This document shows positions 1-64,000 of a DNA stretch of 64,000 bases, piece by piece. The stretch covers positions 1-64,000 of the forward strand of contig JAKOVQ010000014.1 of the NCBI GenBank assembly GCA_029781975.1, given 5' to 3'. The translations under genes and the position numbers were made by a program. Source of the DNA: Acidobacteriota bacterium. Lineage in GTDB: Bacteria > Acidobacteriota > Thermoanaerobaculia > UBA5066. Numbering within the stretch: position 1 is the stretch's first letter; each line of letters starts with the position of its first letter. The notes beneath the pieces are model-generated. The model had not been told where the DNA came from and searched no databases. It was given only the letters and a program-made list of their open reading frames with translations.

Positions 1-513
1 CAGCTGCGCCGCGCACGCCAGGCCCGCCGGGCCGGAGCCGACGACCGCCACCTTCTTCCCGGTCCGCGTCGCCGGGGCGTCGGCCAGGACCCAGCCCTCG
101 TCGAAGGCCCGGTCGACGATGGCGCACTCGATCGTCTTGATCGTCACCGCCTCGTCGTTGAGGGCGAGGGTGCACGACCCCTCGCACGGCGCGGGGCAGA
201 CGCGGCCGGTGAACTCGGGGAAGTTGTTCGTCTGGTGGAGCCTCACGGCCGCCTCGCGCCACTGGCCCCTGTAGACGAGGTCGTTCCAGTCGGGGATCAG
301 GTTGTTGATCGGGCAGCCCGAGGCCATCCCGCCGATCAGCTTGCCGGTGTGGCAGAACGGCGTCCCGCAGTCCATGCAACGCGCCCCCTGCCTGCGCAGG
401 AGCTCCTCCGGGACGTCGGGGTGCGACTCCAGCCAGTCCTTCACCCTTTCGGCAGGCGGGCGGTACCGCGGGAGCTCCCTCCCGAACTCGAGGAACCCGG
501 TCGGCTTGCCCAT
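1..513 (-). CDS. gltD: Glutamate synthase (NADPH) small subunit, 5' part only
   Basis: This is the N-terminal ~171 residues of the glutamate synthase beta subunit, which takes electrons from NAD(P)H and passes them to the large subunit. The reading starts [10 protein letters not shown] and contains the Cys-rich iron-sulfur region ([13 protein letters not shown], then [12 protein letters not shown] and CPAPCEGSC) followed by the FAD-binding glycine motif [15 protein letters not shown], after which the window ends. The ATG lies 2 nt downstream of the gltB stop codon, so the two subunits are co-transcribed and probably translationally coupled. The FAD/NADPH domains are off the window. The identification is firm. 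Confidence 0.95.
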
Positions 514-515
514 CG

Positions 516-3500
516 TCAGTTCCCGCCCGCGCGCGCGACGCTCCGCGCGTTCTCGGTGAAGGCCGCCATGACGGCCTCGTCCTCGGGGAGCCCCTTGCCG
601 CGCATCCGCGCCTGGGCCTCGAGGACCCGGCGGTAGTCGTGCGGCAGGACCTTGACGAAGCTCGGGAGGAAGGCGTCCCACTCCGAGAGGATCCGCCGCG
701 CCCGCGCGCTCTGCGTCGCCGCCGCGTGGCGCGCGACGACCTCCTTCAGCTCCTCGGCCTCCGCCGGGTCGTCGACCGGGGAGAGGCCGACGAGCTCGGT
801 GTTGCAGCGCGTGGCGAAGTCCCCCTTCTCGTCCAGGACGAAGGCGCGCCCGCCCGACATCCCGGCCCCGAAGTTCCTGCCCGTCGGGCCGAGGACGACG
901 ACGCGCCCGCCCGTCATGTACTCGCAGCCGTGGTCGCCGATCGCCTCGACGACGGCGGTGACGCCGCTGTTCCTCACGCAGAAGCGCTCCCCGGCGACGC
1001 CCCGGATGTACGCCTCCCCCGCCGTGGCGCCGTAGAACGCCACGTTCCCGACGATCACGTTCTCCTCCGGGACGAAGGTCGCCCCCTCGGGGGGGACGAC
1101 GACGACCTTTCCCCCGGAGAGCCCCTTCCCCACGTAGTCGTTGGCGTCCCCCTCGAGGAAGAGGGTCATCCCCGGCGGGACGAAGGCGCCGAAGCTCTGC
1201 CCGGCCGAGCCGCGGAAGCGGAGCCGGATGGTGTCCTCCGGGAGCCCCTCGGAGCCCCACCGCTTCGTCACCTCGCTCCCCAGCATCGTCCCGACGACGC
1301 GGTTGCCGTTCTGGATCGGGAGGGTCGCCGTGACGGGCGAGCGGTTCTCGAGGGCGGGCCGGCAGAGGGGGATCAGGGTCGTGGCGTCGAGGGCGTCGGC
1401 GAGCCCGTGCTCCTGCGGGAAGCGGAAGGTCCGCTTCACCTCCCTCGGAACCGTCGGCTTGTGGAGGATCCGCGAGAAGTCGAGCGTCCGCGCCTTCCAG
1501 TGGTCGACGGCGCGCCGCATCTCGAGCCGCTCGCTCCGCCCGACCATCTTGTAGAACTGGCGGTAGCCGAGGTGCGCCATCAGCTCGCGCACCTCCGTCG
1601 CCACGAAGCGCATGAAGGTGACGACGTGCTCGGGGTCGCCGGTGAACCGGCGGCGGAGCTCGGGGTCCTGCGTGGCGACGCCGACCGGGCAGGTGTTCAG
1701 GTGGCAGGCCCGCATCATGATGCAGCCCAGGACGACGAGCGGCGCCGTGGCGAAGCCGAACTCCTCCGCGCCGAGGAGCGCGGCGATCACGACGTCGCGC
1801 CCGGTCTTGAGCTGGCCGTCGGTCTCGAGGGCCACGCGGCTCCTCAGGTCGTTGAGGACGAGGACCTGGTGCGCCTCGGCGAGGCCGATCTCCCACGGGA
1901 TGCCGGCGTGCCGGATGCTCGTGAGCGGCGCAGCGCCGGTGCCGCCGTCGTAGCCGCTGATGAGGATGACGTCGGCGTGCGCCTTGGCCACCCCCGCCGC
2001 GATCGTCCCGACCCCCGCCTCCGAGACGAGCTTCACGCTGACGCGCGCCGCGGGGTTGGCGTTCTTCAGGTCGTGGATCAGCTGGGCGAGGTCCTCGATG
2101 GAGTAGATGTCGTGGTGCGGCGGCGGCGAGATGAGGCCGACGCCGGGGGTGGCGTGGCGGACCTTCGCGATCCAGGGGTAGACCTTCGGGCCGGGGAGCT
2201 GCCCTCCCTCGCCCGGCTTGGCCCCCTGGGCCATCTTGATCTGGATCTCGCGCGCCTCGACGAGGTAGCGGCTCGTCACGCCGAAGCGCCCGGACGCCAC
2301 CTGCTTGATGGCGCTGTTCTTCGAGTCGCCGCCGGGGAGCGGCCGGTACCGCGCGGGGTCCTCGCCCCCCTCCCCGGTGTTGCTCTTCCCGCCCACGCGG
2401 TTCATCGCGATCGCGAGCGCCTCGTGCGCCTCCTGGCTGATCGAGCCGTAGGACATGGCGCCCGTCTTGAAGCGGGCGAGGATGCTCTCGAGCGGCTCCA
2501 CCTCCTCGAGCGGGACCGGCTTGGCGAGCGGACGGAAGTCCATCAGGTCGCGGATCCGCACAGGGTGCTTGCCGTGCCGGTTGACGAGGTCGCTGTACCT
2601 CTTGAACAGCTTGTAGTCGCCCGTCCGGCAGGCCGTCTGCAGGAGGTGGATCGCCTCCGGCGCGTTCAGGTGCTCCTCGCCGTCCCGCCGGTACTGGTAC
2701 CGGCCCCCGGTCCCGAGCGTCGTGTGCTCGACGGGGCGGCTCGGGTAGGCGAAGTCGTGGCGGAGCTGGACCTCCCGCGCGATGGCGTCGATCCCGATCC
2801 CGCCGATCCGCGTCGGCGTCCCGGTGAAGTACTCGTCGACGAAGTCCTGCGAGAGGCCGAGCGCCTCGAAGACCTGGGCGCCGTGGTAGCTCTGGACCGT
2901 GGAGATCCCCATCTTGGAGATGACCTTGACGAGCCCCTTGTTCACCGCCTTGACGTAGCGCTTCTCCGCCGCGGCGGCGTCTCCCGGGACGAGCCTCTGC
3001 CTCACCTGGTCGTGGATCGTCTCGAACGCGAGGTAGGGGTTGATGGCGCTCGCGCCGTAGCCGATCAGGAGGCAGAAGTGGTGGACCTCGCGCGGCTCGC
3101 CCGTCTCCAGGACGAGGCCGACGCGCGTCCGCGACCCCTCGCGGAGGAGGTGGTGCTGGACGGCCGAGAGGGCGAGGAGCGCAGGGATCGGGGCGTCCGT
3201 CGCGTCGTGCCCGCGGTCGGAGAGGATCAGGATGTTGTGCCCCTCGGCGATCGCCTCGCTCGCGCGGCGCCTCAGGTCCTCGATCGACTTCCTCAGGCCC
3301 TTGCCCCCCTCGCGGACGTCGAAGAGCATCGGGAGGGTGATCGACCGGAAGCCCCGGGTCCCGGGCCGGCCGTCGAGCGCGCGGATCTTCTCCAGCTCGG
3401 CGTTCAGGAGGACCGGCGTCGGGAGCTCGAAGTGGAGGGCGGCCTTCGGCGTCGGCTCGAGGAGGTTCTCCTCCGGCCCGATCGCCGTGTCCACGGCCAT

Positions 3501-5123
3501 GACGATCGCCTCGCGGTCCGCGTCGACCGGCGGGTTCGTCACCTGCGCGAAGAGCTGCTTGAAGTAGTCGAAGAGGGGCTGGGGGTTCTCCGAGAGGACC
3601 GCCAGCGGGATGTCGGTCCCCATCGACCCGATCGGCTCGGTCCCCTGCGCCGCCATCGGGTCGATCAGCATCCTCACGTCCTCGAGCGTGTAGCCGAACG
3701 TCTCCTGCCTCACGAGGACCGTCTCGTGGTCGGGCTCGTGGACCTCGGGCGGCTCGGGGAGCTCCTGGAGCCTGACGAGGTGGTCGCGGAGCCACTCGCC
3801 GTACGGGTGCTCCGCGGCGAGCCGGCCCTTGATCTCGGCGTCGGGGACGATCCTCCCCTCGGCCGTGTCGACGAGGAAGAGCCGCCCCGGCTGGAGCCGC
3901 CCCTTCGCCTCGACCCGCTCGGGCGGGAAGTCGAGGACCCCGACCTCCGAGGCCATGACGACGAGACCGTCCTTGGTCGAGACCCAGCGCGAGGGCCGCA
4001 GGCCGTTGCGGTCGAGGATGGCGCCGATCTTCGTCCCGTCCGTGAAGGCGATCGAGGCCGGGCCGTCCCACGGCTCCATGAAGCAGGAGTGGAACTCGTA
4101 GAACGCCTTCAGCGCCGGGTCCATCGACTCGTGCCGGCTCCACGGCTCGGGCACCATCATCATCAGCGCGTGCTCGAGCGGGCGGCCGGCGAGGACGAGG
4201 AGCTCCAGGACGTTGTCGAACATCCCCGAGTCCGACCCCTCGGTGTCGATGACCGGCAGGACCTTCTTCAGGTCGTCGCCGAAGAGGCGCGACTCGAACA
4301 TCCGCTGCCGCGCCTGCATCCAGTTGACGTTCCCGCGCAGCGTGTTGATCTCGCCGTTGTGGGAGATGTAGCGGTAGGGGTGGGCGCGCGACCAGCTGGG
4401 GAAGGTGTTCGTGGAGAAGCGCGAGTGGACCATCGCCAGGCTGGAGACGAAGGAGTCCTCGGACAGGTCCGGGTAGAAGTCCCGGAGCTGGACCGCGTTG
4501 AGCATCCCCTTGTAGACGACGGTCCGGGCCGAGAGGCTCGCCACGTAGAAGGCTCCCCGCCCCGGCAGCGCCGACCGGGAGATCGCCTTCTCCACGAGGC
4601 GCCTCACGACGTAAAGCCTCCGCTCGAAGGGGTCCCCCGCCTGCGTCACCTCCCCGCGGGCGATCAGGAGCTGGCGGATCACCGGCTGGCTGGCGCGAGC
4701 GGTCGCCCCCAGCGAGGCGTTGTCCGTCGGCACGTCGCGCCAGGCGAGGACGCGCTGCCCCTCGGCCGCGACGATCTCCTCCAGCCTCTGCTCGCAGGCC
4801 CGCCGGCTCCCGGCGTCGACCGGGAGGAAGAGCATCGCCACGCCGTAGTCCCCGGGGGCGGGGAGGTCGATGCCGCGTCCCCGGCACCAGGTGGAGAGGA
4901 AGGCGTGGGGGATCCGGGAGAGGAGGCCGGCGCCGTCCCCGGTGTTCTTCTCGCTCCCCGTCGCCCCCCGGTGCTCGAGGTTCGCGAGGACCTGGAGGGC
5001 CTTCCGGACGATGTCATGCGAAGGCCGTGCCTTCACGTCGACGACGAAGCCGAATCCGCACGCGTCGTGCTCGAACGAGGGGTCGTAGAGGCCCTGGGAA
5101 GGAGGGGGAATGGGGCCGCTCAT
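516..5123 (-). CDS. gltB: Glutamate synthase (NADPH) large subunit
   Basis: The alpha subunit of GOGAT moves the amide of glutamine onto 2-oxoglutarate to give two glutamates, the assimilation step paired with glutamine synthetase. At 1535 aa it is full length. The class II amidotransferase nucleophile is expected at Cys22 ([10 protein letters not shown]), exposed after removal of a short propeptide. The central and FMN-binding synthase domains follow (for example [10 protein letters not shown] and [14 protein letters not shown]). The 3Fe-4S cysteines are in [12 protein letters not shown] near residue 1135, and the C-terminal GXGXG beta-helix closes the protein. The ATG start fits the family N-terminus; no clean Shine-Dalgarno is visible. 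It leads the gltB-gltD unit. Confidence 0.97.
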
Positions 5124-5218
5124 GTACGCCCAAACCCTTCCGGAAGAGACACTTGGTCGCCGTCGGCCGACGTCGCGGCGGGGTCGGGGTCGGAGCGGGA
5201 GGGGGTCTCCATTGAGGG

Positions 5219-5227
5219 ATGGTATCA
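5219..5227 (-). promoter_or_regulatory. Possible extended -10 element for gltBD
   Basis: The minus strand reads TGATACCAT here, which fits TGnTAnnnT, in the most A+T-rich part (5213-5250) of the 229-nt spacer upstream of gltB. No good -35 is found at 17 nt. It would give a leader of about 90 nt. Weak, pattern-only call. Confidence 0.3.
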
Positions 5228-5352
5228 GAGCGCTTGCATGATTATTCAGGCCCCGTCAAGCCCGAAAATCGGCCCCGCCCCGCTTACGCGCCCCCCCGTG
5301 CAGAAACGCGCGGCGAGGCGTCGAGCCCCGGCCGGGGCCCTCCGTGGCGGCG

Positions 5353-8300
5353 TCAGCCGCCGTTCCCCTCCGACGGGGTGAGCGCCTCGGCGACGTTCCG
5401 CGGCAGGCGGATGGTCATCCGCGTCCCCCGCCCCGGCTCGCTCGCCACGACGATGTCGCCCCCCTGGAGCCGGCAGAAGCTCCGGCTGATCGAGAGGCCC
5501 AGCCCGGTTCCCCCGAGGCCGGCGCCGGGACCCGCACCCACCTGGAAGAACGGCTGGAAGAGCCGGGCGAGCTGCTCCTGGGTCAGGCCGACCCCGGTGT
5601 CCTCGACGTCGAAGAGGACCCAGCCCTGCCCCGACTCCGAGGTGTAGGCCCTGACCCGCAGCCTCACTCGGCCGTTCTCGGTGAACTTGGCCGCGTTCGA
5701 GAGGAGGTTGACCAGGCTCTGCCTCAGCTTCGCCTCGTCGGCCGCGAGCTCGCGGGCCTCCTCGGCGACCGTCGACTCGAGGCGGTTCCCGTTCCGCTCC
5801 ACCAGCGGCCTCACGAGGCCCGTCACCTCCTCCACGAGGCGGGCCACGTCGATCGGCGAGACGGTCACGTCCATCCGTCCCGCCTCGACCTTCGCCAGGT
5901 CGAGGATCCCGTTGATCAGCTCCAGCTGCCGCCGCGCCGCGGTCTGGATCCGGGCCAGGTCCGGGAGGAGGTGGGTCGAGCCCGACGCCTCGGCGTCGTC
6001 CGACAGCATCTCGCCGTACCCGATGATGGCGTTCAGCGGGGTCCGGAGCTCGTGCGAGACGTTCGCCAGGAACTCGCTCTTCGTCCGGCTCGCCTCCTCC
6101 GCCAGGCGCATCGCGGCCGCGGTCTTGTCCCTCTCCTCGCGGAGCCGCCGCGTCCTCTCGTCGACGAGCCTCACGAGCTCCTCCTGCCGGTCCGTCAGGC
6201 GCTTCACCCGCAGCCTCGAGGCCCCGGCCAGGAGGACGGCGGCGACCGCCCCCAGGAGCGCCGGGAAGAGCCACGTCTGCGTGAACCGGGGCGCGACCGT
6301 GAACGGAAACTCGGCGGTCGCCGCGGACGGCCTCCCGTCCTCGTTCACGGCGCGGACGAGGAAGACGTAGCGCCCGGGCGGGACGTGCGTGTAGGTCGCC
6401 TCGCGGCGTCCGCCTGCGTCGACCCAGTCGGGCTCGTACCCGTCGAGGCGGACCTGGAAGCGGACGCCCCCCGGCGTCCGCAGGCTCGGCGCGGTGTAGC
6501 GGAAGACCAGCCGGCCGGGCCCCGGCGAGAGCGGAACGGCCGGGGGGGACTCGAAGGCCCGCCCGTCGACGGTCAGCGTCTCGACGGCGGGAAGCGGGGG
6601 CGCGTCGTTGCGGGGGATCCGGTCCGGGTCGACGACGACCGCGCCCCGGATCGTCGCGAACCAGAGCCGGCCGTCGGAGGCCCGAAGCGCCGGGGGCTGG
6701 GAGCCGCCGTACCCCTCGAGGATCGGGAGCCCGTCCTCGGTGCCGAAGGCGGTGCACGGGACCTGGGCGATCTCCCCGCGAGCGAGCCGCGCGACGTCGC
6801 TCTTGGCGATCCGGAAGACCCCCCGGTTCGACGACATCCAGAGGCTCCCGCGCCCGTCGTCGAGGACGGAGTAGAGGAGGTCGTCGCAGAGCCCCTCCCT
6901 GCGGGAGACGTTCCGGAACGTCCCGGCCGAAAGGTGCGACAGGCCGCCGTTCAGGGTCGCGATCCAGAGGCTCCCGTCCGCGTCGAGCGAGAGCGCGGTG
7001 ACCTGGTCGTCCGCCAGGCCGTCCTTCCTCGTCAGGCTCGAGATCCGGCCGTCCTTCATCCGGGCGAGGCCGCCACCGTACGTCGCGATCCACAGCGTCC
7101 CGTCGGCCCCTTCGGCGAGGTCGAGGACCACGTCGCTCCCGAGGCCGTCCGCCTTTCGGAAGACCTGCTGCTTCCCGCCCGCGAGCCGGACGAGCCCTCC
7201 CCCCTCCGTCCCGATCCACATCGCGCCGGAGCGGTCCTCGAGGAAGACGTTGATCTGGTCGCTCGGAAAGCCGGTCCGGGTCGTCAGCGCCGTGACCTTC
7301 CCCCTCACCACGCGGTTCACGCCGCCGCCGTCGGTCCCGACCCAGAGCGTCCCCTCGCGGTCGAACCGGAGGGACCAGATCCGGTCGGTCGTGAGCCCCT
7401 GCCGGACGGTGAGCCAGCTCGCCGGCCCGGCGCCGATCCGGCCGATCCCCGCCGCCGTTCCGACGAGGATCCCCCCGCCCGGGAGCTCGGCGAACGCGCG
7501 GACCTGGTCGCTCGGGAGCCCGTCGCGGCGCCCCCAGGCCGTGAACGCCGTCGCCTTGAGCCGCACGAGACCGGCGCCGTAGGTCCCGACGAGGAGGTCC
7601 CCCTCCCGGTCCTCGACGAGGCTCGTCAGCTGGTCGTCGGGCAGGCCGTCGGCCGCCCGCAGCCGCTCGCTCCTCCCGTCGCGCCACCTGACGAGCCCGT
7701 CGCCGTCCGTGGCCACCCAGAGGGAGCCTTCCCGGTCGAGGAGGAGCGCGGTGACCCGGTCCCTCGCGTCCCCCCCGAGCGGGACCCGGGCGAAGCGGCT
7801 GCCGTCGAACCGGAGGAGCCCTCCGCCGTGGGTCCCGACCCAGAGCTGCCCGCCGGCCGACGGGAGGAGCGCGCGCAGCTCGTCCGGCGGGAGCCCGTCC
7901 GACCGGCCCCAGGTCCTCAGCTGCCCGCCGGCGAGCCGGAGGAGCCGCCCGCCGGCGGTGCCGGCCCAAAGGACGTCGTCCGGGCCCCGCGCCAGGCAGA
8001 GGATCCGAAGGTCGGGCCGCTCCCCGGGGAGGGGGACGGCGAGGAGCTGGCCGCCGCTTTCGCGGAAGAGCCCGGCGCCGTCGGTGGCGACCCAGATGGA
8101 GCCGTCGCGGTCTTCGAGGAGGTCCGAGACGCCCGCCTCCCCCAGCGCCTCCGGCACCTCGACCCGGAAGAACCGCCCCCCGCGCCACGCGGCGAGGCCG
8201 CCCCCGTTCGTCCCGGCCCAGAGAGTCCCGTCCCGCGCCAGCAGGAGGCTGCGGACCCAGCTGTGCCGGAGCGCGGACGTGTTCCGCTTGTCGAAGACCC

Positions 8301-8529
8301 GGAAGGAGAGCCCGTCGAACCGCGCGAGGCCGTCCTGCGTCCCGATCCAGAGGTATCCGTCGCCCGTCTGAGCGAGCGCGGCCACCGTGCTCTGCGGCAG
8401 TCCCTCGTCGACCCGCCAGTTCTTCAGCGCGAGGTCGCGGAGGGGAACGGAGGGAGGGAGCGCGACGAGCCGGCCCGCCGGGCCGAGGAGGAGCAAGAGC
8501 CCCAGGGCGGGGGCGAGCCGGGACGACAT
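5353..8529 (-). CDS. Sensor histidine kinase with two Reg_prop beta-propellers and Y_Y_Y domain
   Basis: This is a membrane sensor kinase of about 1058 aa with a hybrid-two-component-system (HTCS) type sensor half. A signal peptide (LGLLLLLGPAGRLVALP) is followed by 14 copies of a Reg_prop blade of the type LWIGTxxGGLxRxxGG, enough for two seven-bladed propellers. A Y_Y_Y-like Ig domain (RLVFRYTAPSLR, then YTHVPPGRYVFLVRAVNEDG), a transmembrane helix (LFPALLGAVAAVLLAG) and a coiled coil follow. The kinase core has an H-box SHELRTPLNAIIGY near residue 826, an N-box LVNLLSNAAKF and G-boxes DTGVGL and GGTGLGLSIS. There is no receiver or DNA-binding domain and no adjacent response regulator, so its partner is unknown. 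The ATG at 8529 gives a signal peptide; a longer reading would run into the upstream gene. Ligand unknown. Confidence 0.9.
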   Translation of the reverse strand: MSSRLAPALGLLLLLGPAGRLVALPPSVPLRDLALKNWRVDEGLPQSTVAALAQTGDGYLWIGTQDGLARFDGLSFRVFDKRNTSALRHSWVRSLLLARDGTLWAGTNGGGLAAWRGGRFFRVEVPEALGEAGVSDLLEDRDGSIWVATDGAGLFRESGGQLLAVPLPGERPDLRILCLARGPDDVLWAGTAGGRLLRLAGGQLRTWGRSDGLPPDELRALLPSAGGQLWVGTHGGGLLRFDGSRFARVPLGGDARDRVTALLLDREGSLWVATDGDGLVRWRDGRSERLRAADGLPDDQLTSLVEDREGDLLVGTYGAGLVRLKATAFTAWGRRDGLPSDQVRAFAELPGGGILVGTAAGIGRIGAGPASWLTVRQGLTTDRIWSLRFDREGTLWVGTDGGGVNRVVRGKVTALTTRTGFPSDQINVFLEDRSGAMWIGTEGGGLVRLAGGKQQVFRKADGLGSDVVLDLAEGADGTLWIATYGGGLARMKDGRISSLTRKDGLADDQVTALSLDADGSLWIATLNGGLSHLSAGTFRNVSRREGLCDDLLYSVLDDGRGSLWMSSNRGVFRIAKSDVARLARGEIAQVPCTAFGTEDGLPILEGYGGSQPPALRASDGRLWFATIRGAVVVDPDRIPRNDAPPLPAVETLTVDGRAFESPPAVPLSPGPGRLVFRYTAPSLRTPGGVRFQVRLDGYEPDWVDAGGRREATYTHVPPGRYVFLVRAVNEDGRPSAATAEFPFTVAPRFTQTWLFPALLGAVAAVLLAGASRLRVKRLTDRQEELVRLVDERTRRLREERDKTAAAMRLAEEASRTKSEFLANVSHELRTPLNAIIGYGEMLSDDAEASGSTHLLPDLARIQTAARRQLELINGILDLAKVEAGRMDVTVSPIDVARLVEEVTGLVRPLVERNGNRLESTVAEEARELAADEAKLRQSLVNLLSNAAKFTENGRVRLRVRAYTSESGQGWVLFDVEDTGVGLTQEQLARLFQPFFQVGAGPGAGLGGTGLGLSISRSFCRLQGGDIVVASEPGRGTRMTIRLPRNVAEALTPSEGNGG

Positions 8530-8538
8530 CGGACCGTC

Positions 8539-8544
8539 AGCATA
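8539..8544 (-). promoter_or_regulatory. Candidate -10 box of a leaderless promoter (sensor kinase)
   Basis: The minus strand reads TATGCT ending 9 nt before the kinase ATG, with no Shine-Dalgarno in between. No recognisable -35 is present. The predicted transcript start is about 2-3 nt before the ATG. Confidence 0.45.
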
Positions 8545-8693
8545 GAAGATGCGCGCCCTGCCGCGCGCGAAGCGCCCGGCGTTTCTCCCCCGCTCCGGCA
8601 CGGCGTCCGTCGACCCCGCCCCCGACGGGATCTCCTCCTTGCTCACGCTCTCCACGTCCCTGTCATGTCGCGCGGCCCTCCCGCGTGACGCCG

Positions 8694-9461
8694 TCAGGCC
8701 CAGCCGCGGAGCCGGTACCAGAGGAATCCGAGCCGCTCCCAGAGCGCAGCGTGGGTCAAGGCGAGAGCGTCCGGGGCGGGGATCCATCGAAGCGGCGAGG
8801 AGCTGCGGCCCTTCACCACCGAGACGTCACACGCCGAGGGGATCACCGTCAGCCGGGTGACCGAGAACGCAGCCACGGCCCGGGGCATGTGGAGGGAGCT
8901 CGTCACGAGGAGGACCCGGCGGACCCCCCGCGCGAGGAGCAGCTTTTCGGTGTCGACGGCGTTTTCGCGGGTGGTCGCTCCCCGCGGCTCGGGGAGGATC
9001 GCATCGCGAGGGACTCCCCACTCGACGAGGAGGGCGGTCATCGCCGCCGCCTCGGGCTCGGGCGCCGCCGACCAGGGGAGCTCGCCTCCCGAAGGGACCA
9101 CGAGCGGCGCCTTCCCGGCCTGGTAGAGGCGGGCGGCGTGGAGGACGCGGTCGGAGGCGTCCACCAGCTCGGCTTCGGTCCGGGGCGGGAGGCGGGGAGC
9201 GAGCGCCCCGCCGAGAACGACGATCGCCTCGGCCCGCGGGCTCTCCTCGACCGGCAAGGGAGGGAAGCGGCGCTCGAGCGGCCCCGCGAGCGCGTCCGCG
9301 ACCGCGGGCGTCGAGGCCGCCCAGAGCGTCACGAGCGACGCGAGGCCGGCGGCCAGGGCGGCGCGCGGCCTCTTCAGGAGCCCGAGGACGATCGCGAGGA
9401 GGCCGGCTGCGAGCGCCGCGTCGAGCGGGAGGAGGAGGTGTCCGACGAGCTTCTCGAGCAC
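8694..9461 (-). CDS. DUF218 (YdcF/ElyC/SanA-like) membrane-anchored protein
   Basis: This 255-aa protein has two N-terminal hydrophobic helices (LLLPLDAALAAGLLAIVLG and ALAAGLASLVTLWAAS) and then a DUF218 domain. Typical motifs are EAIVVLGGAL, VVPSGGELPW, the conserved acidic pair region and LLVTSSLHMPRAVAAF. DUF218 proteins act at the inner membrane and are implicated in envelope or polysaccharide metabolism (ElyC, SanA), but their reaction is not settled. The start is GTG at 9461, 25 nt downstream of the thioredoxin-like gene, so the two probably form one unit. No strong Shine-Dalgarno is seen. Confidence 0.82.
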   Translation of the reverse strand: MLEKLVGHLLLPLDAALAAGLLAIVLGLLKRPRAALAAGLASLVTLWAASTPAVADALAGPLERRFPPLPVEESPRAEAIVVLGGALAPRLPPRTEAELVDASDRVLHAARLYQAGKAPLVVPSGGELPWSAAPEPEAAAMTALLVEWGVPRDAILPEPRGATTRENAVDTEKLLLARGVRRVLLVTSSLHMPRAVAAFSVTRLTVIPSACDVSVVKGRSSSPLRWIPAPDALALTHAALWERLGFLWYRLRGWA

Positions 9462-9486
9462 GAATTGCGGGGTCGCCCCCGGCGGG

Positions 9487-10035
9487 TCAGCGGGCGTTCG
9501 CCTCGAGGAAGGCGATCACCTTCGACGGCGAGTGCCCCTTCCCCTCCTCGAGGGCGCCCGTCTCCTGGACCTTCACGGCCTTGCCGTCCGCGCCGACGAC
9601 GACGAGGCACGGGAGGCCGGTCTTCTTCAGGTCCACGCCGTACCCCGACGCCACGTCGAGGTTCTTCGTCATCCGGCCGACGTCGACCTTCACCGGGACG
9701 TAGCCCTTCTCCAGCGCGGCCTTCACCTTCGGGTCGTCGTGGAAGAGGGCGTCGAGGCTGCGGCACCAGCTGCACCAGTTGGCGCCGAAGGTCACGAGGA
9801 CCCGCTTCTTCGAGGCCTTCGCCTCCGTGACCGCTGCGGCGAGGTCCTTCCAGGCGTCGGCCTTCTCGTCGTAGACCTTGGGCGAGGCCTTGATCCTCGC
9901 GGTCGCCTCCCCCGGTCCCGCCGCAGGGGCCGGGGCGGGAGCCGGGGCCGACGCCGCCTGCTGCGCGGGAGCGGGGAGAGGAAGGAGGGCGAGGGCCGGG
10001 AGGAGGAGGACGGGGAGGAGTCGGGTGGGTGTCAT
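9487..10035 (-). CDS. Exported thioredoxin-fold protein
   Basis: This is a 182-aa exported protein. The signal peptide (LLPVLLLPALALLPLPAPAQQ) precedes an Ala/Pro-rich linker (to about residue 45) and a thioredoxin-fold domain with the redox motif FGANWCSWCRSLD and a thioredoxin_7-like sequence (LFHDDPKVKAALEKGYVPVKVDV). The CSWC active site and the cis-Pro region (GLPCLVVVGADGK) are present, so a periplasmic disulfide reductase or related role is likely; the substrate is unknown. It precedes the DUF218 gene on the same strand. The start codon appears leaderless (see the -10 box at 10045-10050). Confidence 0.85.
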   Translation of the reverse strand: MTPTRLLPVLLLPALALLPLPAPAQQAASAPAPAPAPAAGPGEATARIKASPKVYDEKADAWKDLAAAVTEAKASKKRVLVTFGANWCSWCRSLDALFHDDPKVKAALEKGYVPVKVDVGRMTKNLDVASGYGVDLKKTGLPCLVVVGADGKAVKVQETGALEEGKGHSPSKVIAFLEANAR

Positions 10036-10044
10036 CGACCGCCG

Positions 10045-10050
10045 ATTCTA
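10045..10050 (-). promoter_or_regulatory. Candidate -10 box of a leaderless promoter (thioredoxin-like gene)
   Basis: The minus strand reads TAGAAT ending 9 nt before the ATG at 10035. The intervening bases (CGGCGGTCG) contain no Shine-Dalgarno. No clear -35 is found 16-18 nt upstream. Confidence 0.5.
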
Positions 10051-10064
10051 TTCGTGCTCCGATG

Positions 10065-10078
10065 GTGACCCCCGTCAC
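10065..10078. repeat. Perfect inverted repeat in a divergent spacer
   Basis: GTGAC-CCCC-GTCAC is a perfect 5-4-5 inverted repeat in the 107-nt spacer between the divergent thioredoxin-like and secreted-protein genes. It lies 15 nt upstream of the candidate -10 box at 10045-10050, where a -35 or operator would be. It could be a regulator site or a chance palindrome. Confidence 0.35.
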
Positions 10079-10142
10079 GCACCCGTCGCTTCGACGGTGA
10101 GATCGTCCGGGGGCCCGGCACTCGCTCCCGAGGAGGCCCTCC

Positions 10143-11861
10143 ATGTCGTTCCGCCCGACGCTGGCGTCCGCCCTGCTCGCCGCCTCCCTCGGCCACGCCG
10201 GGGCGGCCCAGGGGCCGGTGAGGAACGGGCCCCTCCCGGGTCCCCTCCCCCTATTCCCGGCCGACAACTGGTGGAACGCCGACGTCTCGGCCGCCCCTCT
10301 CGACGCGCGGAGCGACTCGTTCCTCCAGTTCGTCGGCCTGACGAAAGGTCTCCACCCCGATTTCGGCGGCGACGCGGGGAGCGGGCCGGAGATCTACGGG
10401 ATGGTCTACGTCACGGTCTCCGGCGACCAGGCCCTCGAGCCCGTCGCCTTCGACTACGTCGACGAGAGCGATCCCGGGGCGCCGGGCCGCCCGCCGGGCT
10501 ACCCGATCCCCGCCGAGGCGAAGACCCAGGACCGATGGATCGAGGGGGGCTACCCGGGGAACGCCGGGGCGGACGGCGACAAGCACATGCTGATCGTCGA
10601 TCGCGACCACCGCCTCCTCTTCGAGACGTGGAACACGCGCTGCGAGCCTGCCGGCTCCGCGGCCTGCACGTGGCGCGCCGGCTCGGGCGCCGTCTTCCCC
10701 CTCGACTCGAACCTCCGGAGACCCGACGGCTGGACCAGCGCCGACGCGGCCGGCCTCGCGATCCTCCCCGGCCTCGTGAGGTACGACGAGGCGTTCGGCA
10801 CGGAGCCGATCCGCCACGCCTTCCGTTTCACGGTCCGCGCCACGAACGGCTACGTCTTCCCGGCCTCGCACCGGGCCGGGAGCAGCTCGGCGGCGCCGCC
10901 CCTGGGGACCCGCCTGCGGCTCAAGGCCGGCAAGGACCTCTCCGGCTATACCCCCGAGGTCCGCCGGATCTTCCAGGCGATGAAGACGTACGGCCTGATC
11001 CTCGCGGACAACGGGAGCGACATGTACGTCCAGGGGACGTACGACACCCGATGGGACAACGACGTCCTGAACCCCGCCTTCGCGAGCCTGAAGGTGTCGG
11101 ACTTCGAGGTGGTCCAGCTCGGCTGGCAGCCGTCGAGCGCCCCTGGCGACACCTGCCTCTCCGCGGGGACGGGGTGCAGCCGCTGGCTCGTCCCGTCGAC
11201 CGCCCGGCTTTCGGGGGACAAGGGAGCGGTCTGGGCGACCGACCTGACGGTGGCCAACACCGGCAGCTCGAACGCGGCGTTCGCCGTGAAGTTCCTCGGA
11301 CACGACGTCGACGGCCGGGCGGGGGACGAGAAGAGCTTCAGCCTCGCTGCCGGCGCGTCGGCCACGTACGCCGACGTCCTCGGCTCGCTCTTCGGCCGGA
11401 CGGCCGACTACGGCGCCCTCGAGGTCCGCTCCGCCTCGCCGACGCTCGCCGTGGCGGTGCAGACCTTCACCCCCGGCGGGGGCGGGACCTACGGCCAGTC
11501 GGTCCCGGGCGCCTCCTCGTCCGAGCTGATCCGGAGCGGAGCGGAGCGGAGCCTCCTGGGGATCCGCGACGACGGCGCCTTACGGACGAACCTCGTCCTC
11601 GCCAACGCCACGGGCGCGGCCCTGGACGTCGACGTCACGCTCGTGGCCGCGTCCGGCTCCGTCCTGGCCTCGACGCGCGTCCCCCTCCCACCGCTCGGGA
11701 TGACCCAGCTGACGCGGGTGGTCCGGTACCTGGGGGTCACGGCCGACACCGTGGGCGCCCGCCTCGTCCTCTCGACCCCCACCGGCGGGGGCGCCTTCGC
11801 CGCCTACGCGAGCGTCATCGACAACGCCACGAACGACCCGCGGACGCTCCTCCCCCGGTGA
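10143..11861 (+). CDS. Secreted two-part protein: 'NWWN' domain plus shared beta-sandwich modules
   Basis: This 572-aa exported protein has a signal peptide (ASALLAASLGHAGAAQ). Residues ~35-335 form an uncharacterised secreted domain with motifs FPADNWWNADVS, GLHPDFGG, DKHMLIVDRDHRLLFE, RPDGWTSADAAGLAILPGLV and LILADNGSDMY. I have seen this sequence type in other secreted bacterial proteins but know no function. Residues ~345-572 are a different unit (TDLTVANTGSSNAAF, then GALRTNLVLANATG, ending AAYASVIDNATNDP) that matches the repeats of the protein at 23060-24664. The start has a good ribosome site (GAGGAGG, 6 nt spacing). Surface or adhesive use is a guess. Confidence 0.8.
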   Translation: MSFRPTLASALLAASLGHAGAAQGPVRNGPLPGPLPLFPADNWWNADVSAAPLDARSDSFLQFVGLTKGLHPDFGGDAGSGPEIYGMVYVTVSGDQALEPVAFDYVDESDPGAPGRPPGYPIPAEAKTQDRWIEGGYPGNAGADGDKHMLIVDRDHRLLFETWNTRCEPAGSAACTWRAGSGAVFPLDSNLRRPDGWTSADAAGLAILPGLVRYDEAFGTEPIRHAFRFTVRATNGYVFPASHRAGSSSAAPPLGTRLRLKAGKDLSGYTPEVRRIFQAMKTYGLILADNGSDMYVQGTYDTRWDNDVLNPAFASLKVSDFEVVQLGWQPSSAPGDTCLSAGTGCSRWLVPSTARLSGDKGAVWATDLTVANTGSSNAAFAVKFLGHDVDGRAGDEKSFSLAAGASATYADVLGSLFGRTADYGALEVRSASPTLAVAVQTFTPGGGGTYGQSVPGASSSELIRSGAERSLLGIRDDGALRTNLVLANATGAALDVDVTLVAASGSVLASTRVPLPPLGMTQLTRVVRYLGVTADTVGARLVLSTPTGGGAFAAYASVIDNATNDPRTLLPR

Positions 11862-11927
11862 CGCGGGGCTCGTCCTCGGTGGCGTCGGACTCGTCCGTCG
11901 CCCGGAACCCGGACCCGCCCTTCCCCG

Positions 11928-11933
11928 TAACAT
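11928..11933 (+). promoter_or_regulatory. Candidate -10 box of a leaderless promoter (PP2C phosphatase)
   Basis: TAACAT ends 7 nt before the ATG at 11941. This places the transcript start at or one base before the start codon. The spacer CCGGGGG is not a good Shine-Dalgarno. Confidence 0.5.
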
Positions 11934-11940
11934 CCGGGGG

Positions 11941-14370
11941 ATGAGACCGTCCGTCGCTCTCGCCGCGGGCCTGGCCGGGGCCGTGGGACTCGCCGTGCTC
12001 CTCCCCGCGTTCGACGCGCCCCAGCCGCGGGGCCTCTCGATCACGCAGTCCGCCGCGCGGCGGATCGCCGACCAGGAGGCACGGAAGCTCGACATCCCGG
12101 TCGACCAGGCCTGGCCCACCGTCTCCTGGGAGCAGAACCTCCTCGTGGAGCAGGAGCTGGCGGACAAGCCGGACGTCCGTCGCCGCCTCACCGACGACCC
12201 GGTCGTCGGTCCCCGCCTGGCGGGCTACCGGGTCTCCTACTACCGGAAGGGGCTCGAGAAGTTCCCGGAGTTCGGATACGTCATCGTCGGGAAGGACGGG
12301 ACGGTGCTGGGGGCCCGGTCGCGGGCGCGGATCGAGACCCCCGGCGCCAAGCCGACGGCCGAGGCGCTCCGGCCCGTCGCCGACCGCTTCGTCGCGTCGC
12401 GCGAGTTCCCCGGCGCGCCCGCGCCGGTCTTCGACTCCGTCCGGCCCAACGTGATGAGCGCCCGGACCGACCACGCCTTCCGCTACCTCGTGGCCCACGC
12501 CGGCGAGCCGAAGGGCGTCCACTTCCTCCTCTACGTCTTCTTCACGGGGGACCGCCTCTCGGGCTGGGAGCTCGTCGAGGAGTACGCCGACGGACGCCCG
12601 TTCCGCTACGAGCTGGGCGGGGGGCTCGCCGCGACCTTCGGCCGCCTGGCCACGATCTTCGTCCTCCTCTTCGTCCTCGGGACGATCTTCATCCGCAAGT
12701 ACCACGCCGGGGAGGTGGGCGTCTCGACCGGCGGGATCCTCTTCGGCCTCGTCCTCGCCGCCGACTTCCTGGGCAACGCCCTCGTCGGCCCGGCCTCCGC
12801 GTACGGGACGAACTTCGGCGGCACCGACGCCTTCTGGACCGCCGTCTCGGTGGTCGGCTTCAGGCTCCTCTTCTTCGGGATCCCGTCGGCCGCCCTCGTC
12901 TTCGTCGCCTGGTCGGTGGGAGAGAGCTTCGCGCGGGAGCGGTGGGGAGAGCGGCTCGCGTCGTTCGACGCCGTCCTCCGGCGCGACCTGAGGAACGCCA
13001 CCGTCGGCCGCTCGCTCCTCGTCGGGCTCCTCGTGGCCCCGGCCGTCGCGGCCGCGGCGCTCGTGGCGCCACGGATCGCGCTGGCGGCCGGCTCGGTCCG
13101 CGCCGTCCTCGGTGACGACAGCTGGCTGGCCCTGAACTCGCTGGCGGGGCCCCTCGAGAACGTCCTCACCTCCCTCTGGCAGGCCGCGGCGTTCTCTGTC
13201 GTCGGCCTCCTGTTCTCCCTCTCGGCGTTCAACAGGAGGCGCCTCCTCCCCGTCGGTCTCGTCGTCGCCGCGGCGGTCGGCCCCCTGCTGGGGTTCGGCC
13301 TCGCACCGGTCGCCCCCGTCCAGGGACAGGTCCTCCTCGGCGTCGGCGCCGCCCTCTCGGCGGCCGCGGTCTTCCTCCTCTCCGACCTCCTCGCCGCGGC
13401 GACCGCCATCTTCGGGTCGTCGCTCCTCCTCGGCCTCCTGCCGCTGGCCGTCACCACGACCGGCTCGGCCCGGAACGGAGTCCTCGTCGCCCTCGTCGCG
13501 CCGCTCGCGGCCGTCGCCGCGGTGGCGGCGGCGGGCCTCGCCTCGCGCCGGAGGGTCGTCTACCGCTACGAGGACCTCGCGCCGCACGTGAGGCGCATCG
13601 TGGAACGCGAGCGGGTGAAGGCCGAGATCGACGCGGCGAACCGGATCCAGGCGGCGCTCCTCCCGTCAGCCGACCCGCATCTCCCCGGGGCGACGGTCGC
13701 CTCGCACTACGGAGCGGCGACGGAGATCGGCGGCGACTACTTCGACTTCCTCCCTCTCCCCGGCGGCCGGATCGGCCTCGCGTTCGGGGACGTGGCGGGA
13801 CACGGCCTGACGAGCGGGATCGTCATGGCGATGGCGAAGGCGGCGCTCCTCGTCCAGGTGGAGCACGACTCCCGCCCCCGCCGCGTCCTCGAGGTCCTCA
13901 ACGACCTCGTCCTGCGCACCGCTCCCCGGCCGATGACCATGACGTTCTTCTTCGGGGTCCTCGACCCGGACCGGGGCGAGATGACCTTCTGCTCCGCGGG
14001 TCACCTCGATCCGTACGTCCTGCGCGAGGGGGTCGGGCGCCCGGAGGCCGTCTCGGACTGGGGCTTCCCGCTGGGGGTGAAGCGACGCGAGCCGTTCCGG
14101 GAGAGGACGATCCTGCTCGGCCCGGGAGACCGGCTCGTCCTCTACAGCGACGGGCTGATCGAGGCGCTCGACGACGACGGGGAGCCGTTCGGCTTCGACC
14201 GGTTCGAGGCGACCCTGGGCGCCCTTCCGAACCGGAGCGCCGAGGAGACCCGGGCCGCGGTCCTCTCGGCCGTCCGGAAGTTCACGCGCAACCGCCCTCC
14301 CGAGGACGACCAGACCCTCGTCGTCCTCTCGCTCTCCTCCCGGCAGGACGCGGAGTCGGCCGCGGCTTGA
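11941..14370 (+). CDS. Membrane PP2C/SpoIIE-type serine phosphatase (RsbU-like)
   Basis: This 809-aa protein has an N-terminal anchor and an extracytoplasmic region (to about residue 210) that includes EFGYVIVGKDGTVLG. Multiple membrane helices span ~215-530, and a C-terminal PP2C/SpoIIE domain begins near residue 550. Its linker EIDAANRIQAALLPS is the usual lead-in of RsbU-type phosphatases. The metal-binding motifs are clear: EIGGDYFDF, FGDVAGHGLTSG, CSAGHLDPYV and YSDGLIEALDDDG. The family dephosphorylates phosphoserine on anti-sigma-factor antagonists or similar partners in response to input. No anti-sigma or STAS gene is nearby, so the partner is unknown. Confidence 0.9.
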   Translation: MRPSVALAAGLAGAVGLAVLLPAFDAPQPRGLSITQSAARRIADQEARKLDIPVDQAWPTVSWEQNLLVEQELADKPDVRRRLTDDPVVGPRLAGYRVSYYRKGLEKFPEFGYVIVGKDGTVLGARSRARIETPGAKPTAEALRPVADRFVASREFPGAPAPVFDSVRPNVMSARTDHAFRYLVAHAGEPKGVHFLLYVFFTGDRLSGWELVEEYADGRPFRYELGGGLAATFGRLATIFVLLFVLGTIFIRKYHAGEVGVSTGGILFGLVLAADFLGNALVGPASAYGTNFGGTDAFWTAVSVVGFRLLFFGIPSAALVFVAWSVGESFARERWGERLASFDAVLRRDLRNATVGRSLLVGLLVAPAVAAAALVAPRIALAAGSVRAVLGDDSWLALNSLAGPLENVLTSLWQAAAFSVVGLLFSLSAFNRRRLLPVGLVVAAAVGPLLGFGLAPVAPVQGQVLLGVGAALSAAAVFLLSDLLAAATAIFGSSLLLGLLPLAVTTTGSARNGVLVALVAPLAAVAAVAAAGLASRRRVVYRYEDLAPHVRRIVERERVKAEIDAANRIQAALLPSADPHLPGATVASHYGAATEIGGDYFDFLPLPGGRIGLAFGDVAGHGLTSGIVMAMAKAALLVQVEHDSRPRRVLEVLNDLVLRTAPRPMTMTFFFGVLDPDRGEMTFCSAGHLDPYVLREGVGRPEAVSDWGFPLGVKRREPFRERTILLGPGDRLVLYSDGLIEALDDDGEPFGFDRFEATLGALPNRSAEETRAAVLSAVRKFTRNRPPEDDQTLVVLSLSSRQDAESAAA

Positions 14371-14377
14371 TGGTCCC

Positions 14378-14396
14378 GGGGGGGTCTCGCCCCCCC
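14378..14396. terminator. G+C-only hairpin between convergent genes
   Basis: Seven G, loop TCTCG, seven C form a 7-bp stem just after the PP2C stop and before the convergent gene ending at 14413. There is no T tract on either strand. A bidirectional terminator or transcript-end stabiliser is inferred from position. Confidence 0.45.
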
Positions 14397-14412
14397 ATGC
14401 CGCGAAATGCGG

Positions 14413-15486
14413 TCAGTCGCCGGCCGGCGGGGGGCCCGAGGGAGGGGCGCCGCCCGGGCCTCCGGCCGGGCCTCCCGGCCTTCCGCCGCGGCCGCGGCGG
14501 CGGCGGCGACGGCCGCCCCCTTCGCGCGGCTGCTGGGGACCCGGAGCGCCCGGCGCGGCGGGGGCCTCACCCCCGGCTCCCCCCGGGGCGGCCGCTGCGG
14601 CGACGGGGGGAGGGGCCTGTTGCTGAGGGCGCGGCTGCTGCTCGCGACCAGGGCTCTGCCCATGGCCCGGCCCGCGGCCGTGCCGCTGTCGCGGACCGCC
14701 GTCCGGGCGGCCGCCGCGCTCGCCCCTGCGGCCGGGGCCCGCGGGACCGGGGGACGGGCTGCCTTCCGGGGGCGGCGCCCCGGGGGCGCGCCCCTCGGCC
14801 GCAGGGGCCTCCCCCTCGGACCCCGGCCTCCCGCCACGGCCTCTCCGCCGGCGGTGCCGGCCGCCACGGCCCTCCTCGGACGCCGCGGCGACCGGAGCTC
14901 CCGCAGCGCCGCCCTGCGTCCCCTTCTCTCCCCTGCCCCGGGCGTCGGCGACGGCCCGCGCCCGGTCGCGGTCGCGCTGCGACTGGACCCGGCGGCGTGC
15001 CTCGTCGGCCTCGCGCTGCCGGCGCTTCTCCTCGCGGCGGCGCTCCTCCTCGGCGCGGCGGGCGGCCTCCTTCACCTCCTGCTCCCTCCGCCACGCGGCG
15101 TCGATCTCGTCGGCCTCGCGCCGCTCCTCCTCGGGCATGACGGAGCGGTAGGTGACGAGGAGCTCCGGCCGGTCCTCCTGGCCCCGGATCGCCTCGACGA
15201 TCCGGTCGCGGACGGGCGCGTGCGCCTCGGCCACGACGTACGGCAGGCATCCGGCGTCGGCCAGGACCATCCGCGTGAAGCCGACCTGCTTCTCCTCCCC
15301 CGTCTCCGCGTTCCGGACGAAGAGGAGGAACCAGTCGCGGTCGTTGTCGAGGTCGTGCCGCAGCACCTTGAAGTGCGGCAGCGCCTCGTGGGTCAGCTCG
15401 GTCAGGAGGGCGAGGTACTTCTCCCCCAGCTCGAACGTCTGCTCGAGGGAGACCACCCGGTCCCGGAAGATCTTCGTCTGCGCCAT
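14413..15486 (-). CDS. Hypothetical protein with Arg/Gly-rich disordered tail
   Basis: This 357-aa protein has a predicted globular N-terminus (residues 1-115, MAQTKIFRDRVVSLEQTFEL to VTYRSVMPEEE) that I do not recognise. A highly charged helix follows (~115-185, rich in E/R/K), then a long low-complexity tail of Arg, Gly, Pro and Ala with repeated RHRRRRGRGG and GRRRRRRGRGG blocks. Such RGG-like basic tails are typical of RNA-binding or condensate-forming proteins, so an RNA-related role is possible but unproven. The ATG at 15486 is preceded by CGGAG and fits better than the longer reading from 15543. It lies 50 nt downstream of the crotonase-like gene in the rlmI unit. Confidence 0.7.
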   Translation of the reverse strand: MAQTKIFRDRVVSLEQTFELGEKYLALLTELTHEALPHFKVLRHDLDNDRDWFLLFVRNAETGEEKQVGFTRMVLADAGCLPYVVAEAHAPVRDRIVEAIRGQEDRPELLVTYRSVMPEEERREADEIDAAWRREQEVKEAARRAEEERRREEKRRQREADEARRRVQSQRDRDRARAVADARGRGEKGTQGGAAGAPVAAASEEGRGGRHRRRRGRGGRPGSEGEAPAAEGRAPGAPPPEGSPSPGPAGPGRRGERGGRPDGGPRQRHGRGPGHGQSPGREQQPRPQQQAPPPVAAAAAPGGAGGEAPAAPGAPGPQQPREGGGRRRRRRGRGGRPGGPAGGPGGAPPSGPPPAGD

Positions 15487-15536
15487 GCTCCGTCCGTGGG
15501 GCGCGGCCCGCGACGCGGGCGCACCGTCGCCGGAGT

Positions 15537-16091
15537 CTACCAATCGAACCGCGGGGCCCTCCGCTCGCGGAACGCCCTCACCCCCTCGCGCTTGTCGGGC
15601 GCGCAGAGGAGGAGGCCGAAGAGGGCCCGTTCCCGGGCCAGACCGGCGCGAAACCCCCTCGCCCCGGAGGCGACGAGGCGCGACGCGGCGGCCACCGCCA
15701 GGGGGCTCCTCGACCGGTCCTGGGGCGCGAGGGGGAGGAGGACGTCGTCGGCCGCGAGGACGCCTCCGCCCCGCGCGAGGAGGCGGGTCGCCTCCTTCCG
15801 CCCGAGGCGGAGGAGAAGGGGGGCGAGGAGGGCGCCGTCGAGGTCGAGCCGCGTCCCGGGGGTGAAGTGAGCGAACGGGCAGAGGAGCGCCGCCTCGGCG
15901 AGCGGCGTCCGGAGGGTCCCACCGGCCTCCGCCACGAGGAGGCCGTCGAAGGAGGCGAGGGCGAGGAGGAGGTCGAGGCGAGGGACGGCGAGCGGTGCGG
16001 AGAGGAGCCGGAGGAGGAGCGGCGACGGGTCGGCGAGCACGGAGGCGAGCGAGGCGGGCGTCAGGTGACGCGAGACGGCCAGCTGCCTCAC
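15537..16091 (-). CDS. Shortened enoyl-CoA hydratase/isomerase (crotonase)-like protein
   Basis: This protein is 184 aa, against about 260 aa for the family. Its second half keeps the crotonase helical end: a run like SPLAVAAASRLVASG, the acyl-chain helix region GLARERALFGLLLCAPDKREGVRAF, and the classic terminus RERRAPRFDW. The first half lacks the N-terminal strand pattern, the CoA-binding (G)AGADL segment and the GGG oxyanion motif. It is therefore probably not an active hydratase; a regulatory or relic role is possible. The GTG start overlaps the glycosyltransferase stop (GTGA), indicating translational coupling. An unrelated protein with a chance C-terminal match cannot be excluded. Confidence 0.6.
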   Translation of the reverse strand: MRQLAVSRHLTPASLASVLADPSPLLLRLLSAPLAVPRLDLLLALASFDGLLVAEAGGTLRTPLAEAALLCPFAHFTPGTRLDLDGALLAPLLLRLGRKEATRLLARGGGVLAADDVLLPLAPQDRSRSPLAVAAASRLVASGARGFRAGLARERALFGLLLCAPDKREGVRAFRERRAPRFDW

Positions 16092-17236
16092 GCGGCGAGC
16101 CCCCCGGCGGCCAGGACGGCGCGCGCGTGCGCCTCCGGCGAGAAGAGGGCGCGCCGCGCGGCGGCGCCGCGCTCGAGCGCCTCGCCGAGCCCCTCCTTCG
16201 CGAAGCGGACCATCGCCGCGGCCAGCGCCCCGGGGTCGCCGGGCGGGACGAGGAGACCCGAGACCCCCTCCTCGACCACCTCGAGGAGCCCCGCGACGCG
16301 GGTCCCGATCAGGGGCCTCCCGTGGGCGAGGGCGTCCGCCGCGATCCCCGACCCGGTGGCGTCGCGGTAGGGGCAGACGACGGCGTCGCAGGCGTCGAGC
16401 CAGAGGTCGCGCTCCTCCTCGGCGAGGTAGCGGAGCTCGCCGCGGACGCCGTCCGGAAGGCCGCCCTCCCGGAGGCGGCGCGCGTCGCCCCACGGTTCCC
16501 CCGCCAGGACGAGGCGCGCGGCCGGGACCTCGCGCCGGACGGCCGCGAACGCCTCGAGGAGGAGGTCCCAGCCCTTGTACGGGCGGAGGAGGCCGCTGAA
16601 GAGGAAGAGCGGGCCTCGCTCCTCCCCGGCTGCGCCCTCCGAGAGGCCGAGGAGGTGCCGCGCCTCCCCGCGCGGAAGGAGCCGGGACCTCGGCTCGGAC
16701 GGGTGGGGGACGAGGGCCACCGGGAGGGCGGGAAAGGCGCTCCGGAGGGCCTCCGCGTCGCGGGAGTTCTGGGCCGCCAGGTGCGAGGCGCGCCCGAGCG
16801 CGCGCGAGGCGACGAGCCGTTTGAGCCGGCTCGCCTCGTGGTCGACGACGTTGTGGCAGAGGACGAGGCGCGCGGCCGAGGGAGCGTGGCGCGAGAGGCC
16901 CGCGAGGAGGAGCTCGACGTGAGGTCCGAAGAAGGCGGTCCACCACGGGACGACGACGAGCGCCGGGCCGCGCGAGGCGATCGAGCGCGCGGCCGCCCGG
17001 AACGAGAGCGGCCGCCACCCGTCGAGGAGCGCCTCGACGGGGAGGTCGCGCGGGAGCTCCCCCGGCCCCCGGTCCGAGGCCCCCGGGTAGAGGAACCCCG
17101 GATAGAGCCGGCGGAAGGTGACGACGGACGGATCGGCTCCGACGCGCGAGAGGGCGCGCGCCAGGCGGACGGTCTGGTCGGCGATGCCGCTCCGGTACGG
17201 CGGGACCGGGCCCACCAGGACGACGGCCTCCCTCAT
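16088..17236 (-). CDS. GT-B glycosyltransferase, family 4 type
   Basis: This 382-aa cytoplasmic glycosyltransferase has an N-terminal acceptor domain opening with VLVGPVPPYRSGIADQTVRLARAL, the glycine-rich entry of GT4 enzymes. Its C-terminal nucleotide-sugar domain contains LFLFSGLLRPYKGWDLLLEAF, RLVLAGEPW and CPYRDATGSGIAADALAHG followed by [19 protein letters not shown]. The usual E-x7-E pair is altered in the first position (D in YRDATGSG). Donor and acceptor sugars cannot be told from sequence. It is coupled by ATGA and GTGA overlaps to rlmI upstream and the crotonase-like gene downstream, an odd mix of functions. Confidence 0.85.
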   Translation of the reverse strand: MREAVVLVGPVPPYRSGIADQTVRLARALSRVGADPSVVTFRRLYPGFLYPGASDRGPGELPRDLPVEALLDGWRPLSFRAAARSIASRGPALVVVPWWTAFFGPHVELLLAGLSRHAPSAARLVLCHNVVDHEASRLKRLVASRALGRASHLAAQNSRDAEALRSAFPALPVALVPHPSEPRSRLLPRGEARHLLGLSEGAAGEERGPLFLFSGLLRPYKGWDLLLEAFAAVRREVPAARLVLAGEPWGDARRLREGGLPDGVRGELRYLAEEERDLWLDACDAVVCPYRDATGSGIAADALAHGRPLIGTRVAGLLEVVEEGVSGLLVPPGDPGALAAAMVRFAKEGLGEALERGAAARRALFSPEAHARAVLAAGGLAA

Positions 17237-18423
17237 CGCTCGAGCCGGAACGCCTTGAGGTACTCGGACTCGGGGCAGTCGAGGGAGACCGGGTGGTCTG
17301 GGCCCGCGCCGCGGCGCTCGACCAGCCGGACGGGGACGCCCGCGTCGAGCGAGGCGGCGAAGAGGACCTTCTGGAAGAGGTCGGGCGAGACCGGGCCCGA
17401 GCAGGAGCAGGCGAGGAGGGTCCCGCCCGGGGCGAGGAGCTTCAGCGCGAGGCGGTTGACGTCCTTGTAGCCCCGGCAGGCCCGGTCGACGTCCGCGGTC
17501 CGCTTCGCGAAGGCGGGCGGGTCGGTGACGACCAGGTCCCAGCTCTCGCCGGCGGCGACGCGCGCGCGGAGGTCGTCGAAGACGTCGGCCTCCACGAGCG
17601 TGACGCGGGCGTCGGGTCCCGAGACGCCTTGGCCGTTCGCCTCGTGATTGAGGCGGGCCAGCTCGAGCGCCCGGCCGGAGACGTCCACCTGGACGACCTG
17701 CGTCGCGCCCCCCGCGAGGGCCGCGACGCCGAACGCCCCGCTGTAGGAGAAGAGGTTGAGGACGCGCCGCCCTCCGGAGGCCTCCCTCACGAGGTGGCGG
17801 TTCTCGCGCTGGTCGAGGAAGAAGCCGGTCTTCTGCCCCGACGCCAGGTCGGCCAGGAACCGGAGGCCCCGCTCGACGAAGGGGACCGGCTCCTCAGGCG
17901 CCGTGCCGGCGAGGACCTCGTCCTCCGTGGGGAGCCCCTCGGCCCGCCGGGTCGGCAGGTCGTTCTTCCCGATCACCGTCAGGCCCCCGAAGAGCTCCCG
18001 GAGCGCCGGGAGCCAGAGGGGCCGCGCCCGCTCCGTCCCCTCGGTCGTCGCCTGGACGGCGAGGAACGCGCCGTACCGGTCGACGACCAGCCCCGGGAGG
18101 GAGTCTCCCTCGGCGTAGACCACGCGGTAGCCGTCGGTCTCCCCCGGGACGACCCGCGCGCGGAGCGCCACGGCCCGCTCGAGGAGGCCGCGGACGAGCG
18201 CGGCGTCCACCGGGCGGTCCTCGAACGTCCAGACGCGCGCGGCGATCGGGGCGTTCGGGGAGGCGAACCCTCGGCCGAGGAGGCGCCCGTCGGAGCCACG
18301 GACCTCGCAGCTCCCGTCCGGGGAGCTGCCGGCGCGCCGGGCGACGCTCCCGCCGAAGACCCAGGGGTGACGCCGGCGGAGCGGCTCGTCGCGCCCCGGT
18401 TTGAGCGAGAGGAGGAGAGGCAC
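17233..18423 (-). CDS. rlmI: RlmI-like 23S rRNA (cytosine-C5) methyltransferase
   Basis: This 396-aa class I SAM methyltransferase has the length and layout of RlmI: an N-terminal PUA domain (LKPGRDEPLRRRHPWVFGGSV), a central linker domain, and a Rossmann fold with LNLFSYSGAFGVAAL (SAM loop), QVDVSGRALELAR and the VVTDPPAF active-site motif. The Cys-containing LLACSCSG segment is typical of this family, which methylates a cytosine in 23S rRNA. Orthology to E. coli RlmI (m5C1962) is likely but the exact target base is inferred. The start is GTG at 18423, 48 nt from the divergent MCP-like gene. Its stop overlaps the glycosyltransferase start by ATGA. Confidence 0.88.
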   Translation of the reverse strand: MPLLLSLKPGRDEPLRRRHPWVFGGSVARRAGSSPDGSCEVRGSDGRLLGRGFASPNAPIAARVWTFEDRPVDAALVRGLLERAVALRARVVPGETDGYRVVYAEGDSLPGLVVDRYGAFLAVQATTEGTERARPLWLPALRELFGGLTVIGKNDLPTRRAEGLPTEDEVLAGTAPEEPVPFVERGLRFLADLASGQKTGFFLDQRENRHLVREASGGRRVLNLFSYSGAFGVAALAGGATQVVQVDVSGRALELARLNHEANGQGVSGPDARVTLVEADVFDDLRARVAAGESWDLVVTDPPAFAKRTADVDRACRGYKDVNRLALKLLAPGGTLLACSCSGPVSPDLFQKVLFAASLDAGVPVRLVERRGAGPDHPVSLDCPESEYLKAFRLER

Positions 18424-18433
18424 GGGACCGAGG

Positions 18434-18439
18434 AGCTTA
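18434..18439 (-). promoter_or_regulatory. Candidate -10 box of a leaderless promoter (rlmI unit)
   Basis: The minus strand reads TAAGCT ending 10 nt before the GTG at 18423, with no Shine-Dalgarno between (CCTCGGTCCC). It shares a 48-nt divergent spacer with the box at 18457-18462. Confidence 0.42.
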
Positions 18440-18456
18440 CCGCGCGGCGCGGGGTG

Positions 18457-18462
18457 TAGAGT
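18457..18462 (+). promoter_or_regulatory. Candidate -10 box of a leaderless promoter (MCP-like gene)
   Basis: TAGAGT ends 9 nt before the ATG at 18472; the spacer CTCCGCCGG has no Shine-Dalgarno. No good -35 is found. Confidence 0.45.
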
Positions 18463-18471
18463 CTCCGCCGG

Positions 18472-19704
18472 ATGGAGCTCCTGCTCGGCGGCGCGCTGGC
18501 CGTCTCGATCGTGGCGCTGGCCTGGATCCAGAGCGTCCGCGCCGTCGAGAGGGCACGCACCCGGAGGCTGGAGGACGAGCTGAGCTCCCTCCGGCGCGCG
18601 CCCGTCAGCCCGCCGCCCGGTCCCCTCGGCCCGTCCGTGGCCGACGCCGCTCCCTCGCTCGAGGACGAGCGGGAGAAGGGCGCCAGCCGGCCGCCGGAGG
18701 AAGGGGCGGTCCCGGAGGTGTCCCTCGCCGCCCGCTCCGAGGACGCTTCCGGCGCGCCGGAGCCTTCGCCGGGGCGGCGGCCGCCGGAGGGCGAGGGCCG
18801 CTCTCCCCTCGGCCCCTCCGTCTTCCGTCTCGCCCGGGCGCTCCGCGAGATGGGACCGCCGCTCGCCTCGCTCGACGCGGCAGCGAGACGGGTCCCGGCC
18901 CCGCCCGAGGAGCCGGAGAGCGCCCTCCTCGAGCCGGTCGCGCGTCCGGTCGCGGAGGAGGAGCCGTTCTCCTCGGCGGTGAGGACCGCCGAGGAGATGG
19001 CCGACGAGAGGGCGCGCCTGGCCGACGACCTCCGGAGCGTCGGCCAGGCGCTCGACCGCGCCCTCGAAGGGAGCCGGGCCGCCGAGTCGGCCCTCGAGCA
19101 GGTCGCCCGGCAGGCCGCGGCCTTCCCCGGCCTTGCCGCCGCCCTCTCGGGGCTCGCGGACCGGACGAACCTCCTCGCGCTGAACCTCGCGCTCCACGCG
19201 GCCCGCTCGGGGGACGACGGCCCGAGCGCCGAGGAGGCTGCGGCGGAGATGCGGGGGATCTTCGAGGAAGCGCGGCGCCTCGCCCGCGAGGTGACCGAGC
19301 TGGCGCGGAGGACGGGCGCCTGGGCGGACAAGTCGACGGAGCTCTTCGCCGACGTGTCCGCCGCCGCGGCCGCCGGCGACGAGCGGGGCCGGAGGGCCCG
19401 GACGCGGGTGACCGGCCTCGAGGCCCTCGGAGCGCGCCTGGGCGCAGCCCTGGAGGCGAGCGTCGACGCGGCCCGGAGGAAGGGCGAGGAGGATCGGGCC
19501 CTCGCCCGGCGCGTCGAGGCCACCGCAGCGGCCCTCGCGGTCCGGGCCGCCGGCGAGCGGGCCCGGCACCTCCGGGAGGAGGAGCTGCGCGCCCACGCCC
19601 TCGAGGCGATCGAGGGCCTGCGGGAGCTCCGCGACGCGGCCCGCGAGGTCGTCGAGACGGCCGAGCGGGGCGCGCCCGCCCGGCCCCCCGCCCGCCCCGC
19701 CTGA
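18472..19704 (+). CDS. Membrane-anchored coiled-coil protein with degenerate MCP signalling tip
   Basis: This 410-aa protein has an N-terminal transmembrane anchor (LLLGGALAVSIVALAWIQSV), an Ala/Pro/Glu-rich linker to about residue 120 and long helical coiled coils to the end. Near residue 225 the sequence GLADRTNLLALNLALHAARSGD closely follows the hairpin tip of chemoreceptors (consensus IAxQTNLLALNAAIEAARAGE). The Glu of EAAR is replaced by His and the following GRGFAVVA stretch is lost. No ligand-binding or HAMP domain is seen and no che genes are nearby. It may be a scaffold derived from an MCP rather than a working chemoreceptor. Confidence 0.72.
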   Translation: MELLLGGALAVSIVALAWIQSVRAVERARTRRLEDELSSLRRAPVSPPPGPLGPSVADAAPSLEDEREKGASRPPEEGAVPEVSLAARSEDASGAPEPSPGRRPPEGEGRSPLGPSVFRLARALREMGPPLASLDAAARRVPAPPEEPESALLEPVARPVAEEEPFSSAVRTAEEMADERARLADDLRSVGQALDRALEGSRAAESALEQVARQAAAFPGLAAALSGLADRTNLLALNLALHAARSGDDGPSAEEAAAEMRGIFEEARRLAREVTELARRTGAWADKSTELFADVSAAAAAGDERGRRARTRVTGLEALGARLGAALEASVDAARRKGEEDRALARRVEATAAALAVRAAGERARHLREEELRAHALEAIEGLRELRDAAREVVETAERGAPARPPARPA

Positions 19705-19744
19705 CGAGCGTCGCCCGCGGGGCGAGCGGCCCGAAAGGGCGAGC

Positions 19745-19773
19745 TTGACAGGGGGCTCGCCGCCTCGGAGACT
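19745..19773 (+). promoter_or_regulatory. Candidate sigma-70-type promoter (TPR gene)
   Basis: A consensus -35 TTGACA (19745-19750) is followed after 17 nt by a weak -10 GAGACT (19768-19773). The predicted start site is about 4-5 nt before the ATG at 19785, so the mRNA would be almost leaderless. Confidence 0.45.
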
Positions 19774-19784
19774 CGGCATTCGCC

Positions 19785-20336
19785 ATGGAGACGGACACGC
19801 TCGACCCCGCCGAGGTCCTTCAGGAGTGGGACGGGCAGAGCCCGGACGAGCTCGTCCACCTGGGGATCCAGGCCGCGCGGCAGGGGTCGTACGAGCGAGG
19901 CCTCATCTTCCTGAGCGAGGCGTACCGGCACTTCTCGCGGGAGAAGGACGCCAAGCAGCTCCCTGCGGCGCTCCTCTCGTACTACGGGCTCTGCCTCGCC
20001 CTCCACAAGGGCCGGATCCGGGAGGCGGTCGAGTTCTGCCAGCTGGCCATCGATCGCGAGTTCTACAACGGCGACAACTACGTCAACCTCGCGCGGGTCT
20101 ACGAGGCGGGGAGGAGCCGGCGGAAGCTGATCGACGCGATCGAGCGCGGCCTCTCCGTCGACTCCCGGAACACCGATCTGCTGAAGATGAAGGTCCTGGT
20201 CGGGGTCCGGCGGCCCCCGGTCCTCTCGTTCCTCCACCGCGACCACCCCCTGAACGTCAGCCTGGGAAGGCTCCGCCACCAGGTGAAGGGAAAGGTCGGC
20301 GTCCGGAAGAAGGCCCCCACCCCCAGGCCGACCTGA
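19785..20336 (+). CDS. TPR-repeat protein
   Basis: This 183-aa cytoplasmic protein carries TPR-like helical pairs: DELVHLGIQAARQGSYERGLIFLSEAYRHF, ALLSYYGLCLALHKGRIREAVEFCQLAI and NYVNLARVYEAGRSRRKLIDAIERGLSVD. A basic C-terminal tail follows (HQVKGKVGVRKKAPTPRP). Such proteins mediate protein contacts; no catalytic motif is seen. It stands alone between the MCP-like gene upstream and the convergent aconitase-family gene. Function unknown. Confidence 0.82.
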   Translation: METDTLDPAEVLQEWDGQSPDELVHLGIQAARQGSYERGLIFLSEAYRHFSREKDAKQLPAALLSYYGLCLALHKGRIREAVEFCQLAIDREFYNGDNYVNLARVYEAGRSRRKLIDAIERGLSVDSRNTDLLKMKVLVGVRRPPVLSFLHRDHPLNVSLGRLRHQVKGKVGVRKKAPTPRPT

Positions 20337-20357
20337 CGGCCGCCCGGGCCGGCCCGG

Positions 20358-22333
<1,976 letters not shown>

Positions 22334-22337
<4 letters not shown>

Positions 22338-22969
22338 CGGACCTTCCGCGCGATGGCGAGGCCGTCGCGGAGCGGGACGATCGTCGTCTCCAGGTCCGGG
22401 TTCTCGTAGAGCATCCGGTTGAACGCCCGGATCGCCGCCGTCTCCACGTCGTCCTCGCAGGAGGGCTGGCGGAGCCAGCCGTCCCAGAGGACGTTGTCGG
22501 TGATCAGGAGCCCGCCCGTCCTGAGCCGCGGGACCGCCTGGCGCGCGACGTCGGGGTACCCCTCCTTGTCGACGTCGTTGAAGATCAGGTCGAACTCCCC
22601 CTCGGTTTCCCGAAGGCGCGTCAGCGCGTCGCCGACGAGGAGGGTCACCCGGTCGGCGACCCCGGCCTCGGCGAGGTATCCGCCTGCCTCGTCGGCGTTC
22701 GCCTGCGACCCGTCGGTGAAGAAGACGTGCCCTCCCTCTCCGACCGCCCGAGCGAGCCAGAGCGTGGAGTAGCCGATCGCGCTCCCCAGCTCGAAGACGC
22801 GGCGCGCGCCGAGGAGCCGCGCGTACTGGGCCAGGAGGCGTCCCACCGCCGGCCCGACGATCGGGATCGAGCGCCGCGCGGCCTCGGCCTCCATCCGGGC
22901 GAGGACGGCGTCGCGCGGCGGGAGGACGGAGAGGAGGTAGTCGTCGAGGCCGGGCAACAGGAGCGACAT
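22334..22969 (-). CDS. SAM-dependent O-methyltransferase (caffeoyl-CoA OMT-like)
   Basis: This 211-aa class I methyltransferase is of the compact, metal-dependent COMT/CCoAOMT type. It begins MSLLLPGLDDYLLSVLPPRD, has the SAM-binding FELGSAIGYSTLWLA and the metal-site strands EFDLIFNDVDKEGYP and GGLLITDNVLWDG, and ends with the short C-terminal strand of the family (LRDGLAIARKVR). The ATG at 22969 fits the family start and lies 8 nt after a good promoter, so the longer reading upstream is rejected. It leads a two-gene unit with the aconitase-family gene. The substrate is unknown. Confidence 0.88.
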
Positions 22970-22977
22970 CGCCGCGA

Positions 22978-23005
22978 AGTCTAGTGGGGCCTGTCCCGAT
23001 TTCAA
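22978..23005 (-). promoter_or_regulatory. Sigma-70-type promoter giving a leaderless mRNA (O-methyltransferase)
   Basis: On the minus strand TTGAAA (23005-23000), a 16-nt spacer and TAGACT (22983-22978) end 8 nt before the ATG at 22969. This is among the best -35/-10 pairs in the window. No Shine-Dalgarno lies between the -10 box and the ATG. Confidence 0.6.
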
Positions 23006-23059
23006 GGGGAGCCGGCGCGGAGCGGGGGACGAGCCGCTCCGCACCGTCTTGCGCACGGC

Positions 23060-24664
23060 CTACTGGTGCGCCCTCTTCTCCATCTCGATGTAGGCGCCGT
23101 CGCCGGTCCGCTGCCCCGGGCCGCCGCCGTCGTTGATGACGCCGTAGGCCGCCCAGGAGTGCCCCGGAAGACCGTCCGGGCTGAAGACCTTGACCCACCC
23201 GTTCCTCACCCCCTTGAGGGCGAGGATGTTGTTGACCTGCTTCCACTCGAACGGGTTCACGGTGACGACCTCCGGGGCGCCCGCGGGCGCTCCGCCGGCG
23301 TCCCCGTCGTAGACCTGCAGGTACAGCACCGCGGGACCGTCCGTCGTCGGGTCGCCGTCGTCGAAGTTGAAGACCGCCACGTTGGAACGGTTCGTCCCGT
23401 CGGCGCGAAGCCCGAAGATGTAGGCGTCCTCGGTGTAGCAGGCCTGGTTGATCACCATCTCCGGCGAGAAGAGGCCGTACTGGCCTCCTTGCGGGGCCGT
23501 CGACTGGGAGGCTGTCCGCGCCCCCGCGTACATCTCCCGGACGTCGGAGTCCGGGCACTCGACGTAGAGCGACCCGACGAAGCTCCCGGAGCCGGCGGGG
23601 GCAAGGGGAACTCCGTTGTCGCGCAGGAACTGGATGGCGTTGGGGATGATCCGCTGCTCCGCCGGGCCGAGCGTCAGCGTCACGATCCCCGACCCGCCGG
23701 CCGCGTTCGCCGACTCGTGGTAGGTCAGTCGGAAGAGCTGGGAGTGGTCCGCGCTGTTGGAGAGGATCAGCTCGCTCCGAAACGCTCCGGCCTCGACGAG
23801 GGCGGGGACGTCCACGTTCCCGCCAACGGTGAAGTCGCCGCTCACGGGGTTGATGTACGAACCGTCGTTCGTGATGTTGTTGTTGATGACGCCGTAGGCG
23901 CGGCCGGGACAGCCGGCCTCTCCGAGGCACGGCGCGTCGACCTCGACCCAGCCGGTCGAGAAGCCGCTCTCGCCGAAGGAGAGCTGGGCCCAGCCGAGGG
24001 GTCCGACCGTGAGCGCCTCGCGAAGCACCTTCGACTGGCCGTCTCCGCTCCCCGAGAAGGCCGTCACCTTGAAGTCGATCGGGGTCGAAGGGCTGGAGTT
24101 GTAGACCGCCACGTTCGAACGGTCGGTCGCGTTGGTGCGGAGGCCGTAGATCAGGGGAATGCCCGGGTAGGTCTGCTCCGTCGGCGTCAGGCCGCGATAG
24201 GCGAGGCCGGCGCTCCCGACCGGCTGGGGCGCGCCCGTCGCCGTGGTCGTCCGGGCGGTCGCGGAAACCAGCTCGAGGGGGGAGACGTTGTCGAACGCGA
24301 CGAGGAGCGTCCCGCCCTGCTGGCCGGCGCTTCCGGAGGGGATGGGGAGCCCCTTCCCCCGCAGGTAGGCGAGGGCGTCGGGGATGTCGAGCTGACGTCC
24401 CGCCGCCAGCGTGACCGGAACGCTCCCCGAGCCGGACCCGAGCGATGCCGTGTACGTCAGCGTGGCGTTCACCGCGTTCGGCTCCGCGTTCGTCAGCTCG
24501 AGCTCCGTCGTGAAGTGAGCGGTGCCGGAGAAGACGTCGAGGACGATGGGGACGAGCCGCGACGTGGAGTCCGCGAGGACGGGAAGGGCCGCGAGGAGTA
24601 CCCCCGCAGAAAGGAGGAAGCCGAATCGACGAACGACCCGGCGACACGAAGACGGAACTTGCAC
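23060..24664 (-). CDS. Secreted protein made of two tandem two-module repeats
   Basis: This 534-aa exported protein has a signal peptide (FGFLLSAGVLLAALPVLAD). The mature part is two tandem units of about 240 residues. Each has a first module with the pattern FTTELELTN / FRSELILSN and a short LxRGKGLPIP / LRDNGVPLAP helix, and a second module opening YGLRTNATDRSNVAVYN / FGLRADGTNRSNVAVFN and closing GRAYGVINNNITND / WAAYGVINDGG. The same second module ends the secreted protein at 10143-11861. No enzymatic motif is seen; a surface or adhesive structural role is a guess. The GTG at 24664 is chosen because a Shine-Dalgarno-like GAAGGGGG lies just upstream and a signal peptide follows. Confidence 0.75.
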   Translation of the reverse strand: MQVPSSCRRVVRRFGFLLSAGVLLAALPVLADSTSRLVPIVLDVFSGTAHFTTELELTNAEPNAVNATLTYTASLGSGSGSVPVTLAAGRQLDIPDALAYLRGKGLPIPSGSAGQQGGTLLVAFDNVSPLELVSATARTTTATGAPQPVGSAGLAYRGLTPTEQTYPGIPLIYGLRTNATDRSNVAVYNSSPSTPIDFKVTAFSGSGDGQSKVLREALTVGPLGWAQLSFGESGFSTGWVEVDAPCLGEAGCPGRAYGVINNNITNDGSYINPVSGDFTVGGNVDVPALVEAGAFRSELILSNSADHSQLFRLTYHESANAAGGSGIVTLTLGPAEQRIIPNAIQFLRDNGVPLAPAGSGSFVGSLYVECPDSDVREMYAGARTASQSTAPQGGQYGLFSPEMVINQACYTEDAYIFGLRADGTNRSNVAVFNFDDGDPTTDGPAVLYLQVYDGDAGGAPAGAPEVVTVNPFEWKQVNNILALKGVRNGWVKVFSPDGLPGHSWAAYGVINDGGGPGQRTGDGAYIEMEKRAHQ

Positions 24665-25014
24665 GAGGCCCCCTTCAGACCCGCAGAGAGCGGCTCTGTC
24701 ACTGTACGATCCGGAGCCAGTCGCTGGGGACCCCCGCGGACGCGGCGGCCGCGCCGGCGCATTCGAGGGTTCGGAGCTCCTTGCAGACTCCCGCGAATTG
24801 AATATGGGTCTCAACGCTTGGAAAAGCAAGGACCGTTTTGGGCGGGACCAGGCCGAGCTCCCCCGTTCACGCCCGAGACACGCCCGACCTCGTCGCGCCG
24901 GGCCATGGCGGGGGAGGCCGTCGAGGCGTCCCACGGCCGGGGCGACATTTCGACGCTCTTGCGGGCTCGACGGGCGCTACGATCTCGCCATCTAGCCGAA
25001 CAGGGAGGGCTCGC
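24665..25014. other. 350-nt divergent spacer without a convincing gene
   Basis: This is the only gap over 300 nt in the window. It separates the secreted repeat protein (minus) from phosphoketolase (plus). An A+T-richer island lies at 24791-24845. On the minus strand it offers TTGCTT, 17 nt, CATATT as a weak promoter with a leader of about 130 nt for the secreted gene. On the plus strand TACGAT (24978-24983) is a possible -10 for phosphoketolase. A small reading frame from 24804 to 24995 has no ribosome site and an Arg-rich shadow-like composition, so it is not called. Confidence 0.4.
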
Positions 25015-27483
25015 ATGTCGAAGACCTCAAGGCCGAAGCCCGGAGCCTCCGCTCCCGTCCCCTCGAAGAGCCCGCGCGGCCCCCTGTCGCCAGAGGAGCT
25101 GCGTCGGATCCACGCCTACTGGCGCGCCGCGAACTACCTCTCGGTCGGGCAGATCTACCTCTACGACAACCCGCTCCTGAGGAAGCCGCTCACCCTCGAG
25201 CACGTGAAGCCCCGCCTCCTCGGCCACTGGGGGACGACGCCGGGGCTCAACTTCATCCACGTCCACCTCAACCGCGTGATCAAGGCGCGGGACCTCGACA
25301 TGATCTACGTCATCGGGCCGGGCCACGGCGGGCCGGCCCTCGTGGCGAACGCCTACCTCGAGGGGACGTGCAGCGAGGTCTACCCGCAGATCGGCCGGGA
25401 CGAGGAGGGGCTGAAGCGGCTCTTCACGCAGTTCTCGTTCCCGGGCGGCATCCCGAGCCACGTCGCCCCCGAGACGCCCGGCTCGATCCACGAGGGGGGC
25501 GAGCTCGGCTACGCCCTCTCGCACGCCTACGGGGCGGCGTTCGACAACCCGGGGCTCGTCGTCGCCTGCATCGTCGGCGACGGCGAGGCCGAGACCGGGC
25601 CCCTCGCCACGAGCTGGCACTCGAACAAGTTCCTCGACCCGGTGGGCGACGGGGCGGTCCTCCCGATCCTCCACCTCAACGGCTACAAGATCGCGAACCC
25701 GACGGTCCTCGCGCGGATCCCCCGCGAGGAGCTGGCGCAGCTCCTCCGCGGCTACGGCTACGAGCCGGCGTTCGTCGAGGGGGACCAGCCGGAGGCGATG
25801 CATCAGCTGATGGCCGGCGCCCTGGACCGGGCGATCGACGCGATCCGGCGAATCCAGAAGGCGGCCCGCGAGGAGGGCCGGGTGGAGAGGCCGCGCTGGC
25901 CGATGATCGTCCTGGCGACGCCGAAGGGGTGGACCGGCCCGAAGGAGGTCGACGGGAAGAGGACCGAGGGGTCGTGGCGGTCGCACCAGGTGCCGATGGG
26001 CGACATGTCGAAGCCGGGGCACGTGAAGGTCCTCGAGCGCTGGCTGAGGAGCTACGGGCCGGAGGAGCTCTTCGACGCCCGAGGCGCCCTCGTCCCCGAG
26101 CTCGCCGCGCTCCCTCCCGAAGGGACGCGGCGGATGAGCGCCAACCCGCACGCCAACGGCGGCCTCCTCCTCCGGGACCTCCGGATGCCCGACTTCCGCG
26201 ACTACGCCGTCGAGGTGCCGCGGCCGGGGGCGACGGACGCCGAGGCGACCCGGGTGATGGGCGTCTTCCTGCGCGACGTCATGAAGCTCAACCTCGAGGC
26301 CAGGAACTTCCGGCTCTTCAGCCCGGACGAGAACAACTCGAACCGGTGGGGGGACGTCCTCTCGGTGACGGACCGCGCGTGGGTCGCCGAGACCGTCCCG
26401 GGCGACGACCACCTCGCCCGGGGCGGCCGCGTCATGGAGATGCTGTCGGAGCACCAGTGCCAGGGGTGGCTGGAGGGGTACCTCCTGACGGGGCGGCACG
26501 GCTTCTTCTCGTGCTACGAGGCCTTCATCCACATCGTCGACTCGATGCTCAACCAGCACGCCAAATGGCTCAAGGTCTGCAACGGCATCCCGTGGCGGCG
26601 GTCGATCGCCTCGCTGAACTACCTCCTCAGCTCGCACGTCTGGCGGCAGGACCACAACGGCTTCTCGCACCAGGACCCCGGCTTCATCGACCACGTCGTG
26701 AACAAGAAGGCGGAGATCGTCCGCGTCTACCTCCCGCCGGACGCCAACTGCCTCCTGAGCGTCACCGACCACTGCCTGAGGAGCCGCGACTACATCAACG
26801 TGGTCGTCGCCGGCAAGCAGCCCGCGCCGCAGTGGCTCACGATGGACCAGGCGATCAAGCACTGCACGGCCGGGATCGGGATCTGGGAGTGGGCTTCGAA
26901 CGACCGGGACGGAGAGCCGGACGTCGTCATGGCGTGCGCGGGGGACGTCCCGACGCTCGAGACGCTGGCGGCGGTCTCGCTCCTCCGGAGGTACGTCCCG
27001 GAGCTCAGGATCCGCGTCATCAACGTCGTGAACCTGATGAAGCTCCAGCCGCAGAGCGAGCACCCGCACGGCCTCTCCGACCGCGACTTCGACGCCCTCT
27101 TCACGAGGGACAGGCCGATCGTCTTCGCCTTCCACGGCTACCCGTGGCTCATCCACCGGCTCACCTACCGCCGGACGAACCACCCGAACCTCCACGTGAG
27201 GGGCTACAAGGAGGAAGGGACGACGACGACGCCGTTCGACATGGCGGTGCTGAACGAGCTGGACCGGTTCCACCTCGCGCAGGACGTCATCGACCGGCTG
27301 CCGCAGCTCGGCTCGCGCAGGGCCTACGCCAAGCAGGCGATCCGCGACCGGCTCATCGACCATAAGAGCTACATCGCCCGCTTCGGCGACGACATGCCCG
27401 AAATCCGCGGCTGGAGGTGGGGAGCGGACGCGCCCGCCCCGAGCCCCGACCGGGCGGCCGACACCGCCGCGGACAACGTCTGA
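25015..27483 (+). CDS. xfp: Xylulose-5-phosphate/fructose-6-phosphate phosphoketolase
   Basis: This 822-aa thiamine-diphosphate enzyme splits xylulose 5-phosphate (and often fructose 6-phosphate) with phosphate to acetyl phosphate plus a sugar phosphate, so carbon reaches acetyl units without pyruvate decarboxylation. Full-length hallmarks are [52 protein letters not shown], the TPP motif [19 protein letters not shown] and [11 protein letters not shown]. The ATG at 25015 has AGGGAGGG 6 nt upstream, which rules out the longer reading. It is a single-gene unit. Dual substrate use is typical of the family but not decided by sequence alone. Confidence 0.95.
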
Positions 27484-27486
27484 GGA

Positions 27487-27516
27487 GCGGGGCCCCCGGA
27501 GCGCCGTCCGCCCCGC
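27487..27516. terminator. Weak G+C hairpin between convergent genes
   Basis: GCGGGGC (27487-27493) pairs with GCCCCGC (27510-27516) around a 16-nt loop, in the gap between phosphoketolase and the helicase gene. There is no T tract. Weaker than the other convergent-gap hairpins. Confidence 0.3.
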
Positions 27517-27526
27517 GTCCGGGGAA

Positions 27527-29653
27527 TCAGTTCACCGGCTCGTCGTCGTCGGGCTGGGCGGTCGGGTCGGCCGGCGCCGCGCCCTCCCCCGGCCCGAGGC
27601 GCGGCCTCTCGGTCCCGGCGGGGAGTGGCTCGCCGGCCCCCTCCTCCAGGACCCACCGCTCGTAGAGCGTCTCGGGGACCTCGCGCAGGAACCGGCTCGC
27701 CTCCGTGACGACGACGAGCCCGTACCGGTCGTAGGAGGAGAGGGGGTGGACGAGCGTCAGCTCGTCCTTGGCGCGCGTGACCGCCACGTAGAAGACCCGC
27801 CGCTCCTCGTCCAGCCCCTCCGCCGTCCGGCTCGCGCGGAGGTTCGGGAAGCGGTCCTCGACGAGGCCGATGACGAAGACGGCCTTCCACTCGAGCCCCT
27901 TGGCCTGGTGGACCGTGGAGAGGACGACCCGCTCGTCCTCCTTCTCCCCCGCCACCTGGTCCTCGCCCGCCGGGTCGCCGAGGAGGGTCACCTCCTCGAG
28001 GAAGCGGGCGACGTCGTCGTAGGCCAGGGCGAACTGCGCGAGCGCCTCGAGGTCGTCGAGGCGGGCGTTCGCGTTCGGGAACTTGCCGCGCGCCACGTCC
28101 GCGTACCCCCCGTCCTCGACGACGAAGCGGATCGCCTCCGCCGGGGCGGTGGCGTATGACGGGCGTCGCAGGGAGGTCATCGCGTCGCGGAACCTCTCGA
28201 GGCCCGCGCGCGCGGAAGCCGGGGCCTTGGCGAGCGGGAGGGAGAGGAACGCGCCGAGCGGGTCGGGCGCCTCGGAGACGGCGTCCCAGAGCGTCGCCGC
28301 GATCCGCTCCCCCACCTTCGGGAGGAGCTTCAGCGCCCTCTTGAACGACATCTCGTCCTTCGGGTTGACGAGGAGCCTCAGGTGCGCGAGGACGTCCTTC
28401 ACGTGGGCCTGCTCGAAGAAGCGGACCCCGGAGCGGATCTCGTACGGGATCCCCCGCCGCGTCAGCTCGATCTGGAGCTCCAGCGACTGGAAGTGGGCGC
28501 GGTAGAGGACGGCCACCTCCGGCAGCGGCGTCCCCTCGTCGCGCAGCTCCAGGATCCGCTGCGCGACGAACTCCGCCTGCTGCGCGAGGTCGCGGGCCCC
28601 GACAACGGCCACGGGAGCCCCGTCGCCCCGCGTCGGGTGGAGCGTCTTCTCGTAGCGCCGGGCGTTCCGCGCGATGGAGGCGTCGGCCAGCGCGAGGATC
28701 TGCGGCGTCGAGCGGTAGTTCGTCTCGAGGCGGTAGATCGCCGCGCCCGGGTACCGCTCGGGGAAGCCCAGGAGCGCCTCGGCGTCCGCTCCGCGGAACG
28801 AGTAGATCGACTGCGCGTCGTCGCCGACCACCATGACGTTCTTCGGCTCCGCGTCGGCCGCGAGGAGGTCGACGATCTCCGACTGGAGGCGGTTGACGTC
28901 CTGGTACTCGTCGACGAGGACGTGCCGGAAGCGCTGGGCGAGCGCCTTCCTCACCTCGGGGAAGCCGGAGAGGAGCCTCCTCAGGTTGAGGAGGAGGTCG
29001 TCGTAGTCCATCGCGTTCGCCGCGACCTTCCGCTCGAGGTACCGGCGGACGACCGCCTTGATCGGGTCGAGCTGCGCGAGGAAGTGGGGGTAGTCGGAAC
29101 GGACCACCTCGTCGACCCGGGTCCCCGTGTTGGCGGCGAAGGAGACGAGCTCCCGGAGGAGGTCCCCCTTCGGGAAGCGGCGCTCGGTGACGGGGATGCC
29201 GAGGTCCGACGTGGCCGACTCGATCAGGTCCTTGGCGTCCTCGGCGTCCAGGATCGAGAAGCGGGGGCGGTAGCCGAGGAGCTCGGCGTGCGGGCGGAGG
29301 AGCCGCGCGGCGACCGAGTGAAACGTGCCGGCCGTCATGCGCGAAAGGTCCGTCCCCAGGAGCTGCTCGGTCCGGCGCGCCATCTCGCGCGCCGCGCGGT
29401 TGGTGAAGGTGAGGAGGAGGAGCGTCTCGGGGGCGACGCCGTCCTCGACGAGGCGCGACACTCGGTAGACGAGCGTCCGCGTCTTCCCGGAGCCGGCCCC
29501 CGCCACCACCACCGTCGGGCCGTCGGGGGCGAAGACGACCGCCCGCTGCTCCGGGTTCAGCTCGCGCTGGTAGTCGATCCGGTACGCCCGCGCCGGCCCA
29601 GACCTCTTGAGGACGTAGCGCCGGGGCGCGGAGGGAGGGGCCTCGGACGTCAT
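27527..29653 (-). CDS. UvrD/Rep-family superfamily 1 DNA helicase
   Basis: This 708-aa 3'-5' DNA helicase has the SF1A motifs in order: Q-motif/LNPEQRAVV, Walker A VVAGAGSGKTRTLV, motif Ia LLLTFTNRAAREM, TAGTFHSVAARLL, Walker B VLVDEYQDVNRLQ, motif III VVGDDAQSIYSFRGAD, motif IV YRLETNYRSTP, motif V STVHQAKGLEWKAVFVIGL and motif VI VFYVAVTRAKDELTL. It is of UvrD/PcrA size with a short Pro-rich tail and no nuclease domain. A repair or replication-restart role is expected. Assignment between UvrD and PcrA is not made. The start is the ATG at 29653, apparently leaderless. Confidence 0.93.
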   Translation of the reverse strand: MTSEAPPSAPRRYVLKRSGPARAYRIDYQRELNPEQRAVVFAPDGPTVVVAGAGSGKTRTLVYRVSRLVEDGVAPETLLLLTFTNRAAREMARRTEQLLGTDLSRMTAGTFHSVAARLLRPHAELLGYRPRFSILDAEDAKDLIESATSDLGIPVTERRFPKGDLLRELVSFAANTGTRVDEVVRSDYPHFLAQLDPIKAVVRRYLERKVAANAMDYDDLLLNLRRLLSGFPEVRKALAQRFRHVLVDEYQDVNRLQSEIVDLLAADAEPKNVMVVGDDAQSIYSFRGADAEALLGFPERYPGAAIYRLETNYRSTPQILALADASIARNARRYEKTLHPTRGDGAPVAVVGARDLAQQAEFVAQRILELRDEGTPLPEVAVLYRAHFQSLELQIELTRRGIPYEIRSGVRFFEQAHVKDVLAHLRLLVNPKDEMSFKRALKLLPKVGERIAATLWDAVSEAPDPLGAFLSLPLAKAPASARAGLERFRDAMTSLRRPSYATAPAEAIRFVVEDGGYADVARGKFPNANARLDDLEALAQFALAYDDVARFLEEVTLLGDPAGEDQVAGEKEDERVVLSTVHQAKGLEWKAVFVIGLVEDRFPNLRASRTAEGLDEERRVFYVAVTRAKDELTLVHPLSSYDRYGLVVVTEASRFLREVPETLYERWVLEEGAGEPLPAGTERPRLGPGEGAAPADPTAQPDDDEPVN

Positions 29654-29659
29654 GGCCGG

Positions 29660-29665
29660 AGTATG
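29660..29665 (-). promoter_or_regulatory. Candidate -10 box of a leaderless promoter (helicase)
   Basis: The minus strand reads CATACT ending 6 nt before the ATG at 29653, with CCGGCC between. It matches 4 of 6 consensus bases and no Shine-Dalgarno is present. Confidence 0.38.
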
Positions 29666-29693
29666 GCGCCTGGCGCGGTCGGGCCGGCGCCCG

Positions 29694-31352
29694 TCAGGAG
29701 CGGCCGGTGGCGGCCTCGGGCGCGGGGACGGCCGCCTTCCCGTCCCGCGCGGCGCCCGGAGCGCCCGTCTCCCGCGACGGCCGGAGGGCCGCGAGCGCGG
29801 CGAGCGCGAACGCCACGTAGAGCGGGAGGAGGTGGATCGTCATCCGCCCCATCCCGACCCGGACGAAGTTGGTCAGCGACGGGAGGAAGCCGGGGTCGCC
29901 CGGGAGCTCGGCCGCCCGCACCACGTCGACCGTGAACGGGAGGATCGCGTAGGTCCCGACGACGGCGGCGAGCGAGAGGGCCGTCGCGACGCCGTAGGCG
30001 CGGCGGGTCGGATCGGGGGCGGGCCGGCGGCGCCGGAGGACGACGGCGAGGAGCGCGAGGACCCAGACGGTCAGGCCGAGACCGTAGTGCGAGAGCCACT
30101 GCCCCTGCCACGCGTCGAGGAAGGTCCCCACTACCCGGAGCGCGGCCTCGGCAGGAGATCCGCCGGCGGTCCGCCACGTGGACGGGAGCTCGAGGAAGGT
30201 CCCGGGAGCGCGGAGGGCCCCCGGGCGGGCCGCCCAGAGGACCCAGGCGGCGGCCGCAGCGGCGAACGGCGCCCAGGCGACCGGCGCCCGGCCTCGGACG
30301 AGGGTCGAGGCGGCCGCGAGCGCGATGACGGCGACGTAGACGATGCCGTCGGGGCGGTCGAGGACGGCCGCCGCCAGGAGGAGCGCCGCGGCGGCCTGCA
30401 CCCACGGCCCGGGGACCGCCTCTCCCTCCGTCCGGGCCGGGACACCGAGGACGAGGAAGGCCGCCGTCGCGGCGAAGGCCATGAGCGGGACGTCCGCGTA
30501 GTACATGGCGGCCGTCACCCAGACGTGCCCCGTCGCCACGACCCAGAGCGTCCCCGCGGCCGCCCAGCCGGGGACGAGCCTCGCGAAAGCCCCCCTTAGG
30601 AAGAGGGCATGGCAGGCGACGAGGAGCCAGGCGGCGAGACGACCCTCCAGGACCGGGTCGGGGCCGCCGAGCGCCATCAGGAGGGAGAAGAGGGGCGGGT
30701 AGGACGGGTGCGTGCACCCGGCGAGCGACGTCAACGAACCCGACCCGCCGAATGCGACGGCTCGGCAGCCCCAGATCGCCTTCGCGTCGAAGTGGACGAA
30801 CGGGAAGACCGTGGGGACCACCAGGGCGAGGAGGAGGACGACCGTCCCCGCGTCCCAGGGCGAGAGCCCCGCCTCGCTCCTCACCGTCCCGCCCACCGTT
30901 CCCGCGGTCGGACTTGCCGCCCGGCGGAGGAGACGGAGGACGGCCGCCCAGGCGACGACCGCGATCGCGCCCCACCCCGCCGCCGGGACGAAGCGCGTCG
31001 TCGCCACGCCGGCCACGGCGAGGGCGACGCCGGCCGCTGCGAGGGCAGAGAGGCCCCAGAGCCCCGCCGCCCCGAGCCGCGGCACGAGCCCCCGGTCCCG
31101 TTCCCCGAGGGCGCCGGCCACGGCCACGGCCGCCACGGCGACGACGACGGAGAGGGACGAGAAGGTCCCTGGCTCGCCCGCCCTGGAGAGGAGGGACGGG
31201 GCGATCCGGGGGAGCTCGGAGAGAAAGGTCATGGCCCGGAAGCCCCCGAGGAGGGCCTGGAGGAGGACGAGCCCCCCCAGCACGGGGACCAGACGGCCGT
31301 CCGCCGGGGACGGCGCCCTGACGAAGGCCGGCACGGGCGAGGAGTTTCGCAC
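29694..31352 (-). CDS. Polytopic membrane protein, possibly a GT-C-like glycosyltransferase
   Basis: This ~552-aa integral membrane protein has roughly 11-13 hydrophobic helices. Between early helices it has FPFVHFDAKAIWGCRAVAF and CTHPSYPPLFSLLMAL, an acidic extracytoplasmic loop followed by a YPP motif near residues 195-225. This resembles the arrangement of lipid-linked-sugar mannosyltransferase-type GT-C proteins, whose catalytic Asp lies in the first large loop. That is a resemblance only; donor and acceptor are unknown. The GTG start at 31352 lacks a ribosome site, and the true start could differ by a few codons. It is divergent from the pyrophosphatase gene by 35 nt. Confidence 0.72.
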   Translation of the reverse strand: MRNSSPVPAFVRAPSPADGRLVPVLGGLVLLQALLGGFRAMTFLSELPRIAPSLLSRAGEPGTFSSLSVVVAVAAVAVAGALGERDRGLVPRLGAAGLWGLSALAAAGVALAVAGVATTRFVPAAGWGAIAVVAWAAVLRLLRRAASPTAGTVGGTVRSEAGLSPWDAGTVVLLLALVVPTVFPFVHFDAKAIWGCRAVAFGGSGSLTSLAGCTHPSYPPLFSLLMALGGPDPVLEGRLAAWLLVACHALFLRGAFARLVPGWAAAGTLWVVATGHVWVTAAMYYADVPLMAFAATAAFLVLGVPARTEGEAVPGPWVQAAAALLLAAAVLDRPDGIVYVAVIALAAASTLVRGRAPVAWAPFAAAAAAWVLWAARPGALRAPGTFLELPSTWRTAGGSPAEAALRVVGTFLDAWQGQWLSHYGLGLTVWVLALLAVVLRRRRPAPDPTRRAYGVATALSLAAVVGTYAILPFTVDVVRAAELPGDPGFLPSLTNFVRVGMGRMTIHLLPLYVAFALAALAALRPSRETGAPGAARDGKAAVPAPEAATGRS

Positions 31353-31371
31353 GGAGGGGGGACGCCCGATC

Positions 31372-31380
31372 TGGTACCGT
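31372..31380 (+). promoter_or_regulatory. Extended -10 box of a leaderless promoter (pyrophosphatase)
   Basis: TGGTACCGT fits TGnTAnnnT and ends 7 nt before the ATG at 31388. The spacer TCCCGGC is not a Shine-Dalgarno. The predicted start site is at or one base before the ATG. Confidence 0.5.
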
Positions 31381-31387
31381 TCCCGGC

Positions 31388-32074
31388 ATGAGCGAGACGG
31401 CGCCCGAGCGGCTGTGGGAGCTCCTCCCCCTCCTCTTCCGGCCCCACCCGTGGCACGGCATCTCGATCGGCGAGAAGGCCCCGGAGATGGTCACCGCCTA
31501 CATCGAGATCGTCCCGACCGACCCGGTCAAGTACGAGCTCGACAAGACGACCGGGTACCTCAAGATCGACCGGCCGCAGAAGTTCTCGAACGTCTACCCG
31601 ACGCTCTACGGCTTCATCCCGCAGACGTACTGCGGGGAGGCGAACGCGGAGTTCTGCGCCCTGAAGACGAAGCGCGAAGGGATCGTCGGCGACGGCGACC
31701 CGCTCGACATCTGCGTCCTCTCCGAGAAGGACATCTCCCACGGCGACGTCCTGATGGACGTCTACCCGATCGGGGGGCTGAGGATGCTCGACAACGACGA
31801 GGCGGACGACAAGATCATCGCCGTCCTCGAGGGGGACGCCGTCTTCGGCCAGATGCGCGAGGTCTACCAGCTCCCGCCGGCCCTCACCGACCGGCTGAAG
31901 CACTACTTCCTCACCTACAAGCAGGCCCCCGACTCCCTCCAGCCGCACCGCGTCGAGATCACGCACGTCTACGGCCGCGAGGAGGCCCACGAGGTGATCC
32001 GGAGGAGCCGGGCCGACTACGACAGGCGCTTCGGCGGCCTCCGGGAGCTCCTGACGGCCGCGCTCCGCGGCTGA
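31388..32074 (+). CDS. ppa: Inorganic pyrophosphatase (family I)
   Basis: This 228-aa soluble enzyme hydrolyses pyrophosphate to two phosphates, pulling biosynthetic reactions forward. The family I signature DGDPLDICVL is intact with its metal-binding aspartates. Other substrate-site residues are in EIVPTDPVKYELDKTTGYLKI-like (residues ~38-58), YPTLYGFIPQTYC and DNDEADDKIIAVL. It is somewhat longer than E. coli Ppa (~175 aa) because of an N-terminal extension (SETAPERLWELLPLLFRPHPWHGI) and a C-terminal helix. It is a single gene, convergent with the exported-protein gene. Confidence 0.94.
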   Translation: MSETAPERLWELLPLLFRPHPWHGISIGEKAPEMVTAYIEIVPTDPVKYELDKTTGYLKIDRPQKFSNVYPTLYGFIPQTYCGEANAEFCALKTKREGIVGDGDPLDICVLSEKDISHGDVLMDVYPIGGLRMLDNDEADDKIIAVLEGDAVFGQMREVYQLPPALTDRLKHYFLTYKQAPDSLQPHRVEITHVYGREEAHEVIRRSRADYDRRFGGLRELLTAALRG

Positions 32075-32086
32075 CCGCCGGCGGGC

Positions 32087-32118
32087 CCGGGGCCGCGACG
32101 CTCCCGCCGCGGCCCCGG
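32087..32118. terminator. G+C hairpin between convergent genes
   Basis: CCGGGGCCGCG pairs perfectly (11 bp) with CGCGGCCCCGG around a 10-nt loop. It lies between the ppa stop and the end of the convergent gene at 32124. No T tract. Confidence 0.45.
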
Positions 32119-32123
32119 CCCGG

Positions 32124-32777
32124 TCACTTCCCGTCGCCCGCCTTCGCCGGCTTCTCCTTCTGGATGACGATCACCCTCACGTCGCGGTCACCGCCGGCCG
32201 CCGCCCCGGGCTCGTCCCCTTCGGAGACCCAGGTGAGCCCCGGCGCGATCACCGTCCCCTTGTCGAGGAGCTCCTGCAGGACCCCCTCGACGGCGCCGCG
32301 GGTCCTCGCGTCCATCTTCCCGACGCTGTCGAGCTTCGCGTCGCGAAGGACGTCGGCCGCGCTCCGCCTGGGGGCGTCGCCGCTTCGGAAGACGAAGGCG
32401 TGCTTCGAGACCTCGACACGCCTCTCGCCGTCCCCCGTCAGGAGGACGCTCGTCCCGTCCCCCTCGTGCAGGGTGCGGACCTTCATCTCCTTCTCCCCGA
32501 CCCTGACGGTGTAGCCCTCGTCGGTCCGGGTGATCGTCACCGGCGTCCCGTCGCCGGTCGCGGTCACCTTCACGTCGCCCGCCTTCATCGGCTCGAGCTT
32601 CAGGACGGTCGGCTCGCGGTCCCGCGACGTCGAGACGGTGACGACCGTCTCCTCCGGGTCGGTCCGGTCGGCCTGGGCCGCACGCGGGAGCGTGACGAGG
32701 GGGGCGACGAGAGTCAGGACCGCTCCGGTCGCCAGGGCCCCGAACCCGAAGCGGGCGACGGCGCTCGTTCTTTCCAT
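32124..32777 (-). CDS. Exported protein, likely target of the adjacent NtrC-type system
   Basis: This 217-aa protein is unrecognised. Its N-terminus (MERTSAVARFGFGALATGAVLTLVAPLVTLPRA, ~33 residues) is a signal peptide or single anchor. The rest alternates short beta strands (TVVTVSTSRDREPTVL, DVKVTATGDG, TVRVGEKEMKVRTL) with one helical stretch (SAADVLRDAKLDSVGK... residues ~140-175) and a basic tail. No catalytic motif is seen. The ATG at 32777 has GGAGGA 5 nt upstream. Its upstream region holds a sigma-54-type promoter and two palindromes next to an NtrC-type regulator gene, so it is probably that system's output. A periplasmic stress or sensor-accessory role is speculative. Confidence 0.72.
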   Translation of the reverse strand: MERTSAVARFGFGALATGAVLTLVAPLVTLPRAAQADRTDPEETVVTVSTSRDREPTVLKLEPMKAGDVKVTATGDGTPVTITRTDEGYTVRVGEKEMKVRTLHEGDGTSVLLTGDGERRVEVSKHAFVFRSGDAPRRSAADVLRDAKLDSVGKMDARTRGAVEGVLQELLDKGTVIAPGLTWVSEGDEPGAAAGGDRDVRVIVIQKEKPAKAGDGK

Positions 32778-32828
32778 CAGTTCCTCCGGTCGGCTGCGAT
32801 GCGCCCGCGCGGCGGGCGTCCCCGGAAT

Positions 32829-32844
32829 CGCAAGACCGGGGCCA
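32829..32844 (-). promoter_or_regulatory. Candidate sigma-54 (-24/-12) promoter
   Basis: The minus strand reads TGGCCCCGGTCTTGCG. TGGC and TTGC are exact and have the correct register of the TGGCAC-N5-TTGC consensus (GG to GC 12 nt apart); three flanking bases deviate. The predicted start site near 32818 leaves a 40-nt leader containing the GGAGGA ribosome site of the gene starting at 32777. Confidence 0.6.
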
Positions 32845-32874
32845 GGAGACGTCCCCCGCCCGCCCTCCCCGCGC

Positions 32875-32890
32875 CTCCCGATTTCGGGAG
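32875..32890. promoter_or_regulatory. Palindrome, proposed enhancer site 1 for the NtrC-type regulator
   Basis: CTCCCGA-TT-TCGGGAG is a perfect 7-2-7 inverted repeat about 65 bp upstream of the predicted sigma-54 start site. A second, degenerate copy lies at 32895-32910, centre to centre 20 bp away (about two helical turns). Confidence 0.55.
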
Positions 32891-32894
32891 ATCG

Positions 32895-32910
32895 CTCCCG
32901 CTTTCGGGGC
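32895..32910. promoter_or_regulatory. Degenerate palindrome, proposed enhancer site 2
   Basis: CTCCCGCTTTCGGGGC differs from the perfect site at 32875-32890 at three positions (7, 15 and 16). It lies about 85 bp upstream of the predicted start site, on the same helical face, and 6 nt beyond the regulator's stop codon. Confidence 0.5.
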
Positions 32911-32916
32911 CGCACC

Positions 32917-34284
32917 TCACTCGCCGGGGGTAGCGAGGCCGTGCTTCTCCAGCCGGTAGAGGAACGCCTTGTAGGGGAGGTCGAGGAGACGGGCGGCCCG
33001 CGCGCGGTTCCCGCCGGCCAGGTCGAGCGCCTGGCGGAGGCATTCTCGCTCGTGCGTCTCCCACGAGAGGCCGCCGGGCGGGAGGCGGAACCCGCCGTCG
33101 CCGGCGGGCCGCGCGGCGAGGGAGTCCGGGAGGTCGTCCGGCGAGACCTCCCCTCCCTCCGACAGGAGGACGAGCCTCTCCACGACGTTCGCCAGCTCCC
33201 TCACGTTCCCGGGCCAGGCGTACTCCACGAGCCGCCGCAGCAGCGGCGGCGGAAAGGGGGCGACCCTCACGCCGTGCCGCCGCTCGGCCCGCCCGACGAA
33301 GTGCCGGACGAGGAGCGGAACGTCCTCCCTCCGCTCGCGGAGCGGCGGGAGGACGACGGTCACGACGTCGAGCCGGTAGTAGAGGTCCTGGCGGAACCGT
33401 CCCGCGGCCGCCTCGGCGGCGAGGTCGCGGTTGGTGGCGGCGACGATCCGCACGTCGACCGGGATCTCCTGCGTCGCGCCGATCCGGGTCACGGCGCCCT
33501 CCTGCAGGGCGCGCAGGAGCTTCGGCTGGAGCGGGAGCGGGAGCTCCCCCACCTCGTCGAGGAAGAGCGTCCCGCCATGCGCCGCCTCGAACCGTCCCTT
33601 CCTCGTCCGATCGGCCCCCGTGTACGAGCCCCGCTCGGCCCCGAAGAACTCGGCCTCGAGGAGGCTCTCCGGGACGGCCGCGGCGTTCACCGCGACGAAG
33701 GGCCCGCCGCTGCGGCGCGAGAGCGCGTGGAGAGCGCGCGCCGCCAGCTCCTTGCCGGTGCCGCTCTCGCCCGCGAGGAGGACGGTGGCGTCCGTCCCGG
33801 CGAGCTTCTCGACGCGGCGGAAGAGCTGCTGCATCGACGGCGCCGAGCCGACGAGGTCGACGAGCCGGTCCCGGTCGGCCACCTCCTCGGCGAGCCGCCG
33901 GTTCTCGTCGGCCAGGCGCCGCTGGCGGAGCGTCCGCTCCACCGCCAGGAGGAGCGCCTGCCGCTCGAACGGCTTGACCAGGTAGTCGTCCGCCCCGGCG
34001 CGGACGGCGGCGACGGCGTGGGCGATCGTCCCGTAGGCCGTCATCATGACGAACGCGGTCTCCGTCCCGCGCGCGCGGACCTCGGCGAGGAGCTCCAGGC
34101 CGTCGCGGCCGGGGAGCTTCCAGTCCGTCAGGACGAGGTCGACCGGCGAGCGGGCGAGCTCGTCGAGAGCCTCTCCCACGCTCCCCGCCTCGGCGACGGT
34201 CCACCCCTCGGCGCGCAGGATCGAGGCGACGAGGCGGCGCTGGTCGGCGTCGTCCTCGACGACGAGGAGGCGCTGCTCAGGCAC
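32917..34284 (-). CDS. NtrC-family sigma-54-dependent response regulator
   Basis: This 455-aa response regulator has a receiver domain (acidic pair D11/D12, phospho-acceptor D54 in VLTDWKLPG, T82, K104), an AAA+ sigma-54 activation domain (Walker A GESGTGKE at ~172-179, Walker B GGTLFLDEVGEL) and a C-terminal Fis-type helix-turn-helix (GGNRARAARLLDLPYKAFLYRLEKHGL). The sigma-54-contacting GAFTGA loop reads GSYTGA (219-224), a conservative change with F replaced by Y, so activity with sigma-54 is expected. It overlaps the kinase gene by 8 nt. The likely target is the exported-protein gene just downstream. Confidence 0.93.
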   Translation of the reverse strand: MPEQRLLVVEDDADQRRLVASILRAEGWTVAEAGSVGEALDELARSPVDLVLTDWKLPGRDGLELLAEVRARGTETAFVMMTAYGTIAHAVAAVRAGADDYLVKPFERQALLLAVERTLRQRRLADENRRLAEEVADRDRLVDLVGSAPSMQQLFRRVEKLAGTDATVLLAGESGTGKELAARALHALSRRSGGPFVAVNAAAVPESLLEAEFFGAERGSYTGADRTRKGRFEAAHGGTLFLDEVGELPLPLQPKLLRALQEGAVTRIGATQEIPVDVRIVAATNRDLAAEAAAGRFRQDLYYRLDVVTVVLPPLRERREDVPLLVRHFVGRAERRHGVRVAPFPPPLLRRLVEYAWPGNVRELANVVERLVLLSEGGEVSPDDLPDSLAARPAGDGGFRLPPGGLSWETHERECLRQALDLAGGNRARAARLLDLPYKAFLYRLEKHGLATPGE

Positions 34285-35719
34285 CGGCCCCCTCCTTCCT
34301 CGGCCCCGCGACGAGGCGCGCGGCCGTCCCCCGCGGGGCCCGGTCGTGAAGGGCGAGCTCGCCGCCGTACCGGCTCACGGCGATCCGGTGGGCGAGGAAG
34401 AGCCCCATCCCCGACCCCGCCGGCTTCGTCGTGACGTGCGGCGTGAAGAGCCGCTCCCTCACCTCCGCCGGAAGGCCCGGGCCGTCGTCCTCCACCTCGA
34501 GCGCCACGCGCCCCTCTTCCGCCGCCGCGACCCGGACCCGAACGGTCGCTCCGTCGGGGCTCGCCTCGACGGCGTTGACGACCAGGGCCTGGACGACCGC
34601 GGCGAGCTCGGGCGCGATCCCCCGGATCCGCGGCCCTCCCCCGTCGGGCGCCTCCAGCTCGATCCTCACCCGCCCGCGGGCGTCCTGGAGCGCCGTCAGG
34701 ACGACGTCGCGCGCCACGGCGCCGAGGTCGACCTCCTCGACCGACCCGGCGCCCGAGGCGGCGAGCGCGAGGAATCCCCGGATCGAGCCGTCGACGCGCC
34801 GGATCTGGCGCCGCGCCGACTCGGCGACCTCGGCGGCACCGGGGTCGTCGGCGAGCCGCCCCGCCATTTCGTCGAGGGTCAGGCCGATCGCGTGGAGGGG
34901 GTTCCGGAGCGAGTGGGCCATGCCGCGCGCCACCTCCCCCAGCTCGCCGAGGTGCTCGCGCTCCTTCAGCGCGAGCGCCTCCGCCTCGAGCCGTGCGAGC
35001 CGCGCCGACATCTGGTTGAAGGCGGCGATCGCCTCGCCCACCTCGCCTCCCCCCGCGGGGGCCGCCTGGACGCCGAACGTCCCCTGTCCCACCTCGCGCG
35101 CCGCGCGCGACAGGTCGCGGAGCGGGCGCGACACACGGTCGGCCGCGATCGCCGCCGCGACGAGCCCCACCCCGAGGAGCGTCAGGGAGCCGAGGAGGAG
35201 GCGCTGCCGGAATCGGTCGAGCGCCTCCCGCACCCCCGACGACGGGATCGGGATCTTCCGCTTGAGGTGAGGGCCCTCGACGACGAGGACGGGAGGAGCC
35301 TTGCCGGAGAGCGTCTCGGAGCGGAACGCGAACCACGTCGGCTTCCCCGCCCCCGGTGTCGGCGCGGCCGTGCCCGGCGGCGCGGGGCGCCCGTCGGCGG
35401 CCGCCGGCCCCGTCTCGACGTGCAGCGTCGTAACGACGACCCGGCGCTCGTGCCCCGACCCTCCCGGCTCCGGCAGGACGATCGTCCCGACCTCCTTCTC
35501 CGCCGGCGACCCGGGCTCCCCGGAGCCGGGAAGGGGGATCTTCACGGCGCCCTCCCTGGTCGTGAAGACGCGGACGACCTGCTCGCCGACCGAGCTGGCG
35601 ACCGTCGCCACCTCGACCGTCACGTCCCGCGAGAGCGACCGGAGGAGCAACCACTCCCCCGCCACGAGGGCGACGAGGAGCCCGCCGAACAGGACGAAGA
35701 GCTTCACGCGCAGCGACAC
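34277..35719 (-). CDS. Membrane sensor histidine kinase, partner of the NtrC-type regulator
   Basis: This 480-aa kinase has TM1 (VKLFVLFGGLLVALVAGEWLLL), an extracytoplasmic sensor of about 165 residues with no recognised fold and a Pro/Ala-rich loop (residues ~100-130), TM2 (LLLGSLTLLGVGLVAAAIAA), HAMP (DRVSRPLRDLSRAAREVGQG), a HisKA H-box GMAHSLRNPLHAIGL near residue 268, and an ATPase core with VVNAVEASPDG, EVEDDGPGLP and GSGMGLFLAH. The GTG start has GGAGG 7 nt upstream, and the gene overlaps the regulator by 8 nt. HSLRNPL is the NtrB-like H-box style. The signal is unknown. Confidence 0.92.
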   Translation of the reverse strand: MSLRVKLFVLFGGLLVALVAGEWLLLRSLSRDVTVEVATVASSVGEQVVRVFTTREGAVKIPLPGSGEPGSPAEKEVGTIVLPEPGGSGHERRVVVTTLHVETGPAAADGRPAPPGTAAPTPGAGKPTWFAFRSETLSGKAPPVLVVEGPHLKRKIPIPSSGVREALDRFRQRLLLGSLTLLGVGLVAAAIAADRVSRPLRDLSRAAREVGQGTFGVQAAPAGGGEVGEAIAAFNQMSARLARLEAEALALKEREHLGELGEVARGMAHSLRNPLHAIGLTLDEMAGRLADDPGAAEVAESARRQIRRVDGSIRGFLALAASGAGSVEEVDLGAVARDVVLTALQDARGRVRIELEAPDGGGPRIRGIAPELAAVVQALVVNAVEASPDGATVRVRVAAAEEGRVALEVEDDGPGLPAEVRERLFTPHVTTKPAGSGMGLFLAHRIAVSRYGGELALHDRAPRGTAARLVAGPRKEGAGA

Positions 35720-35802
35720 GGCAACCTCCGGCGACCTCGCGCCGCGGAGCAGGCTAGCAACTCCGGCGCCACGGCTTCGCCGTATCCTCGCACCCGGGCG
35801 GT

Positions 35803-36615
35803 ATGGCGACCTACGCGATCGGCGACGTCCAGGGGTGCGCCCGCACCCTCCGGCGGCTCCTCTCCCGGATCCGCTTCGACCGCGCGCGCGACCGCCTCCT
35901 CCTGGTGGGCGACCTCGTCAACCGGGGGCCCCGCTCGCTGGAGGTCCTCCGGTGGGCGGCGGACCAGGGCGACCGGATCGTCTCGGTCCTCGGGAACCAC
36001 GACCTCCACCTCCTCGCCCGCGCGGCCGGCGTCACGCTGAAGCGATCGCAGGACACGCTCGACGACGTGCTCGACGCTCCCGACGCCTCCGAGCTCCTCA
36101 CCTGGCTCCGCAGCCGGCCCTTCCTCCACCGCGAGGACGGCCTCCTCCTCGTCCACGCCGGCCTCCTCCCGGACTGGACGGCGGACGAGGCTTCGGCCCT
36201 CGCCACCGCGGCGTCGGACGCGCTGCGCGGCCCCGACGGCCCCGCGTTCCTGCGCGCCGTCGGGGGAGGGCTCGCCCGCGAGGAGCTCCTCCGCCTCGCG
36301 CGGGCCGCGAACGTCCTGACGCGGATCCGCGCCGTCGGCCCGGACCGCCTCCCGCGGGACGGTCCGTCGGGCCCCCCCGACCGCCTGCCGAAGGGGCTGA
36401 GACCCTGGTACGCGGTGTCCCGCCGGAGCGCCCCGGACCTCGTCGTCTTCGGGCACTGGGCCGCGGCCGGCCTCGTCCGGCTCGAAGGGCTGCTCGGCCT
36501 CGACACCGGCTGCGCCTGTGGAGGGACGCTCACGGCGGTGCGCATCGACGGCGGCGTCGGGGAGGTCACCCGGGAGCCGCTGGCGGACGGCCCACCCGCC
36601 TCCCGCCACGGTTAA
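35803..36615 (+). CDS. apaH: Bis(5'-nucleosyl)-tetraphosphatase, symmetrical
   Basis: This 270-aa metallophosphatase hydrolyses Ap4A to two ADP and can remove Np4 caps from RNA. The PPP-family motifs are complete: AIGDVQGC, LLVGDLVNRGPRSLEVL, VLGNHDLHLL, LLLVHAGLLPDW and VVFGHWAAAG, ending with GLDTGCACGGTLTAVRI. Length fits ApaH (about 280 aa). TATCCT (35783-35788) ends 14 nt before the ATG, so its leader would be very short. The PD40 lipoprotein gene follows 19 nt downstream. Confidence 0.94.
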   Translation: MATYAIGDVQGCARTLRRLLSRIRFDRARDRLLLVGDLVNRGPRSLEVLRWAADQGDRIVSVLGNHDLHLLARAAGVTLKRSQDTLDDVLDAPDASELLTWLRSRPFLHREDGLLLVHAGLLPDWTADEASALATAASDALRGPDGPAFLRAVGGGLAREELLRLARAANVLTRIRAVGPDRLPRDGPSGPPDRLPKGLRPWYAVSRRSAPDLVVFGHWAAAGLVRLEGLLGLDTGCACGGTLTAVRIDGGVGEVTREPLADGPPASRHG

Positions 36616-36634
36616 GATCAGGCCGAGGTCCACG

Positions 36635-38464
36635 GTGCGGGGAAGCGAGGGTCGGTTCAACCCTTCCGGCTGCAGGGCGAGGCGGGGGTCTCCCGTCCGA
36701 AGTGCCGGCGTCCTCGTGCTGCTTGCCGCCTGCGCCGTCGGCGTGTCCTGCCGGAGAGCGGCTCCGCCCGCCGGCGGTCCCGCCGGAGAGCCCCGGGCCC
36801 TCGGCCCCGAGGAAGGGCTGGAGCTCTTCCCCGCCGTCTCCCCGGACGGGACGCGGCTGGCCTACGCAGCGGAGCGGAACGGAAGCCTCGAGGTGATGAT
36901 CCGGGCCTTCGCGGGGGGCCCGGCCCGCGCCCTCACCACGGACGGGAAGCAGAACATGCAGCCGGCATGGTCCCCCGACGGCCGGTGGATCGCATTCCAC
37001 TCCCGCGACCGCTCCGGCATCTGGGTCGTCGCGGCCGACGGAGGCGCGCCGCGCCTCCTGGCCGACTTCGGCTCACGGCCCGCCTGGTCGCCGGACGGAA
37101 AGAGGATCGCGTTCCAGTCCGCCCGGATCTCGGACGTCGCGGCGACGAGCGCGGACGCCATCGCCCCGTCGACGATCTGGACCGTCCCCGCCCTCGGGGG
37201 GCCCGCCCGGCCCGTCACGACGGCAGGGGAGCCCAAGGGAGGGCACGGCGCCCCGGCGTGGTCGCCGGACGGGAGGCGGATCTACTTCGTCTCGTCCGAG
37301 CCCCGCCTCCTCTTCGCGGAGGTCTGGTCGGTGGAGCCGGAAGGCTCCGGGCTCCGGAAGGTCTACACGGCGGCGCGGCTGTACGACCCCGTCGTCACGC
37401 CGGACGGGGACGCGCTGGTCGTCTCGGGGAGCGCGGAGTCGGGTACGTGGGCCCTCCTCCGCGTCGCGCTCGACGCCGACGGAGTCGCCATCGGCACCCC
37501 GCGGCCCGTCACCCGCCCCGACACCTCCGTCCCCAGGCACCCGAGCCTCTCGCGCGACGGCCGGCTCCTGGTCTGGAGCTCCATCTCGACCGACGGGCAC
37601 CTCCTCTCCCTCCCCCTCGACCGCTCCTCGGGGCTTCCCGCGGGACCTCCGGTCCCTCTCACGACGGGCGCCGGCCGCTCCTCCTGGCCCGCGATCTCGC
37701 CGGACGGCCGCGAGGTCGCCTTCGGGAGGATCCTCCCCGGCGGCTCCTGGGACGTCGTCGTCGACGTGCCCGGAAAGGACCGGCCGGTGCCCGTGGCCAC
37801 CGGCCCCTCCACCGACTACCTCTGCGACTGGTTCCCCGACGGCCGCCGGCTCCTCGTCTTGTCGGACCGCGAGGGGAGGACGTTCCGGTTCTTCGCGGCC
37901 GACCCGGAGGGCGGCTCGCTCACCCCCCTCCCGATCGACGCCCCGGACGCCGGCGCCCCCCGCCTCTCCCCCGACGGGACGCGGATCGCCTACCACTCCA
38001 AGCACGGCGGGATCACGATCAACGTCTTCACCCTCGACGTCGCCTCCGGCCGGAAGGAGCAGCTGACGTTCGACCGCGAGTTCGTCGGCTTCCCCTGCTT
38101 CTCGCCCGACGGGAGGACCCTCGCCGTCCAGGTCCGGCGGGGCGACGACGTCCAGATCGCGACCCTGCCGTCGAGCGGCGGGACTCCCCGGATGGTCACG
38201 AGCGGGCCCGGCCTCAGCTGGCCCTTCTCCTTCTCGCCCGACGGCCGGCGGCTCGCGTTCGCCGGATACCGCGACGAGGCGTGGAACATCTACTGGGTCG
38301 ACCTCGCCACCCGGCACGAGGAGCGGCTCACCGGCAACGGCCGGATCGACGTCTACCTCCGCTACCCGAGCTGGTCGCCCGCGGGGGACCGGATCGTCTT
38401 CGAGCGCGCCGAGACCCGCGGGACCCTCTGGCTGGTGGAGAATCCCCCCGTCGGGGCCCGCTGA
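36635..38464 (+). CDS. PD40 beta-propeller lipoprotein (TolB-like)
   Basis: This ~609-aa lipoprotein has a signal sequence VRSAGVLVLLAACAVG with the lipobox LAAC. Twelve PD40/WD40-like repeats follow (for example FPAVSPDGTRLAYAAE, QPAWSPDGRWIAFHS, FPCFSPDGRTLAVQV), enough for two six-bladed propellers. No protease or kinase domain is attached. Propellers of this type bind other proteins or peptides; the partner is unknown. The GTG at 36635 is chosen because it lies after the apaH stop and gives a lipoprotein signal; TAAGAT (36613-36618) is a possible -10. The Ser/Thr kinase gene begins 25 nt after its stop, so a shared pathway is likely. Confidence 0.82.
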   Translation: MRGSEGRFNPSGCRARRGSPVRSAGVLVLLAACAVGVSCRRAAPPAGGPAGEPRALGPEEGLELFPAVSPDGTRLAYAAERNGSLEVMIRAFAGGPARALTTDGKQNMQPAWSPDGRWIAFHSRDRSGIWVVAADGGAPRLLADFGSRPAWSPDGKRIAFQSARISDVAATSADAIAPSTIWTVPALGGPARPVTTAGEPKGGHGAPAWSPDGRRIYFVSSEPRLLFAEVWSVEPEGSGLRKVYTAARLYDPVVTPDGDALVVSGSAESGTWALLRVALDADGVAIGTPRPVTRPDTSVPRHPSLSRDGRLLVWSSISTDGHLLSLPLDRSSGLPAGPPVPLTTGAGRSSWPAISPDGREVAFGRILPGGSWDVVVDVPGKDRPVPVATGPSTDYLCDWFPDGRRLLVLSDREGRTFRFFAADPEGGSLTPLPIDAPDAGAPRLSPDGTRIAYHSKHGGITINVFTLDVASGRKEQLTFDREFVGFPCFSPDGRTLAVQVRRGDDVQIATLPSSGGTPRMVTSGPGLSWPFSFSPDGRRLAFAGYRDEAWNIYWVDLATRHEERLTGNGRIDVYLRYPSWSPAGDRIVFERAETRGTLWLVENPPVGAR

Positions 38465-38489
38465 CGGCCGGCGGGAAGCCCTCAGCAGC

Positions 38490-39896
38490 TTGAAGTTCGA
38501 CCGCTTCCGGACCCGCTTCTTCGAGGAGGCCCCGCGCTACGAGTGGCTCGGGACGCTGGGGCACGGCGGGATCGGCGTCGTCTTCAAGGCGCGGGACCGC
38601 GACCTCGACGAGGTGGTGGCGATCAAGGTCCTCTCGCCGAGCATCGAAAGGGACGAGAACGCGCTCCTCCTCCGCTTCAAGCGCGAGATCCAGCTGAACC
38701 GGAGGATCAAGCACCCGAACGTCGCGCGGATGTTCGACTACGGGGTGAGCGGCGACTACCCCTACATCACGATGGAGTACATCGACGGCAAGGACCTCTG
38801 GTCGCTCGTGCGCGACCGCGGGCGGGTCCCTCCCTGGGAGGCCGTCCCGATCCTCCGGCAGGTGGCGCGCGGGACCGCGGCGATCCACCAGGTGGGGGTC
38901 CTCCACCGCGACCTCAAGTCCCAGAACGTCCTCGTCGACCGGGAAGGGGCCGTCGCCATCCTCGACTTCGGCCTCGCCCGCGGGGTCTACGACGCCTCCC
39001 TCACCGTCGCCTCCGTCCTCCTCGGCACCCCGCAGTACATGTCGCCCGAGCAGGCCCTCGGCACCGAGCTCGACGAGGGGACGGACATCTACGCCATCGG
39101 CGTCGTGGCGTGGCAGATGCTGACGGGCCGTCTCCCGTACGACGGCGACTCCCCCGTGGCCGTCGCGATGCGCCACGTGAACGAGCCCCTCCCGGACCAC
39201 CTCGAGAGGACGCCGGGCCTCTCGGCGGAGCTCAAGGCGGTCGTGACGAAGGCGCTCGAGAAGGAGCGGAGGAGGCGCTTCGCGACGGCCCTGGAGATGG
39301 AGGCCGCGCTCGGCGACCTGGAGGAGCCTCCCCCCTCCGGCGGGCGCCTCTTCCCCGAGACCGACACGATGCTGGCCGACCTCGAGAAGGCGCTCGACTC
39401 GATCGTCGTGCCGGCCGCCCCCGAGACCCCGCGGCGTCCCCGGTCGCCGCGCGGCCGCCCCTCGTCCCACCCCCGGAAGCAGAAGCGGCCCCCCGTCGTC
39501 CTCGTCGTGGCGGACGACGTCCGGGCCCTCCTGAGCCTCGCGACCGCCGTCTGCATGACCGGCTGCCGGACCGTCGAGGTCCGGACGGGCCCCGAGGCGC
39601 TCGAGGCGCTCCTGAAGGGCCCCGTCGACCTCGTCCTGATGGACGCCGAGCTGCCGGGGCCGCTCGACGGCTTCGACGTCACCCGCGTCCTGAAGTCGCA
39701 GCCCGCCCTCTTCGGCATCCCCGTCCTCCTCCTCTCGGGAAGCCCCGGGAGGAGCCAGCTCGCCTTCGCGCTCCAGTCGGGCGCGACCGACCTCGTGAAG
39801 TCGCCCGTCGAGCCCGGGACGCTGGGGCCCCTCCTCTGGGGGCACCTGACGCGCCGGGGCTTCGTGGCTCCCGACCCGGACGCCTGTCCGACCTGA
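38490..39896 (+). CDS. Ser/Thr protein kinase fused to a response-regulator receiver domain
   Basis: This 468-aa cytoplasmic protein has an N-terminal Hanks-type kinase: glycine loop LGHGGIGVVFKA (~23-34), K46 in VAIKVL, HRDLKSQN (139-146), DFGLA (159-163), GTPQYMSPEQ. A linker and basic Pro-rich stretch (~300-330) lead to a C-terminal receiver domain. The receiver has the acidic pair in VVADDVR (~342), phospho-acceptor D in VLMDAELPG (~384), and K in DLVKSPVEP (~435). There is no transmembrane helix. The only usable start is TTG at 38490. The fusion links Ser/Thr phosphorylation with two-component input; partners are unknown. Confidence 0.88.
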   Translation: MKFDRFRTRFFEEAPRYEWLGTLGHGGIGVVFKARDRDLDEVVAIKVLSPSIERDENALLLRFKREIQLNRRIKHPNVARMFDYGVSGDYPYITMEYIDGKDLWSLVRDRGRVPPWEAVPILRQVARGTAAIHQVGVLHRDLKSQNVLVDREGAVAILDFGLARGVYDASLTVASVLLGTPQYMSPEQALGTELDEGTDIYAIGVVAWQMLTGRLPYDGDSPVAVAMRHVNEPLPDHLERTPGLSAELKAVVTKALEKERRRRFATALEMEAALGDLEEPPPSGGRLFPETDTMLADLEKALDSIVVPAAPETPRRPRSPRGRPSSHPRKQKRPPVVLVVADDVRALLSLATAVCMTGCRTVEVRTGPEALEALLKGPVDLVLMDAELPGPLDGFDVTRVLKSQPALFGIPVLLLSGSPGRSQLAFALQSGATDLVKSPVEPGTLGPLLWGHLTRRGFVAPDPDACPT

Positions 39897-39915
39897 ACCC
39901 ACCCGAGGAGGCCCG

Positions 39916-40386
39916 ATGAGCTCGTTCTTCCAGGACCACTACGAGGACCGCTTCAGCCACTGCTACGGCTGCGGACGCCTGAACGCCGACGGCTACCACG
40001 TGAAGAGCCGCTGGGAGGGGGACGAGAGCGTCGCCTCCGTCGTCCCCCGGCCCCACCACGTCTCGGTCCCGGGGTTCGTCTACGGCGGCTACATCGCCTC
40101 CGTCATCGACTGCCACTCCACCGGCACCGCCGCGGCCGCGGCGCACCGCGCCGCGGGGAGGGAGATCGCCGACGGGCCCCTCCCCCGCTTCCTGACCGGC
40201 ACGCTCAAGGTCGAGTACCTCGCGCCGACGCCGCTCGGCGTCCCGCTCGAGCTCCGCTCGCGCGTCCTCGAGGTCAAGGGGCGGAAGGTGACCGTGGCGA
40301 CCGACCTGTCCGCGAACGGCAAGCTCTGCGCGCGCGGCGAGGCCGTCCTCGTCCAGGTCCCGGACTCCTGGGAGCCGAAGGCGTAG
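39916..40386 (+). CDS. Hotdog-fold thioesterase (PaaI-like)
   Basis: This 156-aa hotdog-fold protein resembles small PaaI/YiiD-type acyl-CoA thioesterases. The core segment HHVSVPGFVYGGYIASVIDCHSTG carries the helix seen in the fold, followed by strands TGTLKVEYLAPTPLG and RKVTVATDLSANGKLCARGEAVLV. The N-terminus CYGCGRLN has two cysteines in a CxxC arrangement often found in this subgroup. The ATG has GGAGG upstream and is 19 nt after the kinase-receiver stop, so it probably shares that transcript. The substrate is unknown. Confidence 0.82.
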   Translation: MSSFFQDHYEDRFSHCYGCGRLNADGYHVKSRWEGDESVASVVPRPHHVSVPGFVYGGYIASVIDCHSTGTAAAAAHRAAGREIADGPLPRFLTGTLKVEYLAPTPLGVPLELRSRVLEVKGRKVTVATDLSANGKLCARGEAVLVQVPDSWEPKA

Positions 40387-40388
40387 CG

Positions 40389-40410
40389 GGCCCGGCGCCC
40401 CGGCCGGGCC
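40389..40410. terminator. G+C hairpin between convergent genes
   Basis: GGCCCGGC and GCCGGGCC form a perfect 8-bp stem around a 6-nt loop, directly after the thioesterase stop and before the convergent DCC gene. No T tract. Confidence 0.42.
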
Positions 40411-40438
40411 GGGCCCCTCGGGCGGCCGGAGACGGAGC

Positions 40439-40867
40439 TCAGGGGACGGGCGGCGAGGCGGGTCCGCCCGGCGGCCGGTTCGGAAGCCCGCACGCCTTCG
40501 AGAACCGGTGGCGGTTCCGGGCGAAGCTCCGGTAGGCGAGGTCGAAGAGGCGCGAGAGGCCGGGCGCGACCGAGAGGAGGTGGAGCGGCCGCGCCCACCA
40601 GATCCGGCGCATCACGTGGCGGTAGACGTCGGCCCCGCGGACCAGGCGGCCGTCCGGCAGGAGGAGCCCGATGTCGTTCAGGAGCTCGCCCGCGGGGAGG
40701 GCGACGGCGTCGACGACCCACGCGCTCTGGAGCGGCGCGATCCCGAAGCCGTGCCGCGAGAGCGTCGGGCCCCAGAACGGGACCCAGCGGCGGCAGAAGC
40801 CGCACGAGTCGTCGTAGAGGACGAAGCCGCCCCGCGGAGCCCCGTCGGGCCCGGCTCCCCCGCTCAC
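40439..40867 (-). CDS. DCC-family thiol-disulfide oxidoreductase-like protein (DUF393)
   Basis: This 142-aa protein has the family-defining motif VLYDDSCGFCRRWVPF (DxxCxxC), followed by the helical and strand core (GFGIAPLQSAW, LLLPDGRLVRGADVYRHVMRRI) and the C-terminal YRSFARNRHRFSKACG motif. DUF393 members are predicted thiol-disulfide proteins of unsettled function. The GTG start at 40867 overlaps the stop of the DUF2071 gene (GTGA), so the two form a coupled pair. Confidence 0.88.
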   Translation of the reverse strand: MSGGAGPDGAPRGGFVLYDDSCGFCRRWVPFWGPTLSRHGFGIAPLQSAWVVDAVALPAGELLNDIGLLLPDGRLVRGADVYRHVMRRIWWARPLHLLSVAPGLSRLFDLAYRSFARNRHRFSKACGLPNRPPGGPASPPVP

Positions 40868-41601
40868 GGCGCGAGCCTCGCGCCGCGGCGCACCGTCACG
40901 CCGGAGCCCTCGACCAGGTACGCCGAGACCGGAGGGCGCGCGAGCGGCTCCCCGAACGCCTCGCCGTAGAGGGACCTCGCGTCCGCGTCGAGCCGCGCGC
41001 GCCGCGCCGGCGCGAGCCGCCAGCTCGGGTGCTCCACGCCGTACTCCACCGTCGTTCCGTCGCGGCGCGCCACGTATCCCCAGTAGTGCTCGACGACGAA
41101 CTCCGCCTCGCTCCCGGGGGCGAGCTCCCCGGGGGGGCCCGCGTCGCCCGCCTCGAGCCCCTCGTCGCGCCCGGCTCTCCTCCACCGGTACGAGGCCCCG
41201 CGGACCGCCGCGTCCCCTTCGCTTCCACGGTCGATCCGCCAGCTCATCGGGAGGGCGACGTACCTCTCCTCGTAGAACGTCCGCGCGGCCCACGCGATCG
41301 CGGCGCGCGGGACGATCTCCTTCACGAAGACGACGCCCCGCCTCCACTCCCCCTCCTCCCTCCGCCGGACGTAGAAGCGGAGGTTCACCTCGGGGAAGTC
41401 GGTGTGGAACGGGACCGCGACGCCGAGGACCCGCGTCCTGAGGAAGAGGAACCCGACGGCGCTGACGAGGCAGCGCCCGTTCCACAGGTCGAGCTCGGTG
41501 CCGCGCGGCACGAGGGGGCCGAGGACTCCCGGGTCGACCTCGAAATTCAGGATCGCCAGGTGCCGCCACTCGGCCCGCAGGAACTCTCCGGCCCCGCCCA
41601 C
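40864..41601 (-). CDS. DUF2071 (YqjF-like) protein
   Basis: This 245-aa protein matches the DUF2071 family: WRHLAILNFEVDPGVLGPLVPRG-type start (residues ~9-31), LVSAVGFLFLRTRVLGV, FPEVNLRFYVRR and a C-terminal VEHPSWRLAPAR. The family is of unknown function and often sits near DCC proteins, as here. The GTG at 41601 fits the family start, and the longer reading would cover the divergent AraC-type gene. No strong ribosome site is seen. Confidence 0.82.
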   Translation of the reverse strand: MGGAGEFLRAEWRHLAILNFEVDPGVLGPLVPRGTELDLWNGRCLVSAVGFLFLRTRVLGVAVPFHTDFPEVNLRFYVRRREEGEWRRGVVFVKEIVPRAAIAWAARTFYEERYVALPMSWRIDRGSEGDAAVRGASYRWRRAGRDEGLEAGDAGPPGELAPGSEAEFVVEHYWGYVARRDGTTVEYGVEHPSWRLAPARRARLDADARSLYGEAFGEPLARPPVSAYLVEGSGVTVRRGARLAP

Positions 41602-41655
41602 GCCGTCATATTCGCATCCCGTGCGGGTCGGGTAGCCTCCGGCAGAACGGAGCCC

Positions 41656-42516
41656 GTGCGATACGAGGAACGGCCGCCGCCCCCCGACCTCGCCGACGTC
41701 GTCGACTCCTTCTGGAGCTTCGAGGTCGGCGCGTTGCCGGAGTCGAGCCCCGGGCACGTCGTCGTGCCGGACGGCGCGGTCTCCCTCGTTCAGGTCGAGA
41801 CCCCGGGCGCCCGGCTCCTCCGCCTCGTCGGTCCGCGCGTCACCGCCTATCGCCCGCCGGTCGCGGCCGGAGGCCGCTATCTCGGAGTCCGCCTCCTTCC
41901 GGGGGCCGCCCCGTCGCTCCTGGGGGTCGCGATCGGCCCTCTCCGCGGGGCGGTCGTCCCCCTCGACTCCGTGGCCGCAGACCTCGCGTGCGCCGTGGCG
42001 GCCTCGGTCCGGGACGGCGGCGCGGACCGGACCGGGGGATCCGTCGCGTCAGAGGTCGCGTTCGGCCCACCCCTCAGGGCCCGCCTCCGCGGCCGTCCCG
42101 CACCCGACCCGCGGCTGATGACCGCGGTCCGGCGGCTCCGCGCGAGCCACGGCGGCGAGCCGGTCTCCCGCCTCGCGGGGCGGGCCGGCGTCTCTTCCCG
42201 CCAGCTCCTCCGTCTCTTCCGCGAGAACGTGGGCCTCTCTCCGAAGGAGCTCGCCCGCGTCCTCCGCCTGCGGCGCGCTTGCCTCCTGGCTGTCGGCTCT
42301 CCCGACACCTCGTGGGCGGACCTCTCGCGTCTCACGGGGTACGCGGACCAGGCGCACCTCGTCCGTGAATTCGGAGGTCTCCTCGGCCTTCCCCCGCGGC
42401 GCGCCGCGGCGCTCCTTCGCAGGATCCGTCACGAGTTCCTCGGATCGTCCGATTCCTTCAAGACGGTGGGCGATGCCGGACGCACGTTGAGAGGGACGAA
42501 AGGAGAACCTGCATGA
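41656..42516 (+). CDS. AraC-family transcription regulator
   Basis: This 286-aa regulator has an N-terminal sensory part (to ~150; VDSFWSFEVG, GARLLRLVGPRV, YLGVRLLPGAAPSLLG) of the kind fused to AraC DNA-binding domains, and a C-terminal double helix-turn-helix (VSRLAGRAGVSSRQLLRLFRENVGLSPKELARVLRLRRA, residues ~160-200, then SRLTGYADQAHLVREFGGLLGLPPR). It is divergent from the DUF2071/DCC pair by 54 nt and so may control it. Its 3' end overlaps the next gene by ATGA. The GTG start has CGGAG 5 nt upstream. The effector is unknown. Confidence 0.88.
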   Translation: MRYEERPPPPDLADVVDSFWSFEVGALPESSPGHVVVPDGAVSLVQVETPGARLLRLVGPRVTAYRPPVAAGGRYLGVRLLPGAAPSLLGVAIGPLRGAVVPLDSVAADLACAVAASVRDGGADRTGGSVASEVAFGPPLRARLRGRPAPDPRLMTAVRRLRASHGGEPVSRLAGRAGVSSRQLLRLFRENVGLSPKELARVLRLRRACLLAVGSPDTSWADLSRLTGYADQAHLVREFGGLLGLPPRRAAALLRRIRHEFLGSSDSFKTVGDAGRTLRGTKGEPA

Positions 42517-43055
42517 CCCGCCGCGCTTCCCTCGGGCTCGCCCCCCGCCTCATCCTCGCCCTCGTCGCTGCCCCGATCCTCGCCCAGGCCCCCGCCGGGC
42601 CGCCGGCGGCACAAGTCGCCGCGATGAAACGTCTCTCCTTCCTCGCGGGCTCCTGGAAGGGGACCGGGACGATCGACAGGGGGCCGGGCGTCCGAAAGAG
42701 CTTCTCGCAGAGCGAGACGGTTGCCTACAAGCTCGGCGGGCTCGTCCTCGTCATCGACGGCCTCGGCACCGCCCCCGACGGAACGGTGGTCCACCAGGCC
42801 TTCGCGACGGTCACGTTCGACCCGGCCTCCGGGACCTACCGCTTCACGGCCTACGACGGGCTCGGCCGCGTCCACGAGGGTCCGGCAACCGTCGGCGACG
42901 GGACGTTCGAGTGGGGAATGGAGACCGGTCCCGTCTCGGTCCGGTACGCGATCCGGCTCGACGGGGCGGGGCGCTGGGCGGAGACCGGCGAGATGAAGCG
43001 CGGCAACTCGCCCGGTCAGAGCTTCTTCGAGATGACGCTGGCGAAGCAGCCCTGA
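42513..43055 (+). CDS. Small exported DUF1579-like protein
   Basis: This 180-aa protein has a signal peptide (LILALVAAPILAQAPAG) and a lipocalin-like beta-rich body: MKRLSFLAGSWKGTGTIDRG, a repeated FxGxW start motif of this class, and FDPASGTYRFTAYDGLG. It resembles exported DUF1579/THAP4-type small-ligand barrel proteins, but the family is uncharacterised. It overlaps the AraC gene by ATGA, so it is likely co-transcribed with the regulator. Confidence 0.72.
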   Translation: MTRRASLGLAPRLILALVAAPILAQAPAGPPAAQVAAMKRLSFLAGSWKGTGTIDRGPGVRKSFSQSETVAYKLGGLVLVIDGLGTAPDGTVVHQAFATVTFDPASGTYRFTAYDGLGRVHEGPATVGDGTFEWGMETGPVSVRYAIRLDGAGRWAETGEMKRGNSPGQSFFEMTLAKQP

Positions 43056-43061
43056 CGGGTG

Positions 43062-43109
43062 CGGCCGGAGGCGGGGCGGACCTACCCTCCCGGGGGCCGC
43101 CTCCGGCCG
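43062..43109. terminator. Long G+C hairpin between convergent genes
   Basis: CGGCCGGAGGCGG (43062-43074) and CCGCCTCCGGCCG (43097-43109) are a perfect 13-bp stem around a 22-nt loop, exactly in the gap between two convergent genes. No T tract. Confidence 0.5.
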
Positions 43110-43120
43110 GGATCGCGGGC

Positions 43121-44290
43121 TCAGCCGAGCGGCTTTCCCGCCTCCAGCGCGGCGATCATCTTCTTCAGGTTCTCGCGGTTCACGTCGTCGGGAGCCTGCG
43201 CGAGAGCCTTCCTCGCCGCGGCCAGGGCCTCCTTCGTCCGTCCCGCGCCCGCATAGGCCCGGGCGAGGCCGACGTCGACCGGCCAGACGCCGGGGTGCTT
43301 CTTGGCGTTCATCTCGAAGACGGCGAGCGCCTCGGCGTTGCGGCCCTGGGTCTGGAGGGAGCGGCCGTACATGTGGATGTCGATGGCCGTGGCCGTGGGG
43401 CTCGCCATCGCCTTCGCCATCGTCGCCCTGGCCTCCTCGGCCTTGCCGTTCGCCTCCTGGAGGGCCGCGAGCGTCGAGAGGGTGTTGAACGTCTCGCGCC
43501 CGACGAACGGGGCCGAGACGGCGTACTGCGCCCACGTGAGCGCCTCGGGGAGGTTGACCTTGTTCTCCCGGCAGTAGTTGGCCGCGGCGTCCCACGCCTC
43601 GCCGTTGAAGCCGGCGGCGCCGCGCAGCTCGTCGCGGAGGTTGGCGACGTAGAGCTCCTTCATGTTCGGGACCCCGATCGAGATCGGGACCTCGAGCTCC
43701 TCCCAGCGCATCGCGAGGGTCGCCTTCTCCGGGAGCCGCTCGACGAAGTCGTAGGTCAGCCAGTGGGTGTAAGGCGCCTTCCGCGGCTTGACCGTCACGC
43801 GGAGCGCGTCGTCCTTGGCGTCGTAGAAGTAGTGCCCCCAGGAGGTCGAGTCCTTCGAGAAGATGACCGTCCACTCCTCGGGCCCCGGGACGAAGAAGAG
43901 ACCGTAGGCGCCCGCGGGAAGAGGCTTCCCCTCGACGGTCACGTCGTGGGAGACGCGGACGACGGTGTTCTCGTTGGCCCCGCCGCGCCACGGGCACTCG
44001 TTCCCGCACGTGCCGAAGCTCTCCTTGTGCCAGCCGTAGGGAACGAGCCCGCCCCAGATCTTCCCGCGGCGGTCGGTCCCGTCGGGCGCGGTCACCTTCG
44101 GTCCGCTGTACGAGACGTTCACCTTCACCAGGCCGATCCACTGGGTCACCTCGGCCTTCTGGTTGCCGCCCGACGGCGGGAGGGTCACCGCGAACTGCGC
44201 GGCGGCCGCGGGGGCGAGGACGGCGGCGGCGACGACGGCGACGACGGGCGCGACGACGGCCGCGACGCGGGCGGGGCGGAGACTCTTCAT
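43121..44290 (-). CDS. Exported DUF2911 protein with TPR-like C-terminus
   Basis: This 389-aa protein has a signal peptide (VAAVVAPVVAVVAAAVLAPAAAAQ). Residues ~30-190 are a DUF2911 beta domain (VTQWIGLVKVNVSYSGP, KIWGGLVPYGWHKESFGT, LPAGAYGLFFVPGPEEWTVIF, LTYDFVERLPEKATLAM). Residues ~200-385 contain TPR-type helices (NTLSTLAALQEANGKAEEARATM, GRSLQTQGRNAEALAVFEMN, LARAYAGAGRTKEALAAARKAL). DUF2911 is a secreted family of unknown function, frequent in Acidobacteria and Bacteroidetes. The ATG at 44290 has GAGGAAG 4-5 nt upstream. Confidence 0.85.
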   Translation of the reverse strand: MKSLRPARVAAVVAPVVAVVAAAVLAPAAAAQFAVTLPPSGGNQKAEVTQWIGLVKVNVSYSGPKVTAPDGTDRRGKIWGGLVPYGWHKESFGTCGNECPWRGGANENTVVRVSHDVTVEGKPLPAGAYGLFFVPGPEEWTVIFSKDSTSWGHYFYDAKDDALRVTVKPRKAPYTHWLTYDFVERLPEKATLAMRWEELEVPISIGVPNMKELYVANLRDELRGAAGFNGEAWDAAANYCRENKVNLPEALTWAQYAVSAPFVGRETFNTLSTLAALQEANGKAEEARATMAKAMASPTATAIDIHMYGRSLQTQGRNAEALAVFEMNAKKHPGVWPVDVGLARAYAGAGRTKEALAAARKALAQAPDDVNRENLKKMIAALEAGKPLG

Positions 44291-44427
44291 GCGCTTCCTC
44301 CTGGCCCCCGGGAGGCGGAGTGCTCCCGCACGGACCCCGGGCGGCCCTTCGCTCGTGGCGACAGGTGGAGATACGCGGCCGGCGCCGGCGGGTTTCCACC
44401 GAGACGGACGCCCGGCCCGCGGAGCCG

Positions 44428-47400
44428 TCAGTCCGCCGCCGTCTCCACCTCGAACCCGGGGACCGGGAGCCAGCCCTTCGCCTTCACCTCGTCCCCGTGG
44501 AAGACCGCCCACTGCGGCAGGGAGAAGGAGGGGGCGTTCGTCATCCGGAAGAGCTCGAGGGCCGAGTTCCCCGCGAAGAGCCAGACCACCCGCTCCGGGT
44601 TCCACGGGCTCGGGACGCAGAGGAAGAGGCCGTCGTCGGGGTCGGCCTGCGTCCTCCCGGCGAAGCGGAACGCTCCCTTGCCGAGGCGCGCGGGGAGCTT
44701 CGTGAGGACGCGGGCCACGAGCGAGTTGTCCTCGGGCCCCCCGAGGAGGACGAGGTCGCTCGCCGAAAGCTCCGCGTCGGTCACCTCGCAGTCCTTCACG
44801 ACGGGGGGGAGGACCTCGCTGAACGCGTCCGCGAGGGCCGTCTGGAGGCGGAGGGCGAGGGTCCGGCTCGCCTCGATCTGCCGCGACGTCCCGTGGACGA
44901 TCCGCGTCCGGGAGAAGTCGTCGGTGAAGGTGACGAACGAGTAGGGGCTCCGCCCGGGGACCGGGACGTCGTTCCCCGCGTCGAAGACGACCCTCGTGGG
45001 CCGGTCGGGGACGGTGAAGACGGCGGTCGACTCGGCGCCGGAGACGTCGAACGGCTTCAGGACGCGCTTGCCGGGAGATTCGATCGCGACGCTTCCCAGG
45101 AGGCGGTAGGGCGTCCCCTTCTGCGTCACCCGGAGCGTCACCCGGTAGCCGCCCTTCGCCCTGGCCACCGAGACCTCCGGCCTCGGGTCGGGGAGACCCG
45201 TCCGCTCGATCCACGGCGAAAGGAACGGCGCGAGGTCGCGGCCGCTCGCCTTCCCCAGCGCCGCCACGAACTCGGCCGTCGAGAGGTCCTTCCCGGCGTT
45301 CGCGCTCCAGGCGGCGTCCATCGCCGCGAGGAACGCCTCGCTCCCCAGGAGGAGCCGGAGCTGGTGGAGGGCGAAGGTCCCCTTGATCCGGGGGATCTGG
45401 TAGAGGCCGTACCGGTCGTAGGCGCGCCGGGCGTCCTTCGCCGCGACGTCCCCCTCGCGCGCGGCAAAGTAGAGCGCCCGCGCGTTCAGCGCCGCGAGCT
45501 GGTCCGCGAGCGACTCCCGCGCCTTCTGCGGGTCGTCGGGGAGGCCGTGGAGCATCTGCCAGTAGGCCGCCCCCCCCGAGACGAGCCACGCGTCGGCGTC
45601 CCCCTTCGGCCCGACGGTGCCGCGCCAGAGGCGGTCCCGGTCGACCTTCCAGGCGGACTCGACGTCCTTCGCCTCGACGGCCTCCCGGCTCCCCTTCGGG
45701 GCGGGCGCCGGCGCCTTCGCGTGCGCCTCCTTCAGCTTCTCGACGACCCAGATCGGGTTGAACGCCGTGTAGCCGAGCGTCAGGTGCGGGATCGCGCCGG
45801 GGAGGTCGGGCATCCGGCGGTTCCCCGCGGCCGGGAACTTCTCGCGGAGGGTGACCTTCCCGTAGTGCGCCCAGAAGACGAGCTTCTCGGCCATCTCGGC
45901 GGTCGTCACCTTCCCGTCGCAGGCGTGCGGCCGGTTGATGGGCGAGGAGGCCCAGAGGTCCACCGCCTCGATCGCGTCGATCTTCCCCTTCTTCTCGTCG
46001 TACCACTTCCGGAACGCCACGTCCCTGTTCCAGGGCGAGAAGACGAGGTCGAAAGGCGCCCCGTCGGGCTGGACCCCGTACTCGCGCCTCACCTCGGGGT
46101 CGCGCGCGTTGTTGTTCGCCCAGAGGAAGCCCGGTGTCCCGAACGGCGCCGGCTCCTCCTTCGTCCTCCAGAGCCTCGACCGGTGCGTCCCGAGGAGGAG
46201 GATCGCCCCCTCGTCCGTCTTCACGTCCGCGATCGTCCAGTCGTTCGCGTACATCCCGTTGTTCCTCTCGCGGAGGATGCGGGCCACGTCGTCGATGGAC
46301 GAGGCGTATTGCGCGGCCTTCCGGATCCGGTTGCTCTGCGGCGTCCCCTCGAGGTCCCAGGGGGTCTGGGCCACCGTCGTCTCGCCGATGACGATCCCGG
46401 CCCCGTTCACGTAGAAGTCGGTCCCCGAGTGGATGCCGCCCGGGAACGTCTGGAAGACGAGCCGGTGCCCCTTCGCCGGGACGACGTCGGCGATCACGTT
46501 GAAGTGGACCCCCGTGTAGCCCGACCACATGAAGATCTGGCCGAAGACGACCCGCCCGTCCCTCGTCGCGGGGCCCGTCGCCACGAACGACGAGCACTTG
46601 TGCGTCCGGTCGGGGACGGCGAGCTCGTCCTGGGCCGTCAGGAAGCTCCGCCCCGTCAGGGCGTTGGGGGTCGTCCGGAGGGCGCTCGGCATCTGCCCGA
46701 TGTCGACGGCGGAGTTGAGCGTGACGACGTCGAGGAGGTCGACGGGGCGCCCGTCCACCTTCGCCCCCGCCTTCGCCGCGCCGTCCGCGATCCCCTTCAT
46801 CTCGGTCAGGTATTCCTCGTCGTACTTGCGGAGGAAGACCGAATCGGCCAGGAGCCTCAGGTGCGCCCACCCCTCCGACGGGTCCTTCGCGCTCTCGGCG
46901 ATGCCGAGCTTCCGGGCGTACTCCGCGATCTCCTCGGCGAGGAGCGTCCCGTACTGGAAGCCGCGCGCGTACGGCTCTCCCTCCACGTGGACGAAGATCC
47001 ACCCCTTCTCGTCGTACCGGAAGCCGGGGCCCGACCAGCGGACGGTCTCGAGCGGGATCATCTCGGTCACGTCCGCGACCTCCGAGAGCTCGAGGTCGTC
47101 GAACCACGCCTCCCCCGTCGCCGTCCCGTTCAGCCCGAGGTGGGCGCGGATCCGGTCCTCCCCGGCCGTCGCGACGAAGAGGGTCTCGACCCGCGTCCAG
47201 TCGCGCGTGGCGCCGACCGCGGGGGAGTGGTTCGTGAACGGGAACGAGGCCATCGTCAGCGCGGCGGGGACCGGAGTCGGGTAGCGCCCCGTCGGGTCGG
47301 AGAACGCCTCCCGCGTCCGGATCCAGCCGGCAAGCCGGTAGACCTTCCCCACCTCGAGCCGGACGGGCGGCCCCTCGACCCGGGTCGAGGCGGGGGCGGC

Positions 47401-47631
47401 GTTCACGAGGTGGAGGCTCGCCGCGCCCGAGCGCTTCGTCGCGCCGTCGACGTTCGCCCGGGCCGCGCCGCCCTCCCCGACGGTCCAGCCGGACGGGAGC
47501 GCCGGTCCTCCCTCGTCGAAGCCGGCCCGCGCGAGGGGGGCTCGCGGCGCGACCGCCGGGGAGGCCGCCGGGGCCGGCGCGGACGCGGAGAGGAGGAGCG
47601 CGGCGGCGAGGAGCGCGCGGGTCGTCGTCAT
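44428..47631 (-). CDS. Exported C45/phospholipase-B-like Ntn-hydrolase with M1-like C-terminal region
   Basis: This 1067-aa exported protein starts with a signal peptide (LLAAALLLSASAPAPAASP), then a CBM-like beta-sandwich (~30-185; GWTVGEGGAARANVDG, WFDDLELSEV). A phospholipase-B/C45-like Ntn-hydrolase domain follows (~200-560) with the nucleophile expected at Cys346 (HKCSSFVATG), GYTGVHFNVIADVVP, and NGAGIVIGETT. From ~660 the sequence looks like the C-terminal part of M1 peptidases (IKGTFALHQLRLLLGSEAF, SGRDLAPFLSPWIERTGLPDP, GYRVTLRVTQKG), but no HExxH is seen. A final domain (~890-1060) is also unrecognised. The ATG at 47631 has GGAGG upstream. Substrate unknown; an amidohydrolase or lipid-hydrolase role is inferred. 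Confidence 0.75.
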   Translation of the reverse strand: MTTTRALLAAALLLSASAPAPAASPAVAPRAPLARAGFDEGGPALPSGWTVGEGGAARANVDGATKRSGAASLHLVNAAPASTRVEGPPVRLEVGKVYRLAGWIRTREAFSDPTGRYPTPVPAALTMASFPFTNHSPAVGATRDWTRVETLFVATAGEDRIRAHLGLNGTATGEAWFDDLELSEVADVTEMIPLETVRWSGPGFRYDEKGWIFVHVEGEPYARGFQYGTLLAEEIAEYARKLGIAESAKDPSEGWAHLRLLADSVFLRKYDEEYLTEMKGIADGAAKAGAKVDGRPVDLLDVVTLNSAVDIGQMPSALRTTPNALTGRSFLTAQDELAVPDRTHKCSSFVATGPATRDGRVVFGQIFMWSGYTGVHFNVIADVVPAKGHRLVFQTFPGGIHSGTDFYVNGAGIVIGETTVAQTPWDLEGTPQSNRIRKAAQYASSIDDVARILRERNNGMYANDWTIADVKTDEGAILLLGTHRSRLWRTKEEPAPFGTPGFLWANNNARDPEVRREYGVQPDGAPFDLVFSPWNRDVAFRKWYDEKKGKIDAIEAVDLWASSPINRPHACDGKVTTAEMAEKLVFWAHYGKVTLREKFPAAGNRRMPDLPGAIPHLTLGYTAFNPIWVVEKLKEAHAKAPAPAPKGSREAVEAKDVESAWKVDRDRLWRGTVGPKGDADAWLVSGGAAYWQMLHGLPDDPQKARESLADQLAALNARALYFAAREGDVAAKDARRAYDRYGLYQIPRIKGTFALHQLRLLLGSEAFLAAMDAAWSANAGKDLSTAEFVAALGKASGRDLAPFLSPWIERTGLPDPRPEVSVARAKGGYRVTLRVTQKGTPYRLLGSVAIESPGKRVLKPFDVSGAESTAVFTVPDRPTRVVFDAGNDVPVPGRSPYSFVTFTDDFSRTRIVHGTSRQIEASRTLALRLQTALADAFSEVLPPVVKDCEVTDAELSASDLVLLGGPEDNSLVARVLTKLPARLGKGAFRFAGRTQADPDDGLFLCVPSPWNPERVVWLFAGNSALELFRMTNAPSFSLPQWAVFHGDEVKAKGWLPVPGFEVETAAD

Positions 47632-47705
47632 GCAGGGCCTCCGGAACGCCTCGGCGGGCCCGCCGGGCGCCGCCGCATGGTAGCCCGGAAGGAGAGGGCG
47701 CGGCG

Positions 47706-48962
47706 CTACGAGGCGCCGGGCTCGCGGAGGGCTGCTTCCAGCGCCGGGGGGCGCCTCGCGGTCTGCAGGCCGACGACCATCAGGAGGTTCGTGGCGACCA
47801 CGAGGAGGAACGCGTACAGGGGGAACTCCGCCGCCCCGGCCAGCCCCGAGGTGGCCGCCTCGTGCGCCAGGACGGCGGTGACGAGCCCGCGCGGGACCAG
47901 GGCCGTGACGAGGCGGTCCTCCTCGGCCGTGAGGGGGAGGAGGCCCGCCCGGTTGACCACGACGAGGGCCGCGCGGCGCCCGAGGAGAGCCAGGGCGACG
48001 AAGGCGAGGCTCGTCACGGCGGCCCGCGGCGTCAGGCCCGACCAGTTGACGACGATCCCGAGGAAGACGAAGAAGAAGGTCCTCACGAGGAACGTCGCCT
48101 GGGTCATGAAGCGGTGGATCGCGCGCCGCATCTGGCGGAAGGCCGCCTCGTCGTCCTTCGAGAGCGGCCTCCGGAAGACCCGGGCCACCAGGACGGGCTC
48201 GTTCGCCAGGACGACGCCGAAGGCGACGATGGCCACCGCCGAAGCCCCGCCGAGGGCGCTGACGATGCCGTCGAGCATCAGGACGACGCCGAAGGTGAGG
48301 GCTCCGGCCAGGCGGACCTCCCCCCCGGAGGAGCGCCTGAGGAAGCGGCTCCAGAGGAGCCCGACGCCGACCGCCACGAGGGAGCCGACCGCGAACCCGA
48401 CGACGGTCGACCTCAGGACGAGGCGGGGGACCGACTCCCCCTTCATCGCCTCGATGGCGACCCCGACACCCAGGATCCCGAGGACGTCGGCGATCGCGGC
48501 GTCGAGGACGACCCGGGTCCTCAGGTCGTCGCGGAAGCCGAGCTGCGCCGCGATGGGAAGGACGATCGCGCTCGAGGGGACGCCGAGGAGACAGCCCAGG
48601 GCGGCGGCCGACGGCCACGGCAGCTCGAGGACGATCCGGCAGAGGAGGGTGATCGTCCCGGCGGTCGCCGCGAAGCTGGCGACCGCGAGGAGGCTGCCCG
48701 CCGCCAGGCCCCGGATCGACTCCTCGAGGTCGAGCCCGATCCCCCCCTCGAAGAGGATCGTCACCAGGGCGACGGCCCCGAAGTAGGGGGCGGCGCGCGC
48801 GAACTCCGCGCCGGGGAGCCATCCCAGGAGCGGCCCGAGGAGGACGCCGAAGCCCATCAGGAGGACGACCGAGGGAACCCGCGTCCGGGCGAAGACGAGG
48901 TCCGCCGCGTACGAGAGGACCAGGAGAGCGCCCAGGAGCGAGAGGAACCCGGCGGCCTCCAC
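47706..48962 (-). CDS. Cation/proton antiporter (CPA family)
   Basis: This 418-aa integral membrane antiporter has about 12 helices of the Na+/H+ or K+/H+ exchanger fold. Key segments are VTILFEGGIGLDLEE, LLGVPSSAIVLPIA, RVVLDAAIADVLGILGVG (the conserved acidic transport core) and LVPRGLVTAVLAHE. There is no TrkA-N/C regulatory domain at the end. The cation cannot be chosen by sequence. The GTG start at 48962 lacks a Shine-Dalgarno; it is 35 nt downstream of the MarR gene, so the two form a unit next to the sucrose operon. Confidence 0.9.
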   Translation of the reverse strand: MEAAGFLSLLGALLVLSYAADLVFARTRVPSVVLLMGFGVLLGPLLGWLPGAEFARAAPYFGAVALVTILFEGGIGLDLEESIRGLAAGSLLAVASFAATAGTITLLCRIVLELPWPSAAALGCLLGVPSSAIVLPIAAQLGFRDDLRTRVVLDAAIADVLGILGVGVAIEAMKGESVPRLVLRSTVVGFAVGSLVAVGVGLLWSRFLRRSSGGEVRLAGALTFGVVLMLDGIVSALGGASAVAIVAFGVVLANEPVLVARVFRRPLSKDDEAAFRQMRRAIHRFMTQATFLVRTFFFVFLGIVVNWSGLTPRAAVTSLAFVALALLGRRAALVVVNRAGLLPLTAEEDRLVTALVPRGLVTAVLAHEAATSGLAGAAEFPLYAFLLVVATNLLMVVGLQTARRPPALEAALREPGAS

Positions 48963-48997
48963 GGGAGGAGTCTACGGGGAGAGGCTCCCGGGCGAGG

Positions 48998-49519
48998 TCA
49001 GGCCCCCTTCTCCGGGACGGCGCCCGACGCCGCCAACGGACCGCCCGCCCTCTTCCCGAGCTCGCGGGCCACGGCCGTCAGGACCTCCGACGCGGCCTGG
49101 AGCGTCTTGTCCGAGACCCCTCCGAGGGCTGCCTGCATCGCCTCCTCGACCGTGCCGGCGGTGCTGCGAGCGATCCGCCGTCCGCGGTCCGTCACCTTCA
49201 GCTGGGTCCGGCGGCGGTCCTTCTTGTCGATCCCGCGCGTCAGGTACCCCTCCTGCTCGAGCCGCTGGACGATGACCGTGACCGTGCTCGGGTGGAGCCT
49301 CAGGACGGCCGCCAGCTGGCCGGCGGCAATCCCCGGGTACTTTCCGACTACGCGCAGGACCAACCGTTGGGGCCCCGTCACACCGAACTTCGCCGCCATC
49401 CTCTTCGAGGCCCGTTGCAGGCCGTGGTCCACGGCCCAGAGCATCTTCATGAAATCGAGGACCTCCCCGAGGGGAGCGTCCGCTACGGCAGCGGCATCGA
49501 CCCGTTCCCGTCGCACCAT
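48998..49519 (-). CDS. MarR-family transcription regulator
   Basis: This 173-aa winged-helix regulator has the MarR core: an N-terminal helix pair (VLDFMKMLWAVDHGLQRASKRMAAKFG), VTGPQRLVLRVVGKYPGIAAGQLAAVLRLHPSTVTVIVQRLEQEGYLTR (helix-turn-helix plus wing start, ~45-95), the wing KDRRRTQLKVTDRGRRIA, and a C-terminal helix for dimerisation. The ATG at 49519 has GGAGGAGG upstream; the GTG at 49534 is also open. It is divergent from the sucrose operon and cotranscribed with the antiporter. The palindrome at 49698-49711 is its likely operator. Confidence 0.9.
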   Translation of the reverse strand: MVRRERVDAAAVADAPLGEVLDFMKMLWAVDHGLQRASKRMAAKFGVTGPQRLVLRVVGKYPGIAAGQLAAVLRLHPSTVTVIVQRLEQEGYLTRGIDKKDRRRTQLKVTDRGRRIARSTAGTVEEAMQAALGGVSDKTLQAASEVLTAVARELGKRAGGPLAASGAVPEKGA

Positions 49520-49697
49520 ACCCGCCTCCTCCACGGCCCCGCGGGCCTCCGGCCCCGGACGGCCTCTCGATTCCGGATTGAACCACGTCCGGGGCCCGTC
49601 CGGGAGCCTGAAATGCCTCCCTCGAGGCGATCCGCGGGCCCCGCCTTCCCAGGGGCCCGGCGCGGGCCGTGTGAGTCGAGGGGCGTGCGGCGTGGCA

Positions 49698-49711
49698 ATT
49701 TGAACTCAAAT
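49698..49711. promoter_or_regulatory. Likely MarR operator, perfect ATTTGA-AC-TCAAAT palindrome
   Basis: A perfect 6-2-6 inverted repeat covers the -35 box of the fructokinase promoter. It is A+T-rich in a very G+C-rich setting and sits in the marR-fructokinase divergent spacer. TTGA...TCAA half-sites are typical of MarR-type operators. Confidence 0.65.
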
Positions 49712-49728
49712 CAACCTTCCGCTAGAAT
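49700..49728 (+). promoter_or_regulatory. Sigma-70-type promoter of the sucrose operon, leaderless
   Basis: TTGAAC (49700-49705), 17-nt spacer, TAGAAT (49723-49728). The -10 ends 8 nt before the ATG at 49737, predicting a start about 2 nt upstream of the codon. The bases between are GGCGGGCG, not a Shine-Dalgarno. The -35 lies inside the palindrome at 49698-49711. Confidence 0.65.
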
Positions 49729-49736
49729 GGCGGGCG

Positions 49737-50714
49737 ATGATGGCTTCTCCTGCCCGCTCGATCCCGTTCGCCGCCGCGGCTCGCCGCCCGACGAATCGAA
49801 GGCGCGTGGGCCTCATCGGCGAAGCCCTGATCGACGGCCTCCCCGGCGGGGACGCGCCGGGAGGAGCCCCGTTCAACGTCGCCTGCCACCTCGCCGCCCT
49901 CGGGCTCGAGGCTCTCCTCGTGACCCGCGTCGGTGCCGACCCGGACGGCGAATGGCTGGAGCGGGAGATCGCCTCCCGCGGCCTCTCGACCCGCGCGGTC
50001 CAGCGCGACCCATTGAGGCCAACGGGTCGCGTCACGGTGGACCTCGCCGGCGGCTCCCCGGCTTTCGACATCCCCCCGGACCAGGCGTTCGACGCCATCG
50101 AGCCCGTGCCCGCTCATGACGCCCTCGCAGAGCTTCGGCCGTCCGCCGTCTACTTCGGGACGCTCGCGTGGCGGTCCGAGGGCGGGCCCGGGGCCCTCTC
50201 CGTCGTCCTCCGGGGAATCGAGGCGCCGGCGTTCGTCGACCTCAACCTCAGGGCCCCCTGGTACGACCGGGGCGCCGTCGAGGCTGCCCTCGAGGCGGCT
50301 CACGTCGCCAAGCTGAGCGACGGGGAGCTCCTCGAGACGGCCCGGCTCATGGGACTGCCGGACGCGCCCCCGTTCGAGCAGGCCGCCACTCTCTGCCGCA
50401 GGTTCTCCCTGGCGCGCCTCTTCGTGACACGGGGCGATCAGGGCGTCTTCGTGGCCGAGGCGGGCCCGGTCTCGGTCCGGATCCTGGCGGCGCCCGCCGT
50501 GGCGCCACCCGGACTCCTCGAGGACACCGTCGGGGCGGGTGACGCGTTCTCCGCGGTGGCCCTCGCCGGCATGGCGCTAGACTGGCCCCTCTCGTCCGTG
50601 CTCGAGCGCGCCACGGCCCTGGCGGGCGCGGTGACCCGGATCCGGGGCGCCCTTCCGTCCGAGCCCGGCTTCTACGCGCCGTTCCTCGCGGAGTCCCGGG
50701 AGGCCCGACCATGA
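49737..50714 (+). CDS. PfkB-family carbohydrate kinase, probable fructokinase
   Basis: This 325-aa ribokinase-fold kinase has the family motifs GGAPFNVACHLAALGLEALLVTRVGAD (N-terminal substrate site, residues ~42-68), LKLSDGELLE-type region, and the C-terminal anion-hole signature DTVGAGDAFSAVALAG. Fructose is the expected substrate because it heads the operon with sucrose-phosphate synthase/phosphatase and sucrose synthase, where it would rephosphorylate fructose released by sucrose synthase. The start is ATGATG at 49737; no ribosome site, leaderless promoter. The stop overlaps the next gene by ATGA. Confidence 0.88.
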   Translation: MMASPARSIPFAAAARRPTNRRRVGLIGEALIDGLPGGDAPGGAPFNVACHLAALGLEALLVTRVGADPDGEWLEREIASRGLSTRAVQRDPLRPTGRVTVDLAGGSPAFDIPPDQAFDAIEPVPAHDALAELRPSAVYFGTLAWRSEGGPGALSVVLRGIEAPAFVDLNLRAPWYDRGAVEAALEAAHVAKLSDGELLETARLMGLPDAPPFEQAATLCRRFSLARLFVTRGDQGVFVAEAGPVSVRILAAPAVAPPGLLEDTVGAGDAFSAVALAGMALDWPLSSVLERATALAGAVTRIRGALPSEPGFYAPFLAESREARP

Positions 50715-52867
50715 ACGGAAACGACGAGAAGCTCTACGTCCTGATGCTGAGCGTCCACGGGCTGATCCGGGGGGTCTCCCCGGAGCTGGGGCGCGACGCC
50801 GACACCGGAGGCCAGGTGGGCTACGTCCTCGACCTGGCCCGGGCGCTGGGGAGGCACCCGGGCGTGTCGCGTGTCGATCTGGTCACCCGCCTCGTGGAGG
50901 ACCCCGCCGTCGGCCCGGACTACGCCGTCCCGCGCGAGCCGCTCGGCCCCGGCGCGACCCTCGTAAGGCTTCCCTTCGGCCCTCGCCGCTACCTCAGGAA
51001 GGAGCTCCTCTGGCCCCATATCGACTCGCTCGTCGACGCGTGCGTCGAGTACCTCCGGGCGGAGGGCCGCCTCCCGCACGTCGTCCACAGCCACTACGCC
51101 GACGCCGGCCGCGCGGGAGTCCTCCTGTCGCAGCTCCTCGGGATCCCCCACGTCCACACGGGGCACTCCCTGGGGCGGACGAAGCGGAGCCGGCTTCTCA
51201 CGAGCGGCCGTTCCGACGCGGCCCTCGAGCGCCAGTTCAACTTCCAGACCCGGATCGCCGCCGAGGAGGAGGCGCTCGAAAACGCCCGGCTGGTCGTCGC
51301 GAGCACGCGGCAGGAGGTGGCGGAGCAGTGGGGAGCGTACGAGAACTACAACCCCCGGCGCTTCGCCGTCATCCCGCCCGCCGTCGACACCTCCCGGTTC
51401 GCTCCCCCGCCCGTCCGGCGCAAGCCGGACCCGTGCCCGTGGATCGACAGGTTCCTCGCGGATCCCGACAAGCCGCCGATCCTCGCCATCTGCCGGCCGG
51501 CACCTAAGAAGAACGTCGACGGCCTCGTCGAAGCCTTCGCCTCCGACCCGCGCCTCAGGGAGCGTGCGAACCTCGTGATCCTCGCGGGGAACCGCGACGA
51601 CCTGACGAAGGCGGAGGAGCCCGCCCGCCACGTCTACGAGGAGCTCCTCCTCGCCCTCGACCGGCACGACCTCTGGGGACACGTCGCCATCCCGAAACGC
51701 CACGACCCGGAGGACGTCCCCGAGGTCTACCGCCTCGCGGCGGCACGCCACGGCATCTTCGTCAACCCCGCCCTCACCGAGCCGTTCGGGCTCACGCTCC
51801 TGGAGGCCGCCGCCAGCGGCCTCCCCGTCGTCGCCACGAACGACGGCGGCCCGCGGGACATCCTGGCGAACGGACGCAACGGGATCCTCGTCGACCCACG
51901 CGACACCGGGGCCCTGGCCGCAGCTCTCCTCGAGGCGCTCGAGAACCCCGCCCGCCGGCGCGACTGGGTGCGCAACGGCCTGAAGGCCGTCCGGAGGACC
52001 TACACCTGGGAGGGGCACGTCGAGCGGTACGTGCGGGAGGTCACGAAGCTCCTGCGGCGGGACCGCAAGGCCTGGAGGAAGAGGAAGGTCGCCGGGCGCG
52101 GCGCGCCTCCGGCGCGGCTGACGGAGGCGAGCCACCTCCTGGCGAGCGACATCGACGACACCCTGATCGGGGACCGGGAGGGGCTGCGAGAGCTCCTCCG
52201 CTGGCTGAAGGGCGGCGCTCCCGCGGTCGCCTTCGGCGTCGCGACGGGGCGTTCCCTCCCGATGGCCCTCGAGGTCCTCCGGGAATGGGACGTCCCGACG
52301 CCCGACGTGGTGGTCGCGGCGGTCGGCTCCGAGATCTATCACGGCCCCGACCTCGTCCCCGACATCGCCTGGGAGCGGCACGTCCAGCACGGCTGGCGGC
52401 GCAGGGCCCTCGAGACCGCCCTCGCCCAGGTCCCGGGCCTCACGCTGCAGGAGGACCGGAAGCAGGGCGTGCGCAAGCTGAGCTACTACGTCGACCCGCG
52501 GGCGATGCCGCCGGTCGAGGCGCTCCGGCGGCGGCTGCGCCGGCACGGGCTCATGGCGCGCCTCGTCTACTCGCAGGAGCGCTACCTCGACGTCCTGCCC
52601 ATCCGCGCCTCGAAGGGACTGGCGCTGCGCTACCTCGCCTTCAGCCTCGGCCTGCCTCCCGAGAAGATCCTCGTCGCCGGCGATTCCGGGAACGACCTCG
52701 AGATGCTCCTGGGCGACACGCTCGCCGTCGTGGTCGCGAACCACAAGCCCGAGCTCGCCCACCTGAAGGGCTCGAACCGCGTCTACTTCGCCCGCGCCGC
52801 CTACGCGTGCGGAATCCTCGAGGGGATCGCGCACTACTCCTTCGCGCCGGAGACCGTCCCATGCTGA
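50711..52867 (+). CDS. Bidomainal sucrose-phosphate synthase/sucrose-phosphate phosphatase
   Basis: This 718-aa enzyme has a GT-B glycosyltransferase part (~1-440) with [35 protein letters not shown], and the nucleotide-sugar E-x7-E motif [19 protein letters not shown]. It makes sucrose 6-phosphate from UDP-glucose (or ADP-glucose) and fructose 6-phosphate. A HAD-type sucrose-phosphatase domain (~470-715) has motif [10 protein letters not shown] near 479, GVATGRS and [11 protein letters not shown]. Both catalytic halves look intact. It begins with an ATGA overlap with the kinase and ends 7 nt inside the sucrose synthase reading (ATG at 52861). Confidence 0.93.
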
Positions 52868-55254
52868 CCGACCTCTCCGTCCTCGCCCGGGACCACCGCG
52901 AGGCCCTGGTCCTCCTCCTCGACCGCTGGACCGCAGGGCGCCCCGTCGCGCTCCTGAGGTCCGACCTCCTCAGGGGCTTCGAGGAGGTGCGCGCGTCGTA
53001 CGACAGGGTCGATCTCGCCGAGACGCCCGTCGGCGAGTTCGTGTCGCTGCTGCAGGAGGTGGTCTTCCGCTACCCCTGGGCCGTCTTCTCCCTCCGCGAC
53101 GGGCCAGGCGCCTACCGGTACGTGAGGATCCACCGCGACCGGCTCGAGCCCGAAGAGATCGACACCGCCGAGTCGCTCCGGTTCAAGGAGAGGCTGATCG
53201 CCCCGTCGATGGAGGAGGACGACGGCTTCGAGATCGACTTCGGCCCCTTCTCGCGCGGCTTCCCGCGCCTCACCGAGGCCCGCTCGATCGGCCAGGGGCT
53301 CAGCTTCCTCAACCGCCACCTCGCGAGCCAGATGTTCAACAACCCGCGCGAGGGGGCCGACCGGCTCCACGACTTCCTGGCCCTCCACGTCCTCGACGGG
53401 CAGTCCCTCCTCCTCCGCTCGAGGTTCCGCGACACGGCCTCCCTCCGGGAGGCGCTCCGCCGGGCGACGGCGCTCCTCGAGAGGAGGGACTCCGAGGCCC
53501 CGTGGGCCGGGGTCGCCGAGGAGCTGGCCGGCCTCGGCGTCCACCCCGGCTGGGGCGACACGGCGGGGCGCGCCGCCGAGACGATGTCGCTCCTGATGGA
53601 CCTCCTCGAGGCGCCCTCACCCGAGGGGCTCGAGGGGTTCCTCGCGCGCGTGCCGATGATCTCGCGCGTCGTCATCCTCTCGCCCCACGGCTTCTTCGGC
53701 CAGGCCGACGTCCTGGGCCTCCCCGACACCGGCGGCCAGGTGGTCTACATCCTCGACCAGGTGCGCGCCCTGGAGAAGGAGATGCGGAAAAGGCTCGCGG
53801 AGCAGGGGGTGGACGTCGAGCCGAAGATCGTCATCGTCACCCGGCTCATCCCCGAAGCTCAGGGGACGACCTGCGACCAGCGGCTGGAGAAGGTCGAGGG
53901 GTGCCACGGCGCGGTCATCCTCCGGGTGCCGTTCCGTTTCCGGAGCGGCGAGATCGTGAGGCACTGGATCTCGCGGTTCGAGGTCTGGCCGTTCCTCGAG
54001 CGCTTCTCCCGCGACGTCGAGCGCGAGGCGCTGGCCGAGGTCGGAGGGCGCCCCGACCTGATCATCGGGAACTACTCCGACGGGAACCTCGTCGCCTCGC
54101 TCCTCGGCCAGAGGCTCGGGGTGACGCACGCCACGATCGCCCACGCCCTCGAGAAGACCAAGTACCTCTTCTCGGCCCTCTACTGGCGCGACAACGAGTC
54201 CCGCTACCACTTCTCCTGCCAGTACACGGCCGACCTCCTGGCGATGAACAGCGCCGACTTCATCATCACGAGCACCTACCAGGAGATCGCCGGGACGAAG
54301 ACCCAGATGGGGCAGTACGAGAGCTACCAGGCGTTCACGATGCCGGAGCTCTACCGCGTCGTGAACGGGATCGACGTCTTCGACCCGCGCTTCAACATCG
54401 TCTCGCCGGGGGCCGACGAGACCGTCTACTTCCCCTACACCGATTCGGGCCGGCGGCTCGGCGCCTACGTCCCCAGGATCGAGGAGCTCCTCTTCGGCGA
54501 ACCCGGGCCGGACGAGCGGGGAAAGCTCGCGGAGCCCGACAAGCCGATCGTCTTCACGATGGCGCGGCTCGACCGGATCAAGAACCTCACGGGGCTCGTC
54601 GACTGCTACGGCGCCTCGCCGCGCCTGCGCAAGCTCGCCAACCTCGTCGTCGTCGGGGGGAAGATCGACCCCTCCCAGTGCGGCGACCACGAGGAAGCCG
54701 AGCAGGCCCGCTGGCTCCACGAGCTCTTCGCGCGCCACGGCCTCGACGGCCAGGTCCGCTGGGTGGGGCGGCGGCTCGACCGGCACCTGGCGGGCGAGCT
54801 CTACCGCGTCGTCGCCGACCGCCGCGGGGTCTTCGTCCAGCCGGCCCTTTTCGAGGCCTTCGGCCTGACCGTGGTGGAGGCGATGGCGTCCGGCCTCCCG
54901 ACGTTCGCGACGTGCCACGGGGGCCCGGCCGAGATCATCGAGGACGGCCGGTCGGGCTTCCACGTCGACCCGACCGACGGGGCGGCCATGGCCGAGCGGA
55001 TCGCCGGGTTCCTCGAGAGGTGTGACGTGGATCTCCAACTTTGGCTCCGACTGTCCGCAGCGGCCGTCGCCAGGGTGGAAGCCCGGTACACTTGGCGCCG
55101 GTATGCCGACCGGATCATGACGTTCTCCCGCATCTACGGCTTCTGGAAGTTCGTCAGCGGCCTAGAACGGCAGGAGACCCAGAGGTACCTGCAGGCGCTC
55201 TATCGCCTGCAGCTCCGTCCGTTGGCCGCTGCGGTCGGGGGAGGCGACGGCTGA
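52861..55254 (+). CDS. Sucrose synthase
   Basis: This 797-aa enzyme interconverts sucrose + NDP and NDP-glucose + fructose. It shows an N-terminal SUS region, then the GT-B core: [32 protein letters not shown] (residues ~280-310), [54 protein letters not shown] and the E-x7-E motif [20 protein letters not shown]. Bacterial sucrose synthases of this kind are known from several proteobacteria and cyanobacteria. The start ATG at 52861 lies in the end of the SPS gene; the longer reading is a shadow. Preference for ADP or UDP is not decidable here. Confidence 0.94.
55237..55244 (+). promoter_or_regulatory. Strong Shine-Dalgarno supporting a CTG start
   Basis: GGGGGAGG with a 6-nt spacer precedes the CTG at 55251, which overlaps the sucrose synthase stop (CTGA). 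No ATG, GTG or TTG is placed so well for the ClC gene. Confidence 0.55.
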
Positions 55255-57071
55255 GGGTCCCCGAGCTGACGAGCCGGTGGCTGCGGGTCCGCCGCTCAGT
55301 CGTCTACGCGGCCGACCGGCTCGGTCTCTGGAACGCCTCCGCCGGCCGGCCTTCGCGCCGCATCCTCCTCGGCGTCGTCGTCCTGATCGGCGCGGGGTGC
55401 GGCATCGTGGCGGTCCTCTTCCACGAGGCGCGCCAGCTCGCGTACGCCCACATGGTGGGACCTGCCCTCGCGATGACCCCGGGCCCGCTCCGCGGCCTCC
55501 TCGTCGTCGCGATCCCGGCCGCGATGGGCGCCCTCCTGGCCTGGGCCCTTCCCCGCTTCGCGCCCAGCTCGGGCGGCGGGCTGGCGCTGGTCCGCGGGGC
55601 CTACGAGACCGACGTCGAGCGGCTGGGCCCGAGGACGCTCGCCGGGACCTTCGTCGCGAACGCCCTCTCGCTCGGCGCGGGGACCCCACTCGGCCCCGAG
55701 GGACCGACGGTGGTCCTCACCAGCGGCTTCGCGGTCGGCGCCGCCCGGCTCCTCCGGCTCCCCCCACGCCTCCTCCGCGGGATGGTCCCCGTGGGCACCG
55801 CCGCCGGCATCGCCGCCATCTTCAACGCCCCCATCACGGGGGTGGTCTTCGCGCTCGAGGAGATCATCGGGACCGCGTCGCGCGGCGTCCTCGGCAGCGC
55901 CCTGCTGGCGGCCGTCGCCGCAGCCGTCGTGGAGCGGAGCGTCCTCGGCGGACGGCGCCTCCTTCCCGCGGGCGCGGCGACCTGGGCCGACACCCGCGAG
56001 CTGGTCGGGTTCGCCCTCGTCGGGATCGTCTGCGGGCTGATGGCCGGGGCCCTCGCCCGGATCGTCCCGATCCTCTCGAAAGGGTTCGCGGAGCTGAGCC
56101 GGCGCGCGGGAGCCCGGAAGAATCCCGCGGTCTTCCAGTGCGCCGTCGCCGGGGCCGCCGTGGGGCTGCTCGGCATCGCCTCGCCGGACACCATGGGGGT
56201 CGGCTACCAGCCGATCTCCACCTGGCTCCTCGGGGGCGGCTCGGCGAGCGGGGCGGGAGTCGCCTGGGTCGCGAAGACGGCGGGGGTCGCCCTCGCCCTG
56301 GCGGCGCCCCTGGTCGGCGGCGTCTTCGCCCCCGCCCTCTTCCTCGGGGCGTCGCTCGGGTCGTTCACCGGGCACCTCGTCCGCCTGGTCTACCCCGCGG
56401 GCGGGATCGACCCGGGTGCCTGGGCGCTCGTGGGGATGGGGGCCTTCTTCGCCGGGTTCCTCAGGACCCCCCTCGCGTCGATCCTCATCGTCTTCGAGCT
56501 GACCGGCGACTACGGCCTCGTCCTGCCGCAGATGCTCACGGTCGCGCTCGCCTCCGCCGTCGCCCGGCGGATCTCCCACGACACGCTCGTCGAGCGCGCC
56601 CTCGACGAGGCCGGCGTCTCGCACCGCCCGCCGCCCGGGGACCCCCTCCTCGACCTCCGCGTCCGGGACGTCATGTCGTCCCCTCCCGTCGCGCCCCGCC
56701 TCGGGATGACGCTCCTCGAGGCCGCCCGCCTGGCGGCGGGGACCCGCCACCCGCAGTACCCCGTGGCCGACGAGCAGGGTCGTCTCGCCGGCATCCTCGA
56801 AGCGGACACCCTCGACGAGGCCGCCAGGCAGGGGGCGCTCGCCGACCCGGTCTCCACGAGGCTGCGCCCCGCCCCGATCGTCCTCTACGCCTCGCAAAGG
56901 CTCGAGGAGGCGGCCCTCCAGCTCGCGCGGGCCGGGGAGACCCGGGCCCCGGTGGTCGCGAGCGCGGACGACCCGAAGCTCCTCGGCTTCCTCTCGGCGG
57001 CGGACCTCCTCCGGGTCCGCCTCCTCAAGGACCAGGAGGACCGCGAGCCCGCGCTGGTCGGCGACGGCTGA
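55251..57071 (+). CDS. ClC-family chloride/proton transporter with CBS pair
   Basis: This ~606-aa protein has the ClC fold: an N-terminal Ser region [12 protein letters not shown], the gating motif GPEGP near residue 148 with the gating Glu, [16 protein letters not shown] where the EE pair matches the intracellular proton Glu of exchangers, and [15 protein letters not shown]. Two CBS domains follow (~470-600; [35 protein letters not shown]). The EE supports a Cl-/H+ exchanger rather than a channel. The only well-placed start is CTG at 55251; a TTG at 55041 would overlap the upstream gene by 214 nt and the next ATG would delete the first helix. It is the last gene of the sucrose operon. Confidence 0.87.
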
Positions 57072-57086
57072 ACGGAACGCGCTTGA

Positions 57087-57102
57087 CGCCCCCGAGGGGG
57101 CG
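57087..57102. repeat. Perfect palindrome CGCCCCCGAGGGGGCG
   Basis: A 16-bp perfect inverted repeat 16 nt after the ClC stop. It overlaps the end of a TTGACG box (57083-57088). It could form a short hairpin (terminator or mRNA end) or be an operator for the following gene. Confidence 0.4.
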
Positions 57103-57165
57103 TGGCACCTTGCCGCCGGATCCCGTTCGGGCGCGCGGACCGTGGCGCGCGGGAGGCGAGGGGAC

Positions 57166-58230
57166 GTGACGCCGGATGGCTCGGATCGCGGACCAGCCGA
57201 ACGCCGGCCTGCCCGGATGAGCGGCGACCTGCGGCTCCTGCCGCCGTTCGAGCTCCTGCCGATGCTCGCCGACCTGGGGAAGAGCGGGCTCCTCCTCCTC
57301 CGCCGGGCCGACGGCCTCGTCGCGCGCTGCGGCATCGTCCCGGGCGGCATCACCACGGCGGAGGCCGGCCACCTCGCCGGCCGCGAGGCGGTCCTCACGT
57401 TCCTCTGGTGGAACGACGGGAAGTTCGAGTTCGAGGCCGGCCCCGCCCCGCCCGGGGAGACCGAGCGGATCCGCGTCCCCGAGCTCCTGATGGACGCCGT
57501 CCGCCTCGCCGACGAGACCGAGCGCCACCAGAACGCGATCCCGTCGAAGGTCCGGCCGCTCGAGCTCGTCCCCGGCGCAGAGGCCGGCCCGGACGAGTTC
57601 GACTGCGGGATCACGGCCGTCTTCGACTACCTGCGCGACCACCCGGGCACCACGTACGTCGAGCTGGAGGAGCGGCTCCCCCTGGCCCCGACGAAGATCA
57701 GGCTCTCGGTGGCCCTTCTCGGCCTCTCGGGAAAGCTGCGCGACTTCCGCCTGAGGATGCACTCGGGGGTCTTCGGGCGGATCGCGGTCACCTGGTGGCA
57801 GAGCCTCCTGCGGCGGTTCCCGGGCGGGATCCGGATCCTCGTCGCGAGCTGCCGAGCGGGGACGAGCGAGCAGATCGGCCTCGCGGTCCGGAGCCTCGAG
57901 GAGTCGCTCAAGGCGCCGGACCCCTCCATGACCTTCGCCGCGGACGGCCCGACGTTCGTCAGGATGCGCCCCCGGCAGGGGGGCCTCCTCTCGCTGACGT
58001 TCCTCCCCCGGGGGAAGAAGCACCGGATCATCTTCGAGACGTTCGTCGGGTCGACCGACGCGGTGATCCTCTGCTCCGACCAGTGCAGCTGCGGCGAGCA
58101 GGGCGACCTCGCCTGGGCCGTCCCGCTCGCCGTCCGGAAGGTCTTCCTCCAGGAGGGCGCCACGCTCGAGCGCGGCCTCGCCCGCGCGCTCATGTCGCTC
58201 GGCGAGGCGGAGGAGGACGGGCCCGCCTGA
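57166..58230 (+). CDS. DUF4388-type protein
   Basis: This ~354-aa protein opens (from residue 18) with MSGDLRLLPPFELLPMLADLGKSGLLLLRRADG, the DUF4388/PATAN-type domain found in regulators of Deltaproteobacteria and Acidobacteria. GGITTAEAGHLAGREAVLTFLWW follows, then a second part (~170-345) with two Cys motifs (VASCRAG; CSDQCSCGEQG) whose function I do not recognise. The GTG at 57166 has a nearby GGAGG/GAGGGG; the ATG at 57217 begins at the domain and is also plausible. It is a single-gene unit; the partner is unknown. Confidence 0.75.
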   Translation: MTPDGSDRGPAERRPARMSGDLRLLPPFELLPMLADLGKSGLLLLRRADGLVARCGIVPGGITTAEAGHLAGREAVLTFLWWNDGKFEFEAGPAPPGETERIRVPELLMDAVRLADETERHQNAIPSKVRPLELVPGAEAGPDEFDCGITAVFDYLRDHPGTTYVELEERLPLAPTKIRLSVALLGLSGKLRDFRLRMHSGVFGRIAVTWWQSLLRRFPGGIRILVASCRAGTSEQIGLAVRSLEESLKAPDPSMTFAADGPTFVRMRPRQGGLLSLTFLPRGKKHRIIFETFVGSTDAVILCSDQCSCGEQGDLAWAVPLAVRKVFLQEGATLERGLARALMSLGEAEEDGPA

Positions 58231-58235
58231 AAGGA

Positions 58236-58264
58236 GCGGCCGGCGGGGGGAGCCCGCCGGCCGC
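58236..58264. terminator. Long G+C hairpin between convergent genes
   Basis: GCGGCCGGCGGG and CCCGCCGGCCGC form a perfect 12-bp stem with a 5-nt loop, in the gap between two convergent genes. No T tract on either side. A bidirectional terminator or transcript-end stabiliser is likely. Confidence 0.55.
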
Positions 58265-58295
58265 GCGTCCCGGGACCTCGGGCGAGGGCCGCCCG

Positions 58296-59267
58296 TCAGT
58301 CCATCATCATCACGACGAGGTACTTGCTCCCCTGCCAGAAGCGGGCGGGGTCGGTCACCTTCAGCGTGCAGCCTCCCTCGGGGTTGGCGACGATCTCGTA
58401 GCTGTCCTTCGGGTGGTCGGAGAGGACCCGCACCTTCTTGATCGGCATGGCGATCGGGAACTCCGTCGCCTCCCTCAGGTCGAGCTCCTTGAAGATCTCC
58501 GGGTCGAACCTTCCGGTCCTCAGCCAGCTCCCGCCGAGCCCCAGGACGGAGCCCTTCTTCTCGACGAGCCCCTTCTCCTTCAGGACGGTCCTGCTGGCGA
58601 TGGCGACGTAGACCTTGTTGATCTCCTTCGTCTGCTCCTCGATGACGCCCGTCTTCTCCTGGATCTCGTTCGCCTGCTGCTCCACCTGGCCCTTCAGCTC
58701 GAAGACGGTCTTCTCCAGCTCGTCGATCGTGGCGCTCTTCTCCTCGAGCTGGCTCTTCAGCTCCCCGACGAGCCGCTCGAGGGTGGTCACCTGCCCCGAC
58801 AGCTCCTTGACCTGCTTGCCCGCGGAGGCGGCCTTCGCCCGGTTCTCGGCGTTCTCCTTCTCGAGCCGCTGGAGCTTGTCGAGGTTCTCGCGGATCGCCT
58901 TGCGGATCGTCTCGATCTCGGACTTCAGCTGCTCGCGGCGGGCCGTCGGGGCCTTCCCCTCCTGCACCACCTCGATGGAGCTCTTGATGACCTGGAGCTC
59001 CTTGCCCCGCAGCTCCTCGAGGTTCTTCTGGACCTCGTCGAGGGTCCCCTGCATCTCCGTCGTCTCGACGCCGGCCGCCGTCACCTGCTGGGTGAGCTGC
59101 TCCTTCTCCTGAGCCAGCTTCTGGTTGTCGGTCTTGAGCTGGTCGATCTGCTTCTTCCAGCCGCATCCTCCGAGCGCGACGACGAGAAGGGCGACGCCCG
59201 CGGCCGCCGCGGCGCGCCGGCCCCTCGGGCTCCCGGCTCCCCATCCTCCGAGCATGACGGTTTCCAT
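58296..59267 (-). CDS. Coiled-coil lipoprotein
   Basis: This 323-aa lipoprotein has a signal sequence AAAAAGVALLVVALGGC with the lipobox LGGC. A long helical coiled coil runs ~40-215 with heptad-like Gln/Glu/Lys repeats, including LKTDNQKLAQEKEQLTQQV and LEKENAENRAKAASAGKQV. The C-terminal globular end (~240-323) starts SVLGLGGSWLRTG and ends VTDPARFWQGSKYLVVMMMD. The family is uncharacterised; such proteins can bridge envelope layers. The ATG at 59267 has GGAGGAG upstream. It is convergent with the DUF4388 gene and divergent from the small lipoprotein gene. Confidence 0.8.
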   Translation of the reverse strand: METVMLGGWGAGSPRGRRAAAAAGVALLVVALGGCGWKKQIDQLKTDNQKLAQEKEQLTQQVTAAGVETTEMQGTLDEVQKNLEELRGKELQVIKSSIEVVQEGKAPTARREQLKSEIETIRKAIRENLDKLQRLEKENAENRAKAASAGKQVKELSGQVTTLERLVGELKSQLEEKSATIDELEKTVFELKGQVEQQANEIQEKTGVIEEQTKEINKVYVAIASRTVLKEKGLVEKKGSVLGLGGSWLRTGRFDPEIFKELDLREATEFPIAMPIKKVRVLSDHPKDSYEIVANPEGGCTLKVTDPARFWQGSKYLVVMMMD

Positions 59268-59399
59268 GCTCCTCCCTCCCTTGCGTGCTGCTTCCCGCCT
59301 CGCCCCGGGGCGACCCGGGCCCGGACGGCGCCGCTAAACTACACCCTCCGGAGGCTTTTCGGGGCGACGGACCCCGCGGATCCGCCGGGAGGAGGCCCC

Positions 59400-59852
59400 G
59401 TGACCCGACCCCCGACGCTCCCCCGAGCCAGGCCCCCCGCGCCCCCGCTCCGCCCGGGCGGGCGGCTCGTCTCCCTCGCGGCCGCCCTCGGCCTGCTCCT
59501 GGCCGCGACGGGCTGCGAGGACCGCCTGGACCCCGTCGGGCCGGCCCAGACCTGGACCGCGGTCTACTCCCTGGAGCTGACGGGAAGCGGGACGGTCGTG
59601 AGCATCGCCTACGACGACGGCGCCGGGAACGAGCTGGCCGCCACGGCCGCCGGCCCCTCCTGGACGAGGACGGTGCTCCTCCGGCCCGGCAGCAGCGTGG
59701 CCGCCCGCGCGCAGGTGGGCCTCCTCGACGGGAGCGTCGTCCTGAAGCTGGCGGCGCGCGACGGCTCGGGCCACACCGTCGACCGGACACAGAGCTGCGC
59801 CGGGTCGCAGAAGAGCTGCTCGCTCGAGATCCCCCGGGAGACCCTCCCCTGA
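59400..59852 (+). CDS. Small lipoprotein with MmpS-like strand pattern
   Basis: This 150-aa protein has a lipoprotein signal (SLAAALGLLLAATGC). Its mature part is beta-rich: YSLELTGSGTVVSIAYDDGAGN, SWTRTVLLRPGSSVAARAQVG, VVLKLAARDGSG and a C-terminal CAGSQKSCSLEI with two cysteines. The pattern recalls MmpS-type accessory proteins, but I do not claim homology. The GTG start has GGGAGGAGG upstream. Its TGA overlaps the next gene's proposed CTG start (CTGA). Confidence 0.68.
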   Translation: MTRPPTLPRARPPAPPLRPGGRLVSLAAALGLLLAATGCEDRLDPVGPAQTWTAVYSLELTGSGTVVSIAYDDGAGNELAATAAGPSWTRTVLLRPGSSVAARAQVGLLDGSVVLKLAARDGSGHTVDRTQSCAGSQKSCSLEIPRETLP

Positions 59853-61213
59853 CGGCCGCCGCGGGCCACGAGCCGGTCGACGTCCTGATCGAGGGCGGGA
59901 CCGTCGTCCCGATGGACGACGCCTTCACGGTCGTCCGGGACGGCGCGGTCGCCGTCCGGGGGACCGACGTGGCCGCCGTCGGCCCGTCGGCCGAGCTGAG
60001 GGCGCGCTACGCGCCCGCCGAGACGATCGACGCGCGCGGGCAGGTCGTCCTCCCCGGGCTCGTGAACGGCCACACCCACGCCGCCATGACGCTCTTCCGG
60101 GGGATGGCGGACGACCTCGCCCTCGAGAGCTGGCTCGCCGACCACATCTGGCCCGCGGAGGCCGCCTGGATCGACGAGGACACGGTCGCCCGCGGCACGG
60201 CCCTGGCGTGCGTGGAGATGCTGAAGGGGGGCGTCACCACCGCCCTCGACATGTACTGGCTCCCCGAGGCGTGCGGCGCGGCGGCGCGGGCGGCGGGCTT
60301 TCGCCTCGTCCTCGGCGGCGTCCTCGTCGATGGCGCCGGCGCGGACGGCCTCACCCCCGAGGCGCGGTTCGCCGCCAGCCGCGCCCTCCTCGAGAGCCAC
60401 CGCGACGACCCCCTCCTCGGCGTCTCGATCCAGCCCCACTCCACCTACGCGGCGTCCCCCGACCTCCTCGTCGAGGCCAAGGCCCTCGCCGACTCGTACG
60501 GGGTCCGGTACGCCCTCCACGCCGCCGAGACGCGCGCCGAGACCGAGCTCGTGAAGGGGCGGTACGGCTCCACGCCGGTCCGGCACCTCCACGCGCTCGG
60601 CCTCCTCGGCCCCGCCACGACCCTCGCGCACGGGGTCCACTTCGACGACGAGGAGATCGCCCTCCTCGCCGCGACCGGGACGGCGGTCGTCCACTGCCTC
60701 GAGTCCGAGCTGAAGCTCGCCTCGGGGATCCCCCGGATGCCCGAGCTCCTCGCCGCCGGGGTCCCCGTGGGCCTGGGGACCGACGGCACGGCCAGCAACA
60801 ACGACCTCGACATGTGGGCCGAGCTCCGCCTCGCCGCCCTCCTCTTCAAGGCGCGCGGGAACGACCCGACCCTCGTCCCCGCGCGGCTCGCCCTGCGGCT
60901 CGCCACGAGGGGCGGCGCCCGCGCCCTCGGCCTCGACCACCTGGTCGGCTCGCTCGAGCCGGGCAAGCGGGCCGACGTCGTCCTCGTCGACTTCGACCGC
61001 CCGCACCTGACGCCCGTCTACGACGTCTTCTCCCACCTCGCCTACGCCGTGAACAAGGCGGACGTGAGGACCGTCCTGGTCAACGGCCGCGTCGTCGTGA
61101 GGGACCACCGCGTCACCACGCTCGACGAGCGCGAGACGATGGAGCGGGTCCGCGAGGTGGCCGCCCGGATCGCGGCGGACCGGGCGGCCCGTCCGTCCCG
61201 CTCCCCCGGCTGA
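59849..61213 (+). CDS. Amidohydrolase, MTA/SAH deaminase-type (MtaD-like)
   Basis: This ~454-aa amidohydrolase deaminates adenosine-like substrates in its family (5'-methylthioadenosine or S-adenosylhomocysteine). The metal motifs are complete: VVLPGLVNGHTHAAMTLFRGMADDL (HxH), SIQPHSTYAAS, ALHAAETRAET and GLGTDGTASNNDLDMW. It ends with the usual metal-free strand part, DVVLVDFDRPHLTPVYDV. The reading before DVLIEGGTVVPM contains no ATG, GTG or TTG but has a CTG at 59849 in a CTGA overlap with the lipoprotein stop. Substrate specificity needs assay; the start is provisional. Confidence 0.85.
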   Translation: MTAAAGHEPVDVLIEGGTVVPMDDAFTVVRDGAVAVRGTDVAAVGPSAELRARYAPAETIDARGQVVLPGLVNGHTHAAMTLFRGMADDLALESWLADHIWPAEAAWIDEDTVARGTALACVEMLKGGVTTALDMYWLPEACGAAARAAGFRLVLGGVLVDGAGADGLTPEARFAASRALLESHRDDPLLGVSIQPHSTYAASPDLLVEAKALADSYGVRYALHAAETRAETELVKGRYGSTPVRHLHALGLLGPATTLAHGVHFDDEEIALLAATGTAVVHCLESELKLASGIPRMPELLAAGVPVGLGTDGTASNNDLDMWAELRLAALLFKARGNDPTLVPARLALRLATRGGARALGLDHLVGSLEPGKRADVVLVDFDRPHLTPVYDVFSHLAYAVNKADVRTVLVNGRVVVRDHRVTTLDERETMERVREVAARIAADRAARPSRSPG

Positions 61214-61259
61214 GCCGCCCGGGCCGGGAGGCGACACCCGTGGCGCGGAGAGCCCCGGG

Positions 61260-61841
61260 CTACCGCCCCGTCTTCTGGTACGTCCCGACCAGCTCCGCCC
61301 TCGCCAGGACGTGCCCCTCCATCGCCTTCTCGAGGGCCGCCTTGGCCGGCTCGTGGAGGTCGGGCAGGACGACGTCGAGCGCGTAGAGCTTGTGGAAGTA
61401 GCGGTGCCTCCCGATCGGCGGGCACGGCCCGCCGTAGCCGGTCCGCTTCCAGTCGTTCGTCCCCTCCCGGGTCCCCGCGGGGAGCGCGGCCCGCCCGACG
61501 GCGGCCGGGAGGCCCTCGGACGTCGGCGGGAGGCCGTAGAGGACCCAGTGGACCCAGGTCGTCTTCGGCGCCTTCGGGTCGGGCGCGTCGGGGTCGTCGA
61601 CGATCAGCGCGAGGCTCTTCGTCCCGGCCGGGACGCCGGACCAGGCGAGCGCCGGCGAGACGTCGTCCCCCTGGCAGGTGAATCGAGCGGGGATGGAGCC
61701 TCCCGGGGCGAAGTCGGGCGAGGTGAGGGTGAGCGCCATCCTCGGACCTCCTGGTGCCGTGCCGGGCACCCGGGGCGCCGGGGCGGCCAGGGTGGAGGCC
61801 GCGAGGACGGCGAGGGTCGCGAGGGCGGCTCCGGGCACCAT
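61260..61841 (-). CDS. Exported YbhB/YbcL-type PEBP protein
   Basis: This 193-aa protein has a signal peptide (VPGAALATLAVLAASTLAAPAP) and a PEBP fold: ALTLTSPDFAPGGSIPARFTCQGDDVSPALAWSG (residues ~36-70), KSLALIVDDPDAPD, TWVHWVLYGLPP and GPCPPIGRHRYFHKLYALD. These bind phosphate-containing or small anionic ligands, but bacterial roles are unclear. The ATG at 61841 has a leaderless promoter and no Shine-Dalgarno. The gene is 20 nt downstream of the DHH gene but with its own -10 box. Confidence 0.88.
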   Translation of the reverse strand: MVPGAALATLAVLAASTLAAPAPRVPGTAPGGPRMALTLTSPDFAPGGSIPARFTCQGDDVSPALAWSGVPAGTKSLALIVDDPDAPDPKAPKTTWVHWVLYGLPPTSEGLPAAVGRAALPAGTREGTNDWKRTGYGGPCPPIGRHRYFHKLYALDVVLPDLHEPAKAALEKAMEGHVLARAELVGTYQKTGR

Positions 61842-61848
61842 GGGCGGG

Positions 61849-61854
61849 ATGGTA
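61849..61854 (-). promoter_or_regulatory. Candidate -10 box of a leaderless promoter (PEBP gene)
   Basis: The minus strand reads TACCAT ending 7 nt before the ATG at 61841 (spacer CCCGCCC). It is in the 20-nt gap after the DHH stop, so the PEBP gene may be transcribed separately. Confidence 0.5.
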
Positions 61855-61861
61855 GACCCCT

Positions 61862-62764
61862 TCAGCCCTGGCGCTTCAGCTCGTCGATGAGCCGCCGCAG
61901 CGTGGCGTCCCCGTCGTCCGCGGGGAGCGGACACGAGCCGGCGCCGCGGTGCCCGCCGCCGCCGAAGAGCGACATCGTGTGGCCGATGTCGCTCCAGCTG
62001 ACCCTCTCGAAGATGTTGTGCCCCGCCGTCGCCATCACCGTCTCGCGGCGCGGGCCCCACTGGACCCTCACCGAGACCGTCGCGTCGGGGAAGAGGGTGT
62101 AGACGAGGAACCGGTTCCCGGCCGGGATCTCGGGGAGCTTCCGGAAGTCCGTCACCACGACGTTCGCGTCGACCCACGAGCAGTGGAGGAGCGCGTTCTT
62201 GAACTTCTCGTTGTCGCTCCTCATCCGCTCGACCCGCTCCGTGACCTGCGGGCTCCTCAGGACCTCGTCGAGGGTCATGGAGCGGAGCGCCATCCCGAGG
62301 AAGAGGAAGTAGTCGCGGAAGTCGCCGAGGCTCGACCTCGAGTCGATCGTGAACCCGAGGAGGATGACCCGCTCGGGCTCCAGGACGTCCCGCTTCGTCA
62401 GGTTGGCCGAGTCGAGCCGGTCGGTTCCGGCGATCAGCTCGCCGTAGCGCTCGAAGACCCGCGCCCCCAGCCTCTCGGCGTAGTAGTCGTGGACCAGCCG
62501 GGCCGTCGACGGGGCGATGCCGTAGCGCCCCTCGAAGCCCGCCTGCGGCCTCCTGTTCGCGTCGACCAGCTCGTGGTGGTCGAACCAGAGCGCGCAGGCG
62601 GGGTGGTAGGGGAGGTTCGCCAGGACGTCCCCGGGGCGGACCTCGAAGCGGCCGTCCGTCAGCTCCTGGGGATGGGTCAGCTCGATCGACTCGATCTTCT
62701 CGACCGAGGTGACGAGGACGGAGCAGGTGAGACCGTCGAGGTCCCCGCGGGTGACGAGGCGCAT
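61862..62764 (-). CDS. DHH-family phosphoesterase
   Basis: This 300-aa protein resembles DHH-superfamily phosphoesterases (exopolyphosphatase, NrnA or GdpP-like core). It has RGDLDGLTCSVL (motif I), LWFDHHELVDAN with the DHH triad near 62-64, YGIAPSTARLVHDYY, AGTDRLDSANL, and a C-terminal GGGGHRGAGSC of the DHHA1-like part. The substrate (short RNA, pAp, polyP or cyclic dinucleotide) is unknown. The start is ATG at 62764; CAGAAT ends 11 nt upstream, and no Shine-Dalgarno is seen. Confidence 0.85.
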   Translation of the reverse strand: MRLVTRGDLDGLTCSVLVTSVEKIESIELTHPQELTDGRFEVRPGDVLANLPYHPACALWFDHHELVDANRRPQAGFEGRYGIAPSTARLVHDYYAERLGARVFERYGELIAGTDRLDSANLTKRDVLEPERVILLGFTIDSRSSLGDFRDYFLFLGMALRSMTLDEVLRSPQVTERVERMRSDNEKFKNALLHCSWVDANVVVTDFRKLPEIPAGNRFLVYTLFPDATVSVRVQWGPRRETVMATAGHNIFERVSWSDIGHTMSLFGGGGHRGAGSCPLPADDGDATLRRLIDELKRQG

Positions 62765-62898
62765 GTCCCGCGCGGATTCTGCTCTTCGCCCCGGTCCCCG
62801 GCAACGAAGCCGCCCCCGATGACAGCGCCGGACCGTCCCCGAAGGGAACGATCTCCAGCCCGCCCCGCTCCGCAGTAACCTCGGGCGGGAGGAGAACG

Positions 62899-63861
62899 AT
62901 GATCCGGCTCTACGCCCTGCGGGAAGGAGTCCTCAGGGAGCTCAAGCTCGCTCCCCTCGCGGATGAGACGCCTGCCGCCGGCTGGGACGACGTCGTCTGG
63001 GTGGACCTGCTCGACCCCTCCCGCGAGGAGAAGGACTGGGCCGAGCGGACGTTCTCGGTCGACGTCCCCACCCCCGGCGAGATGCACGAGCTGGAGGCGA
63101 GCTCCCGCTGCTACCAGGAAGCCGACAGCGTCCACCTCGTCACCTCGTTCGTCGTCGCCTCCGAGGCGGGCTCGCACACGGTCGACGTCTGGTTCAACCT
63201 CCACCAGGGCCGGCTCTTCACCGTCCGCCCCGAGAAGGTCCTCCCCTTCCGCCTCTTCCGGATGAGGAGCCAGCAGACGCCCGGCGAGGTGCGCGAGGCG
63301 ATCGACATCCCGCTCGGCGTCTTCGAGGCCGCCGTCGACTACCTGGCCGACACCCTCGAGGCGAGCTACGCGCGGCTCGAGAAGGTGAGCCGGCTCGTCC
63401 TCGCGGAGAAGGACCGCGACCTCGAGGCCGTCCTGGCGACGCTCGCCGCCGAGGAGGACGTCCAGGCGAAGGTCCGCGTCGTCCTCCTCGACCTCCGCCG
63501 GAGCCTCACCTTCCTCATCCGCTGGATCGTCGCGGCGACCCCGCGCGCCACCGTGATCAAGGGGATCCTCCGCGACCTCGACTCCCTCTCCTCGCACAGC
63601 GCCTTCCTCTTCGAGAAGATCGAGTTCCTGATGGACGCCGCCCTCGGCTTCATCAACCTCGAGCAGAACAAGATCATCAAGATCTTCTCCATCGCCGCGG
63701 TCGTCTTCCTCCCGCCGACCCTCGTCGCCAGCATTTACGGCATGAACTTCGAGGTCATGCCCGAGCTCAAGCACCCCTTCGGCTACGCCTTCGCCCTCGT
63801 CCTGATGGCGATCAGCGGGGCGGCTCCCTACGTCTTCTTCAAGCGGAAGGGGTGGCTCTAG
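62899..63861 (+). CDS. corA: CorA-family divalent-cation transporter
   Basis: This 320-aa protein has an N-terminal cytoplasmic funnel (WVDLLDPSREEKDWAERTFSVDVPT, then MHELEASSRCYQEADSVHLV) and long coiled helices. It ends with two C-terminal transmembrane helices and the signature YGMNF near residue 280 (FSIAAVVFLPPTLVASIYGMNFE-like; then YAFALVLMAISGAAPYVFF). CorA moves Mg2+ and some Co2+ or Ni2+. The ATG has GGGAGGAG upstream; TAACCT lies 19-24 nt before it. Confidence 0.93.
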   Translation: MIRLYALREGVLRELKLAPLADETPAAGWDDVVWVDLLDPSREEKDWAERTFSVDVPTPGEMHELEASSRCYQEADSVHLVTSFVVASEAGSHTVDVWFNLHQGRLFTVRPEKVLPFRLFRMRSQQTPGEVREAIDIPLGVFEAAVDYLADTLEASYARLEKVSRLVLAEKDRDLEAVLATLAAEEDVQAKVRVVLLDLRRSLTFLIRWIVAATPRATVIKGILRDLDSLSSHSAFLFEKIEFLMDAALGFINLEQNKIIKIFSIAAVVFLPPTLVASIYGMNFEVMPELKHPFGYAFALVLMAISGAAPYVFFKRKGWL

Positions 63862-64000
63862 CCGGACGCCGGCGCCCCGTCACGCGCAAGAGCCACCGCA
63901 CCTTCCACGGGACGACCGCGTTCGCGGCGTAGTAGAGCCGCAGCATCAGCGGCGCCCGGACCTCCCGCCGCGGCTTCCGGATCGCCCGCAGGATCACCCG
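63839..64000 (-). CDS. 3' end of a gene, function unknown (C-terminal ~53 residues)
   Basis: The last 162 nt on the minus strand encode RVILRAIRKPRREVRAPLM, then LRLYYAANAVVPWKVRWLLR and a tail ending RATPSA, with third bases almost all G or C, as expected for a real gene. It overlaps the corA 3' end by 23 nt. No family is recognised. The rest lies past the window edge. Confidence 0.5.
   Translation of the reverse strand, partial: RVILRAIRKPRREVRAPLMLRLYYAANAVVPWKVRWLLRVTGRRRPARATPSA

Follow-up and report, generated by a model that had tools for sequence, protein, structure and literature searches.

A predicted sigma-54 circuit for an exported protein, with a palindromic DNA switch conserved in related environmental bacteria of two phyla

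What does the two-component system encoded in this DNA from a Thermoanaerobaculia genome control, and through which DNA element would it act? In the 64-kb stretch that was analysed (the window), all genes of the putative circuit lie on the minus strand, and they are arranged with their predicted control elements as follows:

35756..35772, minus strand: second predicted sigma-54 promoter GTGGCGCCGGAGTTGCT, ahead of the kinase-regulator operon, predicted +1 near 35745 (-24/-12 score; conservation)
34277..35719, minus strand: membrane sensor histidine kinase (Pfam HAMP, HisKA, HATPase_c; hydropathy and alignment for transmembrane and periplasmic spans)
34277..34284, minus strand: 8-nt overlap of kinase stop and regulator start (sequence)
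32917..34284, minus strand: NtrC-type regulator with receiver, sigma-54 activator AAA+ and Fis-type HTH (Pfam)
32895..32910, no strand: distal near-copy of the palindrome, CTCCCGCTTTCGGGGC, CTCCCGC-TT-TCGGGGC (sequence and conservation)
32875..32890, no strand: promoter-proximal palindrome CTCCCGATTTCGGGAG, CTCCCGA-TT-TCGGGAG, perfect, predicted regulator site (sequence and conservation)
32829..32845, minus strand: predicted sigma-54 promoter of the exported gene, CTGGCCCCGGTCTTGCG, predicted +1 32818 (-24/-12 score; conservation)
32124..32777, minus strand: exported protein of 217 aa (ORF; related ORFs at 39 of 42 orthologous loci)
32670..32777, minus strand: signal peptide, residues 1-36, AQA before D37 (by eye; family N termini hydrophobic)

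The kinase is ordered as a first transmembrane segment, a variable periplasmic region of about 150 residues, a second transmembrane segment, HAMP, HisKA and HATPase_c, and the regulator matches PF00072, PF00158 and PF02954, each above its cut-off, which is the domain set of the NtrC family. Its GAFTGA-type loop reads GSYTGA, with G[AST][FY]TGA present in 42 of 42 orthologues, and the recognition segment of its HTH is YKAFLYRL, with YK[AT]FLYR present in all 42 orthologues and in none of 25 paralogues among those listed. The 8-nt overlap was repeated in 10 of the 36 loci measured, including 8/8 of the window's family, and the regulator had a kinase neighbour in 36/36 loci and in 6/6 loci of a second set. 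One copy of rpoN was found in the genome. Orthologous regulators were detected in 31 of 148 genomes of the class and in 7 of 299 genomes of one gammaproteobacterial order; one cultivated carrier is Pseudomarimonas arenosa. As judged by title, literature searches on sigma-54 in Acidobacteria, RpoN in Thermoanaerobaculia and sigma-54 in Lysobacterales returned nothing on this system.

Between the regulator and the exported gene, TGGC (32844-32841) and TTGC (32833-32830) form GG-N10-GC, so that the predicted +1 falls at 32818. The exported ORF starts at ATG 32777, with a GGAGG Shine-Dalgarno sequence ahead and a signal peptide recognised by eye; an alternative longer GTG ORF from 32915 would span the promoter. 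The two palindrome copies are 20 bp apart, with centres near -65 and -85 from the predicted +1, and the CCC of the proximal copy begins 45 bp ahead of the -24 GG. In these respects the sequence bore out the initial annotation, which had described the kinase-regulator overlap, the GSYTGA loop, a -24/-12 element in the right register with a start near 32818, and a palindrome with a near-copy about 65 and 85 bp upstream of that start, whose coordinates were confirmed.

With at most two mismatches the pair was unique in the window, and no second pair at this threshold was found in 258,620 bp of surrounding DNA; with at most three mismatches, 1 of 200 dinucleotide shuffles of the window's region contained one. 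The consensus is TCCC-S-A-W-W-T-S-GGGA, with copies usually 20-21 bp apart. Conservation of the palindromes with this gene set had been named beforehand as a point on which the annotation could fail, and a TCCC-N6-GGGA pair with 19-21 bp spacing was found at 38 of 42 orthologous loci (loci within one clade being non-independent), at 0 of 69 paralogue controls and in 0.6% of shuffles. The four loci without a pair at this threshold comprise two with degenerate copies (L149, L156), one with two good palindromes at a spacing that is wider by eye (L187), and one with neither palindrome nor exported gene behind the regulator (L185). In 16 of 37 loci, 44-45 bp separate the proximal site from the -24 GG, and in most others the site is further off by about 11, 22, 44, 55 or 66 bp; pair-to-promoter distances step by about one helical turn. 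Four loci (L025, L028, L161, L162) have 168-349 bp between pair and promoter. The DNA switch of this predicted control loop has been kept in related environmental bacteria that belong to two phyla, and six versions of the palindrome were not found in the literature text searched.

In the reading that we hold to be very probable, the locus encodes an envelope signalling circuit that runs from the kinase through the NtrC-type regulator and a palindrome enhancer to a sigma-54-driven exported protein, with probable autoregulation and one further target. The membrane kinase would sense some periplasmic or envelope condition and phosphorylate the regulator; this would bind both palindromes as an enhancer and, together with sigma-54 RNA polymerase, turn on the exported gene, whose -24/-12 promoter lies 45 bp from the sites. 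The exported protein may in turn feed back on the envelope or on the kinase. Computation showed that the components are present and conserved, and that this regulator type goes with this DNA site. The same regulator probably also drives at least one other exported protein elsewhere in the genome, as the palindrome element also stands ahead of an exported CarboxypepD_reg protein, distant in the window's genome and found likewise in two relatives. With this further predicted target far off in the same genome, the circuit is not fully self-contained, as the initial annotation had called it.

In the genome search for further palindrome copies that it had proposed, the loose pattern TCCCSNWWNSGGGA was no commoner than in the reversed control (six places each in the whole genome), and only the window's place also fits TCCC-S-A-W-W-T-S-GGGA. 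A scan for the palindrome plus a -24/-12 site in 148 class genomes gave 15 places, 12 at this locus and 3 elsewhere, against 4 in the reversed control. When pairs were sought with one mismatch in 45 genomes (22 with and 23 without the regulator), 15 places were obtained, 7 at this locus, 2 at the second target and 6 elsewhere (1 in a regulator-less genome); single extra matches weigh little, because the reversed control gave 9. Four of these six were inspected (G003, G072, G102, G127). At G072 a -24/-12 site (score 0.94) is followed by an exported Beta-lactamase-family (PF00144) protein, and the scripted scan found no -24/-12 site at the other three; by eye, the G003 place resembles a kinase coding region.

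Binding of the regulator to the palindromes is itself predicted from sequence, and another regulator might bind them while the kinase-regulator pair acts elsewhere, their adjacency being coincidental. In the regulator-less relatives G002 and G008, a sigma-54-like promoter without palindromes precedes the second-target homologue, so that genes of this kind may answer to other activators. Several second-target homologues in regulator carriers have no pair (two in G009; two in G011, one of them with only 226 bp upstream; one in G004; another G006 copy), in a survey that left out partial matches without a start (L224, L229). We nevertheless give this alternative only a slight chance: the pairs track the orthologues and not the paralogues, this orthologue set has a fixed recognition segment, and across the window's family exported gene and regulator are both present in 8/8 carriers and both absent from 6/6 non-carriers. 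It is very unlikely, too, that the stretch works as an RNA element or ends transcription of the kinase-regulator operon instead of being an enhancer, even though it lies directly 3' of the regulator stop codon, where G+C-rich inverted repeats are typical of terminators. No T-run follows the palindromes in the window, the two copies hold their 19-21 bp spacing, and the distances to the promoter are phased; one or both sites start within the regulator reading frame in five loci (L157, L159, L161, L162, L163), the pair lies 175-237 bp behind that frame in two (L158, L027), and the same pair precedes an unrelated gene, the second target.

On the -24/-12 scale, whose weights we set ourselves from the consensus, only two sites in the window reach 0.86, that of the exported gene and one at 35772(-). 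A site of at least 0.85 was found behind the regulator in 39 of 42 orthologues versus about 1 expected, the background being 28 matches in 526,460 strand-bases, or 0.024 per 450-bp region; the site of locus L140 scores only 0.81, and L024 has the pair but neither a -24/-12 site nor a recognisable exported homologue on its short contig. Ahead of the kinase, such a site was present in 24 of 32 loci versus 0.013 expected per 250 bp. Against these frequencies, sigma-70-type promoters for the exported gene and the kinase operon, with chance -24/-12 matches, are scarcely credible, even with a self-made score and a G+C-rich genome. The exported gene had been proposed as the sigma-54 output of the regulator, and this prediction stands: pair, -24/-12 element and exported ORF accompany the kinase-regulator genes at the majority of orthologous loci, and paralogous regulators have no pair behind them.

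The second sigma-54 promoter, which was absent from the initial annotation, would most likely make the kinase-regulator operon autoregulated, and on its presence before the kinase we regard autoregulation as probable. No palindrome pair was found ahead of the kinase, merely single weak sites in some loci. A bolder proposal, which we consider doubtful, combines two ideas. One is that the single enhancer pair, located at the operon's 3' end, acts on both the exported gene's promoter (45 bp) and that of the operon itself (about 2.9 kb upstream), so that the regulator would activate its own genes through a long DNA loop, from a natural enhancer lying downstream. The other is that kinase, regulator, enhancer, the two promoters and the new exported family moved together between Acidobacteriota and Gammaproteobacteria as a portable circuit. 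If a lone enhancer did serve both promoters, it would be a natural long-range downstream bacterial enhancer; a literature search on downstream NtrC enhancers found nothing.

By analogy, the closest known design is ZraPSR (HydHG) of Escherichia coli, with which the proposed envelope circuit shares a membrane kinase, an NtrC-family sigma-54 activator and a periplasmic or exported output. The available text on that system describes the periplasmic protein as the main regulated output, zraSR as autoregulated, other ChIP-seq targets as mostly belonging to the envelope stress response, and zraP as divergently transcribed with the binding site in the shared spacer (PMC8249747). Here, in contrast, the exported gene lies downstream in the same direction, the sites fall between it and the regulator, no pair is found near the sigma-54 promoter of the operon itself, and the regulator, at 391.1 bits against a ZraR equivalog cut-off of 760, is not a ZraR equivalog. 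AtoSC and NtrBC-type systems have the same domain order in regulator and kinase, but their targets and DNA site differ. The best NCBIfam model for the regulator is AtoC (438.6 bits; cut-off 714), and it stays under the cut-off of each of the best 25 of 116 NCBIfam models matched (AtoC 714, NtrC 558.6). The available part of Francke 2011 (PMC3162934) links sigma-54 to genes of the envelope and the bacterial exterior, with 0 occurrences of 'acidobacter' in its main text as available. In the Desulfovibrio regulome of 2015, as far as its available text goes, the largest share of promoters lies at most 100 nt from the nearest activator site, a few activator sites lie 40-70 bp downstream, and 23 sigma-54 operons have no predicted site (PMC4641369). 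The available portions of these two sources on sigma-54 exterior regulons contain no description of this operon, motif or exported family. For bacteria whose gene regulation has received little study, the circuit would supply an activator together with its predicted DNA site, promoter and output, so that envelope sensing could be tested with a single regulator and reporter.

The exported protein downstream of the regulator had been annotated as unrecognised, and Pfam and NCBIfam indeed gave no family for it. Pfam matches of the 39 family members were all weak (best E 0.013) and pointed to no credible family, and no model of the type of ZraP, a zinc-binding periplasmic chaperone, was among the 15 weak Pfam families listed for them; the promoter logic of this family is retained over great distances. 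Sequence-detectable homologues are confined to regulator carriers. Beyond the window's family a single-sequence search reached just 2 carriers, so that the broader homology is argued from position together with a short core. In the AlphaFold2 model (mean pLDDT 68.7), two stretches are predicted with confidence, a beta-meander at about 41-100 and helical structure at about 141-170. Foldseek returned no match at E ≤0.001, and the best VIA-align hit (Z 4.8, lipid-binding beta-barrels) was inside the range of common arrangements, no fold being assigned. Profile searching of the PDB retrieved 6 sequences at E ≤1, with a Rieske protein at the top; a Rieske ferredoxin fold was rejected, its sole match being T4moC over 28 residues (E 0.01), and the window protein has no cysteine where Cys/His cluster ligands are needed. 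Mimicry of the kinase's periplasmic sensor domain was also considered by profile comparison: all exported against all periplasmic-region profiles scored 9.2 (without shuffle control), and three subgroups scored 12.5, 18.1 and 8.6 versus shuffle maxima of 11.1, 18.7 and 8.4 (20 column shuffles each). Two of the three subgroups slightly exceed the shuffles, but their alignments span just 11 and 1 columns (E 0.33 and 0.85), so we make no such claim. By eye only, a K-V-V-I...G...L..EE-like motif occurs in both exported proteins and periplasmic regions, and some class members of the exported family appear His-rich.

The initial annotation described a sensor kinase, an NtrC-type regulator and an exported protein as a self-contained sigma-54-driven circuit. 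The positions of the three genes and the 8-nt overlap between the kinase and regulator genes were confirmed in the window sequence, as follows:

34277-35719, minus strand: membrane sensor kinase (Pfam HAMP-HisKA-HATPase)
32917-34284, minus strand: NtrC-type regulator (Pfam receiver-Sigma54_activat-HTH_8)
32844-32841 (TGGC) and 32833-32830 (TTGC), minus strand: -24/-12 element with GG-N10-GC spacing
ATG at 32777 to 32124, minus strand: exported ORF, no family found by Pfam scan

The spacing of the -24/-12 element puts the predicted transcription start at 32818; relative to it, the two palindromes have their centres at about -65 and -85. This palindrome pair occurs once in the 64-kb window (up to two mismatches), and a -24/-12 score of at least 0.86, on a scale that we weighted ourselves from the consensus YTGGCACG-N4-TTGCW, was reached there at only two places, the exported gene's promoter and a site just before the kinase gene. 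One rpoN was found by a search of the whole genome (5.37 Mb, 54 contigs).

Conservation strongly supported the main prediction, a sigma-54 enhancer circuit whose output is exported. A regulator search identified orthologues in 31 of 148 genomes of the class Thermoanaerobaculia (Acidobacteriota; E of 1e-140 or better, single copy each at that threshold) and in 7 of 299 genomes from the order that includes Pseudomarimonas arenosa (by inference Lysobacterales). In a scan of a species-level genome collection that retained the 80 best of 154 relatives, those groups came back at more than 57% identity, together with locus L024, from a MAG labelled Planctomycetota; in L023, labelled Deltaproteobacteria, the regulator has the same position as in the class genome G082. 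The 42 orthologous loci that we read comprise 31 from the class, 10 from Gammaproteobacteria, and L024. In two locus sets (36/36 and 6/6 loci) the kinase adjoins the regulator, a few kinases being cut by the contig end.

The pair, defined as two TCCC-N6-GGGA sites 19-22 bp apart with no more than 3 mismatches over the 16 fixed bases of both sites together and A or T at two or more of the four central bases, was present in 38 of the 42 loci between -60 and +300 bp relative to the regulator stop. It was found after none of 69 paralogous NtrC-type regulators handled identically, in 0.6% of dinucleotide shuffles, and, at up to two mismatches, nowhere else in 258,620 bp of DNA surrounding the 42 loci. 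The 76 sites gave the consensus TCCC-S-A-W-W-T-S-GGGA (16.9 bits), with a within-pair spacing of 20 bp in 23 loci, 21 bp in 12 and 19 bp in 3. Independent information lies in the finer pattern of the centre and in the 20-21 bp peak alone, as the search had prescribed the fixed bases, a centre leaning towards A/T and a 19-22 bp range. A forward -24/-12 site scoring at least 0.85 followed 39/42 regulators versus about one expected (background in the loci, 28 such matches per 526,460 strand-bases), the remaining loci being L140 (0.81) and L024 by score and L185 by elimination. Three loci of families f16 and f14 (L142, L144 and L146) carry two separate tandem pairs in the DNA that separates the regulator from the exported gene, the second often degenerate.

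Among the 37 loci that have a promoter as well as a pair, 16 have the CCC of their proximal palindrome starting 44-45 bp before the -24 GG; the remaining distances are 55-58, 65-68, 89, 100, 111, 131, 168, 184, 225 and 349 bp. Across the 12 different distances of 140 bp or less, phase concentration was 0.69 at a 10.5-bp period (p ~0.003), 0.82 at 11.0 bp (p ~0.0003) and only 0.20 at 10.0 bp. Because the period was not set in advance and related loci are not independent, this phasing favours DNA looping as support, short of proof.

All 42 regulator orthologues share YK[AT]FLYR as the recognition part of the HTH, which was seen in none of 25 listed paralogues. A combined pattern, in which 15-45 bp separate a palindrome from a -24/-12 site, matched 15 places in the 148 class genomes, 12 at the circuit locus and three elsewhere, one of these in a regulator-less genome; the reversed control matched four. 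Homologues of the window's exported protein were detected in 10 of 100 genomes (its own included), every one a regulator carrier. Within the window's family, all eight regulator carriers have both regulator and exported protein and the six others have neither; only two homologues were found outside it, because the protein diverges fast.

A 51-row tree of regulators placed the 42 orthologues in one group (support 100/100), apart from nine outsiders, several of them on long branches. Seen from these outsiders, class family f5 is the first to branch off, and a node supported at 100/99 unites the gammaproteobacterial rows with the class members that remain. This topology favours transfer of the circuit from one phylum to another, with loss or ancient duplication as less likely alternatives. 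Support was only 63/78 for the gammaproteobacterial rows as one group and 86/88 for the remaining class rows.

A -24/-12 site scoring at least 0.85 was also present within 250 bp before the kinase in 24 of 32 loci (0.013 expected in each). In the window it is:

35756-35772, minus strand: predicted second sigma-54 promoter, GTGGCGCCGGAGTTGCT, starting 53 bp before the kinase start codon

The plain reading is that this promoter would serve autoregulation of the kinase-regulator operon, as reported for ZraSR (passages of PMC8249747). The circuit would work like ZraPSR, but by a single equivalog test it is not a member. No pair was found near the kinase promoter in the loci examined, some of which have single weak sites; the candidate routes of the activator are the pair 2.9 kb downstream, unrecognised sites, or action from solution. 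For Desulfovibrio, passages of PMC4641369 describe sigma-54 operons that lack any predicted site and a small number of sites lying 40-70 bp downstream, and titles in the reference list of PMC3096577 mention downstream elements at Caulobacter flagellar promoters. The gammaproteobacterial locus L185 (genome G162) has the orthologous kinase and regulator, no palindromes, no exported gene behind the regulator and a best pre-kinase score of 0.70, below threshold; by eye, a glnE-like gene follows its regulator. L028 has no strong pre-kinase site (0.67), yet keeps the rest of the circuit.

Allowing two mismatches, the pair pattern matched five places in the window's own genome, as did the reversed control. 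Two overlapping matches form a triple array, behind which lie a GG-N10-GC element (0.82) and the gene of an exported protein of 1405 aa that contains 11 CarboxypepD_reg stretches:

C24:482030-482081 (contig of the same genome): triple palindrome array
C24:482030-486434 (locus L181, 8031-12435): predicted second target region, with triple array, -24/-12 element and gene

In G005 and G006, too, a blind pair search of 45 genomes hit the region upstream of a homologue of this gene, with -24/-12-like elements of 0.88 and 0.78, respectively. Homologues in G009, G011 and G004 and the second G006 copy have no pair, though the regulator is present. The regulator-less G002 and G008 have a -24/-12 site (0.91 and 0.88) and no pair; G001 and the second G002 copy have neither. 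The gene has two copies in some relatives. In G072, one case among background-level matches, a pair and a -24/-12 site (0.94) precede an exported Beta-lactamase-family protein. The circuit is therefore local, though probably not closed, and exported proteins are the outputs predicted for it.

An ORF with a hydrophobic N terminus, its start chosen by hydrophobicity and Shine-Dalgarno score, stood behind the promoter in 39/42 loci (L163, L024 and L185, truncated or without an exported ORF, were left out by hand). Complete proteins have 178-281 aa, with identity to the window's protein as low as 13%. None of the 39 had a credible Pfam match (best E 0.013). By eye, much of the set shares a core around L--GE-R---TESGK-V-VTRTE-GL---VDG--I, as well as the C-terminal strand [KR]V-VI-K. 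The predicted structure combines a beta-meander and a helical part, and structure searches gave no clear match to a solved fold. The seven readable f5 proteins (L157, L158, L159, L160, L161, L162 and L164) have a CEETGS...P-x-[TS]GC segment in their C-terminal part, not seen in other groups of the alignment, whose two conserved cysteines could form a metal or disulfide knuckle. His/Asp-rich stretches, absent from the window's protein, occur in the exported proteins of L145, L147 and L149 and suggest that metal binding is possible in some families.

Follow-up and report, generated by a model that had tools for sequence, protein, structure and literature searches.

The TRZ/ATZ-type amidohydrolase gene described here is very probably translated by termination-reinitiation from a CUG codon that overlaps the stop codon of an upstream lipoprotein gene, as an instance of what is a regular feature in its bacterial family. 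Both the position of this start and the conservation of such starts across the family are established by comparison of related sequences. The source genome (G000) is a 5.37-Mb draft, in 54 contigs, of an uncultured Acidobacteriota bacterium, and the window, that is, the whole 64,000-nucleotide stretch that was analysed (C38:1-64000), has a G+C content of 73.5%. Features of the window, together with the remaining clear CTG starts found in G000, are collected in Table 1.

The lipoprotein-amidohydrolase junction

The coding segment of the lipoprotein gene was placed at 59465-59852 by the gene finder, and searches with Pfam and NCBIfam profiles returned no match for its product. The amidohydrolase matches Amidohydro_1 with 237 bits, well past the curated cut-off of 25, and scores 459 against a cut-off of 540 for the best NCBIfam equivalog, NF006549; on these profiles it is classed as a member of the TRZ/ATZ superfamily that misses the NF006549 equivalog level. 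A preliminary description of the window had claimed that the amidohydrolase frame has no upstream ATG, GTG or TTG and begins at a CTG sharing its bases with the lipoprotein stop. Reading of the frame confirmed this, as none of the three codons occurs between a GTG at 59285, which lies 188 codons upstream of the CTG and ahead of the lipoprotein start, and the ATG at 59912. The GGGAG said to precede the CTG is indeed present, at 59836-59840, with a spacer of 8 nt and not the claimed 10 nt.

That the CUG is the likely start of the gene, as had also been proposed, is borne out by homology. For the solved relatives 4dyk, 4gbd and 4dzh from the PDB, alignment with the CTG-started protein begins at its residue 5-8 and covers the strand VDVLIEGGTVVPM, and the methionine encoded by ATG 59912 forms the end of this conserved first strand. 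The best orthologue, L010 of genome G001, is 71% identical, and its N-terminus, MSFPVSPRPIDLLVQGGTVV, aligns without gaps to (L)TAAAGHEPVDVLIEGGTVV, placing the G001 ATG at the very residue encoded by CTG 59849. Because no canonical start would keep the conserved N-terminus, the alignments support CTG 59849 as the genuine start; the predicted N-terminus is fMet-TAAAGHEPVDVLIEGG, with formylmethionine presumed to be the first residue. The upstream neighbour in G001 is a different gene on the opposite strand, so the stop-start overlap of the amidohydrolase gene is not conserved, and CTG at this particular start was found in G000 only.

Table 1. Features of the window around the junction, and the seven clear CTGA starts (numbered 1 to 7) of the G000 sample
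Feature	Location	Strand	Remarks
ClC chloride-channel gene (1)	C38:55251..57071	+	CTGA 55251-55254; Voltage_CLC match
Small lipoprotein, upstream gene	C38:59400..59852	+	GTG start; LAATGC lipobox (from sequence); 150 codons; TGA 59850-59852
GGGAG, Shine-Dalgarno-like	C38:59836..59840	+	8-nt spacer to CTG 59849; read in sequence
CTGA	C38:59849..59852	+	CTG 59849-59851 overlaps lipoprotein stop TGA 59850-59852
TRZ/ATZ-type amidohydrolase (aminohydrolase) (2)	C38:59849..61213	+	454 aa; CTG start; stop TGA 61211-61213
ATG, first canonical start downstream	C38:59912..59914	+	Residue 22 of amidohydrolase frame; rejected as start
O-antigen-ligase-like (3)	C38:187885	-	
LolC/E-like (4)	C2:129396		After lysS
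GluQRS-like (5)	C24:75908	-	
HutI-like (6)	C24:275886		
RlpA-like lipoprotein (7)	C3:8666	-	

CTGA overlaps in the genome and among relatives

A six-frame Markov/Viterbi gene finder, which uses stop codons but is blind to start codons, was applied to 1.66 Mb of G000, and adjacent same-strand genes were found in the NTGA relation as GTGA (141 pairs), ATGA (58), TTGA (7) and CTGA (63). For most of the CTGA pairs an alternative start is usable within a short distance; a canonical start is missing from -120 to +45 in 8 of them and from -60 to +30 in 13. Reading of each case left about seven clear CTG starts beside 206 ATGA, GTGA or TTGA overlaps, and about 3% of the -4 overlap starts of G000 are CUG. 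Candidates set aside in this reading include C32:8121, where a GTG at +57 with GAGGAGGGG explains the gene, C38:209187, C2:326124 and C3:30107, each with a canonical start shortly downstream, and C2:73720 and C38:143961, which have a GTG at -48 and -9, respectively.

Counting CTGA overlaps against ATGA and GTGA had been suggested as a check of the CUG proposal, and the sampled genome does contain CTGA overlaps that offer the sole start; an excess of CTGA as such was not shown. The raw number is unusable as evidence because C precedes TGA in most cases anyway (554 of the 991 TGA-ending genes in the G000 sample). Moreover, 1 apparent orphan turned up among 18 NTAG and NTAA overlaps, in which no start is possible, so that the CTGA count is not decisive without homology. 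What is unusual is the combination of a CTGA lacking any other start with homology that requires a start there. A Shine-Dalgarno match of at least 4 precedes 46% of the CTGA overlaps without another near start, as against 65-77% of GTGA and ATGA overlaps. The curated CTG starts make up 7/213 overlap starts and 0/984 starts of other genes, and the associated Fisher p of 5e-6 is indicative only, since the seven cases were picked on individual reading and long intergenic DNA makes it harder to exclude a start. Elsewhere than in CTGA, the 1.66 Mb revealed no convincing CTG start, and the single other CTG candidate, C3:22772, also lies in a CTGA, ending a 14-codon ATG...TGA ORF. The gene concerned encodes an EAL-domain protein (L124:2730-4406; G000:C3:22730-24406) whose sole plausible start is this CTG; the short ORF that the CTGA closes (MRVPASRPARGALA) has an AGGAG upstream, and may be either a coupled leader peptide or the product of a one-base frameshift.

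Taken together, the genome sample and the conservation between genomes make a stronger case than the amidohydrolase locus by itself. The other of the two CTGA cases that the preliminary description had counted in the window was upheld: the ClC gene has no canonical start from -120 to +45, has GGGGGAGG about 6 nt upstream of the CTGA, and retains the CTGA and the same upstream gene in G000 and in G004, G009 and G011 (three genomes, genus g5), with ATGA at this junction in G006 and two order-level relatives. For the LolC/E-like gene after lysS, nine family genomes belonging to six genera have CTG as codon 1, four family genomes, all of genus g3, have TTG, and order-level relatives have ATG or GTG. 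Codons 6-24 of this gene keep their amino acids as the bases vary synonymously, and in G000 and G003 at least the first 38 residues contain no ATG, GTG or TTG, leaving no canonical start available; the N-terminus predicted from the CUG would be fMet-TxxxLLARRYLLASRRDAQ. Seven genomes have CTGA and four have TTGA at the HutI-like junction, and the O-antigen-ligase-like junction is CTGA in 6/6 genomes in which it is readable, with a CAGGAGG-type sequence upstream. The GluQRS-like gene has CTGA in G000 only, and GTGA or ATGA in relatives. The HutI-like gene of G001 (L248) has neither CTGA nor a canonical start near its conserved N-terminus, possibly through a frameshift or another non-canonical start.

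Across these loci the start is replaced only by other start codons, by ATG in the G001 amidohydrolase gene and by alternation among CTG, TTG and ATG elsewhere. Such NTG alternation among orthologues is the behaviour of a start codon. The same CTGA in independent assemblies of different genera makes a shared base error most unlikely, and comparison of these sequences rules out base error as an explanation across the whole family, pointing to the arrangement as a heritable family feature. The broader suggestion that stop-start coupling tolerates CUG in this organism is strengthened by four further loci at which CTGA starts are shared among genera.

Two high-GC genomes served as controls. In 1 Mb of the unrelated high-GC Embleya, 0/38 sole-start overlaps are CTGA, an underpowered comparison (Fisher p 0.13-0.35) that would fit a feature confined to the family as well as a wider one. 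The high-GC control G049 yielded two CTGA cases in 400 kb, one of them explained otherwise, in a sample that is too small. In this class-level relative, an ABC-permease-like N-terminus follows a CTGA that has no canonical start close to it (L281, G049:C1:347623). No CTGA starts were found in the small samples of 200 kb each from G001 and G003.

Alternative readings of the junction

Initiation could instead take place at ATG 59912, the first canonical start in the amidohydrolase frame, yielding a protein that is 21 residues shorter and lacks the first strand. The preliminary description had itself set this methionine against its proposal, and a start there proves to cut into the region aligned with the solved relatives; for these, as for the G001 protein, alignment to the CTG-started form sets in at residue 5-8. 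With the loss of the first conserved strand the ATG is implausible as a start, and family genes of the same arrangement that run for at least 38 residues without a canonical start likewise argue against this reading, which we consider very improbable. An error at 59849, where the true base would be G, A or T and the CTG would stem from assembly, consensus or a passing MAG variant, is suggested by the restriction of CTG at this gene to a single genome and by the 54-contig draft state of the assembly. Yet separately assembled genomes from several genera show the same CTGA at homologous junctions, so that the lineage has CTG starts for which no error is needed, and such a mistake at this one base is very improbable.

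The lipoprotein and amidohydrolase frames stand in a -1 relation where they overlap, and it is therefore conceivable that no new initiation occurs and that a -1 frameshift at the stop fuses the two proteins. At the lysS junction, however, the same event would yield a fusion of a soluble synthetase with a membrane protein, and in G002 and G008 the TTG of lolC is no longer coupled to lysS at all. A frameshift would also sit poorly with a first codon that alternates only among NTG (CTG and TTG, with ATG and GTG in outgroups), and an unsystematic reading noticed no slippery site; frameshifting is, in our judgement, very improbable.

Proposed reinitiation and known stop-start pairs

In the favoured reading, initiation at the CUG, a ribosome ending the lipoprotein would halt at the UGA with the CUG one base back and the GGGAG just upstream, and the same ribosome, or its small subunit, would restart at the CUG with ordinary fMet-tRNA, two of three bases being paired. 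In -4 overlaps of this Acidobacteriota family the start may be ATG, GTG, TTG or CTG, and on the simplest reading local delivery of the terminating ribosome would make a poor codon good enough. At some operon junctions (three loci) the starts observed are confined to the weak pyrimidine codons CTG and TTG. Weak starts may be kept to limit the second gene, with low expression as the presumed reason; tolerance without selection explains these loci equally well, C being the commonest base before TGA. The fuller proposal, that the family routinely uses CUG, only in stop-start overlaps, because the reinitiating ribosome escapes the codon checking that keeps CUG out of ordinary initiation, and that CUG and UUG are kept at junctions to restrain the second gene, has in our estimation an even chance of being right.

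The geometry is that of known -4 overlaps associated with termination-reinitiation (PMC6728339, PMC10666635), which likewise place the Shine-Dalgarno sequence inside the upstream gene and occur in tight operon pairs. Those overlaps are defined as ATGA or GTGA (PMC10666635) or spoken of as ATGA (PMC6728339), and the texts of both papers contain no mention of CTG or CUG, whereas the overlap conserved in the Acidobacteriota family is CTGA. The amidohydrolase start shares bases with the upstream stop and has a Shine-Dalgarno sequence before it, and it is neither ATG nor GTG; by analogy, the junction would be a variant of the -4 stop-start pair that works like one. According to PMC11497404, CUG is uncommon among the non-AUG starts of bacteria, and Belinky et al. 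(2017, PMC5622118) found it to arise at a frequency of 3.2e-5 among AUG starts and 2e-4 among GUG starts. A CUG initiator in a bacterial gene is common to that study and ours, but in G000 the codon accounts for about 3% of -4 overlap starts, several of them kept between genera; the published rates rest on annotated starts and may have missed CUG. The implication of conserved CTGA starts would be that the choice of codon is less strictly constrained in reinitiation than in free initiation, and gene callers limited to ATG, GTG and TTG would truncate, shift or lose the genes concerned, among them the LolC/E-like protein and the tRNA-synthetase paralogue.

What permits the CUG is probably coupling and not an altered initiator, judging from the initiator tRNA and infC. 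The IF3 frame of infC (L284, G000:C27, upstream of 37471) has no canonical start near its N-terminus and carries an ATT behind AAGGAGGT, so the gene appears to begin with AUU. In other bacteria infC starts with AUU and is autoregulated, and the AUU start here speaks for an intact start-codon check by IF3. Experiments with a reconstituted system showed that this factor tolerates nothing but Watson-Crick pairing at the first position of the codon (PMC10158994), a demand under which CUG needs a special circumstance. An initiator tRNA variant, M1, places fMet-tRNA on CUG as proposed for the amidohydrolase, but does so through a changed anticodon stem, C30-G40 (PMC11497404), whereas the G000 initiator (L204) is canonical, with C1-A72 and the usual GGG/CCC anticodon stem. 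An altered or CAG-anticodon initiator was rejected for this reason and because no match to a CAG version of the initiator anticodon loop fell on any tRNA gene that the Rfam scan called; two short tRNA genes, C27:281994 and C6:87771, were unreadable. Among the tRNA genes of G000, ARAGORN also calls a tRNA-SeC (tca) at G000:C32:131767-131865, which would imply selenoprotein synthesis.
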